Origin: an uncultured Lachnospiraceae bacterium
GTDB lineage: Bacteria > Bacillota > Clostridia > Lachnospirales > Lachnospiraceae
DNA: 64,000 nt
Direction: 5' to 3'
NCBI GenBank assembly: GCA_947626435.1
Contig: CANQSB010000011.1
Coordinates: 1 to 64,000, forward strand
Position numbers and translations under genes: made by a program. Below, in pieces: positions 1-64,000 of this stretch. Below the pieces are notes generated by a model that worked only from the letters and a program-made list of their open reading frames with translations, had not been told where the DNA came from and ran no database searches. The stretch's first letter is position 1. Every line of letters begins with the position of its first letter.

Positions 1-125
1 TAAAGAGTGATGTAACTTCACTAAAGAGTGATGTAACTTCACTAAAGAGTGATGTAACTTCACTAAAGAGTGATGTAACTTCACTAAAGAGTGATGTATC
101 TATACTAAAGAGCGATGTATCTTCA
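1..125 (+). repeat. 21-bp in-frame tandem repeat
   Basis: The 21-bp unit starts at 21, 42 and 63 as identical copies, with a partial identical copy at 1-20. Two diverged copies follow at 84 and 105, and the array fades from 126. Each unit encodes one coiled-coil heptad. Perfect identity at synonymous sites indicates recent expansion by slippage or unequal crossing over. Confidence 0.9.
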
Positions 126-347
126 CTAAAGGGCGATGTATTAAAATTAAATAATGAACTTCACAACGTAAAACTATTCCAAGAAAACATACTTCTTCCC
201 CGCTTAAATACAATAGAAGCCTGCTACACAAGTACATACGACCGTTATAAAAAATACGCTGACAGAATGGAAGCCAATTTTGACGATACAGAGCTTCTCA
301 AAAAAGTCGTGACAGAGCACAGCGAAAAGCTGCAGAAAATTTCTTAA
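1..347 (+). CDS. C-terminal part of a heptad-repeat coiled-coil protein (5' truncated)
   Basis: The frame is open from the window edge (codons start at base 3) to TAA at 345-347. The first ~40 residues are a 7-residue repeat with unit LKSDVTS or LKSDVSS, which has the hydrophobic spacing expected of a coiled coil. The rest is a charged helical tail of about 70 residues rich in Lys and Glu. No catalytic motif is visible. The gene's start lies outside the window, so length and domains are unknown. Similar Lys-Ser-Asp-Val heptad proteins of unknown role occur in Lachnospiraceae. It could be a structural or phage-like coil. It ends just before a strong terminator. Confidence 0.75.
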   Translation, partial: KSDVTSLKSDVTSLKSDVTSLKSDVTSLKSDVSILKSDVSSLKGDVLKLNNELHNVKLFQENILLPRLNTIEACYTSTYDRYKKYADRMEANFDDTELLKKVVTEHSEKLQKIS

Positions 348-351
348 AAAT

Positions 352-396
352 CCCCTATATAAAAGCATATACAGTTTTTATATAGGGGTTTCTTTT
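352..396 (+). terminator. Rho-independent terminator
   Basis: A perfect 13-bp inverted repeat (352-364 with 376-388) has an 11-nt loop and is followed by a T-rich run. It directly follows the coiled-coil gene and separates it from the two-component genes. Confidence 0.85.
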
Positions 397-429
397 GCAT
401 TGTTTCATAAAGATGTTGTGAGGTGTGGT

Positions 430-1134
430 ATGTACAATATTGGTATTTGTGATGATGGGGAGAATGTCTGCACAGCTATTGAAAGTATGCTTCTGCAATA
501 TGCAAATGAGAAGAATATACAGGTCGATATTAATGTGTGGTACAGCGGTGAAAGTCTGAGGGATTATCTTGTATCAGGCGGCTATCTGGATATGCTTTTT
601 CTGGATATAGAACTGTTTAAAATGACAGGCATAGATGTTGGCAGTTATATCAGAAACCGACTGGATAACATGAGGCTGCAGATCGTTTATATATCAGGAA
701 AAGCGTCATATGCACAACAGTTATTTAAGACTCAGCCGTTGGATTTCATGGTAAAACCGATTTTGCAGGAACAGCTTAATGAAGTTATGGATATAGCACT
801 GAAAATTATAAAAAAGAGAAATGAACGCTTTGAATTTCAACAGGGAAAAGAGCACTATTACGTCCCTATGGGGGACATCGTCTATATGGCAAGCGAGAGA
901 AGAAAGATAAAAGTCGTAACCATGAAGGCGACATTTGAATTTTATGGTAAATTAAAAGAAACCGCGAAATGCCTGTCGGAAGCTTTTATCATGATACACC
1001 AGTCTTACATCGTCAATAAGGAGTATATTTTTCGATATACATACGAGACGGTTGAACTTATGGATGGCACGATACTTTCGATCAGTCCTGCAAATCGCAA
1101 ACAGGTAAGAGAAAATCTTTTGAGAGAAGAATAA
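430..1134 (+). CDS. LytTR-family response regulator (AgrA-like)
   Basis: A 234-residue cytoplasmic response regulator. The receiver domain (about 1-125) has acidic residues DD near 8-9, the probable phospho-acceptor Asp59 in FLDI, and the conserved Lys109 in MVKP. The C-terminal half (about 140-230) fits a LytTR DNA-binding domain, which binds direct repeats in promoters. I chose ATG 430 rather than the upstream ATG at 400 because GAGGTG lies just before 430 and the receiver fold starts there. It is followed 2 nt later by a GHKL sensor kinase, its likely partner. No agrB/agrD-type signal genes are next to it. The adjacent ABC transporter is a candidate target. Confidence 0.88.
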   Translation: MYNIGICDDGENVCTAIESMLLQYANEKNIQVDINVWYSGESLRDYLVSGGYLDMLFLDIELFKMTGIDVGSYIRNRLDNMRLQIVYISGKASYAQQLFKTQPLDFMVKPILQEQLNEVMDIALKIIKKRNERFEFQQGKEHYYVPMGDIVYMASERRKIKVVTMKATFEFYGKLKETAKCLSEAFIMIHQSYIVNKEYIFRYTYETVELMDGTILSISPANRKQVRENLLREE

Positions 1135-1136
1135 AT

Positions 1137-2426
1137 ATGTTAGATTTTATGCTTTGTGCTCTGACGAATCTTTTTCGTATATTTTTGATTGACAGATGCG
1201 TTGCCGTCTTTTTTGAGGCAGTAGTAAATAAAAAAAGGAAATATTTTATCTGCGCCTGCTTTTTTATAATAAATACAGCCCTGTTCTGGGAATATCATAC
1301 GGTATGGATCAATATGGTGTGCAATTTAGTGGGAATTGGCGCTATCGTATGGCTGTATACAAAATCCGTTAAAATAAACTTATTCGTAACCGGAACTATC
1401 TATCTGATCAATTGCGCTTGTGATGTGGCGGCTACCTCATTATTCATTCATTACAGGGATGGAAAATCCTATAACCAGATTTATGCGGTCATATCCTTTT
1501 TCCTTATTTTTATATGTGAGATAGTAGTAGAAAAAATAGTCACTATTCGTAAAGATGCAAAATCCGTTCAGAATATTTCCCTGATTTTGATGCCTGTTTG
1601 CAGCATTATAGTCATTGCGCTTTTAATCTATACCGGAACTTGTACGGACATTGGACTTTCCATTGTAAGCATCGGTCTGTTGGCAGTCAATTTTTTGATG
1701 CTCTATCTGTATAATTTATTGCTGCATTCTATTTTATGGCAGTACGAGACGGAAATACTGAAGACGCAGATACAGGTGTATGCAAATCAGCTGGATATCA
1801 TCCTGCGGGGAGAAGAAAAGATAAAATCCCTGCGGCATGATATGAAGCACCACCTCAACGAGCTGACGCTGCTGGCGAACAAACATGATGTTGCAAAAAT
1901 ACGAGAGTACATCGATCAGATGAGAGCATTCGTTGAAAACCCTGACGAACTGATTGCATCCGGCAATATGGAAATCGACAGTGTACTCAACTATATGCTG
2001 CAAAAAGCAGAGAAAGATCTGAAAACGGTAGACGTCAAAGTGATGCTGCCGGAGAAAGTACAGCATTCCTTTGATGTCAATGTTTTGCTTGGAAATCTGT
2101 TGGAAAACGCAATCGAGGCGGCGGAGGGTACAGAAAAACAATATCTTGGAGTTAATATAACGCTAAAAAAGGGTGTTTTAAAGGTAAAAATCGAGAACAG
2201 CTTTGAGGATTCCAACATCATGCAGGAGGAAAGCCGGGGAAACGGCACTGTCTTTAAGACGACAAAATCTCTTAAAGACCAACATGGGATTGGATTGAAA
2301 AATGTGAGGAAGATTGTGGAGAAGTATAACGGCACAATGGATGTCACAACAAAGGATGATATATTCTGTGTTAATCTGATCCTGTATATGGAAATAATGA
2401 AAAATGAATTGGAAGAGCAAAAATAA
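1137..2426 (+). CDS. GHKL-type sensor histidine kinase (AgrC-like)
   Basis: A 429-residue membrane sensor kinase. About six hydrophobic segments fill residues 1-200, a coiled linker follows, then the H-box SLRHDMKHHL with phospho-accepting His234, an N-box NLLENAIEAA near 320-330, and a glycine-rich ATP-lid segment GIGLKNVRKIVEKYNG. This is the HATPase_c_5 (GHKL) arrangement of AgrC-type kinases, which usually sense peptides through the membrane domain. It starts 2 nt after the LytTR regulator's stop, so the two form an operon. The ligand is unknown, since no peptide precursor or AgrB-type protease is visible nearby. Confidence 0.88.
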   Translation: MLDFMLCALTNLFRIFLIDRCVAVFFEAVVNKKRKYFICACFFIINTALFWEYHTVWINMVCNLVGIGAIVWLYTKSVKINLFVTGTIYLINCACDVAATSLFIHYRDGKSYNQIYAVISFFLIFICEIVVEKIVTIRKDAKSVQNISLILMPVCSIIVIALLIYTGTCTDIGLSIVSIGLLAVNFLMLYLYNLLLHSILWQYETEILKTQIQVYANQLDIILRGEEKIKSLRHDMKHHLNELTLLANKHDVAKIREYIDQMRAFVENPDELIASGNMEIDSVLNYMLQKAEKDLKTVDVKVMLPEKVQHSFDVNVLLGNLLENAIEAAEGTEKQYLGVNITLKKGVLKVKIENSFEDSNIMQEESRGNGTVFKTTKSLKDQHGIGLKNVRKIVEKYNGTMDVTTKDDIFCVNLILYMEIMKNELEEQK

Positions 2427-2558
2427 TAAATACGGTAAAAGAGATGATTAATTAATTTTTACAAAAATATATGCAAATTATGACAGGAAGCGGCACAATG
2501 CTCTTTTTTATGATACAGTCAATATCGGAAAGAAAGGGAATACAATGGAGGGTTGTAT

Positions 2559-3098
2559 ATGAAAAAAAGATTGTGCTTTATAGTTATAAGTGTGTCGGTT
2601 ATTCTTGTTGGTGCTTTTTTGTGGTATATAAATATACCCGAAAATAAAGCAAATAGAATACTGAAAAGCATGATGCAGGATTATGAAAAAACAGTGAGTA
2701 TATTTTATACAGGCTTTGCTGCTTTGGGAGAGGATTCAATCACTATAGGAGAATCGGAATATTATTTGATAGAGGGAGAATACAAGACTCTCAATGATTT
2801 AGAAGAATTATTGACAAAGGTTTATACCAGAGATATGGCAAACAGGATATTATCGCAGAGTACAGGCGGAGATGAGCCAATCATTATAGAACAAGAGGGA
2901 AGGCTATATAGGAAAGACGCTTATGACGCAGGATTTCCTTTTGAAATTCCGGTAAAATCGGCAATAAAAATGAGCAATGATGAGTGGAAAATTGAAGCGG
3001 TATCGGCAATTAATGAAGATTTTATCGTTTGTATAACATTGGAAAAAGAAAATGAACAATGGAAAATAAAAGAAATTACAGAACAAGAAAGACAATAA
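2559..3098 (+). CDS. Membrane-anchored or secreted protein of unknown function
   Basis: A 179-residue protein with an N-terminal Lys-rich start and one hydrophobic segment (about residues 4-24), followed by a mixed alpha/beta extracellular part. No family is recognised. GGAGGG at 2547-2552, 6 nt before ATG 2559, supports this start over the TTG at 2553. It lies between the AgrAC-like pair and the MacB/FtsX-type transporter in the same direction, so an accessory role in envelope sensing or transport is possible but not shown. Codon use is A-rich compared with the transporter genes downstream. Confidence 0.6.
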   Translation: MKKRLCFIVISVSVILVGAFLWYINIPENKANRILKSMMQDYEKTVSIFYTGFAALGEDSITIGESEYYLIEGEYKTLNDLEELLTKVYTRDMANRILSQSTGGDEPIIIEQEGRLYRKDAYDAGFPFEIPVKSAIKMSNDEWKIEAVSAINEDFIVCITLEKENEQWKIKEITEQERQ

Positions 3099-3177
3099 CA
3101 TCGTTCAGCGTTCCGGCAGCTTTTCATAGCAGCTGAGAAATATTCTTTGTGGATGCACCTTAAACAATTACAAAACT

Positions 3178-3221
3178 GTAACACTTTCTGTAAGCTTTTT
3201 GTAATACTCATATGATATACT
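3178..3221 (+). promoter_or_regulatory. Candidate promoter with phased GTAA direct repeats
   Basis: Three GTAA boxes start at 3178, 3190 and 3201, spaced 12 and 11 bp (about one helical turn), and are followed by a TATACT -10 at 3216-3221. No good -35 is present where one is expected. A poor -35 replaced by phased half-sites is typical of activator-dependent promoters of OmpR or LytTR regulators. It would drive the ABC transporter at 3276. Confidence 0.45.
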
Positions 3222-3275
3222 TTCTTACATATAAATCATTATCGCACACAATCAAAGAAAAACGAGGTATTTCAT

Positions 3276-3944
3276 ATGAGCACAATTCTAAAAATCCAAG
3301 ACTTGGTAAAATACTACAGCACAGGCGAGACAGTCGTAAAGGCGGTAGATCACACAAGCGTAGAAATTGAGCGCGGCAGATTTACGGCAATCGTGGGACG
3401 TTCGGGTTCAGGCAAATCCACGCTTCTGCATCTGATAGGCGTCTTAGAACGTCCCGACTCAGGCAAAGTCTTTATCGACGGCACTGATATTTTTTCGCTA
3501 AAAAGCGATAAGCTTGCGCAGTTCCGCCGAAGGAAAATCGGTTTTATATTTCAGGATTACAATTTAATACCGTCGCTCACAGTATGGGAAAATGTCGTGC
3601 TTCCGCTTGGCTTGGATCACAGGCGCGTCAATGAGGCGCAGATAACCGATATTTTGGAGAAAATCGGAATTTCTGACAAGAAAAATTCTCTGCCAAGCAC
3701 GCTTTCAGGCGGTCAAAAACAGCGCACGGCAATAGCAAGAGCTCTCGCAGTGGAGCCCGCGATAATCTTAGCCGATGAGCCGACTGGAAACCTCGACTCG
3801 CAGACGGAGCTTGAAGTGATGAGCCTGCTTAAAACATGCGTAAACGAGTACGGTCAGACCTTAGTAATGATAACGCACGACCAGACGATCGCGCAGATGG
3901 CGGACAGGACTCTGCTCATCACAGACGGAGCTATTAATGAGTGA
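3276..3944 (+). CDS. ABC transporter ATP-binding protein (MacB/LolD/BceA class)
   Basis: A 222-residue ATPase subunit. Motifs are Walker A GRSGSGKST near residue 40, Q-loop in FIFQDYN, signature LSGGQKQR, Walker B AIILADEPTGNLD and switch His in ITHD. The PTGNLD D-loop is characteristic of the MacB/LolD/BceA class, whose members couple ATP hydrolysis to FtsX-fold permeases for peptide export, antibiotic resistance or lipoprotein release rather than classical import. The partner permease starts 26 nt downstream. The GTAA repeats upstream suggest control by a two-component regulator. Confidence 0.92.
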   Translation: MSTILKIQDLVKYYSTGETVVKAVDHTSVEIERGRFTAIVGRSGSGKSTLLHLIGVLERPDSGKVFIDGTDIFSLKSDKLAQFRRRKIGFIFQDYNLIPSLTVWENVVLPLGLDHRRVNEAQITDILEKIGISDKKNSLPSTLSGGQKQRTAIARALAVEPAIILADEPTGNLDSQTELEVMSLLKTCVNEYGQTLVMITHDQTIAQMADRTLLITDGAINE

Positions 3945-3970
3945 AAAGATTGAAAACTGAGAGGTAGACC

Positions 3971-6460
3971 ATGATAACCCAAATATCCTTCAAAAACATG
4001 AAATATTACAGAAACCGCAACATTATCACAGGAATTGCGATTTTCCTGACATCAGTGCTGCTCTTTATCCTGCCTACAGTCGGAGTGAACCTGATAAACA
4101 CGCAGTTTGAAATAATAAACAGATATTATGCTAAATACCATGCACAGTACAGAAATGTAGACAGCACCCTTGTCAAAAAGCTCTCAGCACACCACGGCAT
4201 TGCACGGTACGGACTAAGAAGCGATATAGGCTACGTAAGCAGAGCCGAACCGTCAACGATAATACTGACCTATATCGATGCCGAGTGTGCCGAATTATAC
4301 AATATGCGGCTTGAAGAAGGGCATCTTCCAAACGCAGAGGACGAGATAGCTGTAACACATTCAATGCTTAAAGCGCTGGGAGCAGACGCACGACTGGGCG
4401 ACACAGTAAATCTGAAATTTCAGCTTGAAAGAAACGGAACATTAGACTACGCGCAGAAAAAAAGCTTTGTGATTGTGGGATTTATAGCGGAATCAGAAAC
4501 GACAGAAGTGTCAGAAAACGAGACGCAACCCGAAAATAGTCAAAACAGGCTTTACAGTGCGCTTATATCCAAGCTTTTTTTGGAAAAAGAAATCCCACAA
4601 CAGCAGATACGCTACCGTTTCCTGTTTCAGATAGGAAATGATGAAAACGCCTATTACGACGATGTAAAGGACAGCATAGAAAGTATAGCCAATGAGTTTA
4701 GCATACCGCATGGCGATATAGTGATAAACAAGCAATATTTATATGCAAACTATGTAGATCCTTCCTTTGCGGCAGGCATCGCAATCATAATGATTATTGT
4801 AGTTGCTGCAGGTATTATCACAATATACAGCATTTACTATGTGGGAATGGCGGAAAGGATCAGGGAGCTTGGGAAGCTGCGCGCATTAGGAGCGGAGAAG
4901 CGCCAGCTTAAACAGATAATCCTGCGTGAAGGCTTATGCGTAGCGGCGATAGCCGTTCCGATAGGACTTCTTGCGGCAACATTATTGTCAAAACAGTGCT
5001 TCCTATGGTTTTATCAGCTTTATTCCGAAGATATATACAGCGCTGAAGTAAAGAAGATACTTTATGGCGGCGAAATGGCATTTTACCACGGATGGATTTA
5101 TGCTCTTGACATAGCAGTCACGTTTGCCACAGCTTATATTTCCCTGCTTATGCCGATGCGGAAAGCATCACGCGTGTCGGAAACAGAGGCGATACGATAT
5201 AACGACACGCGTGTCATATCTCACAGGGGCAGACGCAGAAGCTATACTGATATCAGGCTCTCAACGCTTGCCAAAATATACATTACGGGGAACGGGAAAA
5301 ACAGCATTGTGACAATAGTGTCAATGAGCGTCACGGGCATTTTCGTTATGGCTGTCGCCACAGTCCTTTCCTGCGCGACACCAAGAGACAGCGCGGACAA
5401 TGACGCCTTGGGACAGTATGTGCTGCATCTTAACATAAGCTTTGACGATATGGAGCATCCCGAACGCGATTGGAGAAACCTGATACATGACAATCCGCTG
5501 AATGATGAGCTTGTGGAAAAGCTTGAAAAAATCAACGGAGTTGAAAAGGCTTCTGTTTTTGGAAATGTTTATACAAAATGTGAAGAACTTGGCAGTGAGG
5601 TAGATGATTACTATGGTATTCTGGGCATTCCGGAGGAATATGCGGACACAATGGAAAGCGCGATAGTTGACGGCAGTGTCACATACGATGAACTGAAATC
5701 AGGTGATAAAGTGATAATGAATACAAGCGCGCTTTACTGGTTTGATTTACAGGTGGGAGATAAGCTTGTATTTACGATAGACGACGGGGAGCGAGTTTAC
5801 GAAAAGGAGCTTGAAATAGCCGCAATGATAGAGCCGAGGTACAGCTTTATGGGAGATTTTTTCGCAATGGCTTATGATGGCTTGGAAAAGCTTTGCGGAG
5901 GAGAAAAACAATACCGCGTAAATATTTTTGCATCGTCAGATTATGATGAGGAGGTCTACAATGCGGTAAAGGCGCTTTTACCCGAAACGGACACAGTGAA
6001 TATAGAAATATGGCAGGAGGTTTATGATATGTGGGTAAAAAGCCTGCGAATGATGAATATGGTGTGCTATATGTTTCTCGGGATATTGAGCGTCATATGC
6101 CTTATGAACGTCGTAAATACAATGATAAACAGTGTCCATTTAAGGAAAAAGGATATAGGAATGATGCAGGCAGCAGGCATGACAGACGCGCAGCTTGTAA
6201 AAATGCTCTGCCTTGAGGGAATGTTTTATATGGCGGGAACGCTTATTGTTTCAATCGGTGTGGGAAGCGCGATAGGCTATTCGATATTTTTATGGGCAAA
6301 GCACAAGCAGATATTTGGCATAAGCAGCTACCACTATCCGATAACGGCGGCAGTCGTGATAGCTGCGGTGCTGTTTGGCGTTCAGATGCTTTTGGCTGCG
6401 ACGCTTGGCAGAACAGCAAAAAGGGAGTCGCTAATTGAGCGGATACGTTTCAGCGAGTAA
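3971..6460 (+). CDS. FtsX-like ABC transporter permease
   Basis: An 829-residue membrane protein with the double-FtsX layout. An N-terminal transmembrane segment (about 18-40) is followed by an extracellular domain, three membrane segments near 265-400, a second N-terminal-like segment near 440-460, a second large extracellular domain, and three final segments (about 690-820). It is the permease of the preceding ATPase. This organisation is common in Firmicutes transporters for antimicrobial peptides or unknown envelope substrates. The RBS GAGAGGTAG precedes ATG 3971. The substrate cannot be deduced. It ends only 7 nt from the convergent DUF305 gene. Confidence 0.9.
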   Translation: MITQISFKNMKYYRNRNIITGIAIFLTSVLLFILPTVGVNLINTQFEIINRYYAKYHAQYRNVDSTLVKKLSAHHGIARYGLRSDIGYVSRAEPSTIILTYIDAECAELYNMRLEEGHLPNAEDEIAVTHSMLKALGADARLGDTVNLKFQLERNGTLDYAQKKSFVIVGFIAESETTEVSENETQPENSQNRLYSALISKLFLEKEIPQQQIRYRFLFQIGNDENAYYDDVKDSIESIANEFSIPHGDIVINKQYLYANYVDPSFAAGIAIIMIIVVAAGIITIYSIYYVGMAERIRELGKLRALGAEKRQLKQIILREGLCVAAIAVPIGLLAATLLSKQCFLWFYQLYSEDIYSAEVKKILYGGEMAFYHGWIYALDIAVTFATAYISLLMPMRKASRVSETEAIRYNDTRVISHRGRRRSYTDIRLSTLAKIYITGNGKNSIVTIVSMSVTGIFVMAVATVLSCATPRDSADNDALGQYVLHLNISFDDMEHPERDWRNLIHDNPLNDELVEKLEKINGVEKASVFGNVYTKCEELGSEVDDYYGILGIPEEYADTMESAIVDGSVTYDELKSGDKVIMNTSALYWFDLQVGDKLVFTIDDGERVYEKELEIAAMIEPRYSFMGDFFAMAYDGLEKLCGGEKQYRVNIFASSDYDEEVYNAVKALLPETDTVNIEIWQEVYDMWVKSLRMMNMVCYMFLGILSVICLMNVVNTMINSVHLRKKDIGMMQAAGMTDAQLVKMLCLEGMFYMAGTLIVSIGVGSAIGYSIFLWAKHKQIFGISSYHYPITAAVVIAAVLFGVQMLLAATLGRTAKRESLIERIRFSE

Positions 6461-6467
6461 GGAACTT

Positions 6468-7088
6468 TTAACATTGCATACATTTATTTATGTCGTAAAG
6501 CAGCGTTTCCATCTGCTGAATGCCTTTTTTCTGTGAAACGATTATCGCGTTAAGTATAGGCTTTAAGCCTGAACAGATTGGAAAGCAGAGAGCGCTCTGC
6601 GACATTTCAATCGCCCCTTTGTGATGCGGTATCATTTCATTCATGAAGCTGACGTTTATACTGTTTGACATGGCAGCATTTTTCATTCCCGAGAACATGA
6701 CGCCCGTAATCTCTTTGAAGTTCATTTGATACTGTTTCAAATCCTGTGCGGAGTTTAGGCTGTCAGAACATTTGCACAGGATTTCTTTCATATTTTCAAT
6801 GCTTTTTGTCTGCTCGGAGATAATACCGAGCGCAATGTCCTGCAGTGGTATAAGGGTAGTGTACTGCAGCAGGTTTCGCGACATTTCAATCGCCGCCTGA
6901 TGGTGGGGTATCATCTGTGTGATGAAATTGTGTGAAATGCTGTCAGTGAGCTGCACGCTGGACATATCACGTATCATTTTGTCCAAAGTGCCCTGAAAAC
7001 AGCTTAAATATTTAAGAGTGTTATTGCTGAATTGGGGCTGTGAGGCGTAGCTGCCGCCGCAACAGTTAAAGCCAGATGTTTTTATCAT
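6468..7088 (-). CDS. DUF305 family protein with two repeats
   Basis: A 206-residue protein with two copies of the DUF305 helical-bundle motif, MIPHHQAAIEMS (about 59-70) and MIPHHKGAIEMSQ (about 152-164). The paired histidines and Met/Glu residues are the conserved, possibly metal-binding positions of this ferritin-like family. A CCGG pair near residues 9-12 and a C-terminal CMQC add further metal-ligand candidates. No signal peptide is clear. The molecular function of DUF305 is not established; some members occur with copper-handling genes. It is transcribed alone, convergent with the ABC permease. Confidence 0.85.
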   Translation of the reverse strand: MIKTSGFNCCGGSYASQPQFSNNTLKYLSCFQGTLDKMIRDMSSVQLTDSISHNFITQMIPHHQAAIEMSRNLLQYTTLIPLQDIALGIISEQTKSIENMKEILCKCSDSLNSAQDLKQYQMNFKEITGVMFSGMKNAAMSNSINVSFMNEMIPHHKGAIEMSQSALCFPICSGLKPILNAIIVSQKKGIQQMETLLYDINKCMQC

Positions 7089-7234
7089 GATTAATCACGC
7101 TTTCATTATGGATTTTATATGATTATATTATGTAAAAATCGAGAATTGTTGCGCTTTGGAGAAAAATGTTGTATTATGGGTTTGTCGCAGCAAAATGAGG
7201 AAATGGTCAAATTGCTAAAGCAGAATAGAGGATT

Positions 7235-7260
7235 AGTGTAAAAAATAAATTTTTTACACT
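7235..7260. repeat. 11-bp perfect inverted repeat upstream of the dUTPase
   Basis: Arms 7235-7245 and 7250-7260 (AGTGTAAAAAA and its complement) flank a 4-nt TAAA loop, 24 nt before the dUTPase start. It could be an operator or an attenuator hairpin. It is not followed by a T-run, so termination is less likely. Confidence 0.6.
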
Positions 7261-7284
7261 GTGCATCAAGAATGGAGGATTAAG

Positions 7285-7737
7285 ATGAACATAAAAATAA
7301 AATATTTCAATGAAAATCTGCAAAAACTGGAGAAGATAACAAAAGGCAATTGGATTGACCTGCGCGCCGCGGAGGACGTAGTTATGAAAAAGGGCGAGTT
7401 CCGCCTTATACCGCTTGGCATTGCTATGGAGCTGCCGCGCGGCTATGAGGCGCATGTCGTGCCGAGAAGCTCTACGTATAAAAATTATGGGCTCATTCAG
7501 GTAAATCATCAGGGCGTGGTGGACGGTCCTGACCGTGAGACAGGCAAGGGCGGATATTGCGGCAACGACGACCAGTGGTTTGTGCCTGTCTATGCAATGC
7601 GTGACACAGAAGTGCATTTCAATGACCGTATATGCCAGTTCCGTATAATGGAGCAGCAGCCTGATATTACATTTGAGGAAGTAGACGAGCTGACAGGTGA
7701 AAACCGCGGAGGGTTCGGGACTACGGGGACGGTATAG
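7285..7737 (+). CDS. dut: dUTP diphosphatase-like protein
   Basis: A 150-residue dUTPase-fold enzyme that would hydrolyse dUTP to dUMP and pyrophosphate, keeping uracil out of DNA and supplying dTMP synthesis. Family motifs are visible: PRSS near residue 62 (motif 2), [12 protein letters not shown] (motif 3 region), NDRICQFRI (motif 4) and the C-terminal GGFGTTG (motif 5). Motif 3 is atypical, with an extra stretch of Gly, Asn and Asp before the rest of the barrel. ATG 7285 follows GGAGG at 7274-7278, while the in-frame GTG at 7261 has no RBS. It is monocistronic, between a dyad and the PIN module. Confidence 0.85.
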
Positions 7738-7795
7738 TTGCGTTTTCGTGTCTGTTCCTGAATTTGGTTATGGCAGTAGAGAAATATTTTCGTCA

Positions 7796-7864
7796 CTAAA
7801 GTATGTACTCTAAAGTATGTACTCATAGAAAGTAATTGAAATTTCAACATACAAAGTGTATATT
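7796..7864 (+). promoter_or_regulatory. Promoter of the PIN module with a tandem 14-bp repeat
   Basis: A near-consensus promoter, TTGAAA (7836-7841), 17-bp spacer, TATATT (7859-7864), lies 57 bp before the PIN gene. Just upstream is a perfect tandem 14-bp repeat (7796-7809 and 7810-7823). The repeat may be the operator by which the antitoxin-toxin complex regulates its own operon. Confidence 0.6.
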
Positions 7865-7921
7865 ATATTTAGAACATTATAGAAACTTAAAAAAGATTTG
7901 GCGGAATAGGAGTAACGCTTT

Positions 7922-8398
7922 ATGCGAAAATTAAAGGTATATTTAGATACATCGGTTATCAGTTATCTTTCACAGGAAGATGCACCGGAGCGCATGAAGG
8001 ATACATTGGAACTATGGAAAGATTTTGTTAATGGAAAATATGACATATATATTTCGCAGGTAACATTGGACGAAATAGAGAAATGTACTGAGAGCAAGCG
8101 AAATATATTGTATGATTATTTAAGCGATATTGAGTATACAAAATTGGAAATTAACGCGGAGATTGTAGAACTTGCACAGAAAATTATAGATATGGGTATA
8201 CTGAGACCTAAAAGTTTTGATGATTGCCAACACATAGCCGCTGCTGTTGTCAATGCTTGTGATTGCATTATATCATGGAATTTTAAGCATATCGTAAACA
8301 TTAAGACAATTAGGGGAATAAGGGCAATTACTAATCTGGAGGGCTACAAAGGAATAGATATTGTCAATCCATCCGTATTATTAGAAAGCGAGGAGTGA
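7922..8398 (+). CDS. PIN-domain protein, probable type II toxin
   Basis: A 158-residue PIN-domain protein, usually a Mg-dependent endoribonuclease. The first acidic residue is in VYLDTSVISYL (Asp9), a second acidic group is in TLDEIE near residue 46, and SFDDCQHIAAA near residue 100 supplies the third conserved Asp. It overlaps the RBS of the next small gene, which starts 2 nt after its stop, forming a two-gene operon with toxin first. The RBS AGGAG precedes ATG 7922. Target RNA is unknown. The fold call is firm; the toxin role is inferred from the gene pair. Confidence 0.85.
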   Translation: MRKLKVYLDTSVISYLSQEDAPERMKDTLELWKDFVNGKYDIYISQVTLDEIEKCTESKRNILYDYLSDIEYTKLEINAEIVELAQKIIDMGILRPKSFDDCQHIAAAVVNACDCIISWNFKHIVNIKTIRGIRAITNLEGYKGIDIVNPSVLLESEE

Positions 8399-8400
8399 TT

Positions 8401-8592
8401 ATGGAAGCATTGGTTATCAGTCCTGATTTTACTATTGAGGATATCCATAAGATTAGAGAGCAGAACTATGAAAAAACAAAGGATATGACTGTAGAGGAGA
8501 AGGTAGCATATTACAACAATTCCGGAAAAGAAGCAGAAAAAGAGATTAATCGGCGCAGAGCGTTGAAACGTAAATCTATAGCAAGTGTATGA
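8401..8592 (+). CDS. Small antitoxin-like protein partnered with the PIN protein
   Basis: A 63-residue acidic-then-basic protein with helices such as FTIEDIHKIREQNYE and a Lys/Arg-rich C-terminus. ATG 8401 is preceded by GAGGAG in the end of the PIN gene, 5 nt away. Small helical proteins placed immediately after PIN toxins often act as antitoxins that bind the toxin and sometimes the promoter. No clear DNA-binding domain is visible, so the promoter-binding role is uncertain. The order (toxin then antitoxin) is the reverse of classical vapBC. Confidence 0.65.
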   Translation: MEALVISPDFTIEDIHKIREQNYEKTKDMTVEEKVAYYNNSGKEAEKEINRRRALKRKSIASV

Positions 8593-8675
8593 ATTATATA
8601 TGACAAAATGAAAAGAAACGCCAGCGATGAATTAATCATCTGAAGGATGTGTACAGATAGTATAAAATATATAAT

Positions 8676-8730
8676 ATCAAAGGGTCAATGCACAAGCGTA
8701 CACTCGTACATTGACCTTTGATTTTTATTT
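8676..8730 (+). terminator. Terminator after the PIN operon
   Basis: An inverted repeat (8676-8690 with 8707-8722, one bulge) closes the PIN operon and is followed by a T-rich tail. The rest of the gene-free stretch 8593-8896 holds only the cotJC repeat at 8741-8815 and AT-rich spacer. Confidence 0.7.
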
Positions 8731-8740
8731 ATACATGTGT

Positions 8741-8815
8741 TTAGTCAAACTCAGGGTTAAACGCGTAGAAGTTCTTGCAGTCAAGGTTATCCTGCACTAT
8801 GCGCAGCGATTCACC
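8741..8815 (-). repeat. Detached duplicate of the cotJC 3' end, probable attachment-site repeat
   Basis: These 75 bases match 13927-14001 at 73 positions and encode, on the minus strand, exactly the last 24 codons plus stop of CotJC. Both differences are synonymous (Ser and Asn codons). Outside this block the two copies share nothing. It lies 81 bp beyond the end of the recombinase gene, as expected for an attachment site of an element integrated into the 3' end of cotJC. Confidence 0.8.
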
Positions 8816-8896
8816 TAAGCACGATAATTGAAGCAAAAATATTTATAAATATTTCCCTCAAAATGCAATACTTAAAGCTATGAGTTTAGTTAGCTG

Positions 8897-10397
8897 CTAA
8901 ATGTTCCAAGTGATTTCAATATTTCCGTCTGCAATCCGAATAACCTTGATAAGCGTATCGACTACTGATTGTCTGTCCTTAAAAGAGAGCGTTTCCCATG
9001 CTTTTACATGATTGGTTATCTGCTTCAATTTTCCGTCAGTATCAGTGACAGCTTCTGCAATGATTTCTTCCTGCAAGGCTTTTTTCTCCGCGTCAAGCTC
9101 AGATACTTTTTCGTCTATGTACTTCATCAGCGCGCTGCCCGCTTCGGACATCTTGGAGAGAAGTTCTTCGATTTCTTCCTCAATATGCGTCAGGCGTATT
9201 TTTTTCGTCAGGTTTTCCTGTCCTTTTTCTGCGTCTGTTATGCAGGACAGTTTTTGAAACTCTGAAAGCTTTTCCCTGATTGCGCCGAGCATATAATCCT
9301 CTAAAACGTCTGCATAAATCGTACAGCCTGCGCCTGTGCAGTTACTTCCCGTCTGGCTGCATACAAAGTAGCGTCCCCATTTGGATTTTGATTTACGGAT
9401 TGTCAGCGCATAGCCGCATTTCCCGCATTTTACCTTTCCGACGAGCCATGAATTTTTCGGTTTACAGGTCTTAGTGGATTGGCGGTTGTTCAGACAGCGT
9501 ATGCGGCAGGCAAGCCATATTTTTGATGGGATAAAACCCTTATGCGGCGCGAGTACAAGCTCTTTGTCAGCAAGGTCGTTTTGCTTTCGTGAAGCGGAGA
9601 CCGTACCCTTGTAAAGATAGCAGGCATTACCGCCCGTAAAGTCACTTGCCGAGTTGTAGATGTTCGCGCCTTGGCTTTGAAAAAAAACGGTACACGTCAA
9701 TGTCGGCTTCCACATACACGGGATTGCGGAGTATTTCACTGATGCGGGCGGTATTCCAACTTGCGCCGCGCAGATTTTTAATCCGATGTTCATTAAGATA
9801 CCGCACAATATCCCCCAGTGAATTGTCAGTGTCCGCATACATAGAGTAAATCAGCTTTAACTGTTCACTTTCCGCAGGAACTTCTTCATACATGGAAGTG
9901 CGGATATTGTCAATCACCGTGTTTGTCAGACGGTATCCGTAGGGAATGCGCCCGCCCATATAGAAGCCGCGCTTGCACCTTGAATAATAAGCGTCCGTTA
10001 CCCGCTTTTGTATGGTTTCACGTTCCAGTTGCGCGAACACAATGCAGATATTTAGCATAGCCCTGCCGATTGGAGTTGACGTGTCAAACTTTTCAGTGGA
10101 AGAAACAAATTCTACGCGGTGCTTTTGAAAAATCTCCATCATGTTTGCAAAGTCCAGAATAGAACGGCTGATACGGTCAAGCTTATAAACAATTACACGT
10201 TTGATTTTCCCCGCGCGAATGTCATTCATCATATTTTCAAAGCCGGGACGGTTAGTGTCCTTGCCCGAAAATCCTCTGTCCGCATATTCAATGCAGGCTT
10301 CTCCATGAGCTTCGTATCTGCAATATTCAAGCTGGCTTTCTACGGATATGCTGTCCTTTTTTTCTATTGATTGTCTTGCATATAATGCGTCGTACAT
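8897..10397 (-). pseudogene. Large serine recombinase, frameshifted
   Basis: Two overlapping frames form one ~500-residue serine recombinase. The N-terminal part (10397 down to about 9690) has the resolvase domain with the likely nucleophile in LYARQSIEKKD, the VYKLDRISRS motif and the recombinase domain. The C-terminal part (about 9680 to 8897) has a zinc ribbon with CGKC and CSQTGSNC, then a coiled coil. The frames switch at a run of eight A on the plus strand (9680-9687); seven would restore the frame. The family catalyses site-specific integration and excision. The lesion may be real decay, a sequencing error or slippage. It is the likely driver of the surrounding island. Confidence 0.85.
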
Positions 10398-10474
10398 TTT
10401 ATCTGCCTCCTAAAACGTAAGACGCATATCCACAAAAATAATCATATCGTTTCGTGGAATGTTTTGCAATGGGC

Positions 10475-10639
10475 TTACGCATATTTTTTAAAAATCTGAT
10501 ATAGTTTTGCGGCAATTTCCTGTCGGGCTTCCTGTTCTGTTTTTTTATGAAAGGCAGGGCAGACATTGGTGACGGTCAGCTTCATTTTATTTTTGCATAT
10601 TTGAATATCGGGAGTAGGAGAGTTACTGGTTTTTGTCAT
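10475..10639 (-). CDS. Small transposon-associated protein (TnpW-like)
   Basis: A 54-residue protein starting at ATG 10639-10637 with a strong AAGGAG 7 nt upstream, ending 77 bp before the recombinase start in the same direction. It has a short beta-like stretch KLTVTNVCPAF followed by a helix rich in Gln, Glu and Lys ending in IFKKYA. Small proteins with this pattern, often named TnpW after Tn4451-type elements, sit upstream of large serine recombinases in Clostridia. Their function is unknown. The match is by pattern and position only. Confidence 0.6.
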   Translation of the reverse strand: MTKTSNSPTPDIQICKNKMKLTVTNVCPAFHKKTEQEARQEIAAKLYQIFKKYA

Positions 10640-10930
10640 AAGCGTTCTCCTTTGGCGTTTTCCCTAAATTTTATGAGAAGCGGCAAGTACACTATACGGA
10701 AATAGCATAAATTTTCCCCTCTATTCCTTACTACGCGCAGAAGTCAAAATCAGGCAACATTTTTTGAAAATTTTATAAATAATTTAGAATAGCAAGCATA
10801 GGGATTGAGTACCCAATCCCGTAAATTTCAGATTTCCGCGAGGGCAGACTGATAGAGATATGCTGCCTGTCGGTAAGCCTGTAAGATAATAGAAAATAGC
10901 TTTGCAAAAAAAACATCGGGGAATGATAAT
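10640..10930. other. Gene-free stretch inside the island
   Basis: No coding region is supported here. It holds a small perfect hairpin (GGGATTG with CAATCCC, 10801-10820), AT-rich spacer that probably includes the promoter for the minus-strand tnpW-like/recombinase pair, and one arm of the terminator of the next gene. Confidence 0.5.
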
Positions 10931-10956
10931 TTAGCAACTATCATTCCCCGATGTTT
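10911..10956 (-). terminator. Terminator overlapping the end of the wHTH gene
   Basis: A perfect 18-bp inverted repeat (10911-10928 with 10939-10956) has the gene's stop codon in its loop. On the minus strand it is followed by a run of T. The upstream arm encodes the last residues of the protein. Confidence 0.85.
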
Positions 10957-11368
10957 CCGCGTTAAATTTATAGCCTACGCCTAATATAGTTTTTATATAG
11001 GTCGGGTGCTTGCTGTCTGGTTCTATTTTTTTGCGCAGGTTATAAATCACATTGACTACGCTTGAATGGCAGCTATCGCTGTCCATATTCCAAACAGCTT
11101 CAAATATTTGTGCCTGTGTGAATACAATGCCTGGATTGGAAGCGAGCAGTACAAGCGTATTGTATTCAAGGCGGGTAAGGCGGACATCTTTATTATCACG
11201 CAATACTCTGTGTTGATGTTTTAATATTTCTAAATCATTAAAATATAAAACCGATGGACTAACAGGCTGTATTACTTTGATTGAAAATTCATTAGTCAAA
11301 ATGGAAACAGCTTTTTGGAAAACGGCTTCTTCATTTTCTTTAAATGTCATTATTATCATTTTGCCCAC
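10931..11368 (-). CDS. OmpR-type winged-helix DNA-binding protein without receiver domain
   Basis: A 145-residue protein. Residues about 45-140 form a Trans_reg_C (OmpR/PhoB) winged helix, with VRLTRLEYNTLVLLASNPG, the recognition-helix region VVNVIYNLRKKIEP and the wing IKTILGVGYKF. The N-terminal ~45 residues are not a receiver domain, so it cannot be phosphorylated in the usual way. GTG 11368 is chosen because GTGAGG lies 6 nt upstream; the longer ATG start at 11401 would fall at the promoter. Such stand-alone winged helices are frequent next to recombinases in Lachnospiraceae elements and may regulate the island. Confidence 0.8.
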   Translation of the reverse strand: MGKMIIMTFKENEEAVFQKAVSILTNEFSIKVIQPVSPSVLYFNDLEILKHQHRVLRDNKDVRLTRLEYNTLVLLASNPGIVFTQAQIFEAVWNMDSDSCHSSVVNVIYNLRKKIEPDSKHPTYIKTILGVGYKFNAETSGNDSC

Positions 11369-11388
11369 GTTTATCCTCACATATCTGT

Positions 11389-11417
11389 TGTATATAGACA
11401 ACTATTATTTTTGTCAA
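11389..11417 (-). promoter_or_regulatory. Promoter of the wHTH gene with possible operator
   Basis: On the minus strand, TTGACA (11417-11412), a 17-bp spacer and TATACA (11394-11389) form a near-consensus promoter. The dyad GTTGT-N6-ACAAC covers the -10 region, so the protein could repress its own gene. Its -10 overlaps the in-frame ATG 11401 region, supporting the shorter GTG start. Confidence 0.6.
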
Positions 11418-11482
11418 AAATGAATGTTATTAACAGTAAATTGATTTTTGCAGGAGAAATCCTTGCCTTAATGTTGCAAAAT

Positions 11483-11529
11483 CGAAAAAGATACCGAGGA
11501 ATGAAAATGTATCAATCATCATTCCTCGG
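11483..11529 (-). terminator. Terminator of the acyl-CoA dehydrogenase gene
   Basis: An 11-bp perfect stem (11494-11504 with 11519-11529) is followed on the minus strand by TCTTTTTC. It lies 37 bp past the dehydrogenase stop. Its stem sequence resembles the neighbouring terminator at 10911-10956. Confidence 0.8.
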
Positions 11530-11565
11530 CATTTGCCTAATCGCTTTGCAGCCGAAAACTATTCT

Positions 11566-12708
11566 TTACTTAATTCCCATCCACGAAGAAATAACCATCC
11601 TTTGGACTTCGCTAGTTCCTTCATAAATTTCTGTAATTTTTGCGTCACGCATTAAGCGCTCAAATGGAAAATCTCTGGAATATCCGTCATATCCAACAAG
11701 CTGAACGCAGCGGCGCGTTACATTGGTTGCCGCTTCTGCGGCGTATAACTTGCCCATAGCGGCAAGGTGAGAGAACGGTTCGTGATCCTGCTTTGCCTGC
11801 GCTGCACGATATACAAGCAATCGGGCAGCGTCAACTCTTGCCTGCATATCGGCAAGCTCAAACTGTGTAAACTGATACTCTGAAATTTTATGTTCGCCCT
11901 GCATATGTTCTGTTACATATTTTTTGCAATGGTCAATCGCTCCTTGGGCAATGCCTAATGCCTGTGCCGCTACGCCGATACGCCCGCCGTCCAAGGTTAT
12001 AAGAGCCATTTTGAACCCTTTTCCTAACTCACCTAATAAGTTCTCTTTTGGAATTTTACAGTCTTGAAAAACTAATTCGTAGGTAGCGGAACCGCGGATG
12101 CCCATTTTCTTTTCCTTTGTGCCAAATGTAAAGCCGGGAGTGCCTTTTTCTACAATAAATCCGGAAATGCCCCTGCTGCGCTGGCTTTTATCGGTCATCG
12201 CTGTGACAAAATAGGTGTCTGCATAAAAGCCGTTGGTTATGAAAATTTTAGAACCATTCAAAAGCCAATAATCACCCTTATCAACAGCGGATGTCTGCTG
12301 ATTGCCCAAATCGCTTCCTGCAGACGGCTCTGTTACGGCAAAAGCGCCTAATTTTTCTCCTTTTAAAAGCGGCACAAGATATTTTTGCTTTTGTTCTTCC
12401 GTACCGAACTCCGCAATCGGAAAGCAGCCTAAAGAGTGATGGTCTGAAAGCATAACAGATGTAGTGGAACAATGCTTTGCTAATTCCTCAATCGTGGCAA
12501 TATAGGCAAGATAAGAGTGTCCTGCGCCGCCGTATTCCTTTGGATAGCATATTCCCATCATTCCTAATTCGGCTAATCTCTTTCTGTTTTCTTCAGGGAA
12601 ATGCTCCTGCGCATCAATTTCCGCTGCTAACGGCGCGACTTCATTAACGCCAAATTCATGAATAAGGTCTATCACTTTCTGTTCGTCCTCATCAAATTTG
12701 AAATTCAT
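11566..12708 (-). CDS. Acyl-CoA dehydrogenase, short-chain (butyryl-CoA type)
   Basis: A 380-residue FAD-dependent acyl-CoA dehydrogenase that would catalyse alpha,beta-desaturation of short acyl-CoA, or the reverse reaction with electron-transfer flavoprotein. Family signatures are present: FAVTEPSAGSDLG near residue 122, TNGFYADTYFV, and the C-terminal EIYEGTSEVQR containing the catalytic-base Glu (about residue 363). Length is typical. GGAGG precedes ATG at 12708. No etfAB, crotonase or thiolase gene is adjacent, unlike the main clostridial butyrate operon. It is transcribed away from a LysR regulator, which probably controls it, and lies within the putative island. Confidence 0.92.
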   Translation of the reverse strand: MNFKFDEDEQKVIDLIHEFGVNEVAPLAAEIDAQEHFPEENRKRLAELGMMGICYPKEYGGAGHSYLAYIATIEELAKHCSTTSVMLSDHHSLGCFPIAEFGTEEQKQKYLVPLLKGEKLGAFAVTEPSAGSDLGNQQTSAVDKGDYWLLNGSKIFITNGFYADTYFVTAMTDKSQRSRGISGFIVEKGTPGFTFGTKEKKMGIRGSATYELVFQDCKIPKENLLGELGKGFKMALITLDGGRIGVAAQALGIAQGAIDHCKKYVTEHMQGEHKISEYQFTQFELADMQARVDAARLLVYRAAQAKQDHEPFSHLAAMGKLYAAEAATNVTRRCVQLVGYDGYSRDFPFERLMRDAKITEIYEGTSEVQRMVISSWMGIK

Positions 12709-12790
12709 ACGTAACCTCCTGTTAAAATTGATTGATATTTCCTGTCTGCCGTTTTATAATAGCACAAGAAAAGTGATTAAAAAATTCAAT

Positions 12791-12824
12791 AATTTTGATT
12801 TCAAAATTCGATATATTCGATATA
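12791..12824. promoter_or_regulatory. LysR-type operator candidate in the divergent promoter
   Basis: A perfect palindrome, AATTTTGA-TT-TCAAAATT (12791-12808), fits the TTGA-N-TCAA form of LysR boxes. It is followed by a tandem 9-bp repeat TTCGATATA (12807-12815 and 12816-12824). Both lie between the dehydrogenase and lysR starts, where the regulator should bind. Confidence 0.6.
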
Positions 12825-12840
12825 TCAATGGGGTATGCGC

Positions 12841-13731
12841 ATGAACACAAAAAATTTAATAACATTCAAAACAATACTTGAAATGGGAAGTTTCCAAAAG
12901 GCAGCAGATAAGCTGGGTTATACACAGTCTACTGTAACATTCCAAATAAAACAGCTTGAAGAAGAATTAGAGTTGGAGTTATTTGAAAAAATAGGCAGAC
13001 GCATGGAACTTACTCAGGCGGGAAAGGATATTATGCCCTATGTGGATATGATTTTGCAGGGAGCGGAACAAATAAGCAATTACGGGAAAAGCTTGTCTGA
13101 AATATCAGGTACGATAAAACTGGCAATTCCCGACTCTATTTTGATATACACCATGCAGCCTTTTATACAGGCGTTTCGGCATGAAGCGCCTAATATACAG
13201 CTTGTAATTCACTCTCTGCAAGCGGGGCAGATTATTCAGGCGGTTATGGACGGAATAGCCGATATAGGCATAAATTGTGAGAAAGACAACTATCCTGATA
13301 CAATTATCCATAATAACCTTGGCACATACAGAATACTTCTTGTCGCTTCTCCCTTTATGGACAGAGGTTTACTTGACTTTGTAACACCGCATCAGCGAAA
13401 GCCATTCAGCCTTATCTGTAATGAACCAGACGGATATTATCAGTTAGAGATGAATAAATACCTTGACAAAAAAGATATTGTCCTCAACCAATATATGAAA
13501 GTGCAGAGCATAGAGGCGGTAAAAAGATGTGTAATGAATAATTTAGGAATTGCGGTTGTTCCTAGTTACTCTGTTGAGGAAGAATTGAAAAATGGCGCTT
13601 TGATACCGATTAAAACAGAACTTGATGAAAAAATATATAATGCTATTTATGTGTATCACAAAAATAAATGGATTAGCCCGCAAATGAAACTGGCATTAGA
13701 TTTGTTGATAAAATTAAAGGCAGATTGTTAA
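12841..13731 (+). CDS. LysR-family transcriptional regulator
   Basis: A 296-residue LysR-type regulator. An N-terminal winged helix-turn-helix (about 1-60, GSFQKAADKLGYTQSTVTFQ) is followed by a periplasmic-binding-like effector domain (about 88-295). ATG 12841 is preferred over ATG 12835 because GGGG at 12830-12833 sits 7 nt upstream of it. It is divergent from the acyl-CoA dehydrogenase with shared operators between them, so the dehydrogenase is the likely target. The effector is unknown; a CoA ester or fatty acid is plausible only from context. Confidence 0.9.
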   Translation: MNTKNLITFKTILEMGSFQKAADKLGYTQSTVTFQIKQLEEELELELFEKIGRRMELTQAGKDIMPYVDMILQGAEQISNYGKSLSEISGTIKLAIPDSILIYTMQPFIQAFRHEAPNIQLVIHSLQAGQIIQAVMDGIADIGINCEKDNYPDTIIHNNLGTYRILLVASPFMDRGLLDFVTPHQRKPFSLICNEPDGYYQLEMNKYLDKKDIVLNQYMKVQSIEAVKRCVMNNLGIAVVPSYSVEEELKNGALIPIKTELDEKIYNAIYVYHKNKWISPQMKLALDLLIKLKADC

Positions 13732-13811
13732 TAAAAGCTTTCCATTTCGTTTTTTGCCTGTCCGGAAGAATGGAATAGGAAAATATAAATGTGATATTAT
13801 ATGTAAAACAA

Positions 13812-13843
13812 GGGCTGAAAGTTCATCAGGGAACCTTCAGCCC
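13812..13843. terminator. Hairpin between convergent lysR and cotJC
   Basis: A stem GGGCTGAA/TTCAGCCC (13812-13819 with 13836-13843) and an inner GTTC/GAAC stem lie between two convergent genes. No clear T-run follows on either side, so it is a weak or bidirectional terminator. Confidence 0.55.
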
Positions 13844-13926
13844 AATCATTATCATAGAAGGTCACATTTATAGATTTTTCCTCACACACTCAGGTACTTA
13901 ACCCCCCGATAGTAGGAGTTATATAA

Positions 13927-14520
13927 TTAGTCAAACTCAGGGTTAAACGCGTAGAAGTTCTTGCAGTCAAGATTATCCTGCACTATGCGCAGAGATTCAC
14001 CAAACCGCTGGAAATGCACGATTTCCCTCTGCCTGAGGAACTTTATCGGTTCTGCGACTTCCGCGTCTTTTACAAGCCTTAATATATTGTCGTATGTCGT
14101 CCTTGCTTTTTGCTCGGCAGCCATATCCTCATAAAGGTCAGTAATAGGATCGCCCTTAGACTGGAACTCACACGCATTAAACGGTATTCCGCCCGCTGCC
14201 TGCGGCCAAAGCGCTAATGTATGGTCTACATAATATTTATCAAACCCTGACGCCTTCAATTCTTCCGGCGTGAGATTTTTTGTAAGCTGGTAAACGATCG
14301 CGCATATCATCTCAAAATGCGCAAGCTCCTCAGTGCCGATGTCCGTCAAAACACCGGTTACGGCATTATAAGGCATTGTGTACCTCTGCGCGAGATAGCG
14401 CATTGACGCGCTTAGCTCTCCATCGGGGCCGCCGTACTGCGTAATGATAATCTGCGCGATTTTCGGGTTTGTCTGTGTGATGTTTACGGGAAACTGCAGC
14501 CGCTTTTCATAATTCCACAT
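13927..14520 (-). CDS. cotJC: Spore coat protein CotJC (manganese-catalase fold)
   Basis: A 197-residue protein of the CotJC family, a manganese-catalase-like four-helix bundle in the spore coat. Likely metal ligands are in GTEELAHFEM near residue 70 and the ERQREIVHF-like segment FLRQREIVHFQRF near 165. The start is ATG 14520, which overlaps the stop of cotJB by one base and follows AGGGGG; the ORF extending to 14568 is spurious. It is the last gene of cotJABC. Its final 24 codons are duplicated at 8741-8815, marking it as the target of the neighbouring island. Expression is presumably in the mother cell during sporulation. Confidence 0.93.
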   Translation of the reverse strand: MWNYEKRLQFPVNITQTNPKIAQIIITQYGGPDGELSASMRYLAQRYTMPYNAVTGVLTDIGTEELAHFEMICAIVYQLTKNLTPEELKASGFDKYYVDHTLALWPQAAGGIPFNACEFQSKGDPITDLYEDMAAEQKARTTYDNILRLVKDAEVAEPIKFLRQREIVHFQRFGESLRIVQDNLDCKNFYAFNPEFD

Positions 14521-14807
14521 TAATAATACCCCCTTTCCCAAGGCCAATCCTGCAAAGCCCATTTCCACTCCTGACAGTTGTCTTCAAGCATATCAAGCAC
14601 GATAGGTCCGAAATTCTCGGTATATTCCATAGTGAGCTGATTTTTAATGCTGTTGTACCTGCCAAATGCGTCAAGCGCCTGCTGGTCGTAGGGGTGGGTG
14701 TCAAGGTAAAGGTTTAAGTCCTTGAGCGCAAAGTCTACTTTTCCTATTTCGCAGAGTAATTTTTTGCGGTCTTTTCCGCAGCCGCATTGCTGTTTATTAT
14801 AGTCCAT
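14520..14807 (-). CDS. cotJB: Spore coat protein CotJB
   Basis: A 95-residue acidic, Cys- and Trp-containing protein of the CotJB family, which works with CotJA and CotJC in spore coat assembly. Recognisable parts are LLCEIGKVDFALKDLNLYLD near 17-36 and the Trp-rich end CQEWKWALQDWPWE. It starts inside the end of cotJA (11-bp overlap) and ends on the first base of cotJC, indicating translational coupling. Confidence 0.92.
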   Translation of the reverse strand: MDYNKQQCGCGKDRKKLLCEIGKVDFALKDLNLYLDTHPYDQQALDAFGRYNSIKNQLTMEYTENFGPIVLDMLEDNCQEWKWALQDWPWERGYY

Positions 14808-14979
14808 ACCCTTTTCTCCTTCCCGTAAACGGCTTATTCAATATGGGAAAAATAGTCCCTGTTTTATAGCCTTCTTCAAGATTTTCATACATCGTACAGT
14901 TTTTCTGCCATGGAACATAGCCCATCGCTATAGGCATCTGTTCCAGATATGGCATCTGCGGTTGTTTCCATTCCTGCAT
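14797..14979 (-). CDS. cotJA: Spore coat associated protein CotJA
   Basis: A 60-residue Pro-rich protein of the CotJA family, first gene of cotJABC. The motif LAMGYVPWQ-like sequence IAMGYVPWQKNCTMYENLEE is typical, together with a GTIFP-L-KPF segment. AAGGAG precedes the ATG. The CotJ proteins associate with the polypeptides of the inner coat. The divergent GerA-type gene starts 140 bp away. Confidence 0.92.
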   Translation of the reverse strand: MQEWKQPQMPYLEQMPIAMGYVPWQKNCTMYENLEEGYKTGTIFPILNKPFTGRRKGYGL

Positions 14980-15118
14980 AGCTTTTTCTCCTTGTTTTTA
15001 CATTTACTAACATATTATGACGCGGGCGGGCATAGTGTTCAAAAAACGAAGAAAAACACATAAATTTTCAAAAATCGGTTATATTACTATCAATCGTTTG
15101 AAAAGCGGAGGAAACAAA

Positions 15119-16519
15119 ATGTATCAGAGTTTTGAGGAAAATAAACAGTATTTAAGCGGCAGCCTGCATATAGGCGAAAGCTTCGACATAGTGAGCAGGG
15201 ATATCCTGATCGGCGAAAAAAACGCCTGCTTTTACTTTATAGACGGATTTTGCAAAGACGCACTCATGCAGAAGCTCCTGCAGTTTCTCATGGGCTTAAA
15301 GGCACAGGATATGCCCGCGACGGCAGAGGATTTCAACAAACTGATGCCGTATGTCGAGGTAAGCCTGACAAATGACTTTGAGGAAATCACAACTAATATT
15401 TTGAGCGGCGTGTTCGCCATTATTATAGAAGGTTTTGACGAATGTATTCTGATTGATTCGCGAACCTATCCCGCAAGAGGCGTTTCCGAGCCCGAAAAGG
15501 ACAAGGTGCTGCGCGGCTCAAAAGACGGCTTTGTGGAAACGGTCGTATTCAATACCGCACTCATCAGGCGGCGCATACGCAGCACTGACCTCAGAGTAGA
15601 AATGCTGAGCGCAGGCAAGGCGTCAAAGACGGACATAGCACTGTGCTATATGGACAATCGCGTGGACAAGAAATTTCTGGGGAGAATACGCGACCGTATA
15701 AATAGCCTTAAGGTTGACGCGCTCACGCTCAATCAGGAGAGCCTTGCGGAGTGCCTTTACACTTCAAAATGGTACAATCCGTTCCCGAAATTTAAGTATA
15801 CCGAGCGCCCTGACGCGGCGGCAGCGCAGATTTTGGAGGGGAGCATTATTATCCTCGTGGACAATTCGCCGTCGGCGATGATTTTGCCTATCAGCGTGTT
15901 TGATATGGTGCAGGAGGCGGACGATTTTTATTTCCCGCCGATAACGGGCTCGTATCTGAGATTGTCGAGGTTTTTGATACTGATTTTGACATATTTTATC
16001 ACGCCAACTTTTCTGCTTTTGATGCAAAATCCTGACTGGATTCCGCCATCGCTTGACTTTATCGTAGTCAAAGAGGAAGTCCATGTGCCGTTGATTTGGC
16101 AGTTTTTGATATTGGAGCTTGCTATAGACGGTCTGAGGCTTGCCGCGGTCAACACGCCGAATATGCTTTCCACGCCGCTCAGCGTCATGGCGGCTCTGAT
16201 ATTGGGCGAGTTCAGTGTGAGCAGCGGGTGGTTTAACGCGGAAGTAATGCTTTATATGGCGTTTGTAGCGATTGCAAACTACACGCACCCAAGCTATGAA
16301 CTTGGGTATGCGATTAAGTTTTTCCGCATCATCAATCTAATACTGACCGCGCTTTTCCAGTTCTGGGGATATATTATCGGGGTGGTGCTTTTCTTTACCG
16401 CCATTGTCACAAACAAAATGGTATCAGGGCAGAGCTATCTCTATCCGCTTATCCCGTTCAGCTGGAAAAAATTCAGCAGTCTTATGTTCAGAACGCGGCT
16501 TCCGGAGGCGCGCGAATAA
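15119..16519 (+). CDS. GerA/SpoVAF-family spore germination protein
   Basis: A 466-residue protein of the GerABKA family. The N-terminal two-thirds (about 1-290) is soluble and contains the conserved RDRINSLKVDALTLNQESLAE-type region and EGSIIILVDNSPSAMILP. The C-terminal part (about 300-430) has four to five membrane segments, ending in a soluble tail SYLYPLIPFSWKK. Family members sit in the spore inner membrane and act in germinant response. The closing segment resembles SpoVAF more than GerAA, but no GerAB, GerAC or spoVA genes are adjacent. ATG 15119 follows GGAGG; the upstream ATG 15017 is not supported. It is single, followed by a terminator. Confidence 0.82.
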   Translation: MYQSFEENKQYLSGSLHIGESFDIVSRDILIGEKNACFYFIDGFCKDALMQKLLQFLMGLKAQDMPATAEDFNKLMPYVEVSLTNDFEEITTNILSGVFAIIIEGFDECILIDSRTYPARGVSEPEKDKVLRGSKDGFVETVVFNTALIRRRIRSTDLRVEMLSAGKASKTDIALCYMDNRVDKKFLGRIRDRINSLKVDALTLNQESLAECLYTSKWYNPFPKFKYTERPDAAAAQILEGSIIILVDNSPSAMILPISVFDMVQEADDFYFPPITGSYLRLSRFLILILTYFITPTFLLLMQNPDWIPPSLDFIVVKEEVHVPLIWQFLILELAIDGLRLAAVNTPNMLSTPLSVMAALILGEFSVSSGWFNAEVMLYMAFVAIANYTHPSYELGYAIKFFRIINLILTALFQFWGYIIGVVLFFTAIVTNKMVSGQSYLYPLIPFSWKKFSSLMFRTRLPEARE

Positions 16520-16534
16520 TAAGTTTTTTATATG

Positions 16535-16576
16535 AAAAAACGCTATAGGGCGTATGTGTGCCTTATAGCGTTTTTG
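16535..16576 (+). terminator. Terminator of the germination-protein gene
   Basis: The stem AAAAACGCTATA-GG with CC-TATAGCGTTTTT, with a T-run, lies 15 bp after the stop codon. Confidence 0.85.
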
Positions 16577-16676
16577 CATTGTTTCGACATAAACAACTAA
16601 AGCCTTTACTCATCTGCCTAAAAACCATATAATAAAATAAAAATCAAAAATTTCAGAAAAAAGCCTAACCAACCTC

Positions 16677-16708
16677 TGATTGTTACGACTATATAAGCGT
16701 AACAATCA
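16677..16708. promoter_or_regulatory. 11-bp dyad upstream of the sigma-fusion gene
   Basis: A perfect inverted repeat TGATTGTTACG/CGTAACAATCA (16677-16687 with 16698-16708) surrounds an AT-rich centre. It has no T-run, so it is probably a protein-binding site or leader structure for the gene at 16840. Confidence 0.5.
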
Positions 16709-16768
16709 TGATTGAAAAAACATTAGGAAACTCTAAAGCATCAAAATATGTACCGCAAGAGTGTTAAT

Positions 16769-16805
16769 GCATTTAGATTTCCAAAATGTTTGGAAAAATG
16801 TCAAG
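16769..16805 (+). repeat. 37-bp upstream module, copy A
   Basis: It matches 48627-48663 at 33 of 37 positions. Both copies lie upstream of a GTG-initiated gene. In this copy it also contains the dyad TTTCCAAA/TTTGGAAA. Both copies contain an in-frame ATG followed by codons for MFGKMSR. Confidence 0.7.
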
Positions 16806-16839
16806 GCCGGGCATTTTTCATAGGTATTTGGAGGTTAGC

Positions 16840-18492
16840 GTGAAAGCAGACGAAGCGTTAAAAGCACTTGAGGACAAGGATTTCCTCGACAAGATATATC
16901 GTTTTTCCTACCATAGATGCGATACATCCTTTGAGGCGGAGGATTTGTGTTCAGACATTATCCTTGCGGTAATATCAGCCATACATAAGCAGGAGTGTAT
17001 TGAAAATTTTTATGCGTTTGTATGGACAATCGCTCACAGGGTATACGCGGATTACAGCAGGGAAAGAAACAGCGAACGGCGTGTTTTGGGCTTTGAGGAC
17101 AGTGATATTTTATTGGAAGCTAAGGACAATGAAATAGACAATTTGATTGAGGAAGCCGCCGAGCGCGAGCAGATAAGCAGGATTTTTAAGGAAATAACAT
17201 TTTTGGCGGGGATGTATCGTGAAGTAATGGTGATGTTTTACATAGACGGGCTGAAAGTAAAGGAAATTGCAGCAAGGTTGGATATCAGCGAAAATAATGT
17301 GAAGCAGCGTCTGTTTTCCGCACGAAATTCAATTAGAAAAGAGGTTGGGACTATGAGTGAAAGAAATTATATACTGAAGCCCGTTAAATTGGCATTTATG
17401 GGAACAGGCTTGCCCGTCGGAAACGACCCGAGAATAAAAGCTGAGAGAATGTTTTCTCAAAATTTAGTTTATCTTTGCAAGGACAGACCTAAGTCCGCAA
17501 AAGAACTTTCAGATGAGCTTTGTATGCCTATGCCTTATGTGGAGGAGGAGCTGGACATTCAATGCCATGGCGAAAACGGCACATACGGTCTGCTCCGCAG
17601 GCTTGAAAACGGAAAATATGCGCTCAATATTTTATTGGCGGATTATGATGAATATGATAAGGCAAATCTGATTTCCGAAAGGCACCTGCCTGAATTTTGC
17701 GGCATTGTTAAAAATATCATAAGAAAAAATAAGGAAAAATTACTTTCGTTTCCGTATTTGAGCAGCCAGACGGATGTAGGCTTTATCATGTGGTCTTTGA
17801 TTTCGAGAACCTGTTGGATATTAAACGGAAAAATCAATGATATTCTCAATGATAAATATTTCTCTGATATTGTTCCTGTTGAGAGAAATTTTTCGACAGT
17901 TGCCATTGCCTATACGGATGAACAGCAGCCTGATTTTTCTTTTTACGGCTGCGATGAGATAAATGCGGAAGCAGTCGGAGGATATAAACAGGTGTTGGTT
18001 TCCAATATTTATGGAAAGCATATTGAGGAGCACTTTAATTGCGGGCATAATATAGCAAATGACCCGAAGCTTTTAATGACGCTCAGGAGTATCGGTGGGA
18101 TTTCGATTGATGAGCTGTCCGAGAATGAAAAAGAGATAGCGGCTAAGGCGCTTGAGTGCGGGTATCTTCGCAAAAAAGGAAATATGATAGAGCCTAAAAT
18201 AATCGTTATTGACATAAAAGATAAAATGGACTTTTACGATTTGTCTTATGATATCAACAGTAGTGAGATGGACGAGCTTGCAGGGAAAATCGCCGCTGAG
18301 CTGTCAGGCTTTATGCGAAGCCGCATTCCGGAGCATTTGATGAATGAGTATCGTATATATATGGAACTTATTGCGGGCACAAGAATGTTATCGCGGACGA
18401 TAGATGAATGTATCAGCGAAGGCGTGCTCTCCAAGCCGGAGAGCAGACTTGGAGCGGAGGGTGTGCTTATGGTTGTGGAGGGCGCGCACTGA
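16840..18492 (+). CDS. ECF-type sigma factor fused to a large C-terminal domain
   Basis: A 550-residue protein. Residues about 1-165 are an ECF sigma factor: region 2 includes FEAEDLCSDIILAVISAI and FVWTIAHRVYADYSRE, and region 4 includes VMVMFYIDGLKVKEIAARLD and NNVKQRLFSARNSIRKEV. The remaining ~380 residues begin with a winged-helix-like part (KSAKELSDELCMPMPYVEEEL) and continue as an unrecognised domain ending with two helical segments. Typical ECF sigmas are under 200 residues, so this is an extended type, perhaps with a built-in sensor or anti-sigma function. GTG 16840 is preferred, with GGAGG 5 nt before it; ATG 16786 lies in a repeated noncoding-looking module. Monocistronic. Confidence 0.85.
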   Translation: MKADEALKALEDKDFLDKIYRFSYHRCDTSFEAEDLCSDIILAVISAIHKQECIENFYAFVWTIAHRVYADYSRERNSERRVLGFEDSDILLEAKDNEIDNLIEEAAEREQISRIFKEITFLAGMYREVMVMFYIDGLKVKEIAARLDISENNVKQRLFSARNSIRKEVGTMSERNYILKPVKLAFMGTGLPVGNDPRIKAERMFSQNLVYLCKDRPKSAKELSDELCMPMPYVEEELDIQCHGENGTYGLLRRLENGKYALNILLADYDEYDKANLISERHLPEFCGIVKNIIRKNKEKLLSFPYLSSQTDVGFIMWSLISRTCWILNGKINDILNDKYFSDIVPVERNFSTVAIAYTDEQQPDFSFYGCDEINAEAVGGYKQVLVSNIYGKHIEEHFNCGHNIANDPKLLMTLRSIGGISIDELSENEKEIAAKALECGYLRKKGNMIEPKIIVIDIKDKMDFYDLSYDINSSEMDELAGKIAAELSGFMRSRIPEHLMNEYRIYMELIAGTRMLSRTIDECISEGVLSKPESRLGAEGVLMVVEGAH

Positions 18493-18540
18493 TAAGAGAA
18501 AAGCACATTTGATAAGTTGAAGGTATCAGGATTTTAATAC

Positions 18541-18614
18541 AAGGCCGATGTACAATCTATACAGCAGCAGGCTAAACATTTAACTGCTGTCGATTTGTAC
18601 ATCGGCTTTTAAAT
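18541..18614 (+). terminator. Terminator of the sigma-fusion gene
   Basis: A long stem (GCCGATGTACAA at 18543 with TTGTACATCGGC ending near 18609) has an inner CAGCAG/CTGCTG stem and is followed by TTTT. Confidence 0.8.
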
Positions 18615-18744
18615 TGTGCTTTACTTATTGCTGCAAAAATCATATAATAAGGTTATGCATTTTAAGCTTTAAAGGCAGGCAATTGCAAAATATTATTGAA
18701 TGCAGCAGCTATATGAAAATAAAAGAACAACGAGGTAAAAATAT

Positions 18745-19896
18745 ATGGAAAAAGAATTTTACTGTTATAAAAATAATCAAAAAATTTATGTAAAGGAATA
18801 TATGCCGGATGATTTAGCTTCAGACAAAATTCCTGCCGTCATAATCAGCCATGGCTTTGGCGGCAGCGGTGCAGACAACGATTATTACTGCAAGGCGTTT
18901 GCGGAGGACGGCTATGCGGCATACTGCTTTGACTTTTGCGGGGGCACTGTCGCGGATGGCGGAAGGAGTGATGGCGCGACGACGGATATGAGCGTCAATA
19001 CGGAGTGTGATGATTTATCCGCTGTGTATGAATATGTGACATCACTGTCATATATTGATGAGCAGCATATCACGCTGATGGGCATAAGCATGGGCGGTTT
19101 CGTATCGGGACTGACGGCGGCAAAATACGGGGACAGAATAGAAAATCTTATAATGATATATCCCGCCATCTGCATACCTGATGATGCCAGAATGGGACGC
19201 TTGGGTGGCGGCGCATATGACTTGGGCAATGTCCCTGATACGATTGAATGTCCCAACGGCATGAAGATAAGGCGGCGTTTCCACGAAGAAGTGAAGGATA
19301 TGGACCCATACCTTGAATTGAGAAAAATGAAAGGCAGGGTGCTTTTGATACAGGGGACAAATGATGATGTGGTAAACTATTCATATGCGATAAAGGCTAA
19401 GGAGTGCTACCAAAAAGGGCAGTGCCAACTGCTTATGGTAAGAAATGCGGGACATGGTTTTTCGAGGCAGCAGGAGGACAGTGTCATTACCGCTATGAAA
19501 ATGTTTTTGGCGGGCAAAAAGGAATATCTTACTATACAGGTTTTCATCACTGAGCAGAATATAGTGGAAAAGAGCGATACATACCAAAAAACTGAGATAT
19601 ATTTTACTGGCTATTGCGACAGCGATTTGTTTAAAGGCAGTATTCTTCCGGGAGCGGTTGATGTGCAGGAGTACGAAAACGATGAGCCAAAGCTGATAAG
19701 GGCTGACTATACGCTTGAAGGGATAGACCAAAACAATGAGCACTGCAAAATCCATATAATCAACCAAAAAATCGGTGAGCAGTACAAGCCTGAAATCACC
19801 ACAAACAGCCCAGCACTTTCGTTCTTGAAATATATGGAGCTTACGGCGTCGCTTGAAATCTTTGAGGGAGGTTTGACTGTTAGGATATTTGGATAA
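18745..19896 (+). CDS. Alpha/beta hydrolase with extra C-terminal domain
   Basis: A 383-residue protein. The N-terminal ~255 residues are an alpha/beta hydrolase of the peptidase S9/esterase type: oxyanion motif HGFGGSG near 36, nucleophile elbow GISMGG with Ser115, acid in QGTNDDVV near 208 and His in NAGHGF near 240. The C-terminal ~125 residues form a separate beta-rich domain that I do not recognise. No signal peptide is present, so it is cytoplasmic. The substrate could be an acyl ester, feruloyl-type ester or peptide. It is transcribed alone, between a terminator and the PIN pair. Confidence 0.85.
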   Translation: MEKEFYCYKNNQKIYVKEYMPDDLASDKIPAVIISHGFGGSGADNDYYCKAFAEDGYAAYCFDFCGGTVADGGRSDGATTDMSVNTECDDLSAVYEYVTSLSYIDEQHITLMGISMGGFVSGLTAAKYGDRIENLIMIYPAICIPDDARMGRLGGGAYDLGNVPDTIECPNGMKIRRRFHEEVKDMDPYLELRKMKGRVLLIQGTNDDVVNYSYAIKAKECYQKGQCQLLMVRNAGHGFSRQQEDSVITAMKMFLAGKKEYLTIQVFITEQNIVEKSDTYQKTEIYFTGYCDSDLFKGSILPGAVDVQEYENDEPKLIRADYTLEGIDQNNEHCKIHIINQKIGEQYKPEITTNSPALSFLKYMELTASLEIFEGGLTVRIFG

Positions 19897-19981
19897 ATTA
19901 GTCCTTTGTATAATGAAAGAAATTATGGCGCAGTATTGAAATTAAGATGTAATTTAAACTACGATTGATGGGAGGCTTAAA

Positions 19982-20209
19982 ATGGAGGCTATTCGTAAAT
20001 ATATCGATGCAAGCCGACTGATGGATATTATGACATTGCCGGAAAATTTTAAAAATCGAAAATTAGAAGTCCTTATTTTCCCAACAGATGAGCAGGAGCC
20101 AGAAAGGGCGGATATCAAGTCAGTAGTACAATCTTTAATCGGAGCAATTCCGGCTACGGATATGTCGCTGGACGAACTACGGGAGGAAAGGCGGCATAAG
20201 TTTGAATAA
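19982..20209 (+). CDS. Antitoxin-like protein of the second PIN pair
   Basis: A 75-residue protein with an N-terminal segment (MEAIRKYIDASRLMDIMTLP) and a C-terminal helix rich in Glu and Arg, DMSLDELREERRHKFE. Proteins of this shape precede PIN toxins in many Clostridia. The N-terminal part may bind DNA and the C-terminal helix is expected to wrap the toxin. GGGAGG precedes ATG 19982. It starts 12 bp before the toxin gene, in the classical antitoxin-first order. Confidence 0.78.
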   Translation: MEAIRKYIDASRLMDIMTLPENFKNRKLEVLIFPTDEQEPERADIKSVVQSLIGAIPATDMSLDELREERRHKFE

Positions 20210-20221
20210 GAGGTATAGAGG

Positions 20222-20653
20222 ATGAAATTGCTGATTGACACAAATATTGTGTTGGATGTTCTTTTGAAACGAGAGCCATTTTGTCATGATGCGGCAGAAG
20301 TGATGAGCCTGGCGCAATGTGATGATATTCACGAGTACGTGTCTGCTTCTGCGATAACGGATATTTATTATATCGCTTATAAACAGATAAAAGACAGAAA
20401 ATTGGTAATTGACCTTATTAAAAGGCTTCTTATGGTAGTTTCAGTAGCTGCAGTTACTGAACAGGAAATCAGAAATGCGCTGGAAACAGATTGGAGAGAC
20501 TTTGAGGATGCTGTACAATATTCTGTTGCTCTACTGAACGACATAGATGGGCTTGTCACAAGAAATGCTAAAGATTATGAATGGGCTGATATAAGTATCT
20601 GGACACCCAAACAGGTATTAAAGATGTATGAAGATAAGAGACGGGGAAATTGA
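20222..20653 (+). CDS. PIN-domain toxin (VapC-like)
   Basis: A 143-residue PIN-domain ribonuclease. Acidic active-site residues are visible in LLIDTNIVLDVLL (Asp6) and DFEDAVQYSVA (about Asp101), and the late RNAKDYEWADI segment matches the VapC C-terminal core. Such toxins cleave tRNA or rRNA when the antitoxin is degraded. It follows its antitoxin by 12 bp with RBS AGAGG. It is unrelated in sequence to the PIN protein at 7922 beyond the fold. Confidence 0.88.
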   Translation: MKLLIDTNIVLDVLLKREPFCHDAAEVMSLAQCDDIHEYVSASAITDIYYIAYKQIKDRKLVIDLIKRLLMVVSVAAVTEQEIRNALETDWRDFEDAVQYSVALLNDIDGLVTRNAKDYEWADISIWTPKQVLKMYEDKRRGN

Positions 20654-20687
20654 ATGTCAAAAGTTTTAAAGAAAGGAGCACAATCAC

Positions 20688-21995
20688 ATGAGAATGTACG
20701 ACCTTATAATGAAAAAACGAAACGGCGGCGCGCTTAGCACCGAAGAAATACGCTTTATGATAAAAGGCTTTACCGCAGGCGAAATCCCCGACTACCAGAT
20801 GTCCGCCATGATGATGGCGATTTATTTTCAGGGAATGAACGAGGATGAAACCTTAGCACTCACAATGGAAATGGCAAAGAGCGGCGATATGCTTGATTTG
20901 AGCGACATAAACGGCATAAAGGTTGACAAGCACTCAACAGGCGGCGTAGGCGACAAAACATCTCTTGCGCTCACGCCCATGGTCGCGGCGCTTGGCGTGC
21001 CTGTAGCCAAGATGAGCGGGCGCGGACTAGGGCATACGGGCGGCACGATAGACAAGCTCGAGAGCTTTACAGGCTTTTCCACGGAAATTTCAGAGCAGCA
21101 GTTTAAGGACAATGTAAACAAAATCGGCATAGCCATAATGGGGCAGACAGCAGAGCTTGCGCCCGCGGACAAAAAGCTTTACGCGTTGAGGGATGTGACG
21201 GCGACGGTAGACAACATGTCGCTCATCGCTTCATCTATAATGAGCAAAAAGCTTGCGGCTGGGGCAGACGCGATAGTCCTTGACGTAAAGACGGGCAGCG
21301 GCGCGTTTATGAAAAAGGAGGAGGATTCCTTTGCGCTTGCGCGCGAGATGGTAAGGCTCGGAAAGGGCGCGGGGCGCGACACTGTGGCTATTGTGTCTGA
21401 TATGGACCAGCCGCTTGGCTTTGCCGTAGGAAACGCCTTGGAGGTGCGAGAGGCAATCGACACATTAAATGGCAGAGGACCAAAGGATTTTGAGGAGCTT
21501 TGCCTGACGCTTGGCTCATATATGGCGCTTGCGGCGGGCAAGGCGCAGAGCGTTGACGAGGCGAGGAAAAAGCTTATCGGCTGCATTGAGGACGGAAGCG
21601 CCTTGAAGAAGCTTGCCGAGTTTGTCGCGGCGCAGGGCGGCGACAGTAAGCTCGTGTACCATCCCGAAAGGCTTCCGCAGGCATCTATTATAGAAGAAAT
21701 ACCCTCGCCAAGCGACGGTTACATACAAAAAATAGTCTGCGACGAGATAGGCATATGCTCGCTCATACTTGGCGGCGGGCGCGAGACAAAGGAGAGCAGC
21801 ATAGACTTGTCCGTAGGGCTTGTGCTGCATAAAAAAGTCGGAGATGCCGTGAAAAAGGGCGAGTCCCTTGCGACAATCCACGCAAACGACAGCGAAAAGC
21901 TTGCCGCCGCAAAGGCGCGTTTCCTTGCGGCATACACAATAAATGACACGCCTGTCACAAAAAAGCCTCTCATAAAGGGAATAGTGAACGGCTAA
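20688..21995 (+). CDS. pdp: Pyrimidine-nucleoside / thymidine phosphorylase
   Basis: A 435-residue cytoplasmic enzyme that splits thymidine, deoxyuridine or uridine with phosphate into base and (deoxy)ribose 1-phosphate for salvage. The family signature is in [20 protein letters not shown], followed by [18 protein letters not shown] (about 80-130), and length is standard. The C-terminal pyrimidine phosphorylase domain is complete. AAAGGAG precedes ATG 20688. It is followed by a terminator within 10 bp. Whether it is PdpA-type (uridine-accepting) or DeoA-type cannot be told by eye. Confidence 0.93.
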
Positions 21996-22002
21996 AAGAC
22001 AT

Positions 22003-22036
22003 AAAATGAAGTATAGAAACCTATACTTCATTTTTT
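22003..22036 (+). terminator. Terminator of pdp
   Basis: The perfect stem ATGAAGTATAG/CTATACTTCAT (22006-22016 with 22020-22030) has a 3-nt loop and is followed by TTTTTT. Its left arm contains the false ATG 22006 of the next frame. Confidence 0.9.
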
Positions 22037-22047
22037 ATGGTGCCGAT

Positions 22048-22356
22048 ATGACTAGACGCGACATTTTCAAGAAGGATATAGCTGACGCAGGGGAGCGCTT
22101 TGCCGACACGTTTTCACTGCCAAAGGATATGGTGGTGAACGCCACGCTTCTGCATATGATAGGCAAATCGGATATTTTCATAGAAAATTTCAAGGGAATA
22201 GTTTCCTATACATGCCACGAAATAATCATAAAAGGGCATAAAATAAAATACTGCATATGCGGCGACAATCTGGCGATAGAATACTATTCAAACGAGGACA
22301 TGAAAATATCGGGGCAGATTAATGAGGTGAAGGTAGTAAGAGAAGCAATGAGGTGA
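22048..22356 (+). CDS. yqfC: Sporulation protein YqfC (YabP/YqfC family)
   Basis: A 102-residue member of the YabP/YqfC family, needed at the engulfment stage in Bacillus-type sporulation and thought to work with YqfD. The hallmark is the conserved fold with NATLLHMIGKSDIFIENFKG and YTCHEIIIKG. ATG 22048 is used, because the earlier ATG 22006 lies in the pdp terminator stem. It overlaps the RBS of yqfD and begins the conserved block yqfC-yqfD-phoH-HD-ybeY. Confidence 0.88.
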   Translation: MTRRDIFKKDIADAGERFADTFSLPKDMVVNATLLHMIGKSDIFIENFKGIVSYTCHEIIIKGHKIKYCICGDNLAIEYYSNEDMKISGQINEVKVVREAMR

Positions 22357-22361
22357 GACTC

Positions 22362-23609
22362 ATGCAGAATAATTGGGTGCGTTTTGTCAAGGGCTGCATT
22401 TCAGTAAAGCTCGGCGGCGACTATCTGGAGCGTTTTTTTAATATGTGCAGGACACACGACATATATCTTTGGGGCATCAGGCGCGAAAATGACATATGTG
22501 TCTGCAATATGTACGCGTCAGACTTTTTTAAGCTTCCGCCGCTTCTGAAAAAAACAGGGACAAGGGCAAAGGTAATCCGCAAAAGCGGAGTGCCGTTTTA
22601 TATTCCTTTTATGAAAAAAAGGATTATTTTTTTTGCAGGGGTTATTTTGTGCCTGATAATGCTGAACCTTGTCACAAATTACGTCTGGGCGATTGAGTAT
22701 ATCGGCAACCTGCAGGTCAGCGACAATGAGCTCACCGATTTCCTCAATAGCCAAAACATACATTATGGGATAAAAAAGAGCGAAATAAACTGCGAGGAAA
22801 AAGAGAAACGCCTGCGGGAAGCGTTTCCGAACGTGACATGGACATCAATTTATTTTGAAGGCTCAAAGCTTTGCGTCGAGGTAAAGGAAAATGAAAAGAC
22901 AGAGCCGAAAAAAACGCAGACAAGGGGAACGGACATCATATCCGAAGACGAGGGCGTAATAATCTCGATAGTGACGCGCAACGGCGTGCCAAAGGTGAAA
23001 GCGGGCGACACGGTTGTAAAAGGTCAGGTGCTTGTGGAGGGAAGCGTGCCTGTCTACAACGAGGAGCAGGTAATCACTGATTACCAGATTTATGACGCTG
23101 ACGCGGACATTTGGATAAAAGCGCCGATTATTTATAAAGACGAGGTATCAAAGAGCTATCCTGTGCTCTTTTACACGGGAAATGACGCTGACGTGGGATT
23201 TTTTGAAGCGTTCGGCTTTCACGTTGACGGGCTTTTGATTTATGACTTATTTCATAAAAGCAAGACGGATTTGTATGAAACCCTGACGCAAAAACATCAG
23301 CTTGTCCTGCTTGACAACATATACCTTCCAATCTACTACGGAAGAATTAACAGAAAAGAATACTCTTTGAAATATCTTGCGCATACAACAGATGAGATGA
23401 AACAGATATTGTCTGATAACTTTGAAAAATTTATTTCAGAATTAGAGGAAAAAGGGGTACAAATTGTTGAAAAAAATGTTAAAATAGTAAAGAATAGGAA
23501 TAGTATGAAAATGCAAGGAGATATCACGGCGATAAAGCCGACAGGCAGAGTTGTCGATATACAAAGAACTGACGAGGCGCAGCAGACACAGGAAGCGGCG
23601 CCACAGTAG
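22362..23609 (+). CDS. yqfD: Sporulation protein YqfD
   Basis: A 415-residue membrane protein of the YqfD family. The N-terminal ~85 residues (GCISVKLGGDYLERFFNMC onwards) precede a single transmembrane segment (about 89-112), and the C-terminal ~300 residues face outwards and include a repeated beta domain with KAGDTVVKGQVLVEG. It is required for mother-cell development in Bacillus; its biochemical role is unknown. ATG 22362 follows GAGGTGA, and the in-frame GTG 22353 is less likely. It overlaps the upstream gene's translation signals, and phoH follows 22 bp later. Confidence 0.9.
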   Translation: MQNNWVRFVKGCISVKLGGDYLERFFNMCRTHDIYLWGIRRENDICVCNMYASDFFKLPPLLKKTGTRAKVIRKSGVPFYIPFMKKRIIFFAGVILCLIMLNLVTNYVWAIEYIGNLQVSDNELTDFLNSQNIHYGIKKSEINCEEKEKRLREAFPNVTWTSIYFEGSKLCVEVKENEKTEPKKTQTRGTDIISEDEGVIISIVTRNGVPKVKAGDTVVKGQVLVEGSVPVYNEEQVITDYQIYDADADIWIKAPIIYKDEVSKSYPVLFYTGNDADVGFFEAFGFHVDGLLIYDLFHKSKTDLYETLTQKHQLVLLDNIYLPIYYGRINRKEYSLKYLAHTTDEMKQILSDNFEKFISELEEKGVQIVEKNVKIVKNRNSMKMQGDITAIKPTGRVVDIQRTDEAQQTQEAAPQ

Positions 23610-23631
23610 GACATAAAGGCGGAGGGCGAAA

Positions 23632-24657
23632 TTGGAGAATTTTCAGTTAGGCATACAGATAGAGTCGGAGCATATGCGGAATATTTTTGGCAACAACGAC
23701 ACATACATCAAGCAGATAGAAAGCGACTTGGGCGTAGTTATCACGGACAGAAACGGCGAGGTGCGCATATCAGGCGAAAGGGAGAGCGTAGAGAAAGCGG
23801 CAAAGCTGATAAAGGAGCTTGCGGAGCTTTCAAAGCGCGGCAATATGATACAGGAGCAGAATGTTTCATATGCGCTTGAACTTTCGCATGAAAACAGCGA
23901 TGACGCCATTCTTGAAATGGACGCTGACTGCATATGCCATACCGTGCTTGGCAAGCCCATAAAGCCAAAGACTATAGGACAGAAAAAATATATTGATGCC
24001 ATACGCGACAAGATGATAGTGTTTGGGCTTGGTCCCGCGGGCACGGGCAAGACGTACCTTGCGATGGCGATAGCGATAACGGCGTTTAAAAATCACGAGG
24101 TGGAGCGCATAATTCTCACGCGCCCCGCGATAGAGGCAGGCGAGAAGCTCGGATTTCTGCCGGGTGATTTGCAGAGCAAGGTAGATCCATATCTTCGACC
24201 GCTCTATGACGCGCTCTATCAGATAATGGGAGCGGAGAGTTTTCAGAAAAATATGGAGAAGGGACTTATCGAGGTTGCGCCACTTGCATATATGCGAGGC
24301 AGGACTCTTGACAACGCGTTTATAATTCTTGACGAGGCGCAGAACACCACACCCGCGCAGATGAAAATGTTCCTGACGCGCATAGGCTTCGGCTCGAAGG
24401 TGGTAATCACGGGCGACGCGTCGCAGAAGGATTTGGCACCGGGCGTATTGTCAGGGCTTGACGTGGCTGAGCGGGTGCTTGGCAGGATAGACGACATAGG
24501 TTTTATAAAGATGACGAGCAGCGACGTGGTAAGGCATCCGCTGGTACAGAAGATTGTCAATGCGTATGAGGATTATGAGAGAAAAATAAATGACACGAGT
24601 GTCAGAAAACATGATAAAGGCAGACAATCTAAAAAGAAGGACAAGATAAAAAAATAA
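23632..24657 (+). CDS. phoH: PhoH-like ATPase
   Basis: A 341-residue PhoH family ATPase. An N-terminal KH-like region (about 1-75) is followed by a P-loop domain with Walker A GPAGTGKTYLAM near residue 138, Walker B AFIILDEAQNTT near 230, and ITGDASQKD. PhoH proteins are predicted RNA-linked ATPases that often lie beside ybeY. The start is TTG 23632, with GGAGGG 5 nt upstream. The C-terminus is Lys-rich (KDKIKK). It sits in the classical yqfD-phoH-HD-ybeY order. Confidence 0.92.
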   Translation: MENFQLGIQIESEHMRNIFGNNDTYIKQIESDLGVVITDRNGEVRISGERESVEKAAKLIKELAELSKRGNMIQEQNVSYALELSHENSDDAILEMDADCICHTVLGKPIKPKTIGQKKYIDAIRDKMIVFGLGPAGTGKTYLAMAIAITAFKNHEVERIILTRPAIEAGEKLGFLPGDLQSKVDPYLRPLYDALYQIMGAESFQKNMEKGLIEVAPLAYMRGRTLDNAFIILDEAQNTTPAQMKMFLTRIGFGSKVVITGDASQKDLAPGVLSGLDVAERVLGRIDDIGFIKMTSSDVVRHPLVQKIVNAYEDYERKINDTSVRKHDKGRQSKKKDKIKK

Positions 24658-24686
24658 AACTGACATAAATAAGAGGTAAACAACGT

Positions 24687-25904
24687 ATGAAAAAAAAGGA
24701 AGAAGCCAAATGGCAGAAGGCATTGCTTATAATCATCATGCTTTTGGTTTCCGTCTCTTTGATAGGAGGAGCGGCGTACCTTTATGGAAAATCTTTTAGG
24801 GACATTTTTACATTAATAGTTATATCGGCTGCATACCTTGGGGCAGTCATATTTTCGCTGATACAGTCAGATATATACGGTGGTCTGCACTATGACAATG
24901 GGGGGCATTACGCGAGATTTGTGCTTGTGTTCTTGTTTGGCGTGGCAGTCTGCTGTGTATTGCCGTCGATACCCGAATCGGGCTGGGCTGTGCCGTCTGT
25001 TGCGCTTGCGCTTGCGCTGTTTTCAAATACTGTGACAGGGATTGTGGCGTATGCGGGGCTTATCAGCATATGCGTGTATCTTGCGTCTGCCGATATTTTG
25101 GTGTTTGCGCTGTGTTTCCTTACGGGCTGCATTTTCGCCATACTGTTTGAAAAGCTTGACGACGAATACAGGACAGGCATACCGATGTTTATAGCGATGC
25201 TGATATATATTATCAGCCTGACGGCAAAGACAGTATTTCAGAGCAAAGGCACTTTATCTGTGGAAATATTTATTGTGCCTATTGTAAATGTGTTTATCAC
25301 ATATATATGTATGCTTGCTGTGTTAAGGTTTTACTGTGCCGCAGTGGTTGACAAGGAAAAGGGCAAATATCTGGCAATAAACGACCAGGAATTTAAGCTG
25401 CTTGCAAAGTATAAGACGGAGGACAAGCAGTTGTATTACAATGCGATACATACGGCGCATTTTGCGGAAAAAACGGCAAGAATGCTTCATATGGACGTTG
25501 ACTTGGCAAAAAACGGAGGTTATTACCATAGGATAATAGTTGCCGAATGTAATAAGAAAGGTAAAACGCTTGAGGAAATCTGTAAAAAGTACAAGTTTCC
25601 GCCCAAAGCGGTACAGCTGCTGCAGGAATACAACTACAAAAACCGTCCCATTAAAATGCGTGAGACAGCCGCCGTATATATCGCGGACAGCGTCGTGGCT
25701 ACGCTTATGTATTTGAACAGTAAGGAGGAAGAAGACAAAAACAGTGAGGAGATTGATTATACCAAGCTGGTTAAGGCTATTATAAAAAGGAAGATAGATA
25801 GCGGCGTGTTGAGCCGCAGCGACATTTCGCTTTCAGATATAGGCGATTTTGAAAGAATTTATGCGGGAGAGAATTTATATTATGACTTTTTACGTAGAGA
25901 ATGA
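24687..25904 (+). CDS. 7TM-HD family protein with degenerate HD motif (PgpH/YqfF-like)
   Basis: A 405-residue membrane protein in the position of YqfF/PgpH, a cyclic-di-AMP phosphodiesterase. Seven or so hydrophobic segments (about 12-220) precede a cytoplasmic HD-like domain. The usual large extracellular domain is absent. The first His is H255, but the paired HD is H281-R282 (GYYHRI, against the usual YYHDIGK), and the later ADS motif (YIADSV) is kept. Loss of the metal-binding Asp suggests it is catalytically inactive, maybe a sensor. Length is about 60 percent of a full PgpH. It overlaps ybeY by 23 bp. Confidence 0.82.
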   Translation: MKKKEEAKWQKALLIIIMLLVSVSLIGGAAYLYGKSFRDIFTLIVISAAYLGAVIFSLIQSDIYGGLHYDNGGHYARFVLVFLFGVAVCCVLPSIPESGWAVPSVALALALFSNTVTGIVAYAGLISICVYLASADILVFALCFLTGCIFAILFEKLDDEYRTGIPMFIAMLIYIISLTAKTVFQSKGTLSVEIFIVPIVNVFITYICMLAVLRFYCAAVVDKEKGKYLAINDQEFKLLAKYKTEDKQLYYNAIHTAHFAEKTARMLHMDVDLAKNGGYYHRIIVAECNKKGKTLEEICKKYKFPPKAVQLLQEYNYKNRPIKMRETAAVYIADSVVATLMYLNSKEEEDKNSEEIDYTKLVKAIIKRKIDSGVLSRSDISLSDIGDFERIYAGENLYYDFLRRE

Positions 25905-26388
25905 GACAAAGCTGGAGCTGCCGTTTGACGCGGAAAAGATTGCCACGCAGGTGATTGAGGAGGCTATTGAATATGAAAGCTGTCCGTATGAGGCGGAGGT
26001 GAGCGTGCTGCTTACGGACAATGAAAATATACACGCGATGAATAAGGAATACAGAAATGTTGACCGCCCTACAGATGTGCTTTCGTTTCCAAATGTAGAT
26101 TATGAAAGCCCCGCTGATTTTTCAAGGCTTGAGGATAGTGAGGCTGATTATTTTAACCCAGACAGCGGGGAGCTGTGCCTCGGGACTATTGTTATTTCCA
26201 TTGAAAAGGTGTACGAGCAGGCAGAGGAGTACGGACATTCGCCGCTCAGGGAGTATGCCTTTTTGGTGGCGCACAGTATGCTGCATCTTTTTGGATATGA
26301 CCATATGGAAGCAGATGAGGCGGCTGTCATGGAAAAAAAGCAGGAGGAAATCCTGCAGAGGCTTGGGATTACGCGCGCAAATCATTGA
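25882..26388 (+). CDS. ybeY: Endoribonuclease YbeY
   Basis: A 168-residue metal-dependent endoribonuclease acting in 16S rRNA 3'-end maturation and ribosome quality control. The zinc motif H-x3-H-x5-H is complete in HSMLHLFGYDH near residue 128, with the preceding VDRPTDVLSFP and GTIVIS blocks. The real start is ATG 25882, since the family begins at MTFYVENE; the gene overlaps the end of the HD gene. GGGAGAG lies 10 nt upstream. Confidence 0.93.
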   Translation: MTFYVENETKLELPFDAEKIATQVIEEAIEYESCPYEAEVSVLLTDNENIHAMNKEYRNVDRPTDVLSFPNVDYESPADFSRLEDSEADYFNPDSGELCLGTIVISIEKVYEQAEEYGHSPLREYAFLVAHSMLHLFGYDHMEADEAAVMEKKQEEILQRLGITRANH

Positions 26389-26437
26389 GAGGCTCGGATT
26401 TGCTTAGGCTGTTTTAGATGACATAGGAGATTTGATA

Positions 26438-28069
26438 ATGAAGAAAAAGTCTAATTTTATTGTACAGGGAAGCATACTTGCGATGGCGGGCGTGCTGTCG
26501 AGGATTATAGGCATAGCAAGGCGTTTCCCTATGGAGCATATCATAGGCGATAAGGGAAACGGATTTTATTCGGCGGCGTATGAGGTTTACGCGATGATGC
26601 TGATTATATCGTGCTACAGCCTGCCGCTTGCGGTGTCAAAGGTGGTTTCGTCAAAGCTGAACAAACGGCAGTACAGGAGCGCGGAGAGGGCGTTTCAGTG
26701 CGCCTTGATTTTTGCCATAGTGACGGGCGGCATTACGTTTTTTGTATGCGAATTTTTTGGAGATTTCCTCGCGGCGGACGTTATGCTTGAGCCTATGAGC
26801 GCGCTTGCCCTAAAGGTGCTTGGCCCGGCACTTTTGATAGTGTCAGTCATGGGCGTGTTCAGGGGATATTTTCAGGGGCTTGGCACTATGACGCCTACGG
26901 CGATTTCGCAGATTTTAGAGCAGATTTTTGTGCTGATTGGAAGCATTGCGGGCTCTTATATTCTGTTTAATTATGGTGAAATGGTAGGGGTTTTGTATCA
27001 TGATGAGGATTATGCGCCGTCGTATGGAGCGGCGGGAGCGTCTATAGGGCCTGTCGTGGGCGCGGTAGTGGGGCTTGCGTTTTTGCTCTTTATATTTTCC
27101 ATGTACAAGACAAAGCTGAGGCGGCAGATGAAACGTGAAAAGCCGGGAAGAACTGACAGCTATGGGCAGATTTTCAAGCTGATACTTCTCACGATTTTTC
27201 CTGTGCTTTTGAGCACTACGGTTTATAACTTAAGCAATGTAATTGATATCAGGATTTACAATGATGTGATGATACAGAAGGGCTTGGAGGATGTAAAGGC
27301 GTACAACTGGGGCGTGTATTCGGGGAAATACAGGGTGCTTGTGAATGTGCCGATTGCGCTTGCAAACGCTATGTGTTCATCTATTGTGCCTGTGCTTACG
27401 GGGCTTATGGTGAGGGAGGAATATTCGCAGGCGAAAGAAAAGATAGGGCAGGCTATGCGTTTTACTATGTTGGTCGCGATACCGAGTACTGTGGGGCTTA
27501 CTGTGTTGGCGAGGCCGATTATCACTATGCTTTTTAGGGGCGAGATAGATATGGCGGTTAATCTTCTGCATTTGGGCTCTATATCTGTGGTATTTTATAC
27601 GATGTCTACGCTTACTAATGGGGTGCTGCAGGGGATTAATAAGATGCAGATACCTGTGCGGAATGCGGCGATTGCGCTTGTGGTGCATATTGCGGCGTTG
27701 TATGGCATGCTGGAGCTTGATTGGGGGATAAATGCTGTGGTGTATGCGAATATTTTGTTTGCGGTGATTGTGTGCGTTTTGAATTCGCTTGCTATCAGGA
27801 AATATCTTAGGTATAAGCAGGAGTATGTGAGGACTTTTGCTGTGCCGGCTATAGCGTCTGTGGTGATGGGCGTGGTGATTGGAGTGCTTGGGATGTTGCT
27901 TTCGGGGGCTGTGGGGAATGTGCTTACTGTGTTGATTTGTATTGTGTTGGGGGCTGTGATATATTTTGTGGCGTTGTTGTTGTTGAAAGGGGTTTCGGAG
28001 TATGATTTGCGGAGAATGCCGTGCGGCGGTATAGTGATTGGGGTGGCGAAGAAGTTAAGGCTTATGTAA
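26438..28069 (+). CDS. Polysaccharide/lipid II flippase of the SpoVB type (MOP superfamily)
   Basis: A 543-residue integral membrane protein of the MATE/MOP superfamily with about 14 predicted segments. The start SNFIVQGSILAMAGVLSRIIG and the YSAAYEVYAMMLIISCYSLPLAVSK region are typical of SpoVB/MurJ-like flippases, which move lipid-linked precursors. In sporulation operons such proteins build the cortex. It follows ybeY by 49 bp with AGGAGA. The last ~500 bases are strongly G+T-skewed on the coding strand. The exact substrate (lipid II or other) is not shown. Confidence 0.85.
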   Translation: MKKKSNFIVQGSILAMAGVLSRIIGIARRFPMEHIIGDKGNGFYSAAYEVYAMMLIISCYSLPLAVSKVVSSKLNKRQYRSAERAFQCALIFAIVTGGITFFVCEFFGDFLAADVMLEPMSALALKVLGPALLIVSVMGVFRGYFQGLGTMTPTAISQILEQIFVLIGSIAGSYILFNYGEMVGVLYHDEDYAPSYGAAGASIGPVVGAVVGLAFLLFIFSMYKTKLRRQMKREKPGRTDSYGQIFKLILLTIFPVLLSTTVYNLSNVIDIRIYNDVMIQKGLEDVKAYNWGVYSGKYRVLVNVPIALANAMCSSIVPVLTGLMVREEYSQAKEKIGQAMRFTMLVAIPSTVGLTVLARPIITMLFRGEIDMAVNLLHLGSISVVFYTMSTLTNGVLQGINKMQIPVRNAAIALVVHIAALYGMLELDWGINAVVYANILFAVIVCVLNSLAIRKYLRYKQEYVRTFAVPAIASVVMGVVIGVLGMLLSGAVGNVLTVLICIVLGAVIYFVALLLLKGVSEYDLRRMPCGGIVIGVAKKLRLM

Positions 28070-28086
28070 TTTATTGGCAACAGGTC

Positions 28087-28253
28087 GCCCCGAGCGTTTT
28101 ATACACCCCATTCAGACGCGCTTGCGCTCAGTGGAAAGCGTAGCGGACACTAAGCTCAATGGCGCTGTAAAAGGAGCTACGCTTTTACAGCTTATTTCGC
28201 TAAGTGCCGACGCTTTCCAAGGGTCTTCATGGGGTGTATAAAACGCTCGGGGC
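28087..28253. repeat. Large palindromic repeat with nested hairpins
   Basis: Outer arms 28087-28110 and 28230-28253 are perfect 24-bp inverted repeats. Inside, GGAAAGCG near 28133 pairs with CGCTTTCC near 28211, and GCTGTAAAAG pairs with CTTTTACAGC at the centre (28164-28192). The ~167-bp unit would form a long cruciform or hairpin RNA. It fills the gene-free stretch 28070-28406, of which 28254-28390 shows nothing else. It is probably a non-autonomous repeat element or structured RNA, with terminator function possible. Confidence 0.8.
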
Positions 28254-28406
28254 TAGTGTATGGCTGGCTGTGGAGTGTTTTGAGGTAATGCCTTGCATGT
28301 GTTTATGAGCGGCAGGAAGATTTTTGTGTGAATAAAAAATGAAAGATAGGCTGATACTATATCTAAGAGGCCCAAATGGTTTACAAACTTGCAGTGGAGG
28401 CTGATG

Positions 28407-29060
28407 ATGAAGAAACGATATATGATTGGCTTATTTTTTGTATGTGCGGCTGTTGTCGCGGTTGTGGCTGTGCTTTTGTGGGGAAGGCATGTTATGGATG
28501 GTTTTCCTGATGAGAATGGCGCGGAGGGGCAGGAGGCGCCGCAGAGTGATGTGACTGAGGACGGAGAGATTGACGATTATGATGGGGCTGGCGTGTCGCA
28601 GGTGCAGGGTATGGGGATGCTTACGACGGCGGATACTATGTGCGTTTATGAAAATATTGACCAGAAGGACGGGACTGTTTCGATGGTGGAGGCTAAGTTG
28701 CCTGAAAAATATGTGGGGCTAAATCGTGCGCAGCTTGAGGCGGCTTTGAGGCTTGACGGGAATATTATGTTGCTTGATGAGAGTGATGATGGTTTTAAGT
28801 CGCAGCATTTGGAGTTGTTTTCGCCTGAGCGGGTAAAAATTCTGCGGATTTATGATACGGCGAAACAGCAGGGCGGTTATTATATTTTAGAGGTTGATGG
28901 AGAGGTGCGCATTTACAAGGAAGATAAAAAGACTTTGTATTTCAGAACGGACCTTACTTTGGATGATTTGCCTGAAAATGTTGCAAAGGAGATTGTCGAG
29001 GGAAAATATATGGAAAATGAGGTACAGGTGTATCATTTCCTTGAGTCTTATAGCAGCTAA
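28407..29060 (+). CDS. Membrane-anchored protein with a BofC-like C-terminal domain
   Basis: A 217-residue protein with an N-terminal signal-anchor (about 3-25), an acidic linker (Glu/Asp/Gly-rich to about 60) and a C-terminal domain. The segment LPEKYVGLNRAQLEAAL and the ending with repeated beta strands (YYILEVDGEVRIYKED) resemble the BofC C-terminal domain, which controls SpoIVB in forespore-to-mother-cell signalling. The match is by eye and moderate. GGAGG precedes ATG 28407. Placed near other sporulation genes, but with no SpoIVB nearby. Confidence 0.55.
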   Translation: MKKRYMIGLFFVCAAVVAVVAVLLWGRHVMDGFPDENGAEGQEAPQSDVTEDGEIDDYDGAGVSQVQGMGMLTTADTMCVYENIDQKDGTVSMVEAKLPEKYVGLNRAQLEAALRLDGNIMLLDESDDGFKSQHLELFSPERVKILRIYDTAKQQGGYYILEVDGEVRIYKEDKKTLYFRTDLTLDDLPENVAKEIVEGKYMENEVQVYHFLESYSS

Positions 29061-29065
29061 AAAAC

Positions 29066-29146
29066 CCATTAAGGAAATCTAAGGCGGTAAAAGACACCGC
29101 TTAAGATTTCCTTAATGGCTATGAAAAACGCAAGGTCGGCGTTTTT
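29066..29146 (+). terminator. Double terminator after the BofC-like gene
   Basis: Two hairpins follow each other: CCATTAAGG.../...CCTTAATGG (29066-29118) with a 14-bp perfect outer stem, then AAAAACGC/GCGTTTTT (29124-29146) with its T-run. A partial copy of the first hairpin's right arm (GACACCGCCTAAGATTT) recurs near 29170, evidence of duplication. Confidence 0.8.
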
Positions 29147-29214
29147 CTGGCGTGTCAAAGGCAGCAGGAGACACCGCCTAAGATTTTCTAAATATAATAT
29201 GGGAGAAATTATAT

Positions 29215-30405
29215 ATGGCGAGAAGGATAACGGTTGTGGGCGGCGGCGCGAGCGGTCTTATGGCGGCGGTCATGGCGGCGCGTGGTGGTGCTGAGGTCAC
29301 GGTTTTGGAGCATAAGGACAGAGTGGGCAAAAAGCTTCTTATGACGGGCAACGGGCGCTGTAATCTTACGAATGTGAGTGGATTTGAGGGGAAATATTTC
29401 AGCAGTGACGAGGCCTCAATGCAGAAAATATATGGAGCGTTGGGGCGATTTGACGCGGACGATGCGATGGATTTTTTCAGAAGTATAGGTGTATTTACGA
29501 AAGAAAAGCGGGATGGCGGTATTTATCCTGTTTCAGAACAGGCTTCGTGCGTGCTTGACGCGTTCAGGAGCGAGTGCGCGCGGCTAGGCGTGAGGACGGT
29601 TGTAAACGCGGATGTAAGAGACATGCGCGCTGTGAAATGTGACAGGCTTATTCTCGCGACAGGCGGGAAAGCCGCGCCGTCAACGGGTTCAGACGGTTCG
29701 GGGTATGTGCTTGCCAAAAGGCTGGGGCACAATATTATAACGCCATTGCCCGCGCTGGTACAGCTTAGGTGCGAGGGCGATTTTTTTAAGTCTGTTGCCG
29801 GGGTGCGCGCGCAGGCGGGGATTACGCTGTATATAGACGGTAAAAAAACGGCTTACGAGGAGGGCGAGCTGCAGCTTACGGATTATGGCATATCGGGAAT
29901 TCCCGTTTTTCAGTTCAGCAGGCTTGCGGCTCGGGCTTTACATGAAAGGAAGAAATGCGAGGCGGAGGTTAATTTTATGACACAAGTGTCAGAAAAAGAC
30001 CTTGGAGGTTTGCCGGCAGGAAGATATGACGGTAAGAAAGTAGAGGAATTGCTTGGCGGCATGGTACATAAAAAGATAGCTTCGCTAATCTGCCGCAGGC
30101 ATAAGCTTGACGCGCGGATGACGGTTTTTGATGCGGGCAGGGAAAAGGTTAAGGCGTATATTGACGAATTGAAACATTTTAAGGTAAGGATAACATCGGC
30201 AAATTCTTTTGGCAATGCGCAGGTATGCAGCGGCGGGGTGCCGCTTGGAGAAGTGTCGGATTGCTTTAGGTCGCTTAAAGCGCCAAATGTGTACATAGTT
30301 GGCGAGCTGCTTGATTGCGACGGCATATGCGGGGGCTATAACCTGCAATGGGCATGGACGACCGGCGCTATAGCAGGAAGGGACGCGGCAAATGATAACG
30401 ATTAA
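29215..30405 (+). CDS. FAD-dependent HI0933/YhiN-like flavoprotein
   Basis: A 396-residue flavoprotein of the HI0933/BaiN family. The dinucleotide-binding start is VVGGGASGLMAAVMAARGGA, followed by KKLLMTGNGRCNLTN near residue 40, and the C-terminal GGYNLQWAW-TG end is diagnostic. Members are predicted NAD(P)H/FAD oxidoreductases; BaiN acts on bile acids in some gut Clostridia, but the reaction cannot be assigned here. GGGAGA precedes ATG 29215. It overlaps the next FAD protein by 14 bp, so the two are probably co-translated. Confidence 0.88.
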   Translation: MARRITVVGGGASGLMAAVMAARGGAEVTVLEHKDRVGKKLLMTGNGRCNLTNVSGFEGKYFSSDEASMQKIYGALGRFDADDAMDFFRSIGVFTKEKRDGGIYPVSEQASCVLDAFRSECARLGVRTVVNADVRDMRAVKCDRLILATGGKAAPSTGSDGSGYVLAKRLGHNIITPLPALVQLRCEGDFFKSVAGVRAQAGITLYIDGKKTAYEEGELQLTDYGISGIPVFQFSRLAARALHERKKCEAEVNFMTQVSEKDLGGLPAGRYDGKKVEELLGGMVHKKIASLICRRHKLDARMTVFDAGREKVKAYIDELKHFKVRITSANSFGNAQVCSGGVPLGEVSDCFRSLKAPNVYIVGELLDCDGICGGYNLQWAWTTGAIAGRDAANDND

Positions 30406-32050
30406 TCAGTTAAAGAGTGAAATTATTCTCGACAAAAACAAGGTTAATGTTAAAGGGCGGCTTGGCGTAAGCGACATTATTGACAATGAGGATATATTAA
30501 GGAAAAAGGCGGCAAGACTGCTTGGCATAAATGCGGCTGACATTAAAACGCTTGAAATAATAAGACATTCCATAGACGCAAGGAAAAAGCCGAGGCTTTT
30601 TAATGTATACACATTAGAGCTGGGGCTTGGCAGTAAAGCGCGGGAGGAAAAGCTGGTAAAACGCTGCAGGAATAATAATATTTCTATTTCAAATACGGTC
30701 GTTTATAGGTTTCCGAACGCGGGCGTGGAGGAAATGCGTCACAGACCTGTAATAGTCGGAATGGGACCGGCGGGATTATTTTGCGGCTATATGCTTGCGG
30801 TAAACGGATATAAGCCGATAATGATAGAGCGCGGATATGATGTCGAAACGCGCACAAGAGATGTGGAGGCGTTTTGGAATGGCGGCAGCCTAAAACCAAA
30901 CTCAAATGTGCAGTTTGGCGAGGGGGGGGCTGGCACATTTTCAGACGGCAAGCTCAACACGCTCGTAAAGGATAAAAACGGTAGAAACAGAGAGGCTTTG
31001 CGCATATTTGTAAAGCATGGCGCGCCAAGAGAAATTTTGTATGAGAGTAAGCCGCATATAGGTACAGATGTTTTGAAAAGGGTAGTGGCGTCAATGCGCG
31101 ATGAAATTATAAAAAATGACGGAAGTGTCATTTTTGGCGCAAAGCTGACCTCGATAAAAGCCGATAATGGCAGAGTAAAGGCTGTGGTGATAAACGAAAA
31201 TGAGGAGCTTGAAACAGAACAGCTTGTGCTTGCAATCGGGCATAGTGCGCGCGATACTTTTGAATATTTGCAGAAAATCAATATTCCGATGGAGGCAAAG
31301 GCGTTTGCGGTCGGATTGCGCGTGGAGCATAAGCAGAGGCTTATAAATGAGCAAATGTATGGCGAGGAATATGCTGATTTGTTGCCTGCCGCGCCGTATA
31401 AGCTTACTGCGAAGACGGGCAGCGGGCGTGGGGTGTATTCGTTCTGCATGTGTCCAGGGGGATATGTGGTGAATGCGTCGAGCGAGGAAAAGCGTCTTGC
31501 GGTAAACGGAATGAGCTATTCGGGGCGTACGAGCCCTAATGCAAACAGCGCGATAATTGTTCAGGTGACGCCGGAGGATTTTGCGGGAGAGGGTGCGCTT
31601 GCGGGGATGGAGTTTCAGAGGCGTTTGGAGGAGAAGGCGTATAGTCTGTGCGGCGGGAAGGTGCCTGTGCAGTATTTTGGGGATTATGTGAAAAATCAGA
31701 CATCGGAGGATGACGGATTGTTTTTGCCATGCATAAAGGGCGGCTATGGGTTTACGAATTTGAGGGGTCTTTTGCCTGCGGAGTGTGAGGCGGCTTTTAT
31801 TGAGGGGATGGGGCAGTTTGACAGGGCGATTGAAGGTTTTGCGGGTGAAAAGGCTATTTTGGCAGGCATAGAGAGCAGGACATCCTCGCCGATACGGATA
31901 TCTCGTAATGATACGCTGCAGTGCCCTGTTTTGAGGGGGCTTTATCCTTGCGGAGAGGGCGCGGGATATGCGGGAGGGATAACCTCGGCGGCGATGGATG
32001 GGATTTTGGTGGCGGAGAGAATTGCGGAGAGGTATAGACAAGCGTATTAA
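30392..32050 (+). CDS. Predicted FAD-dependent dehydrogenase (COG2509 type)
   Basis: A 552-residue protein. An N-terminal ~100-residue part with basic helices (KRCRNNNISISNT) precedes a two-domain FAD fold: VGMGPAGLFCGYMLA near 111, GEGGAGTFSDGKLNT near 175 and the end CGEGAGYAGGITSAAMDG near 520. COG2509-type proteins are uncharacterised flavoproteins found next to HI0933-type ones. Start ATG 30392 lies in the upstream gene's end; an RBS is weak, consistent with coupling. Complete length. Confidence 0.85.
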   Translation: MITINQLKSEIILDKNKVNVKGRLGVSDIIDNEDILRKKAARLLGINAADIKTLEIIRHSIDARKKPRLFNVYTLELGLGSKAREEKLVKRCRNNNISISNTVVYRFPNAGVEEMRHRPVIVGMGPAGLFCGYMLAVNGYKPIMIERGYDVETRTRDVEAFWNGGSLKPNSNVQFGEGGAGTFSDGKLNTLVKDKNGRNREALRIFVKHGAPREILYESKPHIGTDVLKRVVASMRDEIIKNDGSVIFGAKLTSIKADNGRVKAVVINENEELETEQLVLAIGHSARDTFEYLQKINIPMEAKAFAVGLRVEHKQRLINEQMYGEEYADLLPAAPYKLTAKTGSGRGVYSFCMCPGGYVVNASSEEKRLAVNGMSYSGRTSPNANSAIIVQVTPEDFAGEGALAGMEFQRRLEEKAYSLCGGKVPVQYFGDYVKNQTSEDDGLFLPCIKGGYGFTNLRGLLPAECEAAFIEGMGQFDRAIEGFAGEKAILAGIESRTSSPIRISRNDTLQCPVLRGLYPCGEGAGYAGGITSAAMDGILVAERIAERYRQAY

Positions 32051-32099
32051 AATGAATTAGAATAAAAAATATTTAATGTTGATATACGGAGGCGTAAAG

Positions 32100-32954
32100 G
32101 TGGAAGAACTGCGTAAGAAATTGAGGGATAAAAAGCGTATTGTGGTGAAGATTGGCTCGTCGTCGCTACAGCACCCTGAGACAGGTGATTTGGATTACAT
32201 AAAGATGGATATACTGGTGCGTGAGCTTTGCAATATCAGAAATCAGGGGAAGGATGTCATTCTTGTGACTTCGGGCGCGATAGGCTGCGGCAGGCGCGCG
32301 CTGCACATGAAGGCGGCGAATTCTATTTCGGAAAAGCAGGCGTGTGCGGCAATCGGACAGGCTATGCTTATGGCTACATATCAGAGGATTTTTTCGGAAT
32401 ATAATCATCAGGCGGCACAGATACTTATGGCGCGGCAGACGATTGTTGCCGAGTTGAACAGGACTAATGCGCAGAATACATTTAATGAGCTTTTGAAGCT
32501 GGGCGTTATTCCGATAGTGAATGAGAATGACACGATATCTACTTTTGAGCTTGATGAAGTGGTGGGCGACAATGATACGCTGTCGGCTATAATTACGGCG
32601 CTTATAGGGGCGGATTTGCTTATTTTGCTTTCGGACATAAACGGGCTTTATACGGATGACCCGCGCAAAAATCCGAAGGCTGAGTTTATAGAGCGCGTGG
32701 ATGAGCTTACGGATGAGCTTATCAGCATGGGAAAGGGCTCTACGGGGAGCAGCGTCGGTACGGGCGGCATGGAGACGAAGCTTACGGCGGCGAAGATTGC
32801 GACTTATTCAGGCGCGGATATGGTCATCGCAAACGGCAAGGATGTGCGCGTGATTCACCGTATTATGGAGGGCAGGAATTACGGGACTATTTTTAGGGCA
32901 AACAAGGACGACGGTTTTAATGTGGCGGAATTTGTGGATAATCTTCACAAATAG
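32100..32954 (+). CDS. proB: Glutamate 5-kinase (no PUA domain)
   Basis: A 284-residue amino-acid kinase making gamma-glutamyl phosphate, the first step of proline synthesis. Motifs include VVKIGSSSL near residue 15, VTSGAIGCGRRAL and the GTGGMETKLTAAKIA block near 230. The C-terminal PUA domain of longer ProB forms is absent, which is common in Firmicutes. GTG 32100 follows GGAGG by 7 nt; the ATG 32076 upstream lacks a site. proA is separated by nfo, DUF896 and fau. Confidence 0.92.
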   Translation: MEELRKKLRDKKRIVVKIGSSSLQHPETGDLDYIKMDILVRELCNIRNQGKDVILVTSGAIGCGRRALHMKAANSISEKQACAAIGQAMLMATYQRIFSEYNHQAAQILMARQTIVAELNRTNAQNTFNELLKLGVIPIVNENDTISTFELDEVVGDNDTLSAIITALIGADLLILLSDINGLYTDDPRKNPKAEFIERVDELTDELISMGKGSTGSSVGTGGMETKLTAAKIATYSGADMVIANGKDVRVIHRIMEGRNYGTIFRANKDDGFNVAEFVDNLHK

Positions 32955-32999
32955 AGGATTTGAATAATTTGGACAAAGAGCATGGAAATGAGGGTAAGT

Positions 33000-33848
33000 A
33001 TGTTTATAGGAAATCATTTGTCATCATCAAAGGGTTTTGAAAATATGGGAAAAGAGGCGTTAAAACTGGACGCCAACACATTTGCGTTTTTCACGAGGAA
33101 TCCCCGCGGAGGCGCGGCAAAGGCTATTGATGCGGAGGATGCCATGAAACTTCGCAAGCTTATGGAGGAGAATGGTTTTGGCAAGCTTGTAGCGCATGCG
33201 CCGTACACTATGAATGTTTGTGCGGCGAAGGAGGATATCAGGAAATTTTCATGGAATGTGTTACATGAAGATTTACAGCGAATGGAATATCTTCCAAACA
33301 ATTACTATAATTTTCACCCGGGTTCTCATGTAGGGCAGGGGGCTGAGGTGGCTATTCCTATTATCGCGGCGGCAGTTAATGACGCTTTGAAGCCGGAGTA
33401 TACGACGACTGTTTTGCTTGAAACTATGGCGGGCAAGGGTTCGGAGGTTGGCAGAAGTTTTGAGGAGCTTAGGGCGATACTTGACTTGATTAAGCTGCCT
33501 GACAAGGTGGGGGTGTGCTTTGATACTTGTCATGTGTGGGACGGCGGATATGATATTGTGAATGACCTTGACGGAGTTTTGCGGGAATTTGACCGCGTTA
33601 TAGGTCTTGACAGGTTGAAAGCGGTTCATTTCAATGACAGTATGAATGTTTGCGGCTCGCATAAGGACAGGCATCAGAAGATTGGAGAGGGAGAGATTGG
33701 GCTTGAAGCGCTAAAGGCTGTAGCGACGCACCAGCTTTTGAAAGATAAGCCGTTTATTTTGGAAACGCCGAATGACGATGAGGGATATAAGAAGGAGATT
33801 GCGCTTGTGCGGAGTTTTGGGGAAGTAAATAGTATGAATAATAAGTAA
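33000..33848 (+). CDS. nfo: Deoxyribonuclease IV (AP endonuclease)
   Basis: A 282-residue TIM-barrel AP endonuclease of the Nfo family, acting in base excision repair with three metal ions. Conserved parts are [13 protein letters not shown] at the start, [11 protein letters not shown] near 105, [15 protein letters not shown] near 172 and [19 protein letters not shown] near 205. GAGGG lies 5 nt before ATG 33000; an in-frame ATG at 32982 is possible. It lies between proB and a palindromic repeat. Confidence 0.93.
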
Positions 33849-33852
33849 TTGG

Positions 33853-34018
33853 GAAGGGTGTTCTCAACCGGCCGAATTTAGTCAAAATATATAAAAATCG
33901 CGTCAATGTACTGTATCGCAGATACAGTACATAAGTGCGGCAAGCTTCAAGACGCCGCTTATTTTATATATTTTGACTAAATTCTATGTTGTCGAATGGG
34001 GTATTGAAAATGCTTAGG
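33853..34018. repeat. MITE-like palindromic element, copy 1
   Basis: Perfect 23-bp inverted repeats (33874-33896 and 33962-33984) enclose a perfect 10-bp hairpin GTACTGTATC/GATACAGTAC (33908-33930) and a GCGGC/GCCGC pair. Outside lie the flank TTCTCAACCGGCC (33861 on) and the right module TCTATGTTGTCGAAT (33983-33997). It matches the copy after proA in both flanks and stem, which marks it as a mobile repeat family. It lies between nfo and the DUF896 gene. Confidence 0.85.
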
Positions 34019-34042
34019 TATGAATAAGAATGGGAGAAAGTT

Positions 34043-34267
34043 ATGGGTTTAGATGAGAAGATAAAGCGGATTAATGAGTTGTACCACAAATCAAAGGCGG
34101 AGGGACTTACGGCGGAGGAAAAGGAAGAACAGGCTAGTCTTCGCGCCGAATATATTGCAAATATACGCCAAAATTTGAAAGGACAGCTTGACAATATATC
34201 TATACAGGAGCAAGACGGCACAATCACGAATTTGGGCGACAAGTTTGGAAAAAGGCAGACTCACTAG
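34043..34267 (+). CDS. DUF896 (YnzC/UPF0291) family protein
   Basis: A 74-residue charged protein matching DUF896 throughout: INELYHKSKAEGLTAEEKEE near 10-29 and LRAEYIANIRQNLKGQLDNI near 33-52. These short helical hairpin proteins, such as YnzC of Bacillus subtilis, are SOS-induced in some species, with unknown action. GGGAGA lies before ATG 34043. It precedes the folate gene. Confidence 0.9.
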   Translation: MGLDEKIKRINELYHKSKAEGLTAEEKEEQASLRAEYIANIRQNLKGQLDNISIQEQDGTITNLGDKFGKRQTH

Positions 34268-34356
34268 AAATATATGAAATAAATCACAAGTTGGTTGCGT
34301 TAAACGGAGATTTCTATTATAATGAAAAACAAGATTATAGTAGATACGGTGTAAAT

Positions 34357-34938
34357 ATGGAAACAAAGTCTGAAATCAGAAAAAGAATTTTGGCTATGCG
34401 CTCAAATCTAAGCGACGAGGATTTTAATAAAAAAAGCGGCATCATAGTGCAGAAAGTTTTGCAGACCGCGGAATACAAAGAGGCAGTGAATATACTATTG
34501 TACGCGGACTATTGTCGTGAGGTCATGACGCGCGGCATATTTGATGATGCTGTTTTGCACAAAAAAATGGTATATCTGCCAAAGGTTGACACCCTCACGA
34601 ATACTATGGAATTTTACAGAGTGACAAGCACAAGTCAGCTTGCAAGGGGCTACAAGGGTATTCCGGAGCCGGAGGAGAACCTGAAAAACATATACAGGCT
34701 TGACAAAAACGAGGATACGCTGGCAGTAATCCCGGGAGTGGCATTTGACACGCAGGGCTACAGGCTTGGTTATGGAAAAGGCTTTTATGATAAATACTTG
34801 TCCAACAAAAGGCAGATTTCGACAATAGCGCTTGCGTTTTCATGCCAGATACTCGATGAGCTGCCGCACGAGGCTCACGACATAAAAATGGACAAGGTAG
34901 TGACCGAGGAAATAATCATACATACATTGAGGGTGTAA
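34357..34938 (+). CDS. fau: 5-formyltetrahydrofolate cyclo-ligase
   Basis: A 193-residue enzyme converting 5-formyl-THF to 5,10-methenyl-THF with ATP. The conserved VIPGVAFDTQGYRLGYGKGFYD segment is split across residues near 125-147 and ends in the typical C-terminal DIKMDKVVTE. The start ATG 34357 suits the family (KSEIRKRILAMR); the longer frame from 34291 adds an AT-rich region with no RBS. It lies 44 bp before proA. Confidence 0.9.
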   Translation: METKSEIRKRILAMRSNLSDEDFNKKSGIIVQKVLQTAEYKEAVNILLYADYCREVMTRGIFDDAVLHKKMVYLPKVDTLTNTMEFYRVTSTSQLARGYKGIPEPEENLKNIYRLDKNEDTLAVIPGVAFDTQGYRLGYGKGFYDKYLSNKRQISTIALAFSCQILDELPHEAHDIKMDKVVTEEIIIHTLRV

Positions 34939-34982
34939 ATTATTGGAAAGTGCAAAATATTAATACGGAGGCTTTTACAGAC

Positions 34983-36263
34983 ATGACAATCAAAGAAAAA
35001 GCGGCGGCTATGAAGCTTGACAGCCCTAAGATGGCGGCGCAGTCCGCACAGACGAGAAACGCGGCGCTTGCGGCTATTGCCAAATCGCTTGTGGAAAATC
35101 AGGCAGAGATTTTTGAGGAGAATAAAAAGGACTTAGCGGAGGCGGCGCAGAACAATATCCCCGACGCGGTAGTAAAGCGCTTGAAATTTACAGCGCAAAA
35201 GCTTGACGATGTTGTAAAGGGCATAAACAATTTAATCGCACTTCCCGACAGGGTTTTTGAAAAGCTGCTTGTGCGCGAGCTTGACGAGGGGCTTACGCTT
35301 GTAAAGGAGGCTTGTCCGATAGGCGTTATTGGAGTGATTTTTGAGGCGCGCCCCGATGCGCTTGTGCAGATAGCGTCACTTTGCATCAAAAGCGGGAATT
35401 GTGCGATTTTAAAGGGCGGCAGTGAGACAAAACACACAAACAAGGCGCTTTTTTCCTTGATTTACAATGCGGCAATACAAAGCGGCCTGCCGCAAAACTG
35501 TCTGTTTCAGGCGGAGCTTAGAGATGAAATATCAGAGCTGCTTGACTGTCACGAGTACGTAGACCTCATTATTCCGCGCGGCTCAAACTCGTTTGTCCAG
35601 TACATAATGAACAACACTAAAATCCCTGTAATGGGGCATGCGGACGGCATATGTCACATATATGTTGACAAGGACTTTGATATAGACAAGGCAATTCCGA
35701 TAATAATAGACGCCAAGACGCAGTACACAGCCGCATGTAACGCGGTAGAGACGCTTTTGGTTCACAAAGACGCGGTGGATAGACTTATGCCGAAATTAAA
35801 CGAGGCGTTTAAGGCACATCAGATTGAGCTTAGGGCAAGCAGGGACATAAGCGATAAATATGACTGTAAGACGGCTACTGATGATGACTTTGCTACAGAA
35901 TACCTTGACCTGATTATTTCTGCAAAGACAGTGGAGAGCATTGATGAGGCGATAGACCATATCAACAAATATGGCTCGCATCATACGGACTGCATTATTA
36001 CCGAGGATGCGGCGGCTGCGGAGCATTTTATGCAGATGGTTGACTCGGCGGGAGTGTATCAGAACTGCTCGACGCGCTTTGCGGACGGCTTCAGATACGG
36101 GTTTGGTGCGGAAGTGGGTATCAGTACGGGCAAAATCCACGCCAGAGGCCCCGTAGGGCTTGATGGGCTTTTGACATACAAGTACAGATTGTACGGAAAC
36201 GGGCATATAGTTGATGATTATGCATCAGGCAGGAAGGAATTTCATTTTAGGGATATTGATTAA
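34983..36263 (+). CDS. proA: Gamma-glutamyl phosphate reductase
   Basis: A 426-residue NADPH-dependent enzyme, second step of proline synthesis. The aldehyde-dehydrogenase fold shows the acyl-site Cys in TQYTAACNAVETLL near 250, and the motifs GVIGVIFEARPDA near 118 and SIGKIHARGPVGL-like STGKIHARGPVGLDGL near 387. ATG 34983 is favoured, with GGAGG 11 nt upstream; GTG 34950 is the alternative. It ends close to the second palindromic repeat. Confidence 0.93.
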   Translation: MTIKEKAAAMKLDSPKMAAQSAQTRNAALAAIAKSLVENQAEIFEENKKDLAEAAQNNIPDAVVKRLKFTAQKLDDVVKGINNLIALPDRVFEKLLVRELDEGLTLVKEACPIGVIGVIFEARPDALVQIASLCIKSGNCAILKGGSETKHTNKALFSLIYNAAIQSGLPQNCLFQAELRDEISELLDCHEYVDLIIPRGSNSFVQYIMNNTKIPVMGHADGICHIYVDKDFDIDKAIPIIIDAKTQYTAACNAVETLLVHKDAVDRLMPKLNEAFKAHQIELRASRDISDKYDCKTATDDDFATEYLDLIISAKTVESIDEAIDHINKYGSHHTDCIITEDAAAAEHFMQMVDSAGVYQNCSTRFADGFRYGFGAEVGISTGKIHARGPVGLDGLLTYKYRLYGNGHIVDDYASGRKEFHFRDID

Positions 36264-36271
36264 TTAGATAA

Positions 36272-36412
36272 TTGAGAAATGCTTTCTCAACTGGCCGAAT
36301 TTAGTCAAAATATAGAAAATCGCGGCTAGGTGCAGCAAGCTGCAAGACGCCGCTTATTTTATATATTTTGCCTAAATTCTATGTTGTCGAATAGAGTTTC
36401 GCAATGTTTATA
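36272..36412. repeat. MITE-like palindromic element, copy 2
   Basis: The hairpin TTGAGAAA/TTTCTCAA at 36272-36290 is followed by GGCCGAATTTAGTCAAAATATA and the matching right stem ending in CTAAATTC (to 36379), with one mismatch. The right-hand TCTATGTTGTCGAATAGAGTTTCGCAA segment is shared with 43328 and 43399. Stem, flanks and right module match copy 1 with changes in the loop, where this copy has TGCAGCAAGCTGCA instead. Confidence 0.85.
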
Positions 36413-36440
36413 ATTAATACAACTTGAGAGGAGGAACAAA

Positions 36441-37190
36441 ATGAAAAAAGGAGCAAAGAAATTTTGGATAATGACGGCGGCGATTATTGTGTTCATGGCG
36501 ATGGGGAGGTCGATAAAGTCGTATGCTTTTGAGGTGACGCCAATAGCGACGGTGGAGCTTTATTCTACATCAGCCACGCCCGTATATGCGCAGCCCGATG
36601 TATTTTCACCAATTGTCGTGTATCTTGACCGTTTTATAAATGTGCGTGTTACGGGAATTACGGATAATGGTTTTTTCAGGGTTGATTTGGACGGTGCCTA
36701 TTATATTCCGGGACCGTATTTGGTGACACAAATTAAGCCTGAAAAAACGGAGAAGCAAAAGGCTCTTGACAATCTTGATAAACTTACGGAGGCATACAGA
36801 ATGCAGCTTGGATTTATGGAGTCATACAGCACATCGTTTGCGCTTAAAGATGTTACGGGTGACGGCGTACCTGAAATATTTGACGCGGATGGCAGGGAAA
36901 TATATACATACTATGAGGAACGCCCTGTAATGATATATTATTCCGCAAACCCGGTTTCATTTTATTATTCAAAGGATGATAATAAGCTGTACGGCAGCTA
37001 CAAATGGAACGATAAAACCATATGGGAGGTATACTATAAAGACACGAGCTTACTGCCATGGGGACAGTTTAAGTGCAACGCTACAGTGTCTTCTGCTTCA
37101 GGAGCGACAGCGATATCAAGGGATTACACCAACAACGAGGAAACACGCAACGACCTCTACAATATTCTTTACAAAATGCTTATAGAATAA
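36441..37190 (+). CDS. Secreted protein with a putative SH3-like N-terminal domain
   Basis: A 249-residue protein with a basic N-terminus and a hydrophobic segment (about 9-29) that looks like a signal peptide. A short beta domain of ~65 residues, similar in look to an SH3b fold (YAQPDVFSPIVVYLD), is followed by a helical part near 100-130 and a C-terminal domain rich in Tyr. FxLxDVTGDGVPEI matches the calcium-loop-like DVTGDGVPE repeat seen in secreted proteins. No enzyme motif is seen. GAGGAGG precedes ATG 36441. It is probably envelope-associated. Confidence 0.6.
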   Translation: MKKGAKKFWIMTAAIIVFMAMGRSIKSYAFEVTPIATVELYSTSATPVYAQPDVFSPIVVYLDRFINVRVTGITDNGFFRVDLDGAYYIPGPYLVTQIKPEKTEKQKALDNLDKLTEAYRMQLGFMESYSTSFALKDVTGDGVPEIFDADGREIYTYYEERPVMIYYSANPVSFYYSKDDNKLYGSYKWNDKTIWEVYYKDTSLLPWGQFKCNATVSSASGATAISRDYTNNEETRNDLYNILYKMLIE

Positions 37191-37198
37191 AAATAAGT

Positions 37199-37217
37199 GC
37201 CGCTTTTTAGCGGCATT
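37199..37217 (+). terminator. Small hairpin after the secreted-protein gene
   Basis: The stem TGCCGCT/AGCGGCA (37199-37215) has a short T loop and a brief T tail. It is a likely but weak terminator before miaB. Confidence 0.55.
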
Positions 37218-37257
37218 TAAAAGTATGAAGTAAATATTTGATTACGGAGAAAATTAA

Positions 37258-38727
37258 ATGATTAGGAATGATGAATTAGAAGCGATATTAGAAAAGATAG
37301 ACTTAAAAAATGACATCCCCGCGGATGAGCCAATGCGGCAGTATTATTTTATCAAAAAGGCGCGCGAGATAGTTGACCTAGAAAGTCAAAAAGCAGGGCA
37401 TCGCCTTACCGCCGACGAGGAAACCTTTGGGTGCCAGATGAACGCCAAGGATAGCGAAAAGCTGATAGGCATACTCAAAAACATAGGTTTTGAGATAATC
37501 GACAGCGAGGAAGCGGATTTGGTTTTCTACAATACATGTACGGTTCGCGACAACGCTAATCAGCGCGTCTACGGCAGATTAGGCTTAATCCACAGCATGA
37601 AGAAAAAAAATCCGCACAAAAAAGTCGCCTTGTGCGGCTGCATGATGCAGGAGCCGTCAGTCATCGAAAAAATTAAGAAAAGCTATTCATTTGTCGATTT
37701 GATTTTCGGCACCCACAATATCTACAAATTTGCCGAGCTTTTGGTGGCGATGTACAGCTCAGACAGGATGATTATAGACATATGGAAGGATACGGACAAG
37801 ATTGTTGAGGACTTGCCGGCAGAACGCAAGTATTCTTTCAAATCAGGCGTAAACATAATGTACGGCTGCAATAATTTCTGCAGTTATTGCATTGTCCCGT
37901 ATGTGCGCGGACGCGAGCGCAGCCGCAGGCCCAAGGACATAATCATGGAGATTGAAAAGCTCGTGTCCGAGGGAGTGATAGAAGTAATGCTGCTGGGACA
38001 GAATGTAAATTCATACGGCAGGACGCTTGACGAGCCGATGAACTTTGCGCAGCTTTTGCGCGAGGTGGAAAAGATAGACGGACTTGAGAGAATACGCTTT
38101 ATGACATCCCATCCAAAGGATTTGTCGGACGAGCTTATAGAGGTGATGAAAAATTCCAAGAAAATTTGCCGTCATCTGCATCTGCCCTTGCAGTCGGGTT
38201 CGACGCGCATTTTAAAGGCAATGAACCGCAATTATACAAAGGAGCAGTACCTTGCGCTCGCACACAAAATCCGAACTGCAATTCCGGACATATCATTGAC
38301 GACAGACATAATCGTAGGTTTCCCGGGCGAAACGGCAGCGGATGTTGATGAAACCATAGAGGTCGTAAAAGAAGTGGGCTATGACAATGCTTTCACTTTC
38401 ATATATTCAAAAAGGACGGGCACGCCCGCCGCGAGCATGCCTAATCCTACGAGCGACGAGGAGATAAAGGCAAATTTTGACAGGCTCTTAAAGGTAGTCC
38501 AAGAAACAGCCAGAAGCCGCATCGGAAGGCTCACGGGCGAAATCCACAGCGTCTTGGTTGAAGAAGAAAACGAGCATGACCCCGCGCTTGTCACGGGCAG
38601 AATGTCGAACAACACCATAGTGCATTTCAAAGGCGGCAAAGACCTCATAGGAAAAATCGTGAACATAAAGCTTACCGAGGCATGCGGTTTTTATTACTTA
38701 GGCGAGATGGAAAATTTTGAAAATTGA
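37258..38727 (+). CDS. miaB: tRNA (N6-isopentenyl adenosine(37)-C2)-methylthiotransferase
   Basis: A 489-residue radical-SAM enzyme with two [4Fe-4S] clusters that adds a methylthio group to i6A37 in tRNAs reading UNN codons. The UPF0004 N-terminal Cys residues include FGCQMN and YNTCTVRDNA, the radical-SAM motif is CNNFCSYC near 200, and a TRAM domain ends the protein (VEEENEHDPALVTGR). A 55-residue N-terminal extension is present, as in clostridial MiaB. The start ATG 37258 has RBS-like GGAG. Confidence 0.93.
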   Translation: MIRNDELEAILEKIDLKNDIPADEPMRQYYFIKKAREIVDLESQKAGHRLTADEETFGCQMNAKDSEKLIGILKNIGFEIIDSEEADLVFYNTCTVRDNANQRVYGRLGLIHSMKKKNPHKKVALCGCMMQEPSVIEKIKKSYSFVDLIFGTHNIYKFAELLVAMYSSDRMIIDIWKDTDKIVEDLPAERKYSFKSGVNIMYGCNNFCSYCIVPYVRGRERSRRPKDIIMEIEKLVSEGVIEVMLLGQNVNSYGRTLDEPMNFAQLLREVEKIDGLERIRFMTSHPKDLSDELIEVMKNSKKICRHLHLPLQSGSTRILKAMNRNYTKEQYLALAHKIRTAIPDISLTTDIIVGFPGETAADVDETIEVVKEVGYDNAFTFIYSKRTGTPAASMPNPTSDEEIKANFDRLLKVVQETARSRIGRLTGEIHSVLVEEENEHDPALVTGRMSNNTIVHFKGGKDLIGKIVNIKLTEACGFYYLGEMENFEN

Positions 38728-38737
38728 AAATTAATAA

Positions 38738-38766
38738 TTGACAAATCAGCATACAGATAGTATACT
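38738..38766 (+). promoter_or_regulatory. Promoter of tRNA-Thr
   Basis: TTGACA (38738-38743), a 17-bp spacer and TATACT (38761-38766) form a nearly perfect sigma-A promoter ending 11 bp before the tRNA. It is the clearest promoter in the window. Confidence 0.85.
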
Positions 38767-38777
38767 ACTATTGTTAA

Positions 38778-38850
38778 GCTTTCGTAGCGCAGTTGGTAGC
38801 GCAACTGATTCGTAATCAGTAGGTCGAGGGTTCGAGTCCCTTCGAAAGCT
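38778..38850 (+). tRNA. tRNA-Thr (anticodon CGT)
   Basis: A 73-nt cloverleaf. The acceptor stem GCTTTCG pairs with CGAAAGC (38843-38849), the D arm is GCGC-AGTTGGTA-GCGC, and the anticodon stem ACTGA/TCAGT holds the loop TTCGTAA with anticodon CGT (reads ACG, Thr). The T arm is GAGGG-TTCGAGT-CCCTT. CCA is not encoded. A T-run follows immediately, serving as terminator. Confidence 0.95.
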
Positions 38851-39008
38851 TTTTTGTTTTGCCTAAAAGAAATATATTTAAAATAGACTTAAAAAAACAG
38901 ACTTTAAGATATTTATATTTACATTCATTTCAGTATGCTTTATAATTTTAATGAAATTTATTTTCATAACTTCAATGAAACACCGTATAGAATAGAGGAC
39001 AGAAGCAT

Positions 39009-40121
39009 ATGAAATCCATCATTGCAAAAGTAAGGCGGCTCGTTGACCGTTATATTATATCAGAAACCTTTAAATTCAAATATGCGCTGACAATTTATGC
39101 TATTGGAGGCGTGCATGTATTCCTTATCTTTCTATTTGCCTTATTTCGCGTATATCCTATGGTTATCCTCAATGTTGGCAGTGTTGCCATGTATTTTTAC
39201 TGTATCAGGGTGATTAAATACGGTTATGATGAGGAGTTGATTAAGACCTTTTATCTCACATATCTTGAGATTATCATACATTCATTTGCGGCTACGCTGT
39301 TCGTTGGGTGGCATTTTGGATTTGCGCAGTATATAATCGGATTGATTCCCTTTGGTTATTATATGTGCGTTACCATGATAAACAACGACAAGAAGTATCT
39401 TATTGCCACAATGCTTGGCTTTGGTGCGTCTGTTTCATTCATCGGCTGCCGCATACTTTCAGCGTTTGTCGGTTCTTTTTACCAGTTAAGCGTTTCTCCT
39501 GCGGTAGAGGTGCTTATTTATATATTTAATTCTATCTGCAATTTTTTCCTGCTGTTTATGTTTACGCTTATTTTCGTGATTGACATACAGATTACTGAAA
39601 AGAAGCTGCACAACCAGAATATTATTCTCGACAATATGGCAAGCACTGATCCTATGACGGGACTTTACAACCGCCGCAGCATGCAGGCGTTTTTGGAGCA
39701 TGCCGTCGCGTCGGGTGAGCCGTTTTGCCTGATTATGTGCGATATTGACAATTTTAAAAGAGTAAACGATACGTATGGGCATGATTTTGGGGATATTGTT
39801 ATAAAGGATATTGCGCAGATTATTACCCAAGAGGTAAAGGATTTCGGGCATGTATGCCGCTGGGGCGGCGAGGAAATACTGATTTTGTGCAACGGCAGGC
39901 TTGACAAGTCACTGCCGATTGCAGAAAATATCCGCCGAAATGTCGAAAAACATTCATTCAGCAATCGCGAGCTGACAATCCACTGCACGCTGACACTCGG
40001 CATTGCGACGCATATGGAGAACAGTAAGGTTGAGGAAACGATAAAGCACGCTGACGAAAGGCTGTACTATGGCAAGCAGAACGGGAAAAACAGGGTGGTT
40101 TCCGCGTATGATACGGCGTGA
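39009..40121 (+). CDS. Membrane-bound diguanylate cyclase (GGDEF)
   Basis: A 370-residue protein with about six hydrophobic segments in residues 20-200, then a coiled linker and a GGDEF domain (about 205-365). Motifs are DPMTGLYNRRS, DIDNFKRVNDTYGHDFGD and the active-site loop GGEEILIL, so c-di-GMP synthesis from two GTP is likely. The inhibitory RxxD site is replaced (KDFG), so product inhibition may be absent. AGAGGAC lies before ATG 39009. It is convergent with the transporter on the other strand. Confidence 0.9.
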   Translation: MKSIIAKVRRLVDRYIISETFKFKYALTIYAIGGVHVFLIFLFALFRVYPMVILNVGSVAMYFYCIRVIKYGYDEELIKTFYLTYLEIIIHSFAATLFVGWHFGFAQYIIGLIPFGYYMCVTMINNDKKYLIATMLGFGASVSFIGCRILSAFVGSFYQLSVSPAVEVLIYIFNSICNFFLLFMFTLIFVIDIQITEKKLHNQNIILDNMASTDPMTGLYNRRSMQAFLEHAVASGEPFCLIMCDIDNFKRVNDTYGHDFGDIVIKDIAQIITQEVKDFGHVCRWGGEEILILCNGRLDKSLPIAENIRRNVEKHSFSNRELTIHCTLTLGIATHMENSKVEETIKHADERLYYGKQNGKNRVVSAYDTA

Positions 40122-40144
40122 TTTTGGATTTTTGTTTTCAAAAT

Positions 40145-40180
40145 AAATCCCCGCAAGCCTGTTGCATTTGCGGGGATTTT
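40145..40180. terminator. Bidirectional terminator
   Basis: The perfect stem AAATCCCCGCAA/TTGCGGGGATTT (40145-40156 with 40168-40179) has A- and T-rich flanks on both sides, serving the convergent cyclase and transporter genes. Confidence 0.85.
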
Positions 40181-40188
40181 ACAGGAAT

Positions 40189-40998
40189 TTACTGCCATCG
40201 TGCGATAACTTTTCTATTTAATAAATTGAGTATTCCATAGAGCAGCATAGCGATGACACACAGTATCACAATGCTTAGTATCACCATATCCAGCTTGAAT
40301 ACCTGGCTTCCGTAGATAATCAGGTATCCAAGACCCTGGCGTCCTGCGAGAAATTCCCCGATTATCACTCCAACAAGCGCAAGCCCGATATTTACCTTTG
40401 CAAGCGATATAAATGTCGGTATATTTTGCGGAAAGACTATCTTTGTAAATTTCTGCAGCTTATTTCCGCCAAGTGTTTCAATAAGCTTCAGGCGTTCAGC
40501 GTCGGTCTGCTCAAAAGCCTGATAGAGATTTAAAATACAGCCGAAAATTCCCACGGACATACCACATAATATCACAGTGCGGGGTCCCGTGCCAAGCCAC
40601 ACGATAATGAGCGGCGCAAGCGCTGATTTTGGCAGGCTGTTCAGCACTATAAGAAACGGCTCAAACATTTTCCCAATCGACGGGTAAAACCAGAAAAAGG
40701 TAGCCGCTGCCACTGAAAAAACAATGATAAGCAGGAAACTAAGCCCTGATTCCCACAGCGTAACTCCGATATGGCTTAAAAGCGACATATCACGTATATC
40801 ATGCACAAACAGCTTGGCAATTGCAAAAGGAGAACTGAAATAAAAGCTGTCTATCCACTTTAGGCTTGATGCAGTCTGCCATAGAGCCAGAAAGCCTGCA
40901 AATACCAAAATCCTGCTCCAGAATATAAAGAGCCTGTGCAGTCTTGCCTTGCGCATATAGTTTTTCTGTCCTTCGGAACTATTGATTTGTGTTTTCAT
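40189..40998 (-). CDS. ABC transporter permease (SsuC/TauC type)
   Basis: A 269-residue permease with about six membrane segments and the EAA-like loop IFGCILNLYQAFEQTDAERLKLIETLGG near 160. The family moves nitrate, sulfonate, taurine or thiamine precursors. GGAGGGAG lies before ATG 40998, which is used over the longer frame. It overlaps the ATPase by 20 bp. No binding-protein gene is nearby, so the substrate is unknown. Confidence 0.88.
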   Translation of the reverse strand: MKTQINSSEGQKNYMRKARLHRLFIFWSRILVFAGFLALWQTASSLKWIDSFYFSSPFAIAKLFVHDIRDMSLLSHIGVTLWESGLSFLLIIVFSVAAATFFWFYPSIGKMFEPFLIVLNSLPKSALAPLIIVWLGTGPRTVILCGMSVGIFGCILNLYQAFEQTDAERLKLIETLGGNKLQKFTKIVFPQNIPTFISLAKVNIGLALVGVIIGEFLAGRQGLGYLIIYGSQVFKLDMVILSIVILCVIAMLLYGILNLLNRKVIARWQ

Positions 40999-41758
40999 TT
41001 TGCAGCTCCCTCCATATTTTATCAAAATATTGCTGAAACAGCTTTGAATTTCTAACCTCGTCGCGGCTTATTCCATGCTTTTCAAATTCTATTGGAATTA
41101 TATCCTTTACACGGCAGGGCGGTTTTGTGAGCAGAATTACAGTATCTGCCATAGCTGCCGCCTCTGAAATATCGTGCGTGACAAGGATGGCTGTTTTTTC
41201 CTCTGATTTGATTATGTCGTATACGTCTTTTGACACGCTGAGCCTTGTCTGGTAATCAAGCGCGCTGAACGGCTCATCAAGCAGAAGTAAATCAGGGCGC
41301 AGCGCGAGAGTGCGGATAAGCGCTATTCTCTGCCGCATGCCGCCTGAGAGCTGCGAAGGCTTCTGGTGCTTTACATCGGAAAGGTTATATTTTTCAAGAA
41401 GGCTGTCTATCAGTCCAAGATTTTGCGGAGTTTTCTGCTTTTTTATCTCGAGCCCGAGTAGTATATTTTTGTAGACATCGCGCCATTCAAGCAGGTGGTC
41501 ATGCTGCAGCATATAGCCTATTTTAGGCGGCGCAAATTCCTCGGAGTAAAAGGTTATATAGCCGCCTGTCGGTTTTAGCAGTCCTGAAATAAGCGAGAGA
41601 ATGGTAGATTTGCCGCACCCGCTCGGACCGACAATCGCGGTAAAGCTTCCTTTTTCGACTGAAAAATCTATATCCCTTAGAGCCTCAACCTCACCCTGGC
41701 TGCTGTAATATGAAAATTTTACGTGATCCAGATGGACAAAGGGTTTGTCTGATTTCAT
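40979..41758 (-). CDS. ABC transporter ATP-binding protein (SsuB/TauB type)
   Basis: A 259-residue ATPase with Walker A GPSGCGKST near residue 45, Q-loop MLQHDHLLEW, signature LSGGMRQR near 140 and Walker B LLLLDEPFSALD, with the switch His in VTHDISEA. This is the importer ATPase of the SsuB/TauB class, operating with the overlapping permease. The start ATG 41758 suits the family; 41827 would add a hydrophobic extension. Missing periplasmic-binding protein is noted. Confidence 0.9.
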   Translation of the reverse strand: MKSDKPFVHLDHVKFSYYSSQGEVEALRDIDFSVEKGSFTAIVGPSGCGKSTILSLISGLLKPTGGYITFYSEEFAPPKIGYMLQHDHLLEWRDVYKNILLGLEIKKQKTPQNLGLIDSLLEKYNLSDVKHQKPSQLSGGMRQRIALIRTLALRPDLLLLDEPFSALDYQTRLSVSKDVYDIIKSEEKTAILVTHDISEAAAMADTVILLTKPPCRVKDIIPIEFEKHGISRDEVRNSKLFQQYFDKIWRELQNENTNQ

Positions 41759-41818
41759 GACAACCGCCGCCTTTCTGACTTTATAAAATATTATATACAT
41801 TGCATTTAAGATTGGTTC

Positions 41819-41847
41819 TTGAAACAATCGGCAAGTTGTGCTACATT
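41819..41847 (+). promoter_or_regulatory. Candidate promoter of argH
   Basis: TTGAAA (41819-41824), a 17-bp spacer and TACATT (41842-41847) lie 34 bp before argH. The minus-strand transporter promoter must also lie in 41759-41880. Confidence 0.45.
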
Positions 41848-41880
41848 ATTATTAATTGTTTATATGGGAGGAGGCTAAAT

Positions 41881-43260
41881 ATGGCTCAGCTTTGGGGCGG
41901 TCGGTTTACCAAGGAAACCGATAAGCTTGTATATAATTTCAATGCATCAATTTCCTTCGACAAAAAAATGTTTAAGCAGGATGTCGAGGGAAGCAGGGCG
42001 CATGTGAAAATGCTTGCAAAACAGGGAATTTTGACTGATGATGAAAAAAATCAGATTTTGTCGGGGCTTGATGGCATTTATGACGATGTTTTGAGCGGCA
42101 AGCTTGAAATTACTGATGAATATGAGGATATTCACAGCTTTGTGGAGGCTAACCTGATTGAGCGCATAGGCGAGGCGGGCAAAAAGCTCCACACAGGCAG
42201 GAGCAGAAATGACCAGGTCGCGCTTGATATGAAGCTTTACACGCGTGACGAAATATGCGAGATCAACGGGCTTTTAAAGGAGCTTTTGGAAACGCTTATA
42301 AAGCTTATGGAGGAAAATCTTGACACATATATGCCTGGGTTTACGCATCTGCAGAAAGCGCAGCCGATTACCCTGGCGCATCATATGGGAGCTTATTTTG
42401 AGATGTTTAAGCGCGACAGACAGAGGCTTGATGATATATACAGGCGCATGAATTACTGTCCGCTTGGTTCAGGCGCTCTTGCGGGCACTACATATCCGCT
42501 TGACAGGGAATATACGGCGCAGCTTCTTTCTTTTGAGGGCGCGACGCTGAACAGCATGGATTCCGTGGCAGACAGAGATTACCTCATAGAGCTTTTGGCG
42601 GCTATGTCTACGATAATGATGCATCTTAGCCGTTTCTGCGAGGAAATAATCATATGGAATTCAAATGAGTACCGTTTTGTGGAAATAGACGACGCGTATT
42701 CGACTGGCAGCAGCATTATGCCGCAGAAAAAAAATCCTGACATTGCGGAGCTTATCCGCGGAAAGACGGGGCGCGTCTACGGTGCGTTTGTATCACTGCT
42801 CACGACTATGAAGGGCATACCGCTTGCGTACAATAAGGATATGCAGGAGGACAAGGAGCTTACATTTGACGCGATAGATACGGTTAAGGGCTGTATCGCG
42901 CTTTTTACAGGTATGCTGAAGACTATCAGGTTTAACAAGGATATAATGCGGACAAGCGCTATGAAGGGCTTTACAAACGCGACTGACGCGGCGGATTATC
43001 TTGTAAACAAAGGCGTGGCATTTAGAGACGCGCATGGAATCATAGGGCGTCTTGTGCTGTATTGCATTGACAAGGACAAGGCGATAGACGAGCTTTCGCT
43101 TGACGAGCTGAAAGCGATATGCCCTGTCTTTGAGGAGGACATATATGAGGCGATAAGCCTTGAAACCTGTGTAAATAAGCGCACGACTATAGGCGCGCCA
43201 AGCCCTGATGCTATGCGTGAGATTATAAAAATTAATAGGGAATATCTTAAAAACAGTTGA
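41881..43260 (+). CDS. argH: Argininosuccinate lyase
   Basis: A 459-residue fumarase-superfamily lyase that splits argininosuccinate into arginine and fumarate. The signature [12 protein letters not shown] is near residue 278, preceded by [14 protein letters not shown] near 105 and THLQKAQPI near 155. GGGAGGAGG lies before ATG 41881. argG is not adjacent, which is unusual but found in Clostridia. It is followed by repeat remnants. Confidence 0.95.
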
Positions 43261-43323
43261 GAAGCGATAGCATTTGGGGCTGGATTTAGACGTATTAGTA
43301 TTAAATGAAATTTTAATGTTTTG

Positions 43324-43434
43324 CATAAATTCTATGTTGTTGAATAGAGTTCTGCAAACGCTTAAATGTAAGATATAGGTAATTGTGAAATGTGTTCTAA
43401 ATTTTATGCTGTCGGATAGAGTTTCGCAAACACC
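43324..43434 (+). repeat. Two partial copies of the MITE-like right-end module
   Basis: At 43324-43363 and 43397-43434 the module ATAAATTCTATGTTG...GAATAGAGTT..GCAAACGC recurs in tandem with changes. It matches the right flank of the elements after nfo and proA but lacks the palindromic core. These are remnants or solo ends lying between argH and asd. Confidence 0.75.
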
Positions 43435-43464
43435 TATGTATAATAAAGAAAGAGGAGAAAAAAT

Positions 43465-44550
43465 ATGAGCGAAAAATTAAAGGTAGGCATACTTGGCGGT
43501 ACGGGAATGGTAGGACAGAGATTTATTTCTCTTTTGGAAAACCATCCTTGGTTTGAGGTAACGACAATCGCGGCAAGCCCGCGTTCTGCAGGAAAGACAT
43601 ATGAGGATGCAATCGGCGACAGGTGGAAAATGACTACGCCGATGCCCGAAGCGGTAAAGAAAATCGTGGTTATGAACGTAAACGAGGTGGAAAAAGTAGC
43701 GTCTGAGGTTGACTTTGTATTTTCTGCCGTAGATATGACTAAGGAAGAAATAAAGAAAATCGAGGAGGAGTACGCCAAGACAGAAACGCCTGTAGTGAGC
43801 AACAACTCAGCGCACAGATGGACGCCTGATGTGCCTATGGTAGTGCCTGAAATTAACCCCGAGCATATGAAGGTTATTGATTTCCAGAGGAAACGCCTTG
43901 GCACGACAAGAGGCTTTGTAGCTGTCAAGCCAAACTGTTCAATCCAAAGCTATGCGCCTGTGCTTACGGCTTGGAAGGAGTTTGAGCCGTATGAGGTAGT
44001 GGCTACGACATATCAGGCAATTTCAGGCGCGGGCAAGACATTTAAGGACTGGCCTGAGATGGAGGGCAACATTATCCCGTATATCGGCGGCGAGGAGGAA
44101 AAGAGCGAGAAAGAGCCGCTCAGGATATGGGGTGAGATTAAAGACGGCGTTATCGTGCCCGCAAGCGAGCCCGTAATTACATGCCAGTGCATACGCGTGC
44201 CTGTATTGAACGGGCATACGGCGGCAGTGTTTGTCAAGTTCAGAAAGAAGCCGACAAAGGAGCAACTTATCGAAAAACTTACAAGCTATAAGGGCGTTCC
44301 GCAGGAACTTGGGCTTCCCAGCGCACCTAAGCAGTTTATTAGATATATGGAGGAGGACAACAGACCGCAGGTTTCGCTTGACGTTGACTATGAAAACGGG
44401 ATGGGCATATCTGTAGGCCGCATCAGGGAAGACCATGTATATGACTGGAAGTTTGTCGGGCTTTCCCACAACACGGTAAGAGGCGCGGCAGGCGGCGCTG
44501 TGCTTTGCGCGGAGCTTTTGAAGGCGCAGGGGTATATTACGAAGAAATAA
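43465..44550 (+). CDS. asd: Aspartate-semialdehyde dehydrogenase (archaeal/fungal-like type)
   Basis: A 361-residue NADPH-dependent enzyme making aspartate semialdehyde for Lys, Met, Thr and peptidoglycan. GILGGTGMVGQRF is the Rossmann start, and the catalytic Cys is in VKPNCSIQ near 153 with the His in VRIPVLNGHTA-like CIRVPVLNGHTAAV near 250. The length and the motif fit the longer, archaeal/fungal-like ASADH type found in many Clostridia. AGAGGAG precedes ATG 43465. No lysine riboswitch is seen upstream. Confidence 0.93.
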   Translation: MSEKLKVGILGGTGMVGQRFISLLENHPWFEVTTIAASPRSAGKTYEDAIGDRWKMTTPMPEAVKKIVVMNVNEVEKVASEVDFVFSAVDMTKEEIKKIEEEYAKTETPVVSNNSAHRWTPDVPMVVPEINPEHMKVIDFQRKRLGTTRGFVAVKPNCSIQSYAPVLTAWKEFEPYEVVATTYQAISGAGKTFKDWPEMEGNIIPYIGGEEEKSEKEPLRIWGEIKDGVIVPASEPVITCQCIRVPVLNGHTAAVFVKFRKKPTKEQLIEKLTSYKGVPQELGLPSAPKQFIRYMEEDNRPQVSLDVDYENGMGISVGRIREDHVYDWKFVGLSHNTVRGAAGGAVLCAELLKAQGYITKK

Positions 44551-44556
44551 TAATAG

Positions 44557-44596
44557 AAAAGGGATTGTGGCATAATAATGTCATAATCCTTTTTTA
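44557..44596 (+). terminator. Terminator of asd
   Basis: A stem of AAAAGGGATTGTGGCA with the downstream TGTCATAATCCTTTTTT, with G-U pairs, is followed by a T-run. Confidence 0.75.
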
Positions 44597-44790
44597 TGTG
44601 GGTATGAAATCTGTAAATACAAATTTAAAATACTTTGCAACTTATATACAAAATATATATAAAAACATATAATGCATATAAATGCATATAAATGCGCGAA
44701 AATATTATTAGACATTCTGCAAAAGATTTGTTATTATATTTATACCAACTATACCAACCATAAACAAAAAGAAGAGAGAGGTATAAATAT

Positions 44791-45783
44791 ATGGGAAATG
44801 CCTATGATGAAAAAAATAAGCACTATAATATAATGACTTCGTGTGATGGCAATTTGATAAATTATGTTTCTGTTCAATTATTTGCAATGTCACGAAACCT
44901 GAATGACAGCGCAATAGATTTTTATTTATTTCACAGAAACAATTTGAAACTTAATAATATTAATATTTTGGAAGCGCTCTGTCGTAAACTCAAAAATATA
45001 AGTTTTCATTCCGTGGTAGTGCCAGAGGCAGAAAAATATGATACTCTTGCAAGTTGTGGCGGCGGCTGGGCGGGTGAAGCGTATTTTCCGCTTTGCGCAC
45101 ATCAGCTGCTGCCAGACAGTGTAGACAGAATTTTATATATTGATGCGGGTGATGTTATTATCGATGATGATATTTTCCCGTATTATAATTGTGACTTCGA
45201 GGATAAAGCTCTTATAGTTACTGCAGGAAGATATAAGCAAAAAAATAATGAAATTGTGCCATATGAAGAAACGGACTTATATGATAACAATGGATTTTTG
45301 GGAATATGCAGAGGATTATTTAATTCAGGCTCATATATTATAAATATTGATAAACTGCGTAAAGCGCAATTGGATATAGATGATTATGTTTCATTTATGC
45401 AGTTATTGTGTAAACTTTCTGGGAAGGACAGTGAGGCAAATATTTATTGGGGGGACCAGGGATTTTTGTCAGCAGCTTTTGTGGGTGATATAAAGTTGTA
45501 TGAGTATCCCGAGGTAAAAGATCTTTGGTATATGCCATACAATTTTTGCTTGTGGTATTATGACCGCAAAAATACTATGCCACAATACAAAGTGTCAATA
45601 ATTCATTATGCAGGCTCATTTAAACCATGGACTTTAAAATATCCTATAAATATTAAACGGTTTTCGGTACAAAATGGATTACATTTATTTAATGAGCTTA
45701 AAATTGGACAGGCTGAATGGTTTTACGTATGGCATGAATACGCGATTCTTACTGACAGGCTTTTAATGCAAATGGGATATTGA
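44791..45783 (+). CDS. Glycosyltransferase family 8 protein
   Basis: A 330-residue GT8-like transferase. The donor-binding motif is in ILYIDAGDVIIDDD near 113-126, and CHxS-type segments SFKPWTLKYP (family HxxGxxKPW) lie near 275. GT8 enzymes transfer glucose or galactose onto LPS, teichoic or capsular polymers. AT-rich unlike its neighbours, which suggests acquisition. GAGAGG is 10 nt before ATG 44791. It is flanked by terminators, so is transcribed alone. The 44599-44790 region holds only AT-rich repeats (AATGCATATA units). Confidence 0.85.
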   Translation: MGNAYDEKNKHYNIMTSCDGNLINYVSVQLFAMSRNLNDSAIDFYLFHRNNLKLNNINILEALCRKLKNISFHSVVVPEAEKYDTLASCGGGWAGEAYFPLCAHQLLPDSVDRILYIDAGDVIIDDDIFPYYNCDFEDKALIVTAGRYKQKNNEIVPYEETDLYDNNGFLGICRGLFNSGSYIINIDKLRKAQLDIDDYVSFMQLLCKLSGKDSEANIYWGDQGFLSAAFVGDIKLYEYPEVKDLWYMPYNFCLWYYDRKNTMPQYKVSIIHYAGSFKPWTLKYPINIKRFSVQNGLHLFNELKIGQAEWFYVWHEYAILTDRLLMQMGY

Positions 45784-45800
45784 CATAGATATAATTGTTG

Positions 45801-45836
45801 AAAGGATTGTGAATAAATTAGTTGCAATCCTTTTTT
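45801..45836 (+). terminator. Terminator of the GT8 gene
   Basis: The stem AAAGGATTG/CAATCCTTT (45801-45809 with 45825-45833) is followed by TTT. Confidence 0.75.
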
Positions 45837-45910
45837 AATTCATGACAATAAAGAAATTGCATAGTATTTTTTGACATAAAACAGATGATTTATGATACTT
45901 TTTCAAATTT

Positions 45911-45962
45911 TGCAACTTTGATGCAATTATGTTGCAACTATGATACAAATATGCGGTATAAT
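45911..45962 (+). promoter_or_regulatory. Four 11-bp direct repeats at the promoter of the response-regulator operon
   Basis: The boxes TGCAACT (45911), TGCAATT (45922), TGCAACT (45933) and TACAAAT (45944) are spaced exactly 11 bp, and TATAAT follows at 45957-45962. The -35 position (about 45934) is poor, overlapped by box 3. Such helical-phase repeats are the usual binding mode of OmpR-family regulators, so the regulator at 46057 probably activates its own operon. A second promoter TTGACA-17-GATACT is possible at 45871-45899. Confidence 0.7.
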
Positions 45963-46056
45963 GTACCTGTAGAAACAGCATAGAATGTTTGATTTAAAGA
46001 CAAAAAACTGTTAAAAAACAGATGAAAAATTCAGAAATTAACGGAGATGGTACATT

Positions 46057-46734
46057 ATGAAAAATATTATGGTGATAGATGATGACATCAATATCGGCAA
46101 TCTGATACAGGAGGCGCTTGAAGATGAAGGTTACGGCATTTCACGCGCGTATTCGGGTACGGAGGCTGTGCTGTATTTAAGGCAGAACGAGAAACCAGAC
46201 CTTATTCTGCTTGATTTAATGCTGCCAGGGCTGAACGGCGAGGAGATACTTCCGCAGCTTTCGGGCACGCCTGTAATAGTCGTGAGCGCAAAAGCGACGA
46301 TTGACGACAAAGTAGGGCTTCTCATGGGCGGAGCGGCGGATTACCTTACAAAGCCGTTTGAGATAAAGGAGCTTTTGGCGCGGATAGCCGTACAGTTAAG
46401 GAAAAAGCCATATGGCGCGGACAGTTCAAAGGTTGTCTATAACGATATTACGCTTGATACGGCGACGCGGCAGGTAAGCGTTTGTGACACGCGTGTCAGG
46501 CTTACAAAGACAGAATATGCCATATTGAAGCTGCTTATGCTGAATCCTGCGCAGGTGATAACGCGGACTTCTATACTTGAACGCATAAGCGATGACACGC
46601 CGGACTGCGTGGAAAGTTCCCTGAAAGTACATATATGCAATCTGCGCAGAAAATTAAAAGAGGTAAGCGGCAAGGATTATATAGAGGCGGTGTGGGGCAT
46701 TGGGTTCAAGCTGAAAAGCTTTACTGTTTCTTAA
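46057..46734 (+). CDS. OmpR-family response regulator
   Basis: A 225-residue regulator. The receiver domain (about 1-115) has DDD near residue 8, the phospho-acceptor in LLDLMLPG (about Asp50) and Lys in YLTKPF, and the winged helix ends in YIEAVWGIGFKLKS. It lies upstream of a BcrAB-like ABC exporter and a sensor kinase, a common resistance module against bacitracin-like or lantibiotic peptides. Promoter with four 11-bp repeats upstream suggests autoregulation. Start ATG 46057 is well supported by CGGAG. Confidence 0.92.
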   Translation: MKNIMVIDDDINIGNLIQEALEDEGYGISRAYSGTEAVLYLRQNEKPDLILLDLMLPGLNGEEILPQLSGTPVIVVSAKATIDDKVGLLMGGAADYLTKPFEIKELLARIAVQLRKKPYGADSSKVVYNDITLDTATRQVSVCDTRVRLTKTEYAILKLLMLNPAQVITRTSILERISDDTPDCVESSLKVHICNLRRKLKEVSGKDYIEAVWGIGFKLKSFTVS

Positions 46735-46842
46735 CTGTTTTCTGTATATGTTTCTTAACTATGCAGGTTTATACTCCTTATTATAAAAATATTAAAGCGA
46801 TGATTTATTAAATTGTGTTATTATTTATAAGGAGGATTACCT

Positions 46843-47763
46843 ATGGAGTATGTTTTGACTACAGATGCCTTGTGCAAATCATACAAAAAGCATAAGGCGA
46901 TTGACAATTTTTCAATGCACATACCGAAAGGGGCGATTTACGGCATTGTCGGCAAAAATGGAGCGGGCAAGACGACGCTGATACGCCTGATATGCGGTCT
47001 GCAGATGCCTGACAGCGGCGGATATACGCTGTACGGGTGCGAAAGCAAAAGCGTGGAGATTGCAAAGGCGCGCCGAAGAATGGGTGCAATCGTGGAAACG
47101 CCGTCAGTTTATCTGGATATGAGCGCACGCGACAATATTCGGGAGCAGTACAGGGTGCTTGGCATGCCGTCGTACGAGGGTATAGACGATTTATTAAGGC
47201 TTGTGGGGCTTGAAGGTACGGGCGGAAAGAAAGCAAAGCATTTTTCACTTGGAATGCGCCAGCGGCTTGGAATAGCTGCCGCGCTTGCAGGAAGCCCCGA
47301 TTTTATCATACTTGACGAGCCTGCAAACGGGCTTGATCCTGAGGGAATTGTTGAGATAAGGGAGCTTATATTAAAGCTCAACAAGGAAAAACAGATTACC
47401 GTGCTTATTTCGAGCCATATACTGGACGAGCTTTCCAAGCTTGCCACGCATTACGGATTTATTGACGGCGGCAGGCTCATAAAGGAGATAAGCGCGTCGG
47501 AGCTTGAAAGCCTGTGCCGTAAGTGCACGCGCGTCAAGGTGAGCGATATAAAGTCGCTCTGCCTTGCGCTTGACGATATGGGGCTTGAGTATGAGACTGT
47601 ATCTGATGACATGGCGGATATATATGGGGCTTTCAGCATCAGTGTGCTTGTAGAGGAATTGTCACAGCATAAATGCGAGGTACTTTCGATGAACGGGCGC
47701 GATGAGAGCCTTGAAAGCTACTACATCAATCTTCTTGGAAAGCATGGGGAGGTGCAGGCATGA
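46843..47763 (+). CDS. ABC transporter ATP-binding protein (BcrA-like)
   Basis: A 306-residue ATPase with Walker A VGKNGAGKTT near 36, signature FSLGMRQRLG near 135, Walker B DFIILDEPANGLDP and the His switch SSHILDE. The C-terminal 85-residue extension is as in BcrA/LanF immunity ATPases. AAGGAGG precedes ATG 46843. The stop overlaps the start of the permease (ATGA). It works with the 280-residue permease that follows. Confidence 0.92.
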   Translation: MEYVLTTDALCKSYKKHKAIDNFSMHIPKGAIYGIVGKNGAGKTTLIRLICGLQMPDSGGYTLYGCESKSVEIAKARRRMGAIVETPSVYLDMSARDNIREQYRVLGMPSYEGIDDLLRLVGLEGTGGKKAKHFSLGMRQRLGIAAALAGSPDFIILDEPANGLDPEGIVEIRELILKLNKEKQITVLISSHILDELSKLATHYGFIDGGRLIKEISASELESLCRKCTRVKVSDIKSLCLALDDMGLEYETVSDDMADIYGAFSISVLVEELSQHKCEVLSMNGRDESLESYYINLLGKHGEVQA

Positions 47764-48602
47764 GAAAACTTTTATCGGCGGGATTTATGAGACTTTTGAA
47801 AAGCAGGGTATTTTGGACGCTTGTGGCGGGAATGTTTTTGTGGTCGCTGTTTATGGTATATGGAAATCATATGGAGTGTATAGCTAAAGGGGAAACAGAT
47901 GATACTCTGACGAACTTTTTTTTCGGCTATGGTGTAATTATCGGCGGCGCGGTTTCGATTTTTACAAGCCTGTTTTTCGGAACGGATTACAGCGACGGCA
48001 CGATAAGGAATAAGATAATCATAGGACATTCAAGGAAAAGCATTTATCTGTCAAATCTGATTATAAGCGTGGCAGCGGGCGTGGTTATGACAACGGCATG
48101 GATTTTGGCGATGCTTGCGGTAGGATTGCCTGTGTGTGGCTGGAATGGATTTGATGCTGTGCAGGTGATTGTGTATTTAGTCGTGTCGTTTTTTATGATA
48201 GTGGCGTTTGCAGCTGTTTTTACGGCATTTAGCATGCTGCTTTCGAACAGGTCGGTTGCGGTTATCGTATCGTTTCTTGTGTTTTTGTTTTGGCTGCAGT
48301 GTGGGGCGTATATTTATTCCCGACTTAGAGAGCCTGAGGTGGAGCCTATGTACGCTATGGTGACTATAGACGGAGTGGAAAAAATAACTGACGCGTCGTA
48401 TATTGAAAATCCGACGTATGTGCGTGGGACACAGCGGGAGATATATACGAGGGTTCTTGAATTTATGCCGACGGGGCAGGCGCTTTTTCTTATGGAAAAT
48501 GAAGTGACAGATGTGTCATTTATGATAGCTGGTTCTCTGATAATAACTGTGGTTGTGACTTTGGGAGGTATCATATGTTTTTGCAGAAAAGATTTGCTGT
48601 AA
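47760..48602 (+). CDS. ABC transporter permease (BcrB/LanE-like)
   Basis: A 280-residue membrane protein of the ABC-2 permease type with about six segments (start near 17-40, FTSLFFGTDYSDGTIRNKII loop, then four further segments) that exports a peptide or protects against one. It overlaps the ATPase by 4 bp. The FGTDYSDGTIRNKI motif after TM2 is typical of BcrB/LanE-type subunits. The sensor kinase of the module follows 156 bp later. Confidence 0.88.
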   Translation: MRKLLSAGFMRLLKSRVFWTLVAGMFLWSLFMVYGNHMECIAKGETDDTLTNFFFGYGVIIGGAVSIFTSLFFGTDYSDGTIRNKIIIGHSRKSIYLSNLIISVAAGVVMTTAWILAMLAVGLPVCGWNGFDAVQVIVYLVVSFFMIVAFAAVFTAFSMLLSNRSVAVIVSFLVFLFWLQCGAYIYSRLREPEVEPMYAMVTIDGVEKITDASYIENPTYVRGTQREIYTRVLEFMPTGQALFLMENEVTDVSFMIAGSLIITVVVTLGGIICFCRKDLL

Positions 48603-48626
48603 AAAAACCGCTGTCAAAATGCAAAA

Positions 48627-48663
48627 GCATTTAGATTTCATTTATGTTTGGAAAAATGTCAAG
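48627..48663 (+). repeat. 37-bp upstream module, copy B
   Basis: It matches 16769-16805 at 33 of 37 bases. In this copy it starts a short frame, ATG 48644 to TGA 48718 (24 residues, MFGKMSRLEIF...), with no good RBS. It lies between the BcrB-like gene and the kinase. The sharing with copy A, which also encodes MFGKMSR-x-x-IF, is unexplained. Confidence 0.65.
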
Positions 48664-48758
48664 ATTGGAAATTTTTAAAAGGATTTTAAGCTTTTCAAAG
48701 CGGTGTTTTTCATTGTGATTGTGCTACTTATATGGTTATGCAGGGCAAGGAGGTTGGA

Positions 48759-49643
48759 GTGGTTTACTGTGTGTTTGCGGTCGTGGCGTTTTTGGCGGTT
48801 GTCGCGGCGCTTGTCATAAAGATTTTTCTGTTGAAAAAATCAGCGCGTGAAATACGCCTTGAATTTTCGCGCAGGCTGTCGGAAGATACAAATACGCTTG
48901 TGTCGATATCGTCACGCGATAAGGATATGCGTGCGCTCGCGGACAACATCAACGGTCAGCTAAAGCTGCTGCGCGAAAAACGCCATCGTTATGAGCAGGG
49001 CGATTTTGAACTGAAACAGGCTGTGGTAAATGTTTCACACGATTTGCGCACGCCGCTGACGGCGATATGCGGGTATCTTGACCTGTTAGGGAAAAGGCTT
49101 GAAAGCGGGAGCGATGAGGCGCGTTACCTTGGCATTATAAGGGAGCGGACAGAGGCGTTGAAGGAGCTTACAGAGGAGCTGTTTAAGTATTCGGCATTTA
49201 CTACGACTGAGGACAATGAGACTTCGGAGAGGGTGTGTTTAAACTGAGCGCTGGAGGAGAGCGTCGCGGCATACTACGCGGCGCTTAACGGCGTTGGAAT
49301 AACTCCAAATATCGTTATGCCTGATGCTATGATATACCGCCGCCTTAATAAAAAGGCTCTTTCGAGAATTTTGGGAAATATAATCGGCAACGCGATTAAG
49401 TACAGTGACGGTGACTTGGAGATACGGCTTTTCGAGAATGGGAAAATGACGTTTTCAAACTATGCGTCCGCGCTTGACGAGACGCAGACAGGGCGGCTGT
49501 TTGACCGCTTTTTTACTGTGAATAACGCGGCTAAGTCTTCAGGGATTGGGCTTTCCATAGCTAAGGTTTTGACGGAGCAGATGAATGGGAAAATTGGCGC
49601 GGAGTATAGAAATGGGCGGCTGGAGATATGGGTGGAGTTGTGA
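48759..49643 (+). pseudogene. Sensor histidine kinase interrupted by an in-frame TGA
   Basis: One 294-codon frame with a single TGA at 49245-49247. The N-terminal part has one transmembrane segment (about 2-24) and the HisKA box VVNVSHDLRTPLTAI. The C-terminal part has the ATPase N-box GNIIGNAIKYSDG, the F-box FDRFFTVNN and G-box GIGLSIAK. Reading through the stop gives a continuous kinase of normal short length (VanS-like, 295). GTG 48759 follows AAGGAGG. The stop separates the phosphorylation and catalytic halves. Start of the second half at ATG 49317 could give a free ATPase piece. Decay, sequencing error or readthrough are all possible. Confidence 0.85.
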
Positions 49644-49739
49644 AAAATCAATGCAATAGTGAAAATGAGATATGATTGTAGTTCCACAAAATTTTACGTA
49701 TAGGCGATAGGGAAAAGAACAAATGTTTAGAATATACGT

Positions 49740-49768
49740 TTGCATTTTGGAAAATAGTATGATACAAT
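49740..49768 (+). promoter_or_regulatory. Candidate promoter of the Rpn-type gene
   Basis: TTGCAT (49740-49745), a 17-bp spacer and TACAAT (49763-49768). A small CAGTCAG/CTGACTG hairpin lies downstream at 49791-49822, before the RBS GGAGG. Confidence 0.5.
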
Positions 49769-49842
49769 AATCAGGTCACAATAATTTTGGACAGTCAGTC
49801 AATGGGGAGAGGCTGACTGCCTATAGGGAACGGAGGAGTATA

Positions 49843-50793
49843 ATGGGACAGCCTGATTTATCATCTAACAGTTTAATATCATATCCCGATGTATTTGCGG
49901 ATATAATTAATGCAACCGTATATAAGGGAAAACAGGTAATTGGCAAAAATAATCTAAAGCCATATTACACAAACAACAGTGCGGCAAAAGCGACGGGTAA
50001 GCTTAGGGGATTATACCGAGATATATGCATGGAGGACATGCGAAATGGCATTCGGTATATCATATGGGGAATAGAAAACCAGTATGTTTTGGACTATACT
50101 GTCCCGTTTAAGGTAATGGGGTATGACTATTCGGCGTATGACAGGCAGATAGAGGAGTACGTGACACAGAATAAAAGCGCAGGTGATAACGCATATGTAA
50201 ATACCCTGCTGCCAAATCAAAAGCTGAAACCAGTCATAACTATAGTGCTTTATTATGGCACAGATGATATACCGCGCAGCATTTGCGATATGATAGACAT
50301 GCCTGAGGACGCAGATGTCAGGGAATACATTCAAAACTACAGCTTAAATATGGTAAAGCTTAGGAGTATCACCAAAGAACAGGCGGAAAAATTCAAATCG
50401 GACTTTGCCTGTATTGCAAAATTCCTTTCAAAATCATATAATAAAAAGGAACAGATAGAACTGCTGAAAAATGACAGGCAGGTATTGATACATACAAAGG
50501 ATATTTTATGTACTTTAGCGGCAATTACAAAAGATGATAAATATCTGCAGATAAGCAAAAACAGCAAGGAGGAATCAGAAGTGTGTGAGATAGCGGAAGC
50601 GTTTGTACAATTGGGTATAGAGCAAGGAATAGAGCGTGGCATACAGTCTGGCAAAGCAGCGGGAATTATTGAAATGGGACGCGACATGAAGCTTACTGAC
50701 AGCGAAATAATAGACAAGCTGCAAAAGAAGCTGAATACTTCAATAGAAAAAGCACAGGAGTATCTTAGGGATTTTGACAATCCTTCCAAGTAA
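49843..50793 (+). CDS. Rpn/PD-(D/E)XK family nuclease or transposase-like protein
   Basis: A 316-residue protein of the Rpn (YhgA-like) group common in Lachnospiraceae. The N-terminal half has the catalytic-type region GIENQYVLDYTVPFKVMGYD and VITIVLYYGTDD, and the C-terminal part has the repeat-like LGIEQGIERGIQSGKAAG and helix-rich end. These proteins are PD-(D/E)XK nucleases linked to recombination and in some cases mobile DNA. The active-site residues are not certain by eye. CGGAGG precedes ATG 49843. It is 5 bp before topB. Confidence 0.78.
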   Translation: MGQPDLSSNSLISYPDVFADIINATVYKGKQVIGKNNLKPYYTNNSAAKATGKLRGLYRDICMEDMRNGIRYIIWGIENQYVLDYTVPFKVMGYDYSAYDRQIEEYVTQNKSAGDNAYVNTLLPNQKLKPVITIVLYYGTDDIPRSICDMIDMPEDADVREYIQNYSLNMVKLRSITKEQAEKFKSDFACIAKFLSKSYNKKEQIELLKNDRQVLIHTKDILCTLAAITKDDKYLQISKNSKEESEVCEIAEAFVQLGIEQGIERGIQSGKAAGIIEMGRDMKLTDSEIIDKLQKKLNTSIEKAQEYLRDFDNPSK

Positions 50794-50798
50794 AGACA

Positions 50799-53615
50799 AT
50801 GGGAAAAAAATTAATTATAACCGAGAAACCCTCCGTAGCGCAGGACTACGCGAGGGTATTTAACGTATCAGGCAGAAGCAACGGATATATAGAAAACAAG
50901 GACTACGTAATTACGTGGTGTGTAGGGCATCTGGTGGAGATGGTCTACCCCGAGGAGTACGATATAAAGTACAAAAAATGGGCGCTTGCCGACCTGCCGT
51001 TCCTGCCCGAGACATACAAATACGGCATTATCAAAAACGTAAAACAGCAGTATGACACAGTACACGCGTTGCTGCACAGGAAAGACATCGACACGGTTTA
51101 CTGGGCGGGCGACTCAGGAAAAGAAGGTCAGACAATCGAGGAAAACATCAGGAACTTCGGAGGAGTCCGCAAGGGCATGACAGAGCTTAGGGTATGGATA
51201 GACTCGCAGACCGAGGAGGAAATCCGCCGCGGAGTGCAGCAGGCAAAACCGATGTCAGACTACGCGCGCCTTGGGGCGTCAGGCATTATGCGCTCAATCG
51301 AGGATTACGCGATGGGAATAAATTTTTCCCGCGTTATGTCAGTAAAATACGGCAGACTTTTAAACAATGCCGCCGCTACCAAAAGCTATACAGCGATAGC
51401 AGTAGGACGCGTGATGACGTGCGTGCTTGGCATGGTGGTAAATCGTGAGCGGGAAATCCGCAATTTTAAAGAAACGCCATATTACCGCGTAGTCGGCAGC
51501 TTTACGGACGCTTCAATCGAGGCTGAATGGAAAGCAGTCGAAGGCTCTGAATATTTTGGCACACCAAAGCTTTACAGGGAAAACGGTTTTAAGGAAAAAG
51601 CAGACGCGCAGGCGCTTATAGACAGGCTTAACGGCAAGCCCGCCATGGTAAAATCGCTTGAAAAAGGCACAAGCAAAAAGAAACCGCCATTGCTTTTCAA
51701 TCTTGCCGAGCTGCAGGCGGAATGTTCAAAACGCTTTAAAATAAGCCCCGATGAGGCTTTGCAGGTCGCGCAGGATTTATACGAAAAGAAGCTGACTACA
51801 TACCCGAGGACAGACGCAAGAGTGCTTACGACGGCAGTTGCAAAGGAAATTGGCAAAAATCTGAACGGATTGAAAAACTATCAGCCGACACAGGGTTTTA
51901 CAGCAAATATTTTACAAAAAAATTCTCATATGTCCATTGCCAAGACTCAGTACACGGACGACAGCAAGGTGACAGACCACTATGCGATAATCCCGACAGG
52001 ACAGCTCACGGAGCTTTCATCGCTCACGCCCCTGCAGTCGAAGGTTTTTGATTTGATAGTCAGAAGATTTTTAAGCATTTTTTATCCGCCTGCCGAGTAT
52101 CAGACGATAAAGCTTGCCGTAGGAATAGAAAATGAGAGTTTTTTCACATCCGCAAAGCTTTTAAAAAGCTTGGGATATCTTGAAGTAATGGGAAAAACGC
52201 TTGATGACGCTGCAGAGGATAGTGACGGAGATGACACGGCAAATAAAGACAGTGCAGACAGCAAATCAGATGGCAAAAAGGACACAAAAAAGCTGTTAGC
52301 CGCAATGTCCGCGTTAAAAAAAGGCGACAGCATAGAAGTAAAAGGGCTTGACATAAAAGAAAGCAAAACCACGCCCCCAAAGCGTTATACGTCGGGCTCA
52401 ATGATACTTGCCATGGAAAACGCAGGACAGTTGATTGAAGACGAGGAGCTTCGTGCGCAGATAAAAGGCTCTGGCATAGGCACAAGCGCGACACGCGCGG
52501 AGATTATCAAAAAGCTGATACGCATAGGTTATCTTGACCTCAACAAAAAAACGCAGGTAATAACGCCGCAAAGCTTCGGCGAAATGGTGTACGAGGTCGT
52601 TGCGATGACAGTTCCCGCGCTTTTAAATCCCAAAATGACCGCGTCTTGGGAAAAAGGACTTGACGGCATCACGAACGGAACAGTTGATGTGAAAGAGTAC
52701 CGCACAAAGCTTGAGGATTTTATCCGCAGGGAAACCTGTCAGATACGCGACAAGGATTTGACAGCTGAGCTTACTGTGCAAATCAATAAAAACGTGCCTA
52801 AATCTGCACAATATGGGAGCATAGACACATCAAATGACCAAAAAGGTCAACAAAATGTAGCTAATGCAAACAAAGACGCATCAGACGGAGCACAGGCATC
52901 AAGCCCTGCCGCAAGCGTAAATGATTCACAGTCAAATGCCGCGCCAACAAATATCACAGCCGCCTATAACGACACACGCACGCGCATAGGCGCAAAATGC
53001 CCATTATGCGGAAACGATATAGTAGTAACTCCGTTTGGCTACGGATGCGCATCATACGACAAAACAAAAGAAAACAGTTGCCGCTTTGCAATCGGAAAGA
53101 TCGCTGGCAAGGATATTTCGGAGCGTCAGGCAAAGGAGCTTTTGAATAAAGGAAAAACAGCAGTCTTAAAGGGCTTTAAGTCAAAGACTGGAAAGAAGTT
53201 CGACGCGGCTCTGAAGCTTGACAAAGGACAAGTTGTATTTGACTTTCCCGAAAGACCGCAGCCGTCTGAAACAGCGCTTGAATGTCCGCGTTGCAAGGCT
53301 CAAAAGCTAAAGAAAAGCCAGTGGTACTATGAGTGTGGCTGCGGCTTTAGAATAGGGCATACCGTCGCTCAGGTGAATATTTCTGAAGAGCTTATGTGTG
53401 AGCTTTTCTCTACAGGGCGCACAAGCCAAAAGCTTATAGGCTTTAAGTCAAAGGCAGGAAAGGTATTTGACGCCTTTCTCCGATATGAGAATGAAACAAT
53501 AAGATTTGACTTCAACGGTCAAGAAAATATTCCGCAAACAACTCAGCAGAGCAGCCTTGCAGACTCGGAATATGAAAGGTATCTGCTGGAGCAGATGGGA
53601 AAAATTGAGAGTTAG
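50799..53615 (+). CDS. topB: DNA topoisomerase III (type IA)
   Basis: A 938-residue type IA topoisomerase that relaxes or decatenates DNA through a covalent tyrosine link. The Toprim domain is at the start (MGKKLIITEKPSVAQDYA), GDSGKEGQ replaces the usual DxDxD-region lead-in, and the catalytic Tyr is in KLTTYPRTDARVL near 350. The C-terminal part has two copies of a zinc-ribbon/TopB-C repeat (CPLCGNDI... and CPRCKAQK...), joined by a Ser/Asn/Asp-rich linker. Long for a topB, and often plasmid- or ICE-linked, but here beside chromosomal genes. Start ATG 50799 lacks a strong RBS and may be coupled to the Rpn gene. Confidence 0.93.
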   Translation: MGKKLIITEKPSVAQDYARVFNVSGRSNGYIENKDYVITWCVGHLVEMVYPEEYDIKYKKWALADLPFLPETYKYGIIKNVKQQYDTVHALLHRKDIDTVYWAGDSGKEGQTIEENIRNFGGVRKGMTELRVWIDSQTEEEIRRGVQQAKPMSDYARLGASGIMRSIEDYAMGINFSRVMSVKYGRLLNNAAATKSYTAIAVGRVMTCVLGMVVNREREIRNFKETPYYRVVGSFTDASIEAEWKAVEGSEYFGTPKLYRENGFKEKADAQALIDRLNGKPAMVKSLEKGTSKKKPPLLFNLAELQAECSKRFKISPDEALQVAQDLYEKKLTTYPRTDARVLTTAVAKEIGKNLNGLKNYQPTQGFTANILQKNSHMSIAKTQYTDDSKVTDHYAIIPTGQLTELSSLTPLQSKVFDLIVRRFLSIFYPPAEYQTIKLAVGIENESFFTSAKLLKSLGYLEVMGKTLDDAAEDSDGDDTANKDSADSKSDGKKDTKKLLAAMSALKKGDSIEVKGLDIKESKTTPPKRYTSGSMILAMENAGQLIEDEELRAQIKGSGIGTSATRAEIIKKLIRIGYLDLNKKTQVITPQSFGEMVYEVVAMTVPALLNPKMTASWEKGLDGITNGTVDVKEYRTKLEDFIRRETCQIRDKDLTAELTVQINKNVPKSAQYGSIDTSNDQKGQQNVANANKDASDGAQASSPAASVNDSQSNAAPTNITAAYNDTRTRIGAKCPLCGNDIVVTPFGYGCASYDKTKENSCRFAIGKIAGKDISERQAKELLNKGKTAVLKGFKSKTGKKFDAALKLDKGQVVFDFPERPQPSETALECPRCKAQKLKKSQWYYECGCGFRIGHTVAQVNISEELMCELFSTGRTSQKLIGFKSKAGKVFDAFLRYENETIRFDFNGQENIPQTTQQSSLADSEYERYLLEQMGKIES

Positions 53616-53633
53616 AGGGCAGTAGCAAACTAA

Positions 53634-53721
53634 TACCAATCACTAAGGGAAAAACACGCCAATCGTCGGAAAAATATTTCGCCAATCATCGGAAAAATTT
53701 ACCGCCAATCGTCGGAAAAAT
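53634..53721 (+). repeat. Four 23-bp-period direct repeats upstream of the AAA ATPase
   Basis: CGCCAATCGTCGGAAAAAT occurs at 53657-53675, 53680-53698 (one change) and 53703-53721, with exact 23-bp spacing. A degenerate first unit (CCAATCACTAAGGGAAAAA) starts at about 53634-53636 in the same phase. The spacing of two helical turns suits a cooperative operator. The next gene is a DUF4143-type ATPase. Confidence 0.85.
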
Positions 53722-53784
53722 GTTGTAAGATTTACAATTATGGTGCATAATATATACAACACGAATAGAAATGAGGTTTTCCGA

Positions 53785-55056
53785 ATGAAAAATTACAGAA
53801 AAAGAATTGTCGATGACATTTTAAAACGAAAGCTTGAAGGCAAAGGCGCAGTGCTGGTTGAAGGTCCTAAGTGGTGCGGCAAAACGACAACTGCCGAACA
53901 GCTTGCCGCCAGCATTCTGTATATGGATGATCCGGAAAAGAAAGAGCAAAACATTGCTATGTCTGAATTGAATCCTAAACGGTTGTTAAATGGCGCAACA
54001 CCGAGACTTATTGACGAATGGCAGCTTGCCCCAAAGTTATGGGATGCCATTCGCTTTGAGGTTGATCATCGCGGTGAGCTTGGACAGTTTGTACTAACCG
54101 GGTCTGCTGTTCCGGCTGACACCAAGGAAATTACTCACTCAGGTACAGGGCGTTTCACATGGCTTACGATGAGACCTATGAGCCTATATGAGTCGGGTGA
54201 TTCAACAGGCGAAGTAAGCCTTAAGGCGTTGTTTGACGGTGAAGAGGAAATTGACGGAGGATCAAATCTGAAAATTGAACGGTTGGCTTTTCTTGTGTGT
54301 CGTGGAGGATGGCCGCAGGCAGTGGACATGCGAGATGAAATCGCATTAGATCAGGCTATGGATTATTATGATGCCGTTGTTCATTCCGATATAAACAGGG
54401 TAGACAATGTACAAAAAAATCCTGAAAGAGTCCGCAGGCTGATGCGTTCTTACGCGAGAAACCAAGGCAGTCAAGTGCCTAACACTATACTTGCAAAAGA
54501 TATTGCGGCAAACGATGAGACACCGATAAGCGAAGAAACGGTTGCGGCGTATATTAATGCGCTCCGCAAGATATTTGTTGTGGAGGATATGCCAGCATGG
54601 AATCCTAATCTGCGGTCAAAAACAGCTATTCGTTCGTCCGATACCCGTTATTATATTGACCCGTCTATTGCAGCCGCCGCATTGGGAATAGGTCCGAATG
54701 ACCTTATAAATGACTTAAAGACGTTCGGGTTCCTTTTTGAAACGCTCTGTATCAGAGATCTGCGTGTCTTTTCAGATGCGCTGAGAGAGGTTTATCATTA
54801 CCGCGATAAGGACGGGCAGGAATGTGATGCAGTCGTCCATTTGAGAAATGGAAGATATGGTCTTATTGAAATCAAGCTTGGTGGCGACAGGCTTATTGAG
54901 GAAGGCGCAAAGAACCTGAAAGCAATGGAAGCCAAAATTGATACTGATAAGATGAAAGCGCCATCTTTCCTTATGGTTTTGACAGGAACAGGTGACTTTG
55001 CATATCGGCGTCATGACGGAATATTGGTGGTTCCTATCGGATGCTTAAAAAATTGA
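53785..55056 (+). CDS. AAA ATPase with DUF4143 C-terminal domain
   Basis: A 423-residue protein of the AAA_14/DUF4143 group. A P-loop is in VEGPKWCGKTT near 31, then Asp-rich LIDEWQLAPKLWD near 88 (Walker B-like), and the C-terminal domain holds an endonuclease-like core DGQECDAVVHL and GLIEIKLGG near 350-375, similar to PD-(D/E)XK sequence (D-x-n-E-x-K). Function unknown; these proteins are proposed defence- or toxin-linked ATPases. ATG 53785 follows GAGG. The 23-bp repeats upstream probably control it. Confidence 0.85.
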   Translation: MKNYRKRIVDDILKRKLEGKGAVLVEGPKWCGKTTTAEQLAASILYMDDPEKKEQNIAMSELNPKRLLNGATPRLIDEWQLAPKLWDAIRFEVDHRGELGQFVLTGSAVPADTKEITHSGTGRFTWLTMRPMSLYESGDSTGEVSLKALFDGEEEIDGGSNLKIERLAFLVCRGGWPQAVDMRDEIALDQAMDYYDAVVHSDINRVDNVQKNPERVRRLMRSYARNQGSQVPNTILAKDIAANDETPISEETVAAYINALRKIFVVEDMPAWNPNLRSKTAIRSSDTRYYIDPSIAAAALGIGPNDLINDLKTFGFLFETLCIRDLRVFSDALREVYHYRDKDGQECDAVVHLRNGRYGLIEIKLGGDRLIEEGAKNLKAMEAKIDTDKMKAPSFLMVLTGTGDFAYRRHDGILVVPIGCLKN

Positions 55057-55089
55057 CACAAAATGCCACATAATAATTAGTAATAATGA

Positions 55090-55119
55090 AAAAACAGCCC
55101 GGACATGGCTGTTTTTCTT
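55090..55119 (+). terminator. Terminator of the AAA ATPase gene
   Basis: The perfect stem AAAAACAGCC/GGCTGTTTTT (55090-55099 with 55107-55116) with a T-run lies 34 bp after the stop. Confidence 0.85.
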
Positions 55120-55259
55120 ATGCCCAAATAAGACATGCAATAAAAATACGCATAAAATGCTCAAAAATTATATTTTATATGGAAAATTTTTAGGTTTTAC
55201 ATTAGAATAAAAAATATGAGTAAATCAGCCGTCCAACAGCGGCAGAACGGAGAACATTT

Positions 55260-57134
55260 ATGACATTCAGAAAAAGTAAGAAAAAATCACAGGAAGATGA
55301 ACAAAAAGACCCGAATTATAAAGAATACTCGCTTTTTTCAAATATGCTGTACATCATGAAAGGAATGTTTGGTGCACAAAAGCCCCTGCTTTTCTTTATA
55401 CCGCTTGGCATTGCGGCGGAGGTAGCCAATACTTATATCCCTTCGTTTGCGCTGCGCGCGGTCATCAATGACATCACAAACAATGTTGGGACAAGGCAGC
55501 TTCTTTATACGGCGCTTCTTTTTGCGTTTATGATGCTTATAGCAGGCGCAGCGAGCATGTTTGCCAATGCCAATCTTTGGTGGCGCTGGATAGGCGCGAG
55601 GATGAACTTCATCATGATGCGCATCCGCAAGGTGCTTTACATGGATTATGAACATCTCGAATCACCGGTCGTGATGAAAGCACAGGGGAAAGCGCAATAT
55701 GCGACAGACGGCAACAATAATGGTGTGGAGGGCATGATGCGTTCCTCATATGAGATAATGAAAGTATTCGCTTCTTCTTTTACCGCCGTCCTTATCATCG
55801 GGAAGTTATCGCCTTGGATCGTGCTTATGATATTTGTATTTGGCGCGTTGTACTTTCTGAGTATGGATAGCACCAAGAAAAGGGACAAGAAAACATGGGA
55901 CGAATGTTCCCCCTATTGGCATAAACAGTGGTATATGCTGAACACCATGACGAATTTTACCTACGGAAAAGATATACGTCTGTTTTCCATGGGCGGGTGG
56001 CTTGTCAACAAGTACGCGGGTATTCAGGACTATCTTCAAAGGCTTATGTGCGAGTCGAAAAACCGTTGGATGGGACATACGATATTCAGCAATATTTTGG
56101 GGCTTGTCAATTTGGCGATAGTCTACGGTTATCTTATCAGCAGAGTGCTTTCGGGCGAGATATCGATTGCGGATTTTTCCCTCTATCTTGGAGCTATCGC
56201 AAGCTTCAACAACGTACTGCAACAGGTATTTAACAACGTGGCGGATTTAAGACAGCAGTCGCGCGAAATCAATGATTTCCGCACCTTTTTGGAATACCCT
56301 GAACGCGGGGTATTTAAGGATGCGGACGCAGAGCCGCCGTCGCTTAAAGGGATGGACAAGTATGTGTTCACATTTGAAAATGTATCGTTCAAGTATGCCG
56401 AGGCGCCCGATTACGCGCTGAAAGATTTAAACCTGACGCTTGAGGCGGGGGAGCGTCTTGCGGTCGTCGGGCTTAACGGAGCGGGCAAGTCCACATTTAT
56501 CAAGCTTTTGTGCGGGCTTTATGTGCCGACATCGGGGCGCATACTTTTAAACGGCATTGATATACGGCGTTACGATAAGCGTGAGTATTATGAGCTTTTT
56601 GCGCCTGTGTTCCAAAATGTCGAGCTTTTTGCCTTTTCGATGGGTGAAAATGTGTCAATGCGCGGCAGCAGCGAGACAGACACAGACAGGACGATAAGCT
56701 GTCTTCGCGACGCGGGACTTTCCGAAAAGCTTGATACACTTCCTAAAGGTGTGGAAACGCAGCTTTTGAAAGTGCTGCATGACGACGGCATAGACCTTTC
56801 GGGCGGCGAGAGGCAGAAGCTTGCTTTTGCAAGGGCACTGTACAAAAATTCGCCGATAGTGATACTTGACGAGCCGACTTCCGCTCTTGACGCGCTTGCG
56901 GAATATAAGATGTATATGGATTTTGACAGGCTGATAGGTGAAAAATCGGCTGTATACATTTCACACCGCCTGTCGTCCACGCGCTTCTGCGATCATGTGG
57001 CATTGTTTGAAAACGGTACGCTCACAGAGTACGGTACGCACGAGTCGCTTATGGAAAAGGGCGGCGCGTACTGTGAAATGTTCAACGTACAGGCGCAGTA
57101 TTACAGAGAGGAGGGCGGCGCGGATGAAGCTTAA
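55260..57134 (+). CDS. ABC exporter half-transporter A (permease-ATPase fusion)
   Basis: A 624-residue half-transporter: a membrane domain (about 35-345, six segments) and an ATPase domain with Walker A GLNGAGKST near 405, signature LSGGERQKLAF near 512 and Walker B IVILDEPTSALD. It overlaps the second half-transporter by 11 bp, so the two form a heterodimer of the multidrug/lipid/peptide class. CGGAG precedes ATG 55260. The substrate is unknown. Confidence 0.92.
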   Translation: MTFRKSKKKSQEDEQKDPNYKEYSLFSNMLYIMKGMFGAQKPLLFFIPLGIAAEVANTYIPSFALRAVINDITNNVGTRQLLYTALLFAFMMLIAGAASMFANANLWWRWIGARMNFIMMRIRKVLYMDYEHLESPVVMKAQGKAQYATDGNNNGVEGMMRSSYEIMKVFASSFTAVLIIGKLSPWIVLMIFVFGALYFLSMDSTKKRDKKTWDECSPYWHKQWYMLNTMTNFTYGKDIRLFSMGGWLVNKYAGIQDYLQRLMCESKNRWMGHTIFSNILGLVNLAIVYGYLISRVLSGEISIADFSLYLGAIASFNNVLQQVFNNVADLRQQSREINDFRTFLEYPERGVFKDADAEPPSLKGMDKYVFTFENVSFKYAEAPDYALKDLNLTLEAGERLAVVGLNGAGKSTFIKLLCGLYVPTSGRILLNGIDIRRYDKREYYELFAPVFQNVELFAFSMGENVSMRGSSETDTDRTISCLRDAGLSEKLDTLPKGVETQLLKVLHDDGIDLSGGERQKLAFARALYKNSPIVILDEPTSALDALAEYKMYMDFDRLIGEKSAVYISHRLSSTRFCDHVALFENGTLTEYGTHESLMEKGGAYCEMFNVQAQYYREEGGADEA

Positions 57135-58974
57135 AAAGTCATTATCGCTCATCAGGCTGTTTGTTTCCTATGCATGGGAGTGCAAGGCGTCATATTTTAT
57201 ATTTTTCATAGCGGACATAGTGCTGAATGCCGTGTCGCCGTTTATCACGATTATATTTCCGGCGCTTGTTATCGACGAGCTTACAGGTCAGCGCAGACCG
57301 GAGTATATCGTGATGTACGTCGCATGTACCGTAGCGCTTCAGTATGCGGTCAGCGCAGTCAGAGGTGTTATAGGTCTGACTAAGGAGAAATATGCGGATC
57401 TGTATAACAGGTATCTGCAGATGAAGCTTGCAAAGAAGTGCGTTGACATGGATTTTCAGCATACGGAGGACAAGGCTGTGCTTGAGCAGCTTGAAAAGGC
57501 AAAGACAGGAATAGAGTGGTATTCGGGAGGTATCAGCGGCATCTTGGACACATTCGGCGCTATATTGACCCATACGGTCACACTGCTTGGAACGGCGGCG
57601 CTTGTTATCAACGGCGCACCCATACTGATTGCGGTATATGCGGTATGTATTACGGTGCAGGCTGTTTGCAGATATTATGTGCAGAAGATAAATCATGAGC
57701 ATTTTTTGAAGCTGTCAAAGGAAAATCGGGCTTTCGGATATATGTTCTGGGAGCTTGCAAATATCCGCTTCGGGAAGGATATCAGGCTTTACGGCGCGGA
57801 ACAGACGATAGAGGACAAATGCAGGGCAAGTATCAGGTCGCAGGCGAACATATGGAAAGGTCAGGCGATGAGCTGTATGCCCTATGATCTTGCCAGTGTG
57901 CCATTTACGGCAGGACGCTATTTTGCGGAGCTTTTCATACTGGGAAAAAAGGCGCTTGGCGGGGCGATTTCTATCGGCTCATTTACTATGTATATGAATG
58001 CAAGCAATACTTTCGGTCAAAGCCTGCAGAATATAATATGGTGTATCCAAAGGCTGCATTCAAGCCTTGCCTATATCAATGAATTTGTGGTATTCATGGA
58101 ATATCCTAATGCGGTGCATCACGGAAGCCTGCACCCTGATAACAGCGCGGAGCACACGATTGAGTTCAGGAATGTGAGCTTTACATATCCGCATACAGAT
58201 GTGCAGGTGTTAAAAAATATCAATGTCGTGCTTCATTCGGGCGAGCATATCTCTGTCGTGGGGCTTAACGGCGCGGGGAAGACCACATTCATAAAGCTGC
58301 TGTGCAGGCTGTATGACCCGACTAATGGGCAGATACTGCTTGACGGGACAGATATCAGGGAATATGTATATGAGGAATATGTGAAGCTGATTTCAGTGGT
58401 GTTTCAGGATTTTGAGCTGTTTGCGTTTACGGCGCGTGAAAATGTCACTCTGACGGAAAGCCATGCCAAGACGGAGGATGTGCGCGAAAACGAGGAAAAG
58501 CATGAGTCTATATTCAAGGCAGAGGAATGTGCTGTGGCGGACGATGAAAAATTTGACAGGGTAATCAGGCAGGCGGGGCTGTCGGAGGCAGTCGCAAAGC
58601 TCAAATACGGCGCTGATACATTTATAATGAAAGGCTTCGACCACGGCGGCAGCGAGATGTCGGGCGGCGAACAGCAGAAGCTTGCGATAGCGCGTGCGCT
58701 TTACAAAGACGCGCCTGTAGTGATACTCGACGAGCCGACGGCGGCGCTTGACCCTATCGCGGAATATGAGATTTACAGGCAGTTTAACACGCTTGTTGAC
58801 GGCAAGACGGCAATTTATATTTCCCACAGGCTGTCTTCGTGCAGATTTTGTGATATAATTTATGTGTTCGTGGACGGTGAGATAAAAGAACGCGGCACCC
58901 ACGCCGAGCTTGCCGCCGTAGAGGGCGGACATTATGCCAGGATGTTTGCGGCGCAGGCGCAGTATTATAAGTGA
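57124..58974 (+). CDS. ABC exporter half-transporter B (permease-ATPase fusion)
   Basis: A 616-residue half-transporter. The membrane domain is followed by an ATPase with Walker A GLNGAGKTT, signature MSGGEQQKLAI and Walker B VVILDEPTAALD. A ~30-residue acidic insert (about residues 443-471, rich in Glu) lies between the Q-loop and the signature and is absent from half A. ATG 57124 is used since it overlaps the end of half A as ATGAA; the frame to 56938 is spurious. Both halves keep the catalytic Glu, unlike many heterodimers with one degenerate site. Confidence 0.92.
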   Translation: MKLKKSLSLIRLFVSYAWECKASYFIFFIADIVLNAVSPFITIIFPALVIDELTGQRRPEYIVMYVACTVALQYAVSAVRGVIGLTKEKYADLYNRYLQMKLAKKCVDMDFQHTEDKAVLEQLEKAKTGIEWYSGGISGILDTFGAILTHTVTLLGTAALVINGAPILIAVYAVCITVQAVCRYYVQKINHEHFLKLSKENRAFGYMFWELANIRFGKDIRLYGAEQTIEDKCRASIRSQANIWKGQAMSCMPYDLASVPFTAGRYFAELFILGKKALGGAISIGSFTMYMNASNTFGQSLQNIIWCIQRLHSSLAYINEFVVFMEYPNAVHHGSLHPDNSAEHTIEFRNVSFTYPHTDVQVLKNINVVLHSGEHISVVGLNGAGKTTFIKLLCRLYDPTNGQILLDGTDIREYVYEEYVKLISVVFQDFELFAFTARENVTLTESHAKTEDVRENEEKHESIFKAEECAVADDEKFDRVIRQAGLSEAVAKLKYGADTFIMKGFDHGGSEMSGGEQQKLAIARALYKDAPVVILDEPTAALDPIAEYEIYRQFNTLVDGKTAIYISHRLSSCRFCDIIYVFVDGEIKERGTHAELAAVEGGHYARMFAAQAQYYK

Positions 58975-59073
58975 AATGTCTGCGATATTTTCAGGGAAGT
59001 GGACAATACAATTCAGATGCGAGGTATGGAAGCACTACGCGTATAAATATCAAAATGATGTTGGAGGGAAAAG

Positions 59074-59775
59074 ATGATTAAAGCAATTTTGACAATTGAC
59101 GATATTGCGTCAAAAAACACTCCTGCGATAGTGGATTATCTTCAGGAGAAAGGAATACAGGCGATAATGTTTGCCGTAGGGCAGAATTTGGAGAAATATC
59201 CGAAGCAGGCGGTTTACGCACTAAAGAATGGTATGATAATAGGAAACCACAGCTATTCCCACCCTGCGTTTTCGTCACTTTCAATGGATGAGTGCGTAAA
59301 AGAAATCGAAAAGTGCGAGGAGCTGCTTGACAGGCTGTATCAGTCCGCGGGCGTGAAGCGAAGGTTCAGACCTTTCCGTTTTCCGTATGGAGATAAGGGC
59401 GGTGAAAATAAAGCGGCGCTTCAAAAATATTTGACTGAAAACGGCTTTAATAAGGTAAAGGACACTCAAATCCCCTACAAGTGGTGGCAAGATAACGGAT
59501 TAAACAAGGATATTGATACATTTTGGACATTTGATTTTGCGGAATACAATATCCGTCCCGACAGCGGTTTTACCAAAGATGATGTATGGCGGAAAATCCA
59601 CGACCCGAACCCAAGCACAGGAGCCGCTTTGCTTGCCGATGGCGGCAGGCACATTATCCTTTTGCACGCGCATGATGAGACGGAGGAAATGCTGCCCGAA
59701 TACTATAAGCTGTTTATTGATTATCTGTTGGAAAACGGTGTGGAGTTTGAAAAGCCTGAATTTTTGGACAGATAA
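59074..59775 (+). CDS. Polysaccharide deacetylase (NodB family)
   Basis: A 233-residue metal-dependent deacetylase. The NodB motifs are present: catalytic TIDD near residue 8 (Asp pair), HSYSHP near 54 (zinc His pair), and the RPFRFPYGDKGG block near 97, with LLHAHDET near 200 holding a late His. It would remove acetyl groups from GlcNAc polymers or peptidoglycan. No signal peptide is visible, so it may act inside or be exported otherwise. GGAGGG precedes ATG 59074. Confidence 0.88.
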   Translation: MIKAILTIDDIASKNTPAIVDYLQEKGIQAIMFAVGQNLEKYPKQAVYALKNGMIIGNHSYSHPAFSSLSMDECVKEIEKCEELLDRLYQSAGVKRRFRPFRFPYGDKGGENKAALQKYLTENGFNKVKDTQIPYKWWQDNGLNKDIDTFWTFDFAEYNIRPDSGFTKDDVWRKIHDPNPSTGAALLADGGRHIILLHAHDETEEMLPEYYKLFIDYLLENGVEFEKPEFLDR

Positions 59776-59824
59776 GATTTTTGTAAGTTTATGGCAAAGA
59801 AGAGTGATAATGAGGAGCAGGCAG

Positions 59825-60361
59825 ATGAAAAAGAGCAGACTGTCTTATGATGAATGGAAATGTATTGAAAAGAAGCAAATCCATGGGAAACGGGTAATGA
59901 TAAATGGATTTGAAGGCTATATCGGACTTTTAAATATTGAAAAAGTGACAGTGCCGCAGATATGGAAATTTAATGGTGAAGATATTGTCGTATGCGATGA
60001 AGGCTTGAAATGGTTATCAATACTGCCGGAAAATGATTTTTATTGCATTACGGCGATGTTGGATGAAAATAACGGTATTCTTTTATGGTACATAGATATG
60101 ATAGCATCTCAGGGAATTGACGAGGATGGATTTCCGTATTTTGACGACCTTTATCTGGATTTGGTAGTATATCCTGACGGAACGGTTATTGAGGACGATA
60201 TGGACGAATTGGGAGAAGCGCTTGCCGCAAATGATATTTCAAGAGAGCAATATCGGCTTGCGCTTGATACGGCTCAGAGGTTGAAAGAGGGGCTTTTGAG
60301 TGATATTAAAAAATTTATTTCGTATACACATATTTGTCTGAATGAGATAATGGGGGTATAA
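59825..60361 (+). CDS. DUF402 family protein
   Basis: A 178-residue protein with the DUF402 core: ENNGILLWYIDM, FDDLYLDLVVYPDGTVIEDD near 125 and the helix DISREQYRLALDTAQRLKEG near 152. Family members include phosphatase-like and nucleotide-binding enzymes. AGGAGCAG precedes ATG 59825; the frame opening at 59513 is a shadow of the deacetylase. It lies 6 bp before the methyltransferase, so it is probably co-transcribed. Confidence 0.78.
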   Translation: MKKSRLSYDEWKCIEKKQIHGKRVMINGFEGYIGLLNIEKVTVPQIWKFNGEDIVVCDEGLKWLSILPENDFYCITAMLDENNGILLWYIDMIASQGIDEDGFPYFDDLYLDLVVYPDGTVIEDDMDELGEALAANDISREQYRLALDTAQRLKEGLLSDIKKFISYTHICLNEIMGV

Positions 60362-60367
60362 AATACA

Positions 60368-61126
60368 ATGAAAGATTACAGCGGACAGCACAAAAAAGCA
60401 TGGGAATATGACGCATATGGTTTTTGGATCAGAACTGTCGGCACGCCGTCAGAAAGGGCGCGCGAAGACGTGAAAAATCCCGTAAAAATGCTTAAACGCT
60501 ATGCGGGTTACTTTGACAAATATAAAGGAGTACGCATAGCAAATATCTGCGGCTCCTGCGGCAAGAAGGCTGTTCCACTTGCCCTGCTTGGCGCGGAAGT
60601 CACTGTGTTTGACATATCCGAGGATAATAAAAGATACGCCCGCGAGACGGCAGAGGCGGCAGGCGTCAATATAAATTTTGAAGTCTGTGATATTTTGAAA
60701 ATAGATATGTCAAAATACGGCGGCTGCTTTGACGTAGTTTTTATGGAGGGCGGAGTGCTGCATTATTTCCACGATATTAACGAGTTTATGAAAATAATGA
60801 ATTTGCTGCTGAAATCAGGTGGAAAAATGATATGCAGCGATTTCCACCCGTTTACAAAAATAATGGACAGCCTGAAATTGGAGCAGCCTGTAATGAGCTA
60901 TTTTTCAACGGAGATATTTGATGGTGAAATGGCTCACGCCAGATTTTACGATGAAGATGTCCGCAGGCAGATGCCTAAGTGCATGTACAGGAAATACACG
61001 ATAGGCGAAATAATCAATTCGATACTTCAAAACGGCTTTGAACTAAAGCAGTTTGACGAGCATCCCGCGTGGGAAAATGAAAAGCTGCCTGGTGAATTTA
61101 CTGCTGTAGCGGTGAAGAAAGGGTAA
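60368..61126 (+). CDS. Class I SAM-dependent methyltransferase
   Basis: A 252-residue methyltransferase. Motif I ANICGSCGKKAVPLALLGAE is near 56-75, the acidic motif II VFDISEDNKRYA near 78, and DVVFMEGGVLHYF near 122. The Cys-containing motif I is unusual. The acceptor is unknown; small molecules or polyketides are typical for this group. Start ATG 60368 follows GGGGG. Confidence 0.88.
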   Translation: MKDYSGQHKKAWEYDAYGFWIRTVGTPSERAREDVKNPVKMLKRYAGYFDKYKGVRIANICGSCGKKAVPLALLGAEVTVFDISEDNKRYARETAEAAGVNINFEVCDILKIDMSKYGGCFDVVFMEGGVLHYFHDINEFMKIMNLLLKSGGKMICSDFHPFTKIMDSLKLEQPVMSYFSTEIFDGEMAHARFYDEDVRRQMPKCMYRKYTIGEIINSILQNGFELKQFDEHPAWENEKLPGEFTAVAVKKG

Positions 61127-61225
61127 ATCTCAAGAAAAATACCTTACGTTTTGTTGACGTGATAAGAGGTTTGCGGAAACAGGATATTATAAAGGCTTGT
61201 GAGATTTTTATGAAGGGAAATGCAG

Positions 61226-62026
61226 ATGAATATATCAGAACTGGAAAGAAGAATAAAATACCTTGAGAGAGAAAATCAGTATTTAAAGATTCTGCTTGCA
61301 GGCGCAGGAATTTCCTATTCTGATAAGGATATAGATACGGAAACAGACAGCAGCAATAAATACGACCAAAACCAAGGCGCAAGAATTATACCGAGAAACA
61401 TCACTGATACAGACGCAAAATTATTTTTCAGCATGTTTTGGGCGCGTACAGACGTATATAGCAAGCGTACCATTAAAAAATCCACAGGCGAGGTAAATTA
61501 TTATACGCAGTGCAGTAATTTTTGGAAAAACGGCTGTCCAAGAATTACTCAAAGCAAGATAAAATGCCAAGATTGCCCCAGACAGTCTTATAAGGAATTG
61601 AAAAAGGAGCAGATAATTGAGCATTTAAGGGGAAATGCGGCGGATGCTACGGATGTGATAGGCGTTTTTCCGCTTTTCCCTGATGATACCTGCAGGTTTA
61701 TTGTTTTCGATTTTGATAATCATGAAAAAAATGCGGAAAAAAGCGATTTTGCCAATGCCGATAATGCTTGGAAAGACGAGGCGGACAGCCTAAGAAAAAT
61801 ATGTGAAATTAATGGAATTGACGCGCTTGTAGAGCGTTCGCGTTCGGGAAGGGGTGCGCATATTTGGATATTTTTTCAAAAGCCGATAGAGGCAAGCCTT
61901 GCGAGAAGGTTTGGAAATGCACTGTTAAATAAAGGTGCGGAAGCCGTAAATTTAAGGTCTTTCCGATTTTACGACCGCATGCTGCCAATGCAGGATCATC
62001 TTCCGAGACGATATAAGGACGGATAA
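61226..62026 (+). pseudogene. Truncated TOTE-type archaeo-eukaryotic primase domain
   Basis: A 266-residue frame that looks like the N-terminal, primase part of the large TOTE conflict-system proteins. After a coiled coil (SELERRIKYLERENQYLK), a Cys pair segment (FWKNGCPRITQSKIKCQDC) precedes the catalytic Asp pair in RFIVFDFDNHE near 163, RSRSGRGAHIWIFF near 207 and RFYDRMLPMQDHLP near 251. The protein stops just after this motif, while the family continues with helicase and nuclease domains. It is therefore a broken or minimal remnant. ATG 61226 follows GAAGGGA. A hairpin follows at 62028-62057. Confidence 0.72.
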
Positions 62027-62027
62027 T

Positions 62028-62057
62028 AAAGCTATATGGTGATCAATCTATAGCTTT
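62028..62057 (+). terminator. Hairpin after the truncated primase
   Basis: The stem AAAGCTATA/TATAGCTTT (62028-62036 with 62049-62057). The following T-run is 12-20 nt away, so termination is only plausible. It may mark a junction of the truncation. Confidence 0.45.
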
Positions 62058-62130
62058 GAGTATATATTGTTTTTTTCTGTTAATATTTATTGTTTGTGTA
62101 CAAAAAGATAGTATGGGAGGGTGTTTATAT

Positions 62131-62763
62131 ATGTCTAATTCGATTGATATACAAGGCATAAAAATGACTGTTGAACTTGAAATAGATAAATTGAAAAAGT
62201 GTACGCAGGATGATGACCGTGAATATTGTGCAAATTTACAGAATAAATATGCTACGGCATACAACAAGTTAGGAATCGCAATTTTAGGAACGCCTATGCT
62301 CCCTAAAAAACCGATAGATCCATTTGTCGCTGCTGCGGCTGGCAACAGCCTTGGAGGCGTTGCAGTAGGCGTAACAGCTGGTATGTCTGCGATTGAAAAG
62401 AAAAAGGTATACGATAAAGCACTTGCTGATTTCACTTCAACCCAAATTGGTATAAATGGAGCACTGGAAGAGCTTGCTCATTGGCACGCATTAGTTGAAG
62501 AATATATAAATGCCCACCCATATGAGCTTGACGCTGAGACACAAAAGAGATTATCAGAACGAGATAGGAATCTTAATAGTATTAAAAAAGCAGATTTAGC
62601 AAGATTGATAAAAGAAAGGGAGATGAAGAAAGAAATTGTCAAGCAGAATACATATAAATTATTTGGAAAAGGTGCAAAAGCAAAAAGAGATGCAAATAGG
62701 CGATTGATTGAAATAGAAAGAGAAATCACAAAGTTGCAATCACAAATAATTCAGGAGGAATAG
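62131..62763 (+). CDS. Protein of unknown function, co-operonic with the HEPN-like gene
   Basis: A 210-residue protein. The N-terminal part is helical with acidic residues, a Gly/Ala-rich stretch (FVAAAAGNSLGGVAVGVTAG near 70-90) may be a membrane-inserting or flexible segment, and the C-terminal half is a long charged coiled coil (KADLARLIKEREMKKE). No family is recognised. GGAGGG lies before ATG 62131; upstream sequence to 62056 has no site. It is 7 bp before the HEPN-like gene with a GGAGG RBS, so the two form an operon. Confidence 0.65.
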   Translation: MSNSIDIQGIKMTVELEIDKLKKCTQDDDREYCANLQNKYATAYNKLGIAILGTPMLPKKPIDPFVAAAAGNSLGGVAVGVTAGMSAIEKKKVYDKALADFTSTQIGINGALEELAHWHALVEEYINAHPYELDAETQKRLSERDRNLNSIKKADLARLIKEREMKKEIVKQNTYKLFGKGAKAKRDANRRLIEIEREITKLQSQIIQEE

Positions 62764-62770
62764 GTGCTAT

Positions 62771-63397
62771 ATGAATGAACTTCAAATCAGACAGGCGGCA
62801 AATAATATTGAACGGAAAGAGACATATTCGTATCAGCTTGCAAAATACAAAAAAGCAATGAGGGAAGGATTTTATTTTGAGGCATTGATGATTGTATATG
62901 CTATGTTAGAGGATAGGCTAAAGTCTTTTTTATACTATTCTGGCGCATTGTCAACAAGAAATGGAAAAATGAAAATATGTCCTAAAACAAAAGCAGATTT
63001 ACACATTATTTTAACGCAGGAGTTTAGTGAAAAAGAGGCGTTTCGTATGTCAACAATTACCGGAAAAATGAAGCTCATAAAAGCAATTATTGAGTGGAGT
63101 GCTTCTGTAGAGTTGAATGAAATGGAAGCATCGACCTATATGTATTATCTTAAACGAGAAATGGAAAGTATAGACATTGGCGGAATCCTTTCGGTATTAA
63201 ATGAACTTGAAGCTTGGTTAAAATACCGGAATGAAGTTATGCACGCAGCTATGAATAAAAATATCGTGGCATTATTTGAAAACCTTCCGGAGAAAATTGT
63301 TCATGGAATGGAGTATGCGAGATATATTGATTCACAAGTGAAAATCTTGAAAAAGAGCAACAAGATTCGTAAAGCAATGAAATTGCAGAATAATTAA
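62771..63397 (+). CDS. HEPN-like protein (Rx4H motif)
   Basis: A 208-residue all-helical protein. WLKYRNEVMHAA near 149-160 holds R153-N-E-V-M-H158, the R-x4-H motif of HEPN ribonucleases, and the N-terminal helix FEALMIVYAMLEDRLKSFL fits the HEPN core. HEPN RNases act in toxin-antitoxin, abortive infection and CRISPR systems. The call rests on this motif and helical pattern, not a database match. AGGAGG precedes ATG 62771. The partner genes at 62131 and 63435 could be its regulator or antitoxin. Confidence 0.6.
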   Translation: MNELQIRQAANNIERKETYSYQLAKYKKAMREGFYFEALMIVYAMLEDRLKSFLYYSGALSTRNGKMKICPKTKADLHIILTQEFSEKEAFRMSTITGKMKLIKAIIEWSASVELNEMEASTYMYYLKREMESIDIGGILSVLNELEAWLKYRNEVMHAAMNKNIVALFENLPEKIVHGMEYARYIDSQVKILKKSNKIRKAMKLQNN

Positions 63398-63434
63398 ACG
63401 ATGTTGGACTGAAACGTAAGTTTACTGCAGAAAA

Positions 63435-63809
63435 ATGGCTTCTAATGACTATTACGAATCAGCGCAAGATGATTTAAGCTATGAAATTTCCGAAATAGAC
63501 GACGGAATTATCGTGACTTGCACGAATGACGGTGGAGAAGCGGCAAACTTTGTGGAAGGGAAAGTGATATTCTTCCGTGGCAGTGAACCTATTTATTATA
63601 ACTCAAATTATTTTGTCGATGATGACGGCGAATTAAAACTGGGGAATACACACCTTAAAAACCCCAAAATAACGAATGGTGCGTCTAATCCTTGTTACAT
63701 CAAATTGCGGATTGTTAATGAAGCCAGTGAAGCGGTTGGAAAAGAAAAAGAAGTTGAAGCAGGCAAAATGTGTTTATATGTTTTTCGCCGTTTTTTGGTT
63801 AAAAAATAA
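63435..63809 (+). CDS. Protein of unknown function, possibly a remnant
   Basis: A 124-residue beta-rich protein with a FxLYD-like look: VTCTNDGGEAANFVEGKVIFF near 28-48 and a C-terminal beta end FRRFLVKK. It lacks a signal peptide and a clear RBS (only TGCAGAAAA precedes the ATG), so it may be a C-terminal piece of a formerly longer protein. It is 37 bp after the HEPN-like gene. Function cannot be assigned. Confidence 0.5.
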   Translation: MASNDYYESAQDDLSYEISEIDDGIIVTCTNDGGEAANFVEGKVIFFRGSEPIYYNSNYFVDDDGELKLGNTHLKNPKITNGASNPCYIKLRIVNEASEAVGKEKEVEAGKMCLYVFRRFLVKK

Positions 63810-63871
63810 CTGTAAATTAAATACAATACTATAAAAGCAAATAAATTAAGTATTTTATGGAGAAGAAAAAC

Positions 63872-64000
63872 ATGGAGCAAGTCTTTGAATCGGATAATAT
63901 ACAATTTGTAAAAGTCAACGAATCGCTAGTAAGGGATTATCTTACGATGATAAACGATATTGAACATGTTGCAAGGTTTATCAGTAAAAGAATAAAGCCA
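63872..64000 (+). CDS. N-terminus of a probable GNAT acetyltransferase (3' truncated)
   Basis: The frame opens at ATG 63872 (with GGAG 9 nt upstream; in-frame ATG 63857 is possible) and runs off the window. The visible ~43 residues, FVKVNESLVRDYLTMINDIE near 11-30 and VARFISKR near 32-39, resemble the N-terminus of GNAT acetyltransferases in Lachnospiraceae. No acetyl-CoA motif is yet in view, so the call is provisional. Confidence 0.45.
   Translation, partial: MEQVFESDNIQFVKVNESLVRDYLTMINDIEHVARFISKRIKP

Follow-up and report, generated by a model that had tools for sequence, protein, structure and literature searches.

A serine-recombinase island beside cotJC in a Lachnospiraceae genome: a probable gene-splitting element stranded after repair of its host gene

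Published cases of split sporulation genes, as far as the sources cited here describe them, are scattered, with one element per gene. The skin element of B. subtilis and C. difficile splits sigK, and its excision is described as rejoining the gene in frame (PMC4191935, PMC5025042). Excision of the SPbeta prophage, with its recombinase SprA (YokA), is likewise described as rebuilding spsM (PMC4191935). The gin element, a non-phage element of 28.6 kb in gerE of B. cereus ATCC10987, is reported to hold three recombinases and to be excised by the serine recombinase GirC with GirX (PMC5595907). An intervening element in yabG of C. botulinum, yin, is prophage-like, was found in integrated and circular forms, and is unique to one strain according to its authors (PMC10747680). 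In C. difficile, the prophages phi027 and phiCDKH01 are described as adjoining a gene for a CotJC-like Mn-catalase (PMC11222575, PMC8270841). No report of a split cotJC was found in our literature search, the range of which ended short of preprints and most subscription journals.

The DNA considered here (hereafter the window) is a stretch of 64,000 nucleotides from an uncultured Lachnospiraceae bacterium. Two copies of the cotJC 3' end, at positions 8741–8815 and 13927–14001, both on the minus strand, form a direct repeat that is identical at 73 of 75 positions (78 nt at 96% in the alignment), and its two mismatches (TCG/TCT and AAC/AAT) are both synonymous. Chance is excluded as the source of so long and similar a pair, and the sole further match to the repeat in the whole genome was a cotJC paralog with 70% identity. 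The right copy terminates a full-length cotJC (13927–14520, minus strand), whose domain match is Mn_catalase, next to cotJB (14520–14807, minus strand; PF12652). Domain searches placed between the copies a winged-helix (Trans_reg_C) protein without a receiver (10931–11368, minus strand) and, as cargo, an acyl-CoA dehydrogenase (11566–12708, minus strand) and a divergent LysR-type regulator (12841–13731, plus strand). The top NCBIfam model for the dehydrogenase was acryloyl-CoA reductase, with a score below the model cut-off. The bracketing repeat and the gene content claimed in the sequence-only reading were recovered, the serine recombinase by its Resolvase and Recombinase domains, with two amendments. 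The 54-aa ORF upstream of the recombinase (10475–10639, minus strand), which had been labeled TnpW-like, matched no Pfam or NCBIfam model; a similar short ORF precedes the recombinase at the related loci L042 and L108, and it is only a candidate directionality factor. The large serine recombinase beside the left copy does belong to the element, but it occupies two frames in the window rather than one: the N-terminal part (Resolvase, Recombinase; 9642–10397, minus strand) and the C-terminal part (Zn_ribbon_recom; 8897–9721, minus strand) are out of frame with each other, and sequence comparison places the break at an A8 run (9680–9687, plus strand). The counterpart in L042 is a single frame of 499 aa. 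The frameshift comes down to a single additional T within a T8 run, which could be an assembly error or could be tolerated via slippage.

The same element is present in L042, with 97.7% identity over window positions 8743–13771 and with both junctions. There it splits another cotJC at codons 175–177 and carries no gene end of its own, which contradicts the earlier proposal of a carried-in replacement end. The empty site expected in relatives lacking the island was found in L173, where the window segments 7000–8818 and 13919–16500 are adjacent, and in L041. The attachment gene is cotJC, as had been proposed. The left copy (8741–8815) is the detached original 3' end of the gene, codons 175–198 plus stop, and forms the chromosomal half of attL; its junction with the native sequence downstream is unbroken, as it is in L173. 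The element arm of attL follows at 8816–8834 (minus strand; GCTTCAATTATCGTGCTTA in gene orientation), with the same arm in L042 and related arms at the other tabulated junctions. The core shared at this site (site D) measures only about 8 bp (GGTGAAGC, at Phe-Gly-Glu-Ala) and lies at one end of the 75 bp; the 75-bp repeat itself is not an att site. The predicted crossover dinucleotide GA (8811–8812, minus strand), within the Glu codon of FGE(A/S), was placed midway between the inverted-repeat arms of attP, as these were deduced from the junction sequences. The catalytic domain of TnpX, from the Tn4451-type serine transposons, matched the recombinase at 1.5e-8; TnpX uses a GA core, the dinucleotide predicted here. 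The nearest solved structures include YokA (PDB 9dxh), with a sequence match confined to residues 48–231 of the recombinase.

Splitting of cotJC recurs among the relatives of this recombinase. A detached cotJC 3' end adjoins the recombinase in 59 of 74 named relatives (with L034, 60 of 76 loci), the 5' piece beside attR is in view at 32 of the 76, and no full-length cotJC was seen at the 76 loci listed. Four cut sites (A–D) were distinguished in the gene; the same sites are used across genera, and the recombinases cluster according to site, except at B. Site-D elements span 2.6–9.1 kb, and no phage genes were seen among the ORFs listed for three of them. At site D, a 5' piece that begins at codon 1–2 was available for 12 loci, and joining the pieces yielded one open frame of 198–206 codons in 11 of them; at the twelfth, L111, cotJC is cut at site A too. 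Joining by script at sites A–C gave the expected residues in 10 of 12 chosen cases. The G609 join was in frame and one residue off, and for G010 the script chose a wrong place; by eye, only GG(T) is common to the junctions in these two genomes. As in skin, a sporulation gene is split in this family by an element with its own site-specific recombinase, and precise excision would mostly restore the frame. By analogy with skin, gin and yin, we infer that excision takes place during sporulation: in other species the element would leave, as skin does, and cotJC would be rebuilt when spores form.

An unlikely, although by no means negligible, alternative for the wider family is that the split cotJC is simply inactivated and never rebuilt, its tails being intact because the insertions are young and a paralog covers the function. 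Several observations agree with it. The elements move between hosts. The paralog of the 70% type occurs in 14 of 38 genus genomes and is unbroken in 13. The motif TTGCAA-N17-TATGAT recurs, by eye, upstream of many of 56 recombinases, so that their promoter looks sigma-A-like and vegetative; no sporulation promoter was seen there by eye. No excised form was found: the attP pattern was absent from all 397 family genomes, although a site-D element is to be expected in only a few of these, and viral contigs gave no exact attP match. Weighing against our main reading, pS is lower for the recombinases (0.34, 12 loci) than for the cotJC pieces (0.80, from different sets of loci, 59 and 25); therefore, the insertions may be young, and the intact tails are in that case weaker as proof of regular excision. 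The distances between tails also correlate only weakly with those between their own 5' pieces (Spearman 0.15, 20 paired loci). Against inactivation, none of the 60 tails contains a premature stop, 33 of 34 5' pieces are free of a stop or large gap in codons 65–174, the joins keep the frame at four sites, and the split sites are shared across genera. The detached 3' pieces (n = 59) have a pN/pS of 0.19, compared with 1.8–1.9 in the other two frames.

Within the genus, cotJC is split in 24 of the 37 genomes that have it, according to our reading of the matches; seven of these calls rest on one piece (G003, G006, G009, G015, G044, G050, and G052). Contig breaks were considered as a source of apparent splits and rejected. 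Both sides of the break lie on one contig in 8 of the 24 split genomes, and the spoIVA ATPase domain, found in 36 of 38 genomes (no match in G006 and G050), remained one match in all 36. It is nearly complete in 35 of them, and the match in G005 begins at a contig edge.

The window copy departs from this pattern at its right end, where about 600 bp of the element and attR are gone. Homology with L042 stops between 13750 (by eye) and 13771 (BLAST), no attR-type sequence was detected in the window with up to three mismatches allowed, and a search of the genome for the missing end gave partial matches only (best, 118 bp at 80%). Its place is taken by a hairpin-rich patch (13750–13926; for the fold of 13772–13926, z = −6.1). 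Positions 7000–15100 contained no Rfam match at the gathering cut-off. The patch (13762–13926) had no full match in the 37 other genus genomes, where partial ones reached at most 83 bp, and none in plasmids. Since no donor of the 155–177 bp was found in these genus genomes and plasmids, the repair route is unproven. Gene conversion from the paralog was rejected, the paralog being only 70% identical, compared with 73/75 between the copies. In the window, cotJC is whole again, so the gene is no longer split, and attR is missing, so a frame-restoring excision is not available there.

Based on these results, we interpret the island, with a probability of roughly three in four, as a gene-splitting serine-recombinase element of site D that was stranded after the host cotJC was repaired. 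The element would have inserted at its fixed point within cotJC, leaving codons 1–177 and 175–198 apart. Once the element was in place, DNA from a close relative with an intact cotJC may have recombined into the locus, restoring the 3' end and displacing the element's right end; the repaired gene would then have been freed from its dependence on excision, and the recombinase could decay. The second 3' end (13927–14001), which was identified by repeat comparison and from L173, is best read as this later repair of the host gene. Of the two mismatches, one shows the L173 base in the right copy and the L041 base in the left copy, which lends the repair weak support; at the other, the right copy differs from both relatives. 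Two differences are too few for dating.

It is improbable that the cotJC 3' end was instead duplicated before or with an insertion into or beside the duplicate, with later deletion of the right end: such a history would explain two near-identical ends with few differences, but it requires an extra duplication step, and the agreement of the copies with different relatives at one site speaks weakly against it. Least probable is an element that targets the cotJC 3' end and carries a replacement, keeping the gene whole upon integration, as the whole cotJC and the repeated 75 bp of the window might suggest, for the same element in L042 lacks such an end and splits the gene, the listed loci provide visible 5' pieces at attR and no full-length cotJC, and the window itself has no attR.

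The balance of evidence inclines us slightly toward the view that cotJC serves the Lachnospiraceae as a hub of DNA rearrangement in development, with at least four dedicated sites, mostly separate recombinase clades, and one to three elements per gene, each of which has to leave before the spore-coat catalase can be made; the window would then be an instance of natural escape, with the gene repaired and the element dead. Four conserved cut sites in many gut-bacterial genera, with two or three cuts in some genomes, supply numerous natural replicates. With these one can ask why elements settle in genes of the doomed mother cell, and how a gene comes to depend on excision and later ceases to do so; the window seems to show a case of the latter. 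The elements also offer compact recombinase/att pairs with predicted cores. For annotation, they carry a warning that cotJC may appear missing or truncated.

In comparison with the systems described above, the cotJC elements resemble skin as serine-recombinase elements in a mother-cell sporulation gene; unlike skin, they target cotJC, use four sites in one gene, and have an excision in sporulation that is predicted only. Prophages phi027 and phiCDKH01 are described as adjacent to a cotJC homolog and not as splitting it, unlike the cotJC elements (PMC11222575, PMC8270841). SPbeta is a full phage; its YokA figures among the solved structures closest to the recombinase. Like yin, the cotJC elements interrupt a sporulation gene of clostridia, whereas the cotJC splits occur in many genera of one family. 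With gin, as it has been described, they share a short sporulation gene as target and a short junction overlap (9 bp in gin; PMC5595907); unlike gin, several separate elements can share cotJC, with mostly one recombinase clade per site.

The two 75-bp copies of the cotJC 3' end at 8741–8815 and 13927–14001, described earlier as a direct repeat with two synonymous mismatches, proved on comparison to lie in the same orientation and to differ at two positions, both synonymous; genome-wide, the sole further sequence resembling them is a cotJC paralog with 70% identity. Domain searches in Pfam and NCBIfam confirmed the gene list of the island between them (serine recombinase, OmpR-type protein, acyl-CoA dehydrogenase and LysR regulator), and lent no support to the label "TnpW" for a small ORF. 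The serine recombinase of the island is broken at an A8 run (9680–9687, plus strand), which leaves its two parts out of frame with each other.

The empty site that the sequence-only reading had expected in related genomes was found in two close relatives. In one (L173), 7000–8818 (left flank through left copy) abuts 13919–16500 with ~95% identity; the other (L041) has the same join, but other DNA replaces 7737–8716. A PIN-domain gene and its small partner ORF (7922–8592), likely a toxin-antitoxin pair, adjoin the island in the flank common to L173. A 568-aa ORF at 16786–18492 begins, by eye, like a sigma-70-type factor and continues into a long additional region.

A complete element was found on a 5.9-kb contig (L042; CANQHZ010000158, also named L094), where it matches 8743–13771 at 97.7%, sits in a different cotJC and encodes a 499-aa recombinase in a single frame. 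The 5' part of this cotJC reaches Phe-Gly-Glu-Ala and is followed by element DNA, while codons 175–198 are detached on the far side of the element. The contig is short, its metagenome bin also holds an intact cotJC, and it may be misbinned, which would leave the junctions unaffected. As cotJC is split here without any carried end, this locus contradicts the earlier proposal that the element brings a replacement gene end.

Compared with the complete element, the final ~600 bp with an HTH_36 ORF are missing from the window, as is attR, the right element-chromosome junction; elsewhere in the genome, the missing right end gave partial matches only (best 118 bp at 80%). Its place is taken by a patch of about 155–177 bp, which at 13772–13926 contains a strong ~100-nt hairpin (fold z -6.1) and is perhaps a terminator or a small palindromic repeat. 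A search of 37 further genomes of the genus gave no full match to 13762–13926; short matches to parts of 13772–13926 do occur in other members of the genus. The cotJC adjoining the patch is complete. At the first site differing between the copies, the right one agrees with L173 and the left one with L041, and at the second the right copy stands alone. This cotJC was probably repaired by recombination with the cotJC of a relative.

Across 38 genomes of the genus, with match ranges read by eye, cotJC was matched in 37, of which 13 have an unbroken ortholog (including the repaired one in the window) and 24 a split one, 7 of these split calls resting on a single piece. The cuts fall at four points: site A at codon ~31 (6 genomes), site B at codon ~62 (5), site C at codon ~136 (10) and site D, that of the window and L042, at codon ~176 (11). 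Multiple cuts occur in seven genomes, three in G002 (B, C and D) and two each in G007, G010, G013, G018, G045 and G048. Both sides of the break lie on one contig in eight (G002, G004, G007, G010, G011, G022, G048 and G053), with gaps between pieces of up to about 37–38 kb (G004 and G011). As controls, the spoIVA ATPase domain was always one match (36 of 38 genomes), and 13 of 14 paralogs of the 70% type showed no break. Sampling the family at one genome per genus (65 genomes) gave a match in 38 genomes besides that of the window; 18 looked split, one judged from a single piece (G383) and a doubtful one (G419) not counted; both sides lie on one contig in 8 of the 18, including a single-contig genome (G372). 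Matches in pieces also occur in other families of the order (G027, G033, G036 and G039), so the pattern may reach beyond Lachnospiraceae. In G048 (L159 and L175), the middle piece (codons 63–177) has the opposite orientation to the 5' piece around a site-B type element, through either inversion or misassembly.

Scanning genome contigs with the L042 recombinase as query yielded 75 loci, mostly Lachnospiraceae by title and some titled as strains. The script analysed 76 loci: 74 of these 75 (L095–L168), L034 and L042, L094 being left out as a duplicate of L042. A detached cotJC 3' piece (tail) was found in 60 (59 named loci and L034), the real tail of L042 falling outside the script's filter and thus uncounted; 32 have a 5' piece and 25 both. 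Contig ends and broken recombinases account for some of the remaining 15 named loci. In L103 and L115 the left arm of a site-D type element joins non-cotJC DNA, and in L160 attR lies outside cotJC, indicating that secondary targets are used at times. In the 27 loci where both junctions are present, 26 of them distinct because L153 and L177 are the same locus, elements measure 2.6–9.1 kb. The smallest (L108) carries the small ORF, the recombinase and, at 9633–10144 between recombinase and attL, a toxin of the ParE type and an antitoxin-like ORF without a Pfam match. The cargo of the A4 element (L119) includes MATE transporters, an acetyltransferase and a transposase; by eye, it also has a toxin-antitoxin pair similar to that of L108. 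In L137 (4925–7051), the recombinase gene and the 5' piece of cotJC converge, an arrangement not shared by most of the other loci, reflecting either element orientation or rearrangement.

The circular-element site (attP) reconstructed from the junctions has inverted arms, CAATCTTCCCG / CGGGAAGATTG, flanking TTTCGGT-GA-AGCAAAC, which makes GA the likely predicted crossover dinucleotide. Of 12 cases chosen at sites A–C, 10 yield the expected CotJC residues when the pieces are joined at short shared cores; the G609 join is in frame and one residue off, and in G010 the script joined at the wrong place, both sharing only GG(T) by eye. Site D joins in frame in 11 of 12. The point of insertion, the cores shared by the pieces, largely in-frame joining and recurrence are established. 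Recombinases also pair with sites: in a tree built from 43 of 86 recovered recombinase frames, the 6 site-C rows form one clade, as do the 5 site-A rows (one locus supplying two) and the 25 site-D rows, except L155, a distant relative assigned to site D by default only. The pairing is weak for site B, which is not one clade and has two unsure members.

Premature stops are absent from all 60 tails, and pN/pS is 0.19 in the tails (59 used) and 0.26 in the 5' pieces (25). Codons 65–174 are free of stops and large gaps in 33 of 34 5' pieces (L153 and L177 again being one locus), three of the 33 having a one-residue insertion; that of L133 has deletions there. The intact tails favour regular excision without proving it, as two findings weigh against it. 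Synonymous divergence is lower among recombinases (0.34, 12 loci) than among cotJC pieces (0.80, different sets of loci), so the elements move between hosts and single insertions may be young. In addition, tail distances correlate only weakly with 5'-piece distances (0.15, 20 loci).

On the model of skin, SPbeta, gin and yin, elements that split sporulation genes (PMC4191935, PMC5595907 and PMC10747680), excision would take place in the mother cell. Against this, a vegetative-type promoter, judged by eye, precedes many of 56 recombinases, and the attP form was found neither in 397 family genomes, few of which need carry a site-D element, nor in viral contigs. Both findings would fit such excision if the recombinase were constitutive and a directionality factor were timed separately. 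Our literature searches returned no earlier report of a split cotJC. A possible relative of the pattern is seen in two C. difficile prophages that, according to PMC11222575 and PMC8270841, adjoin a CotJC-like catalase gene.
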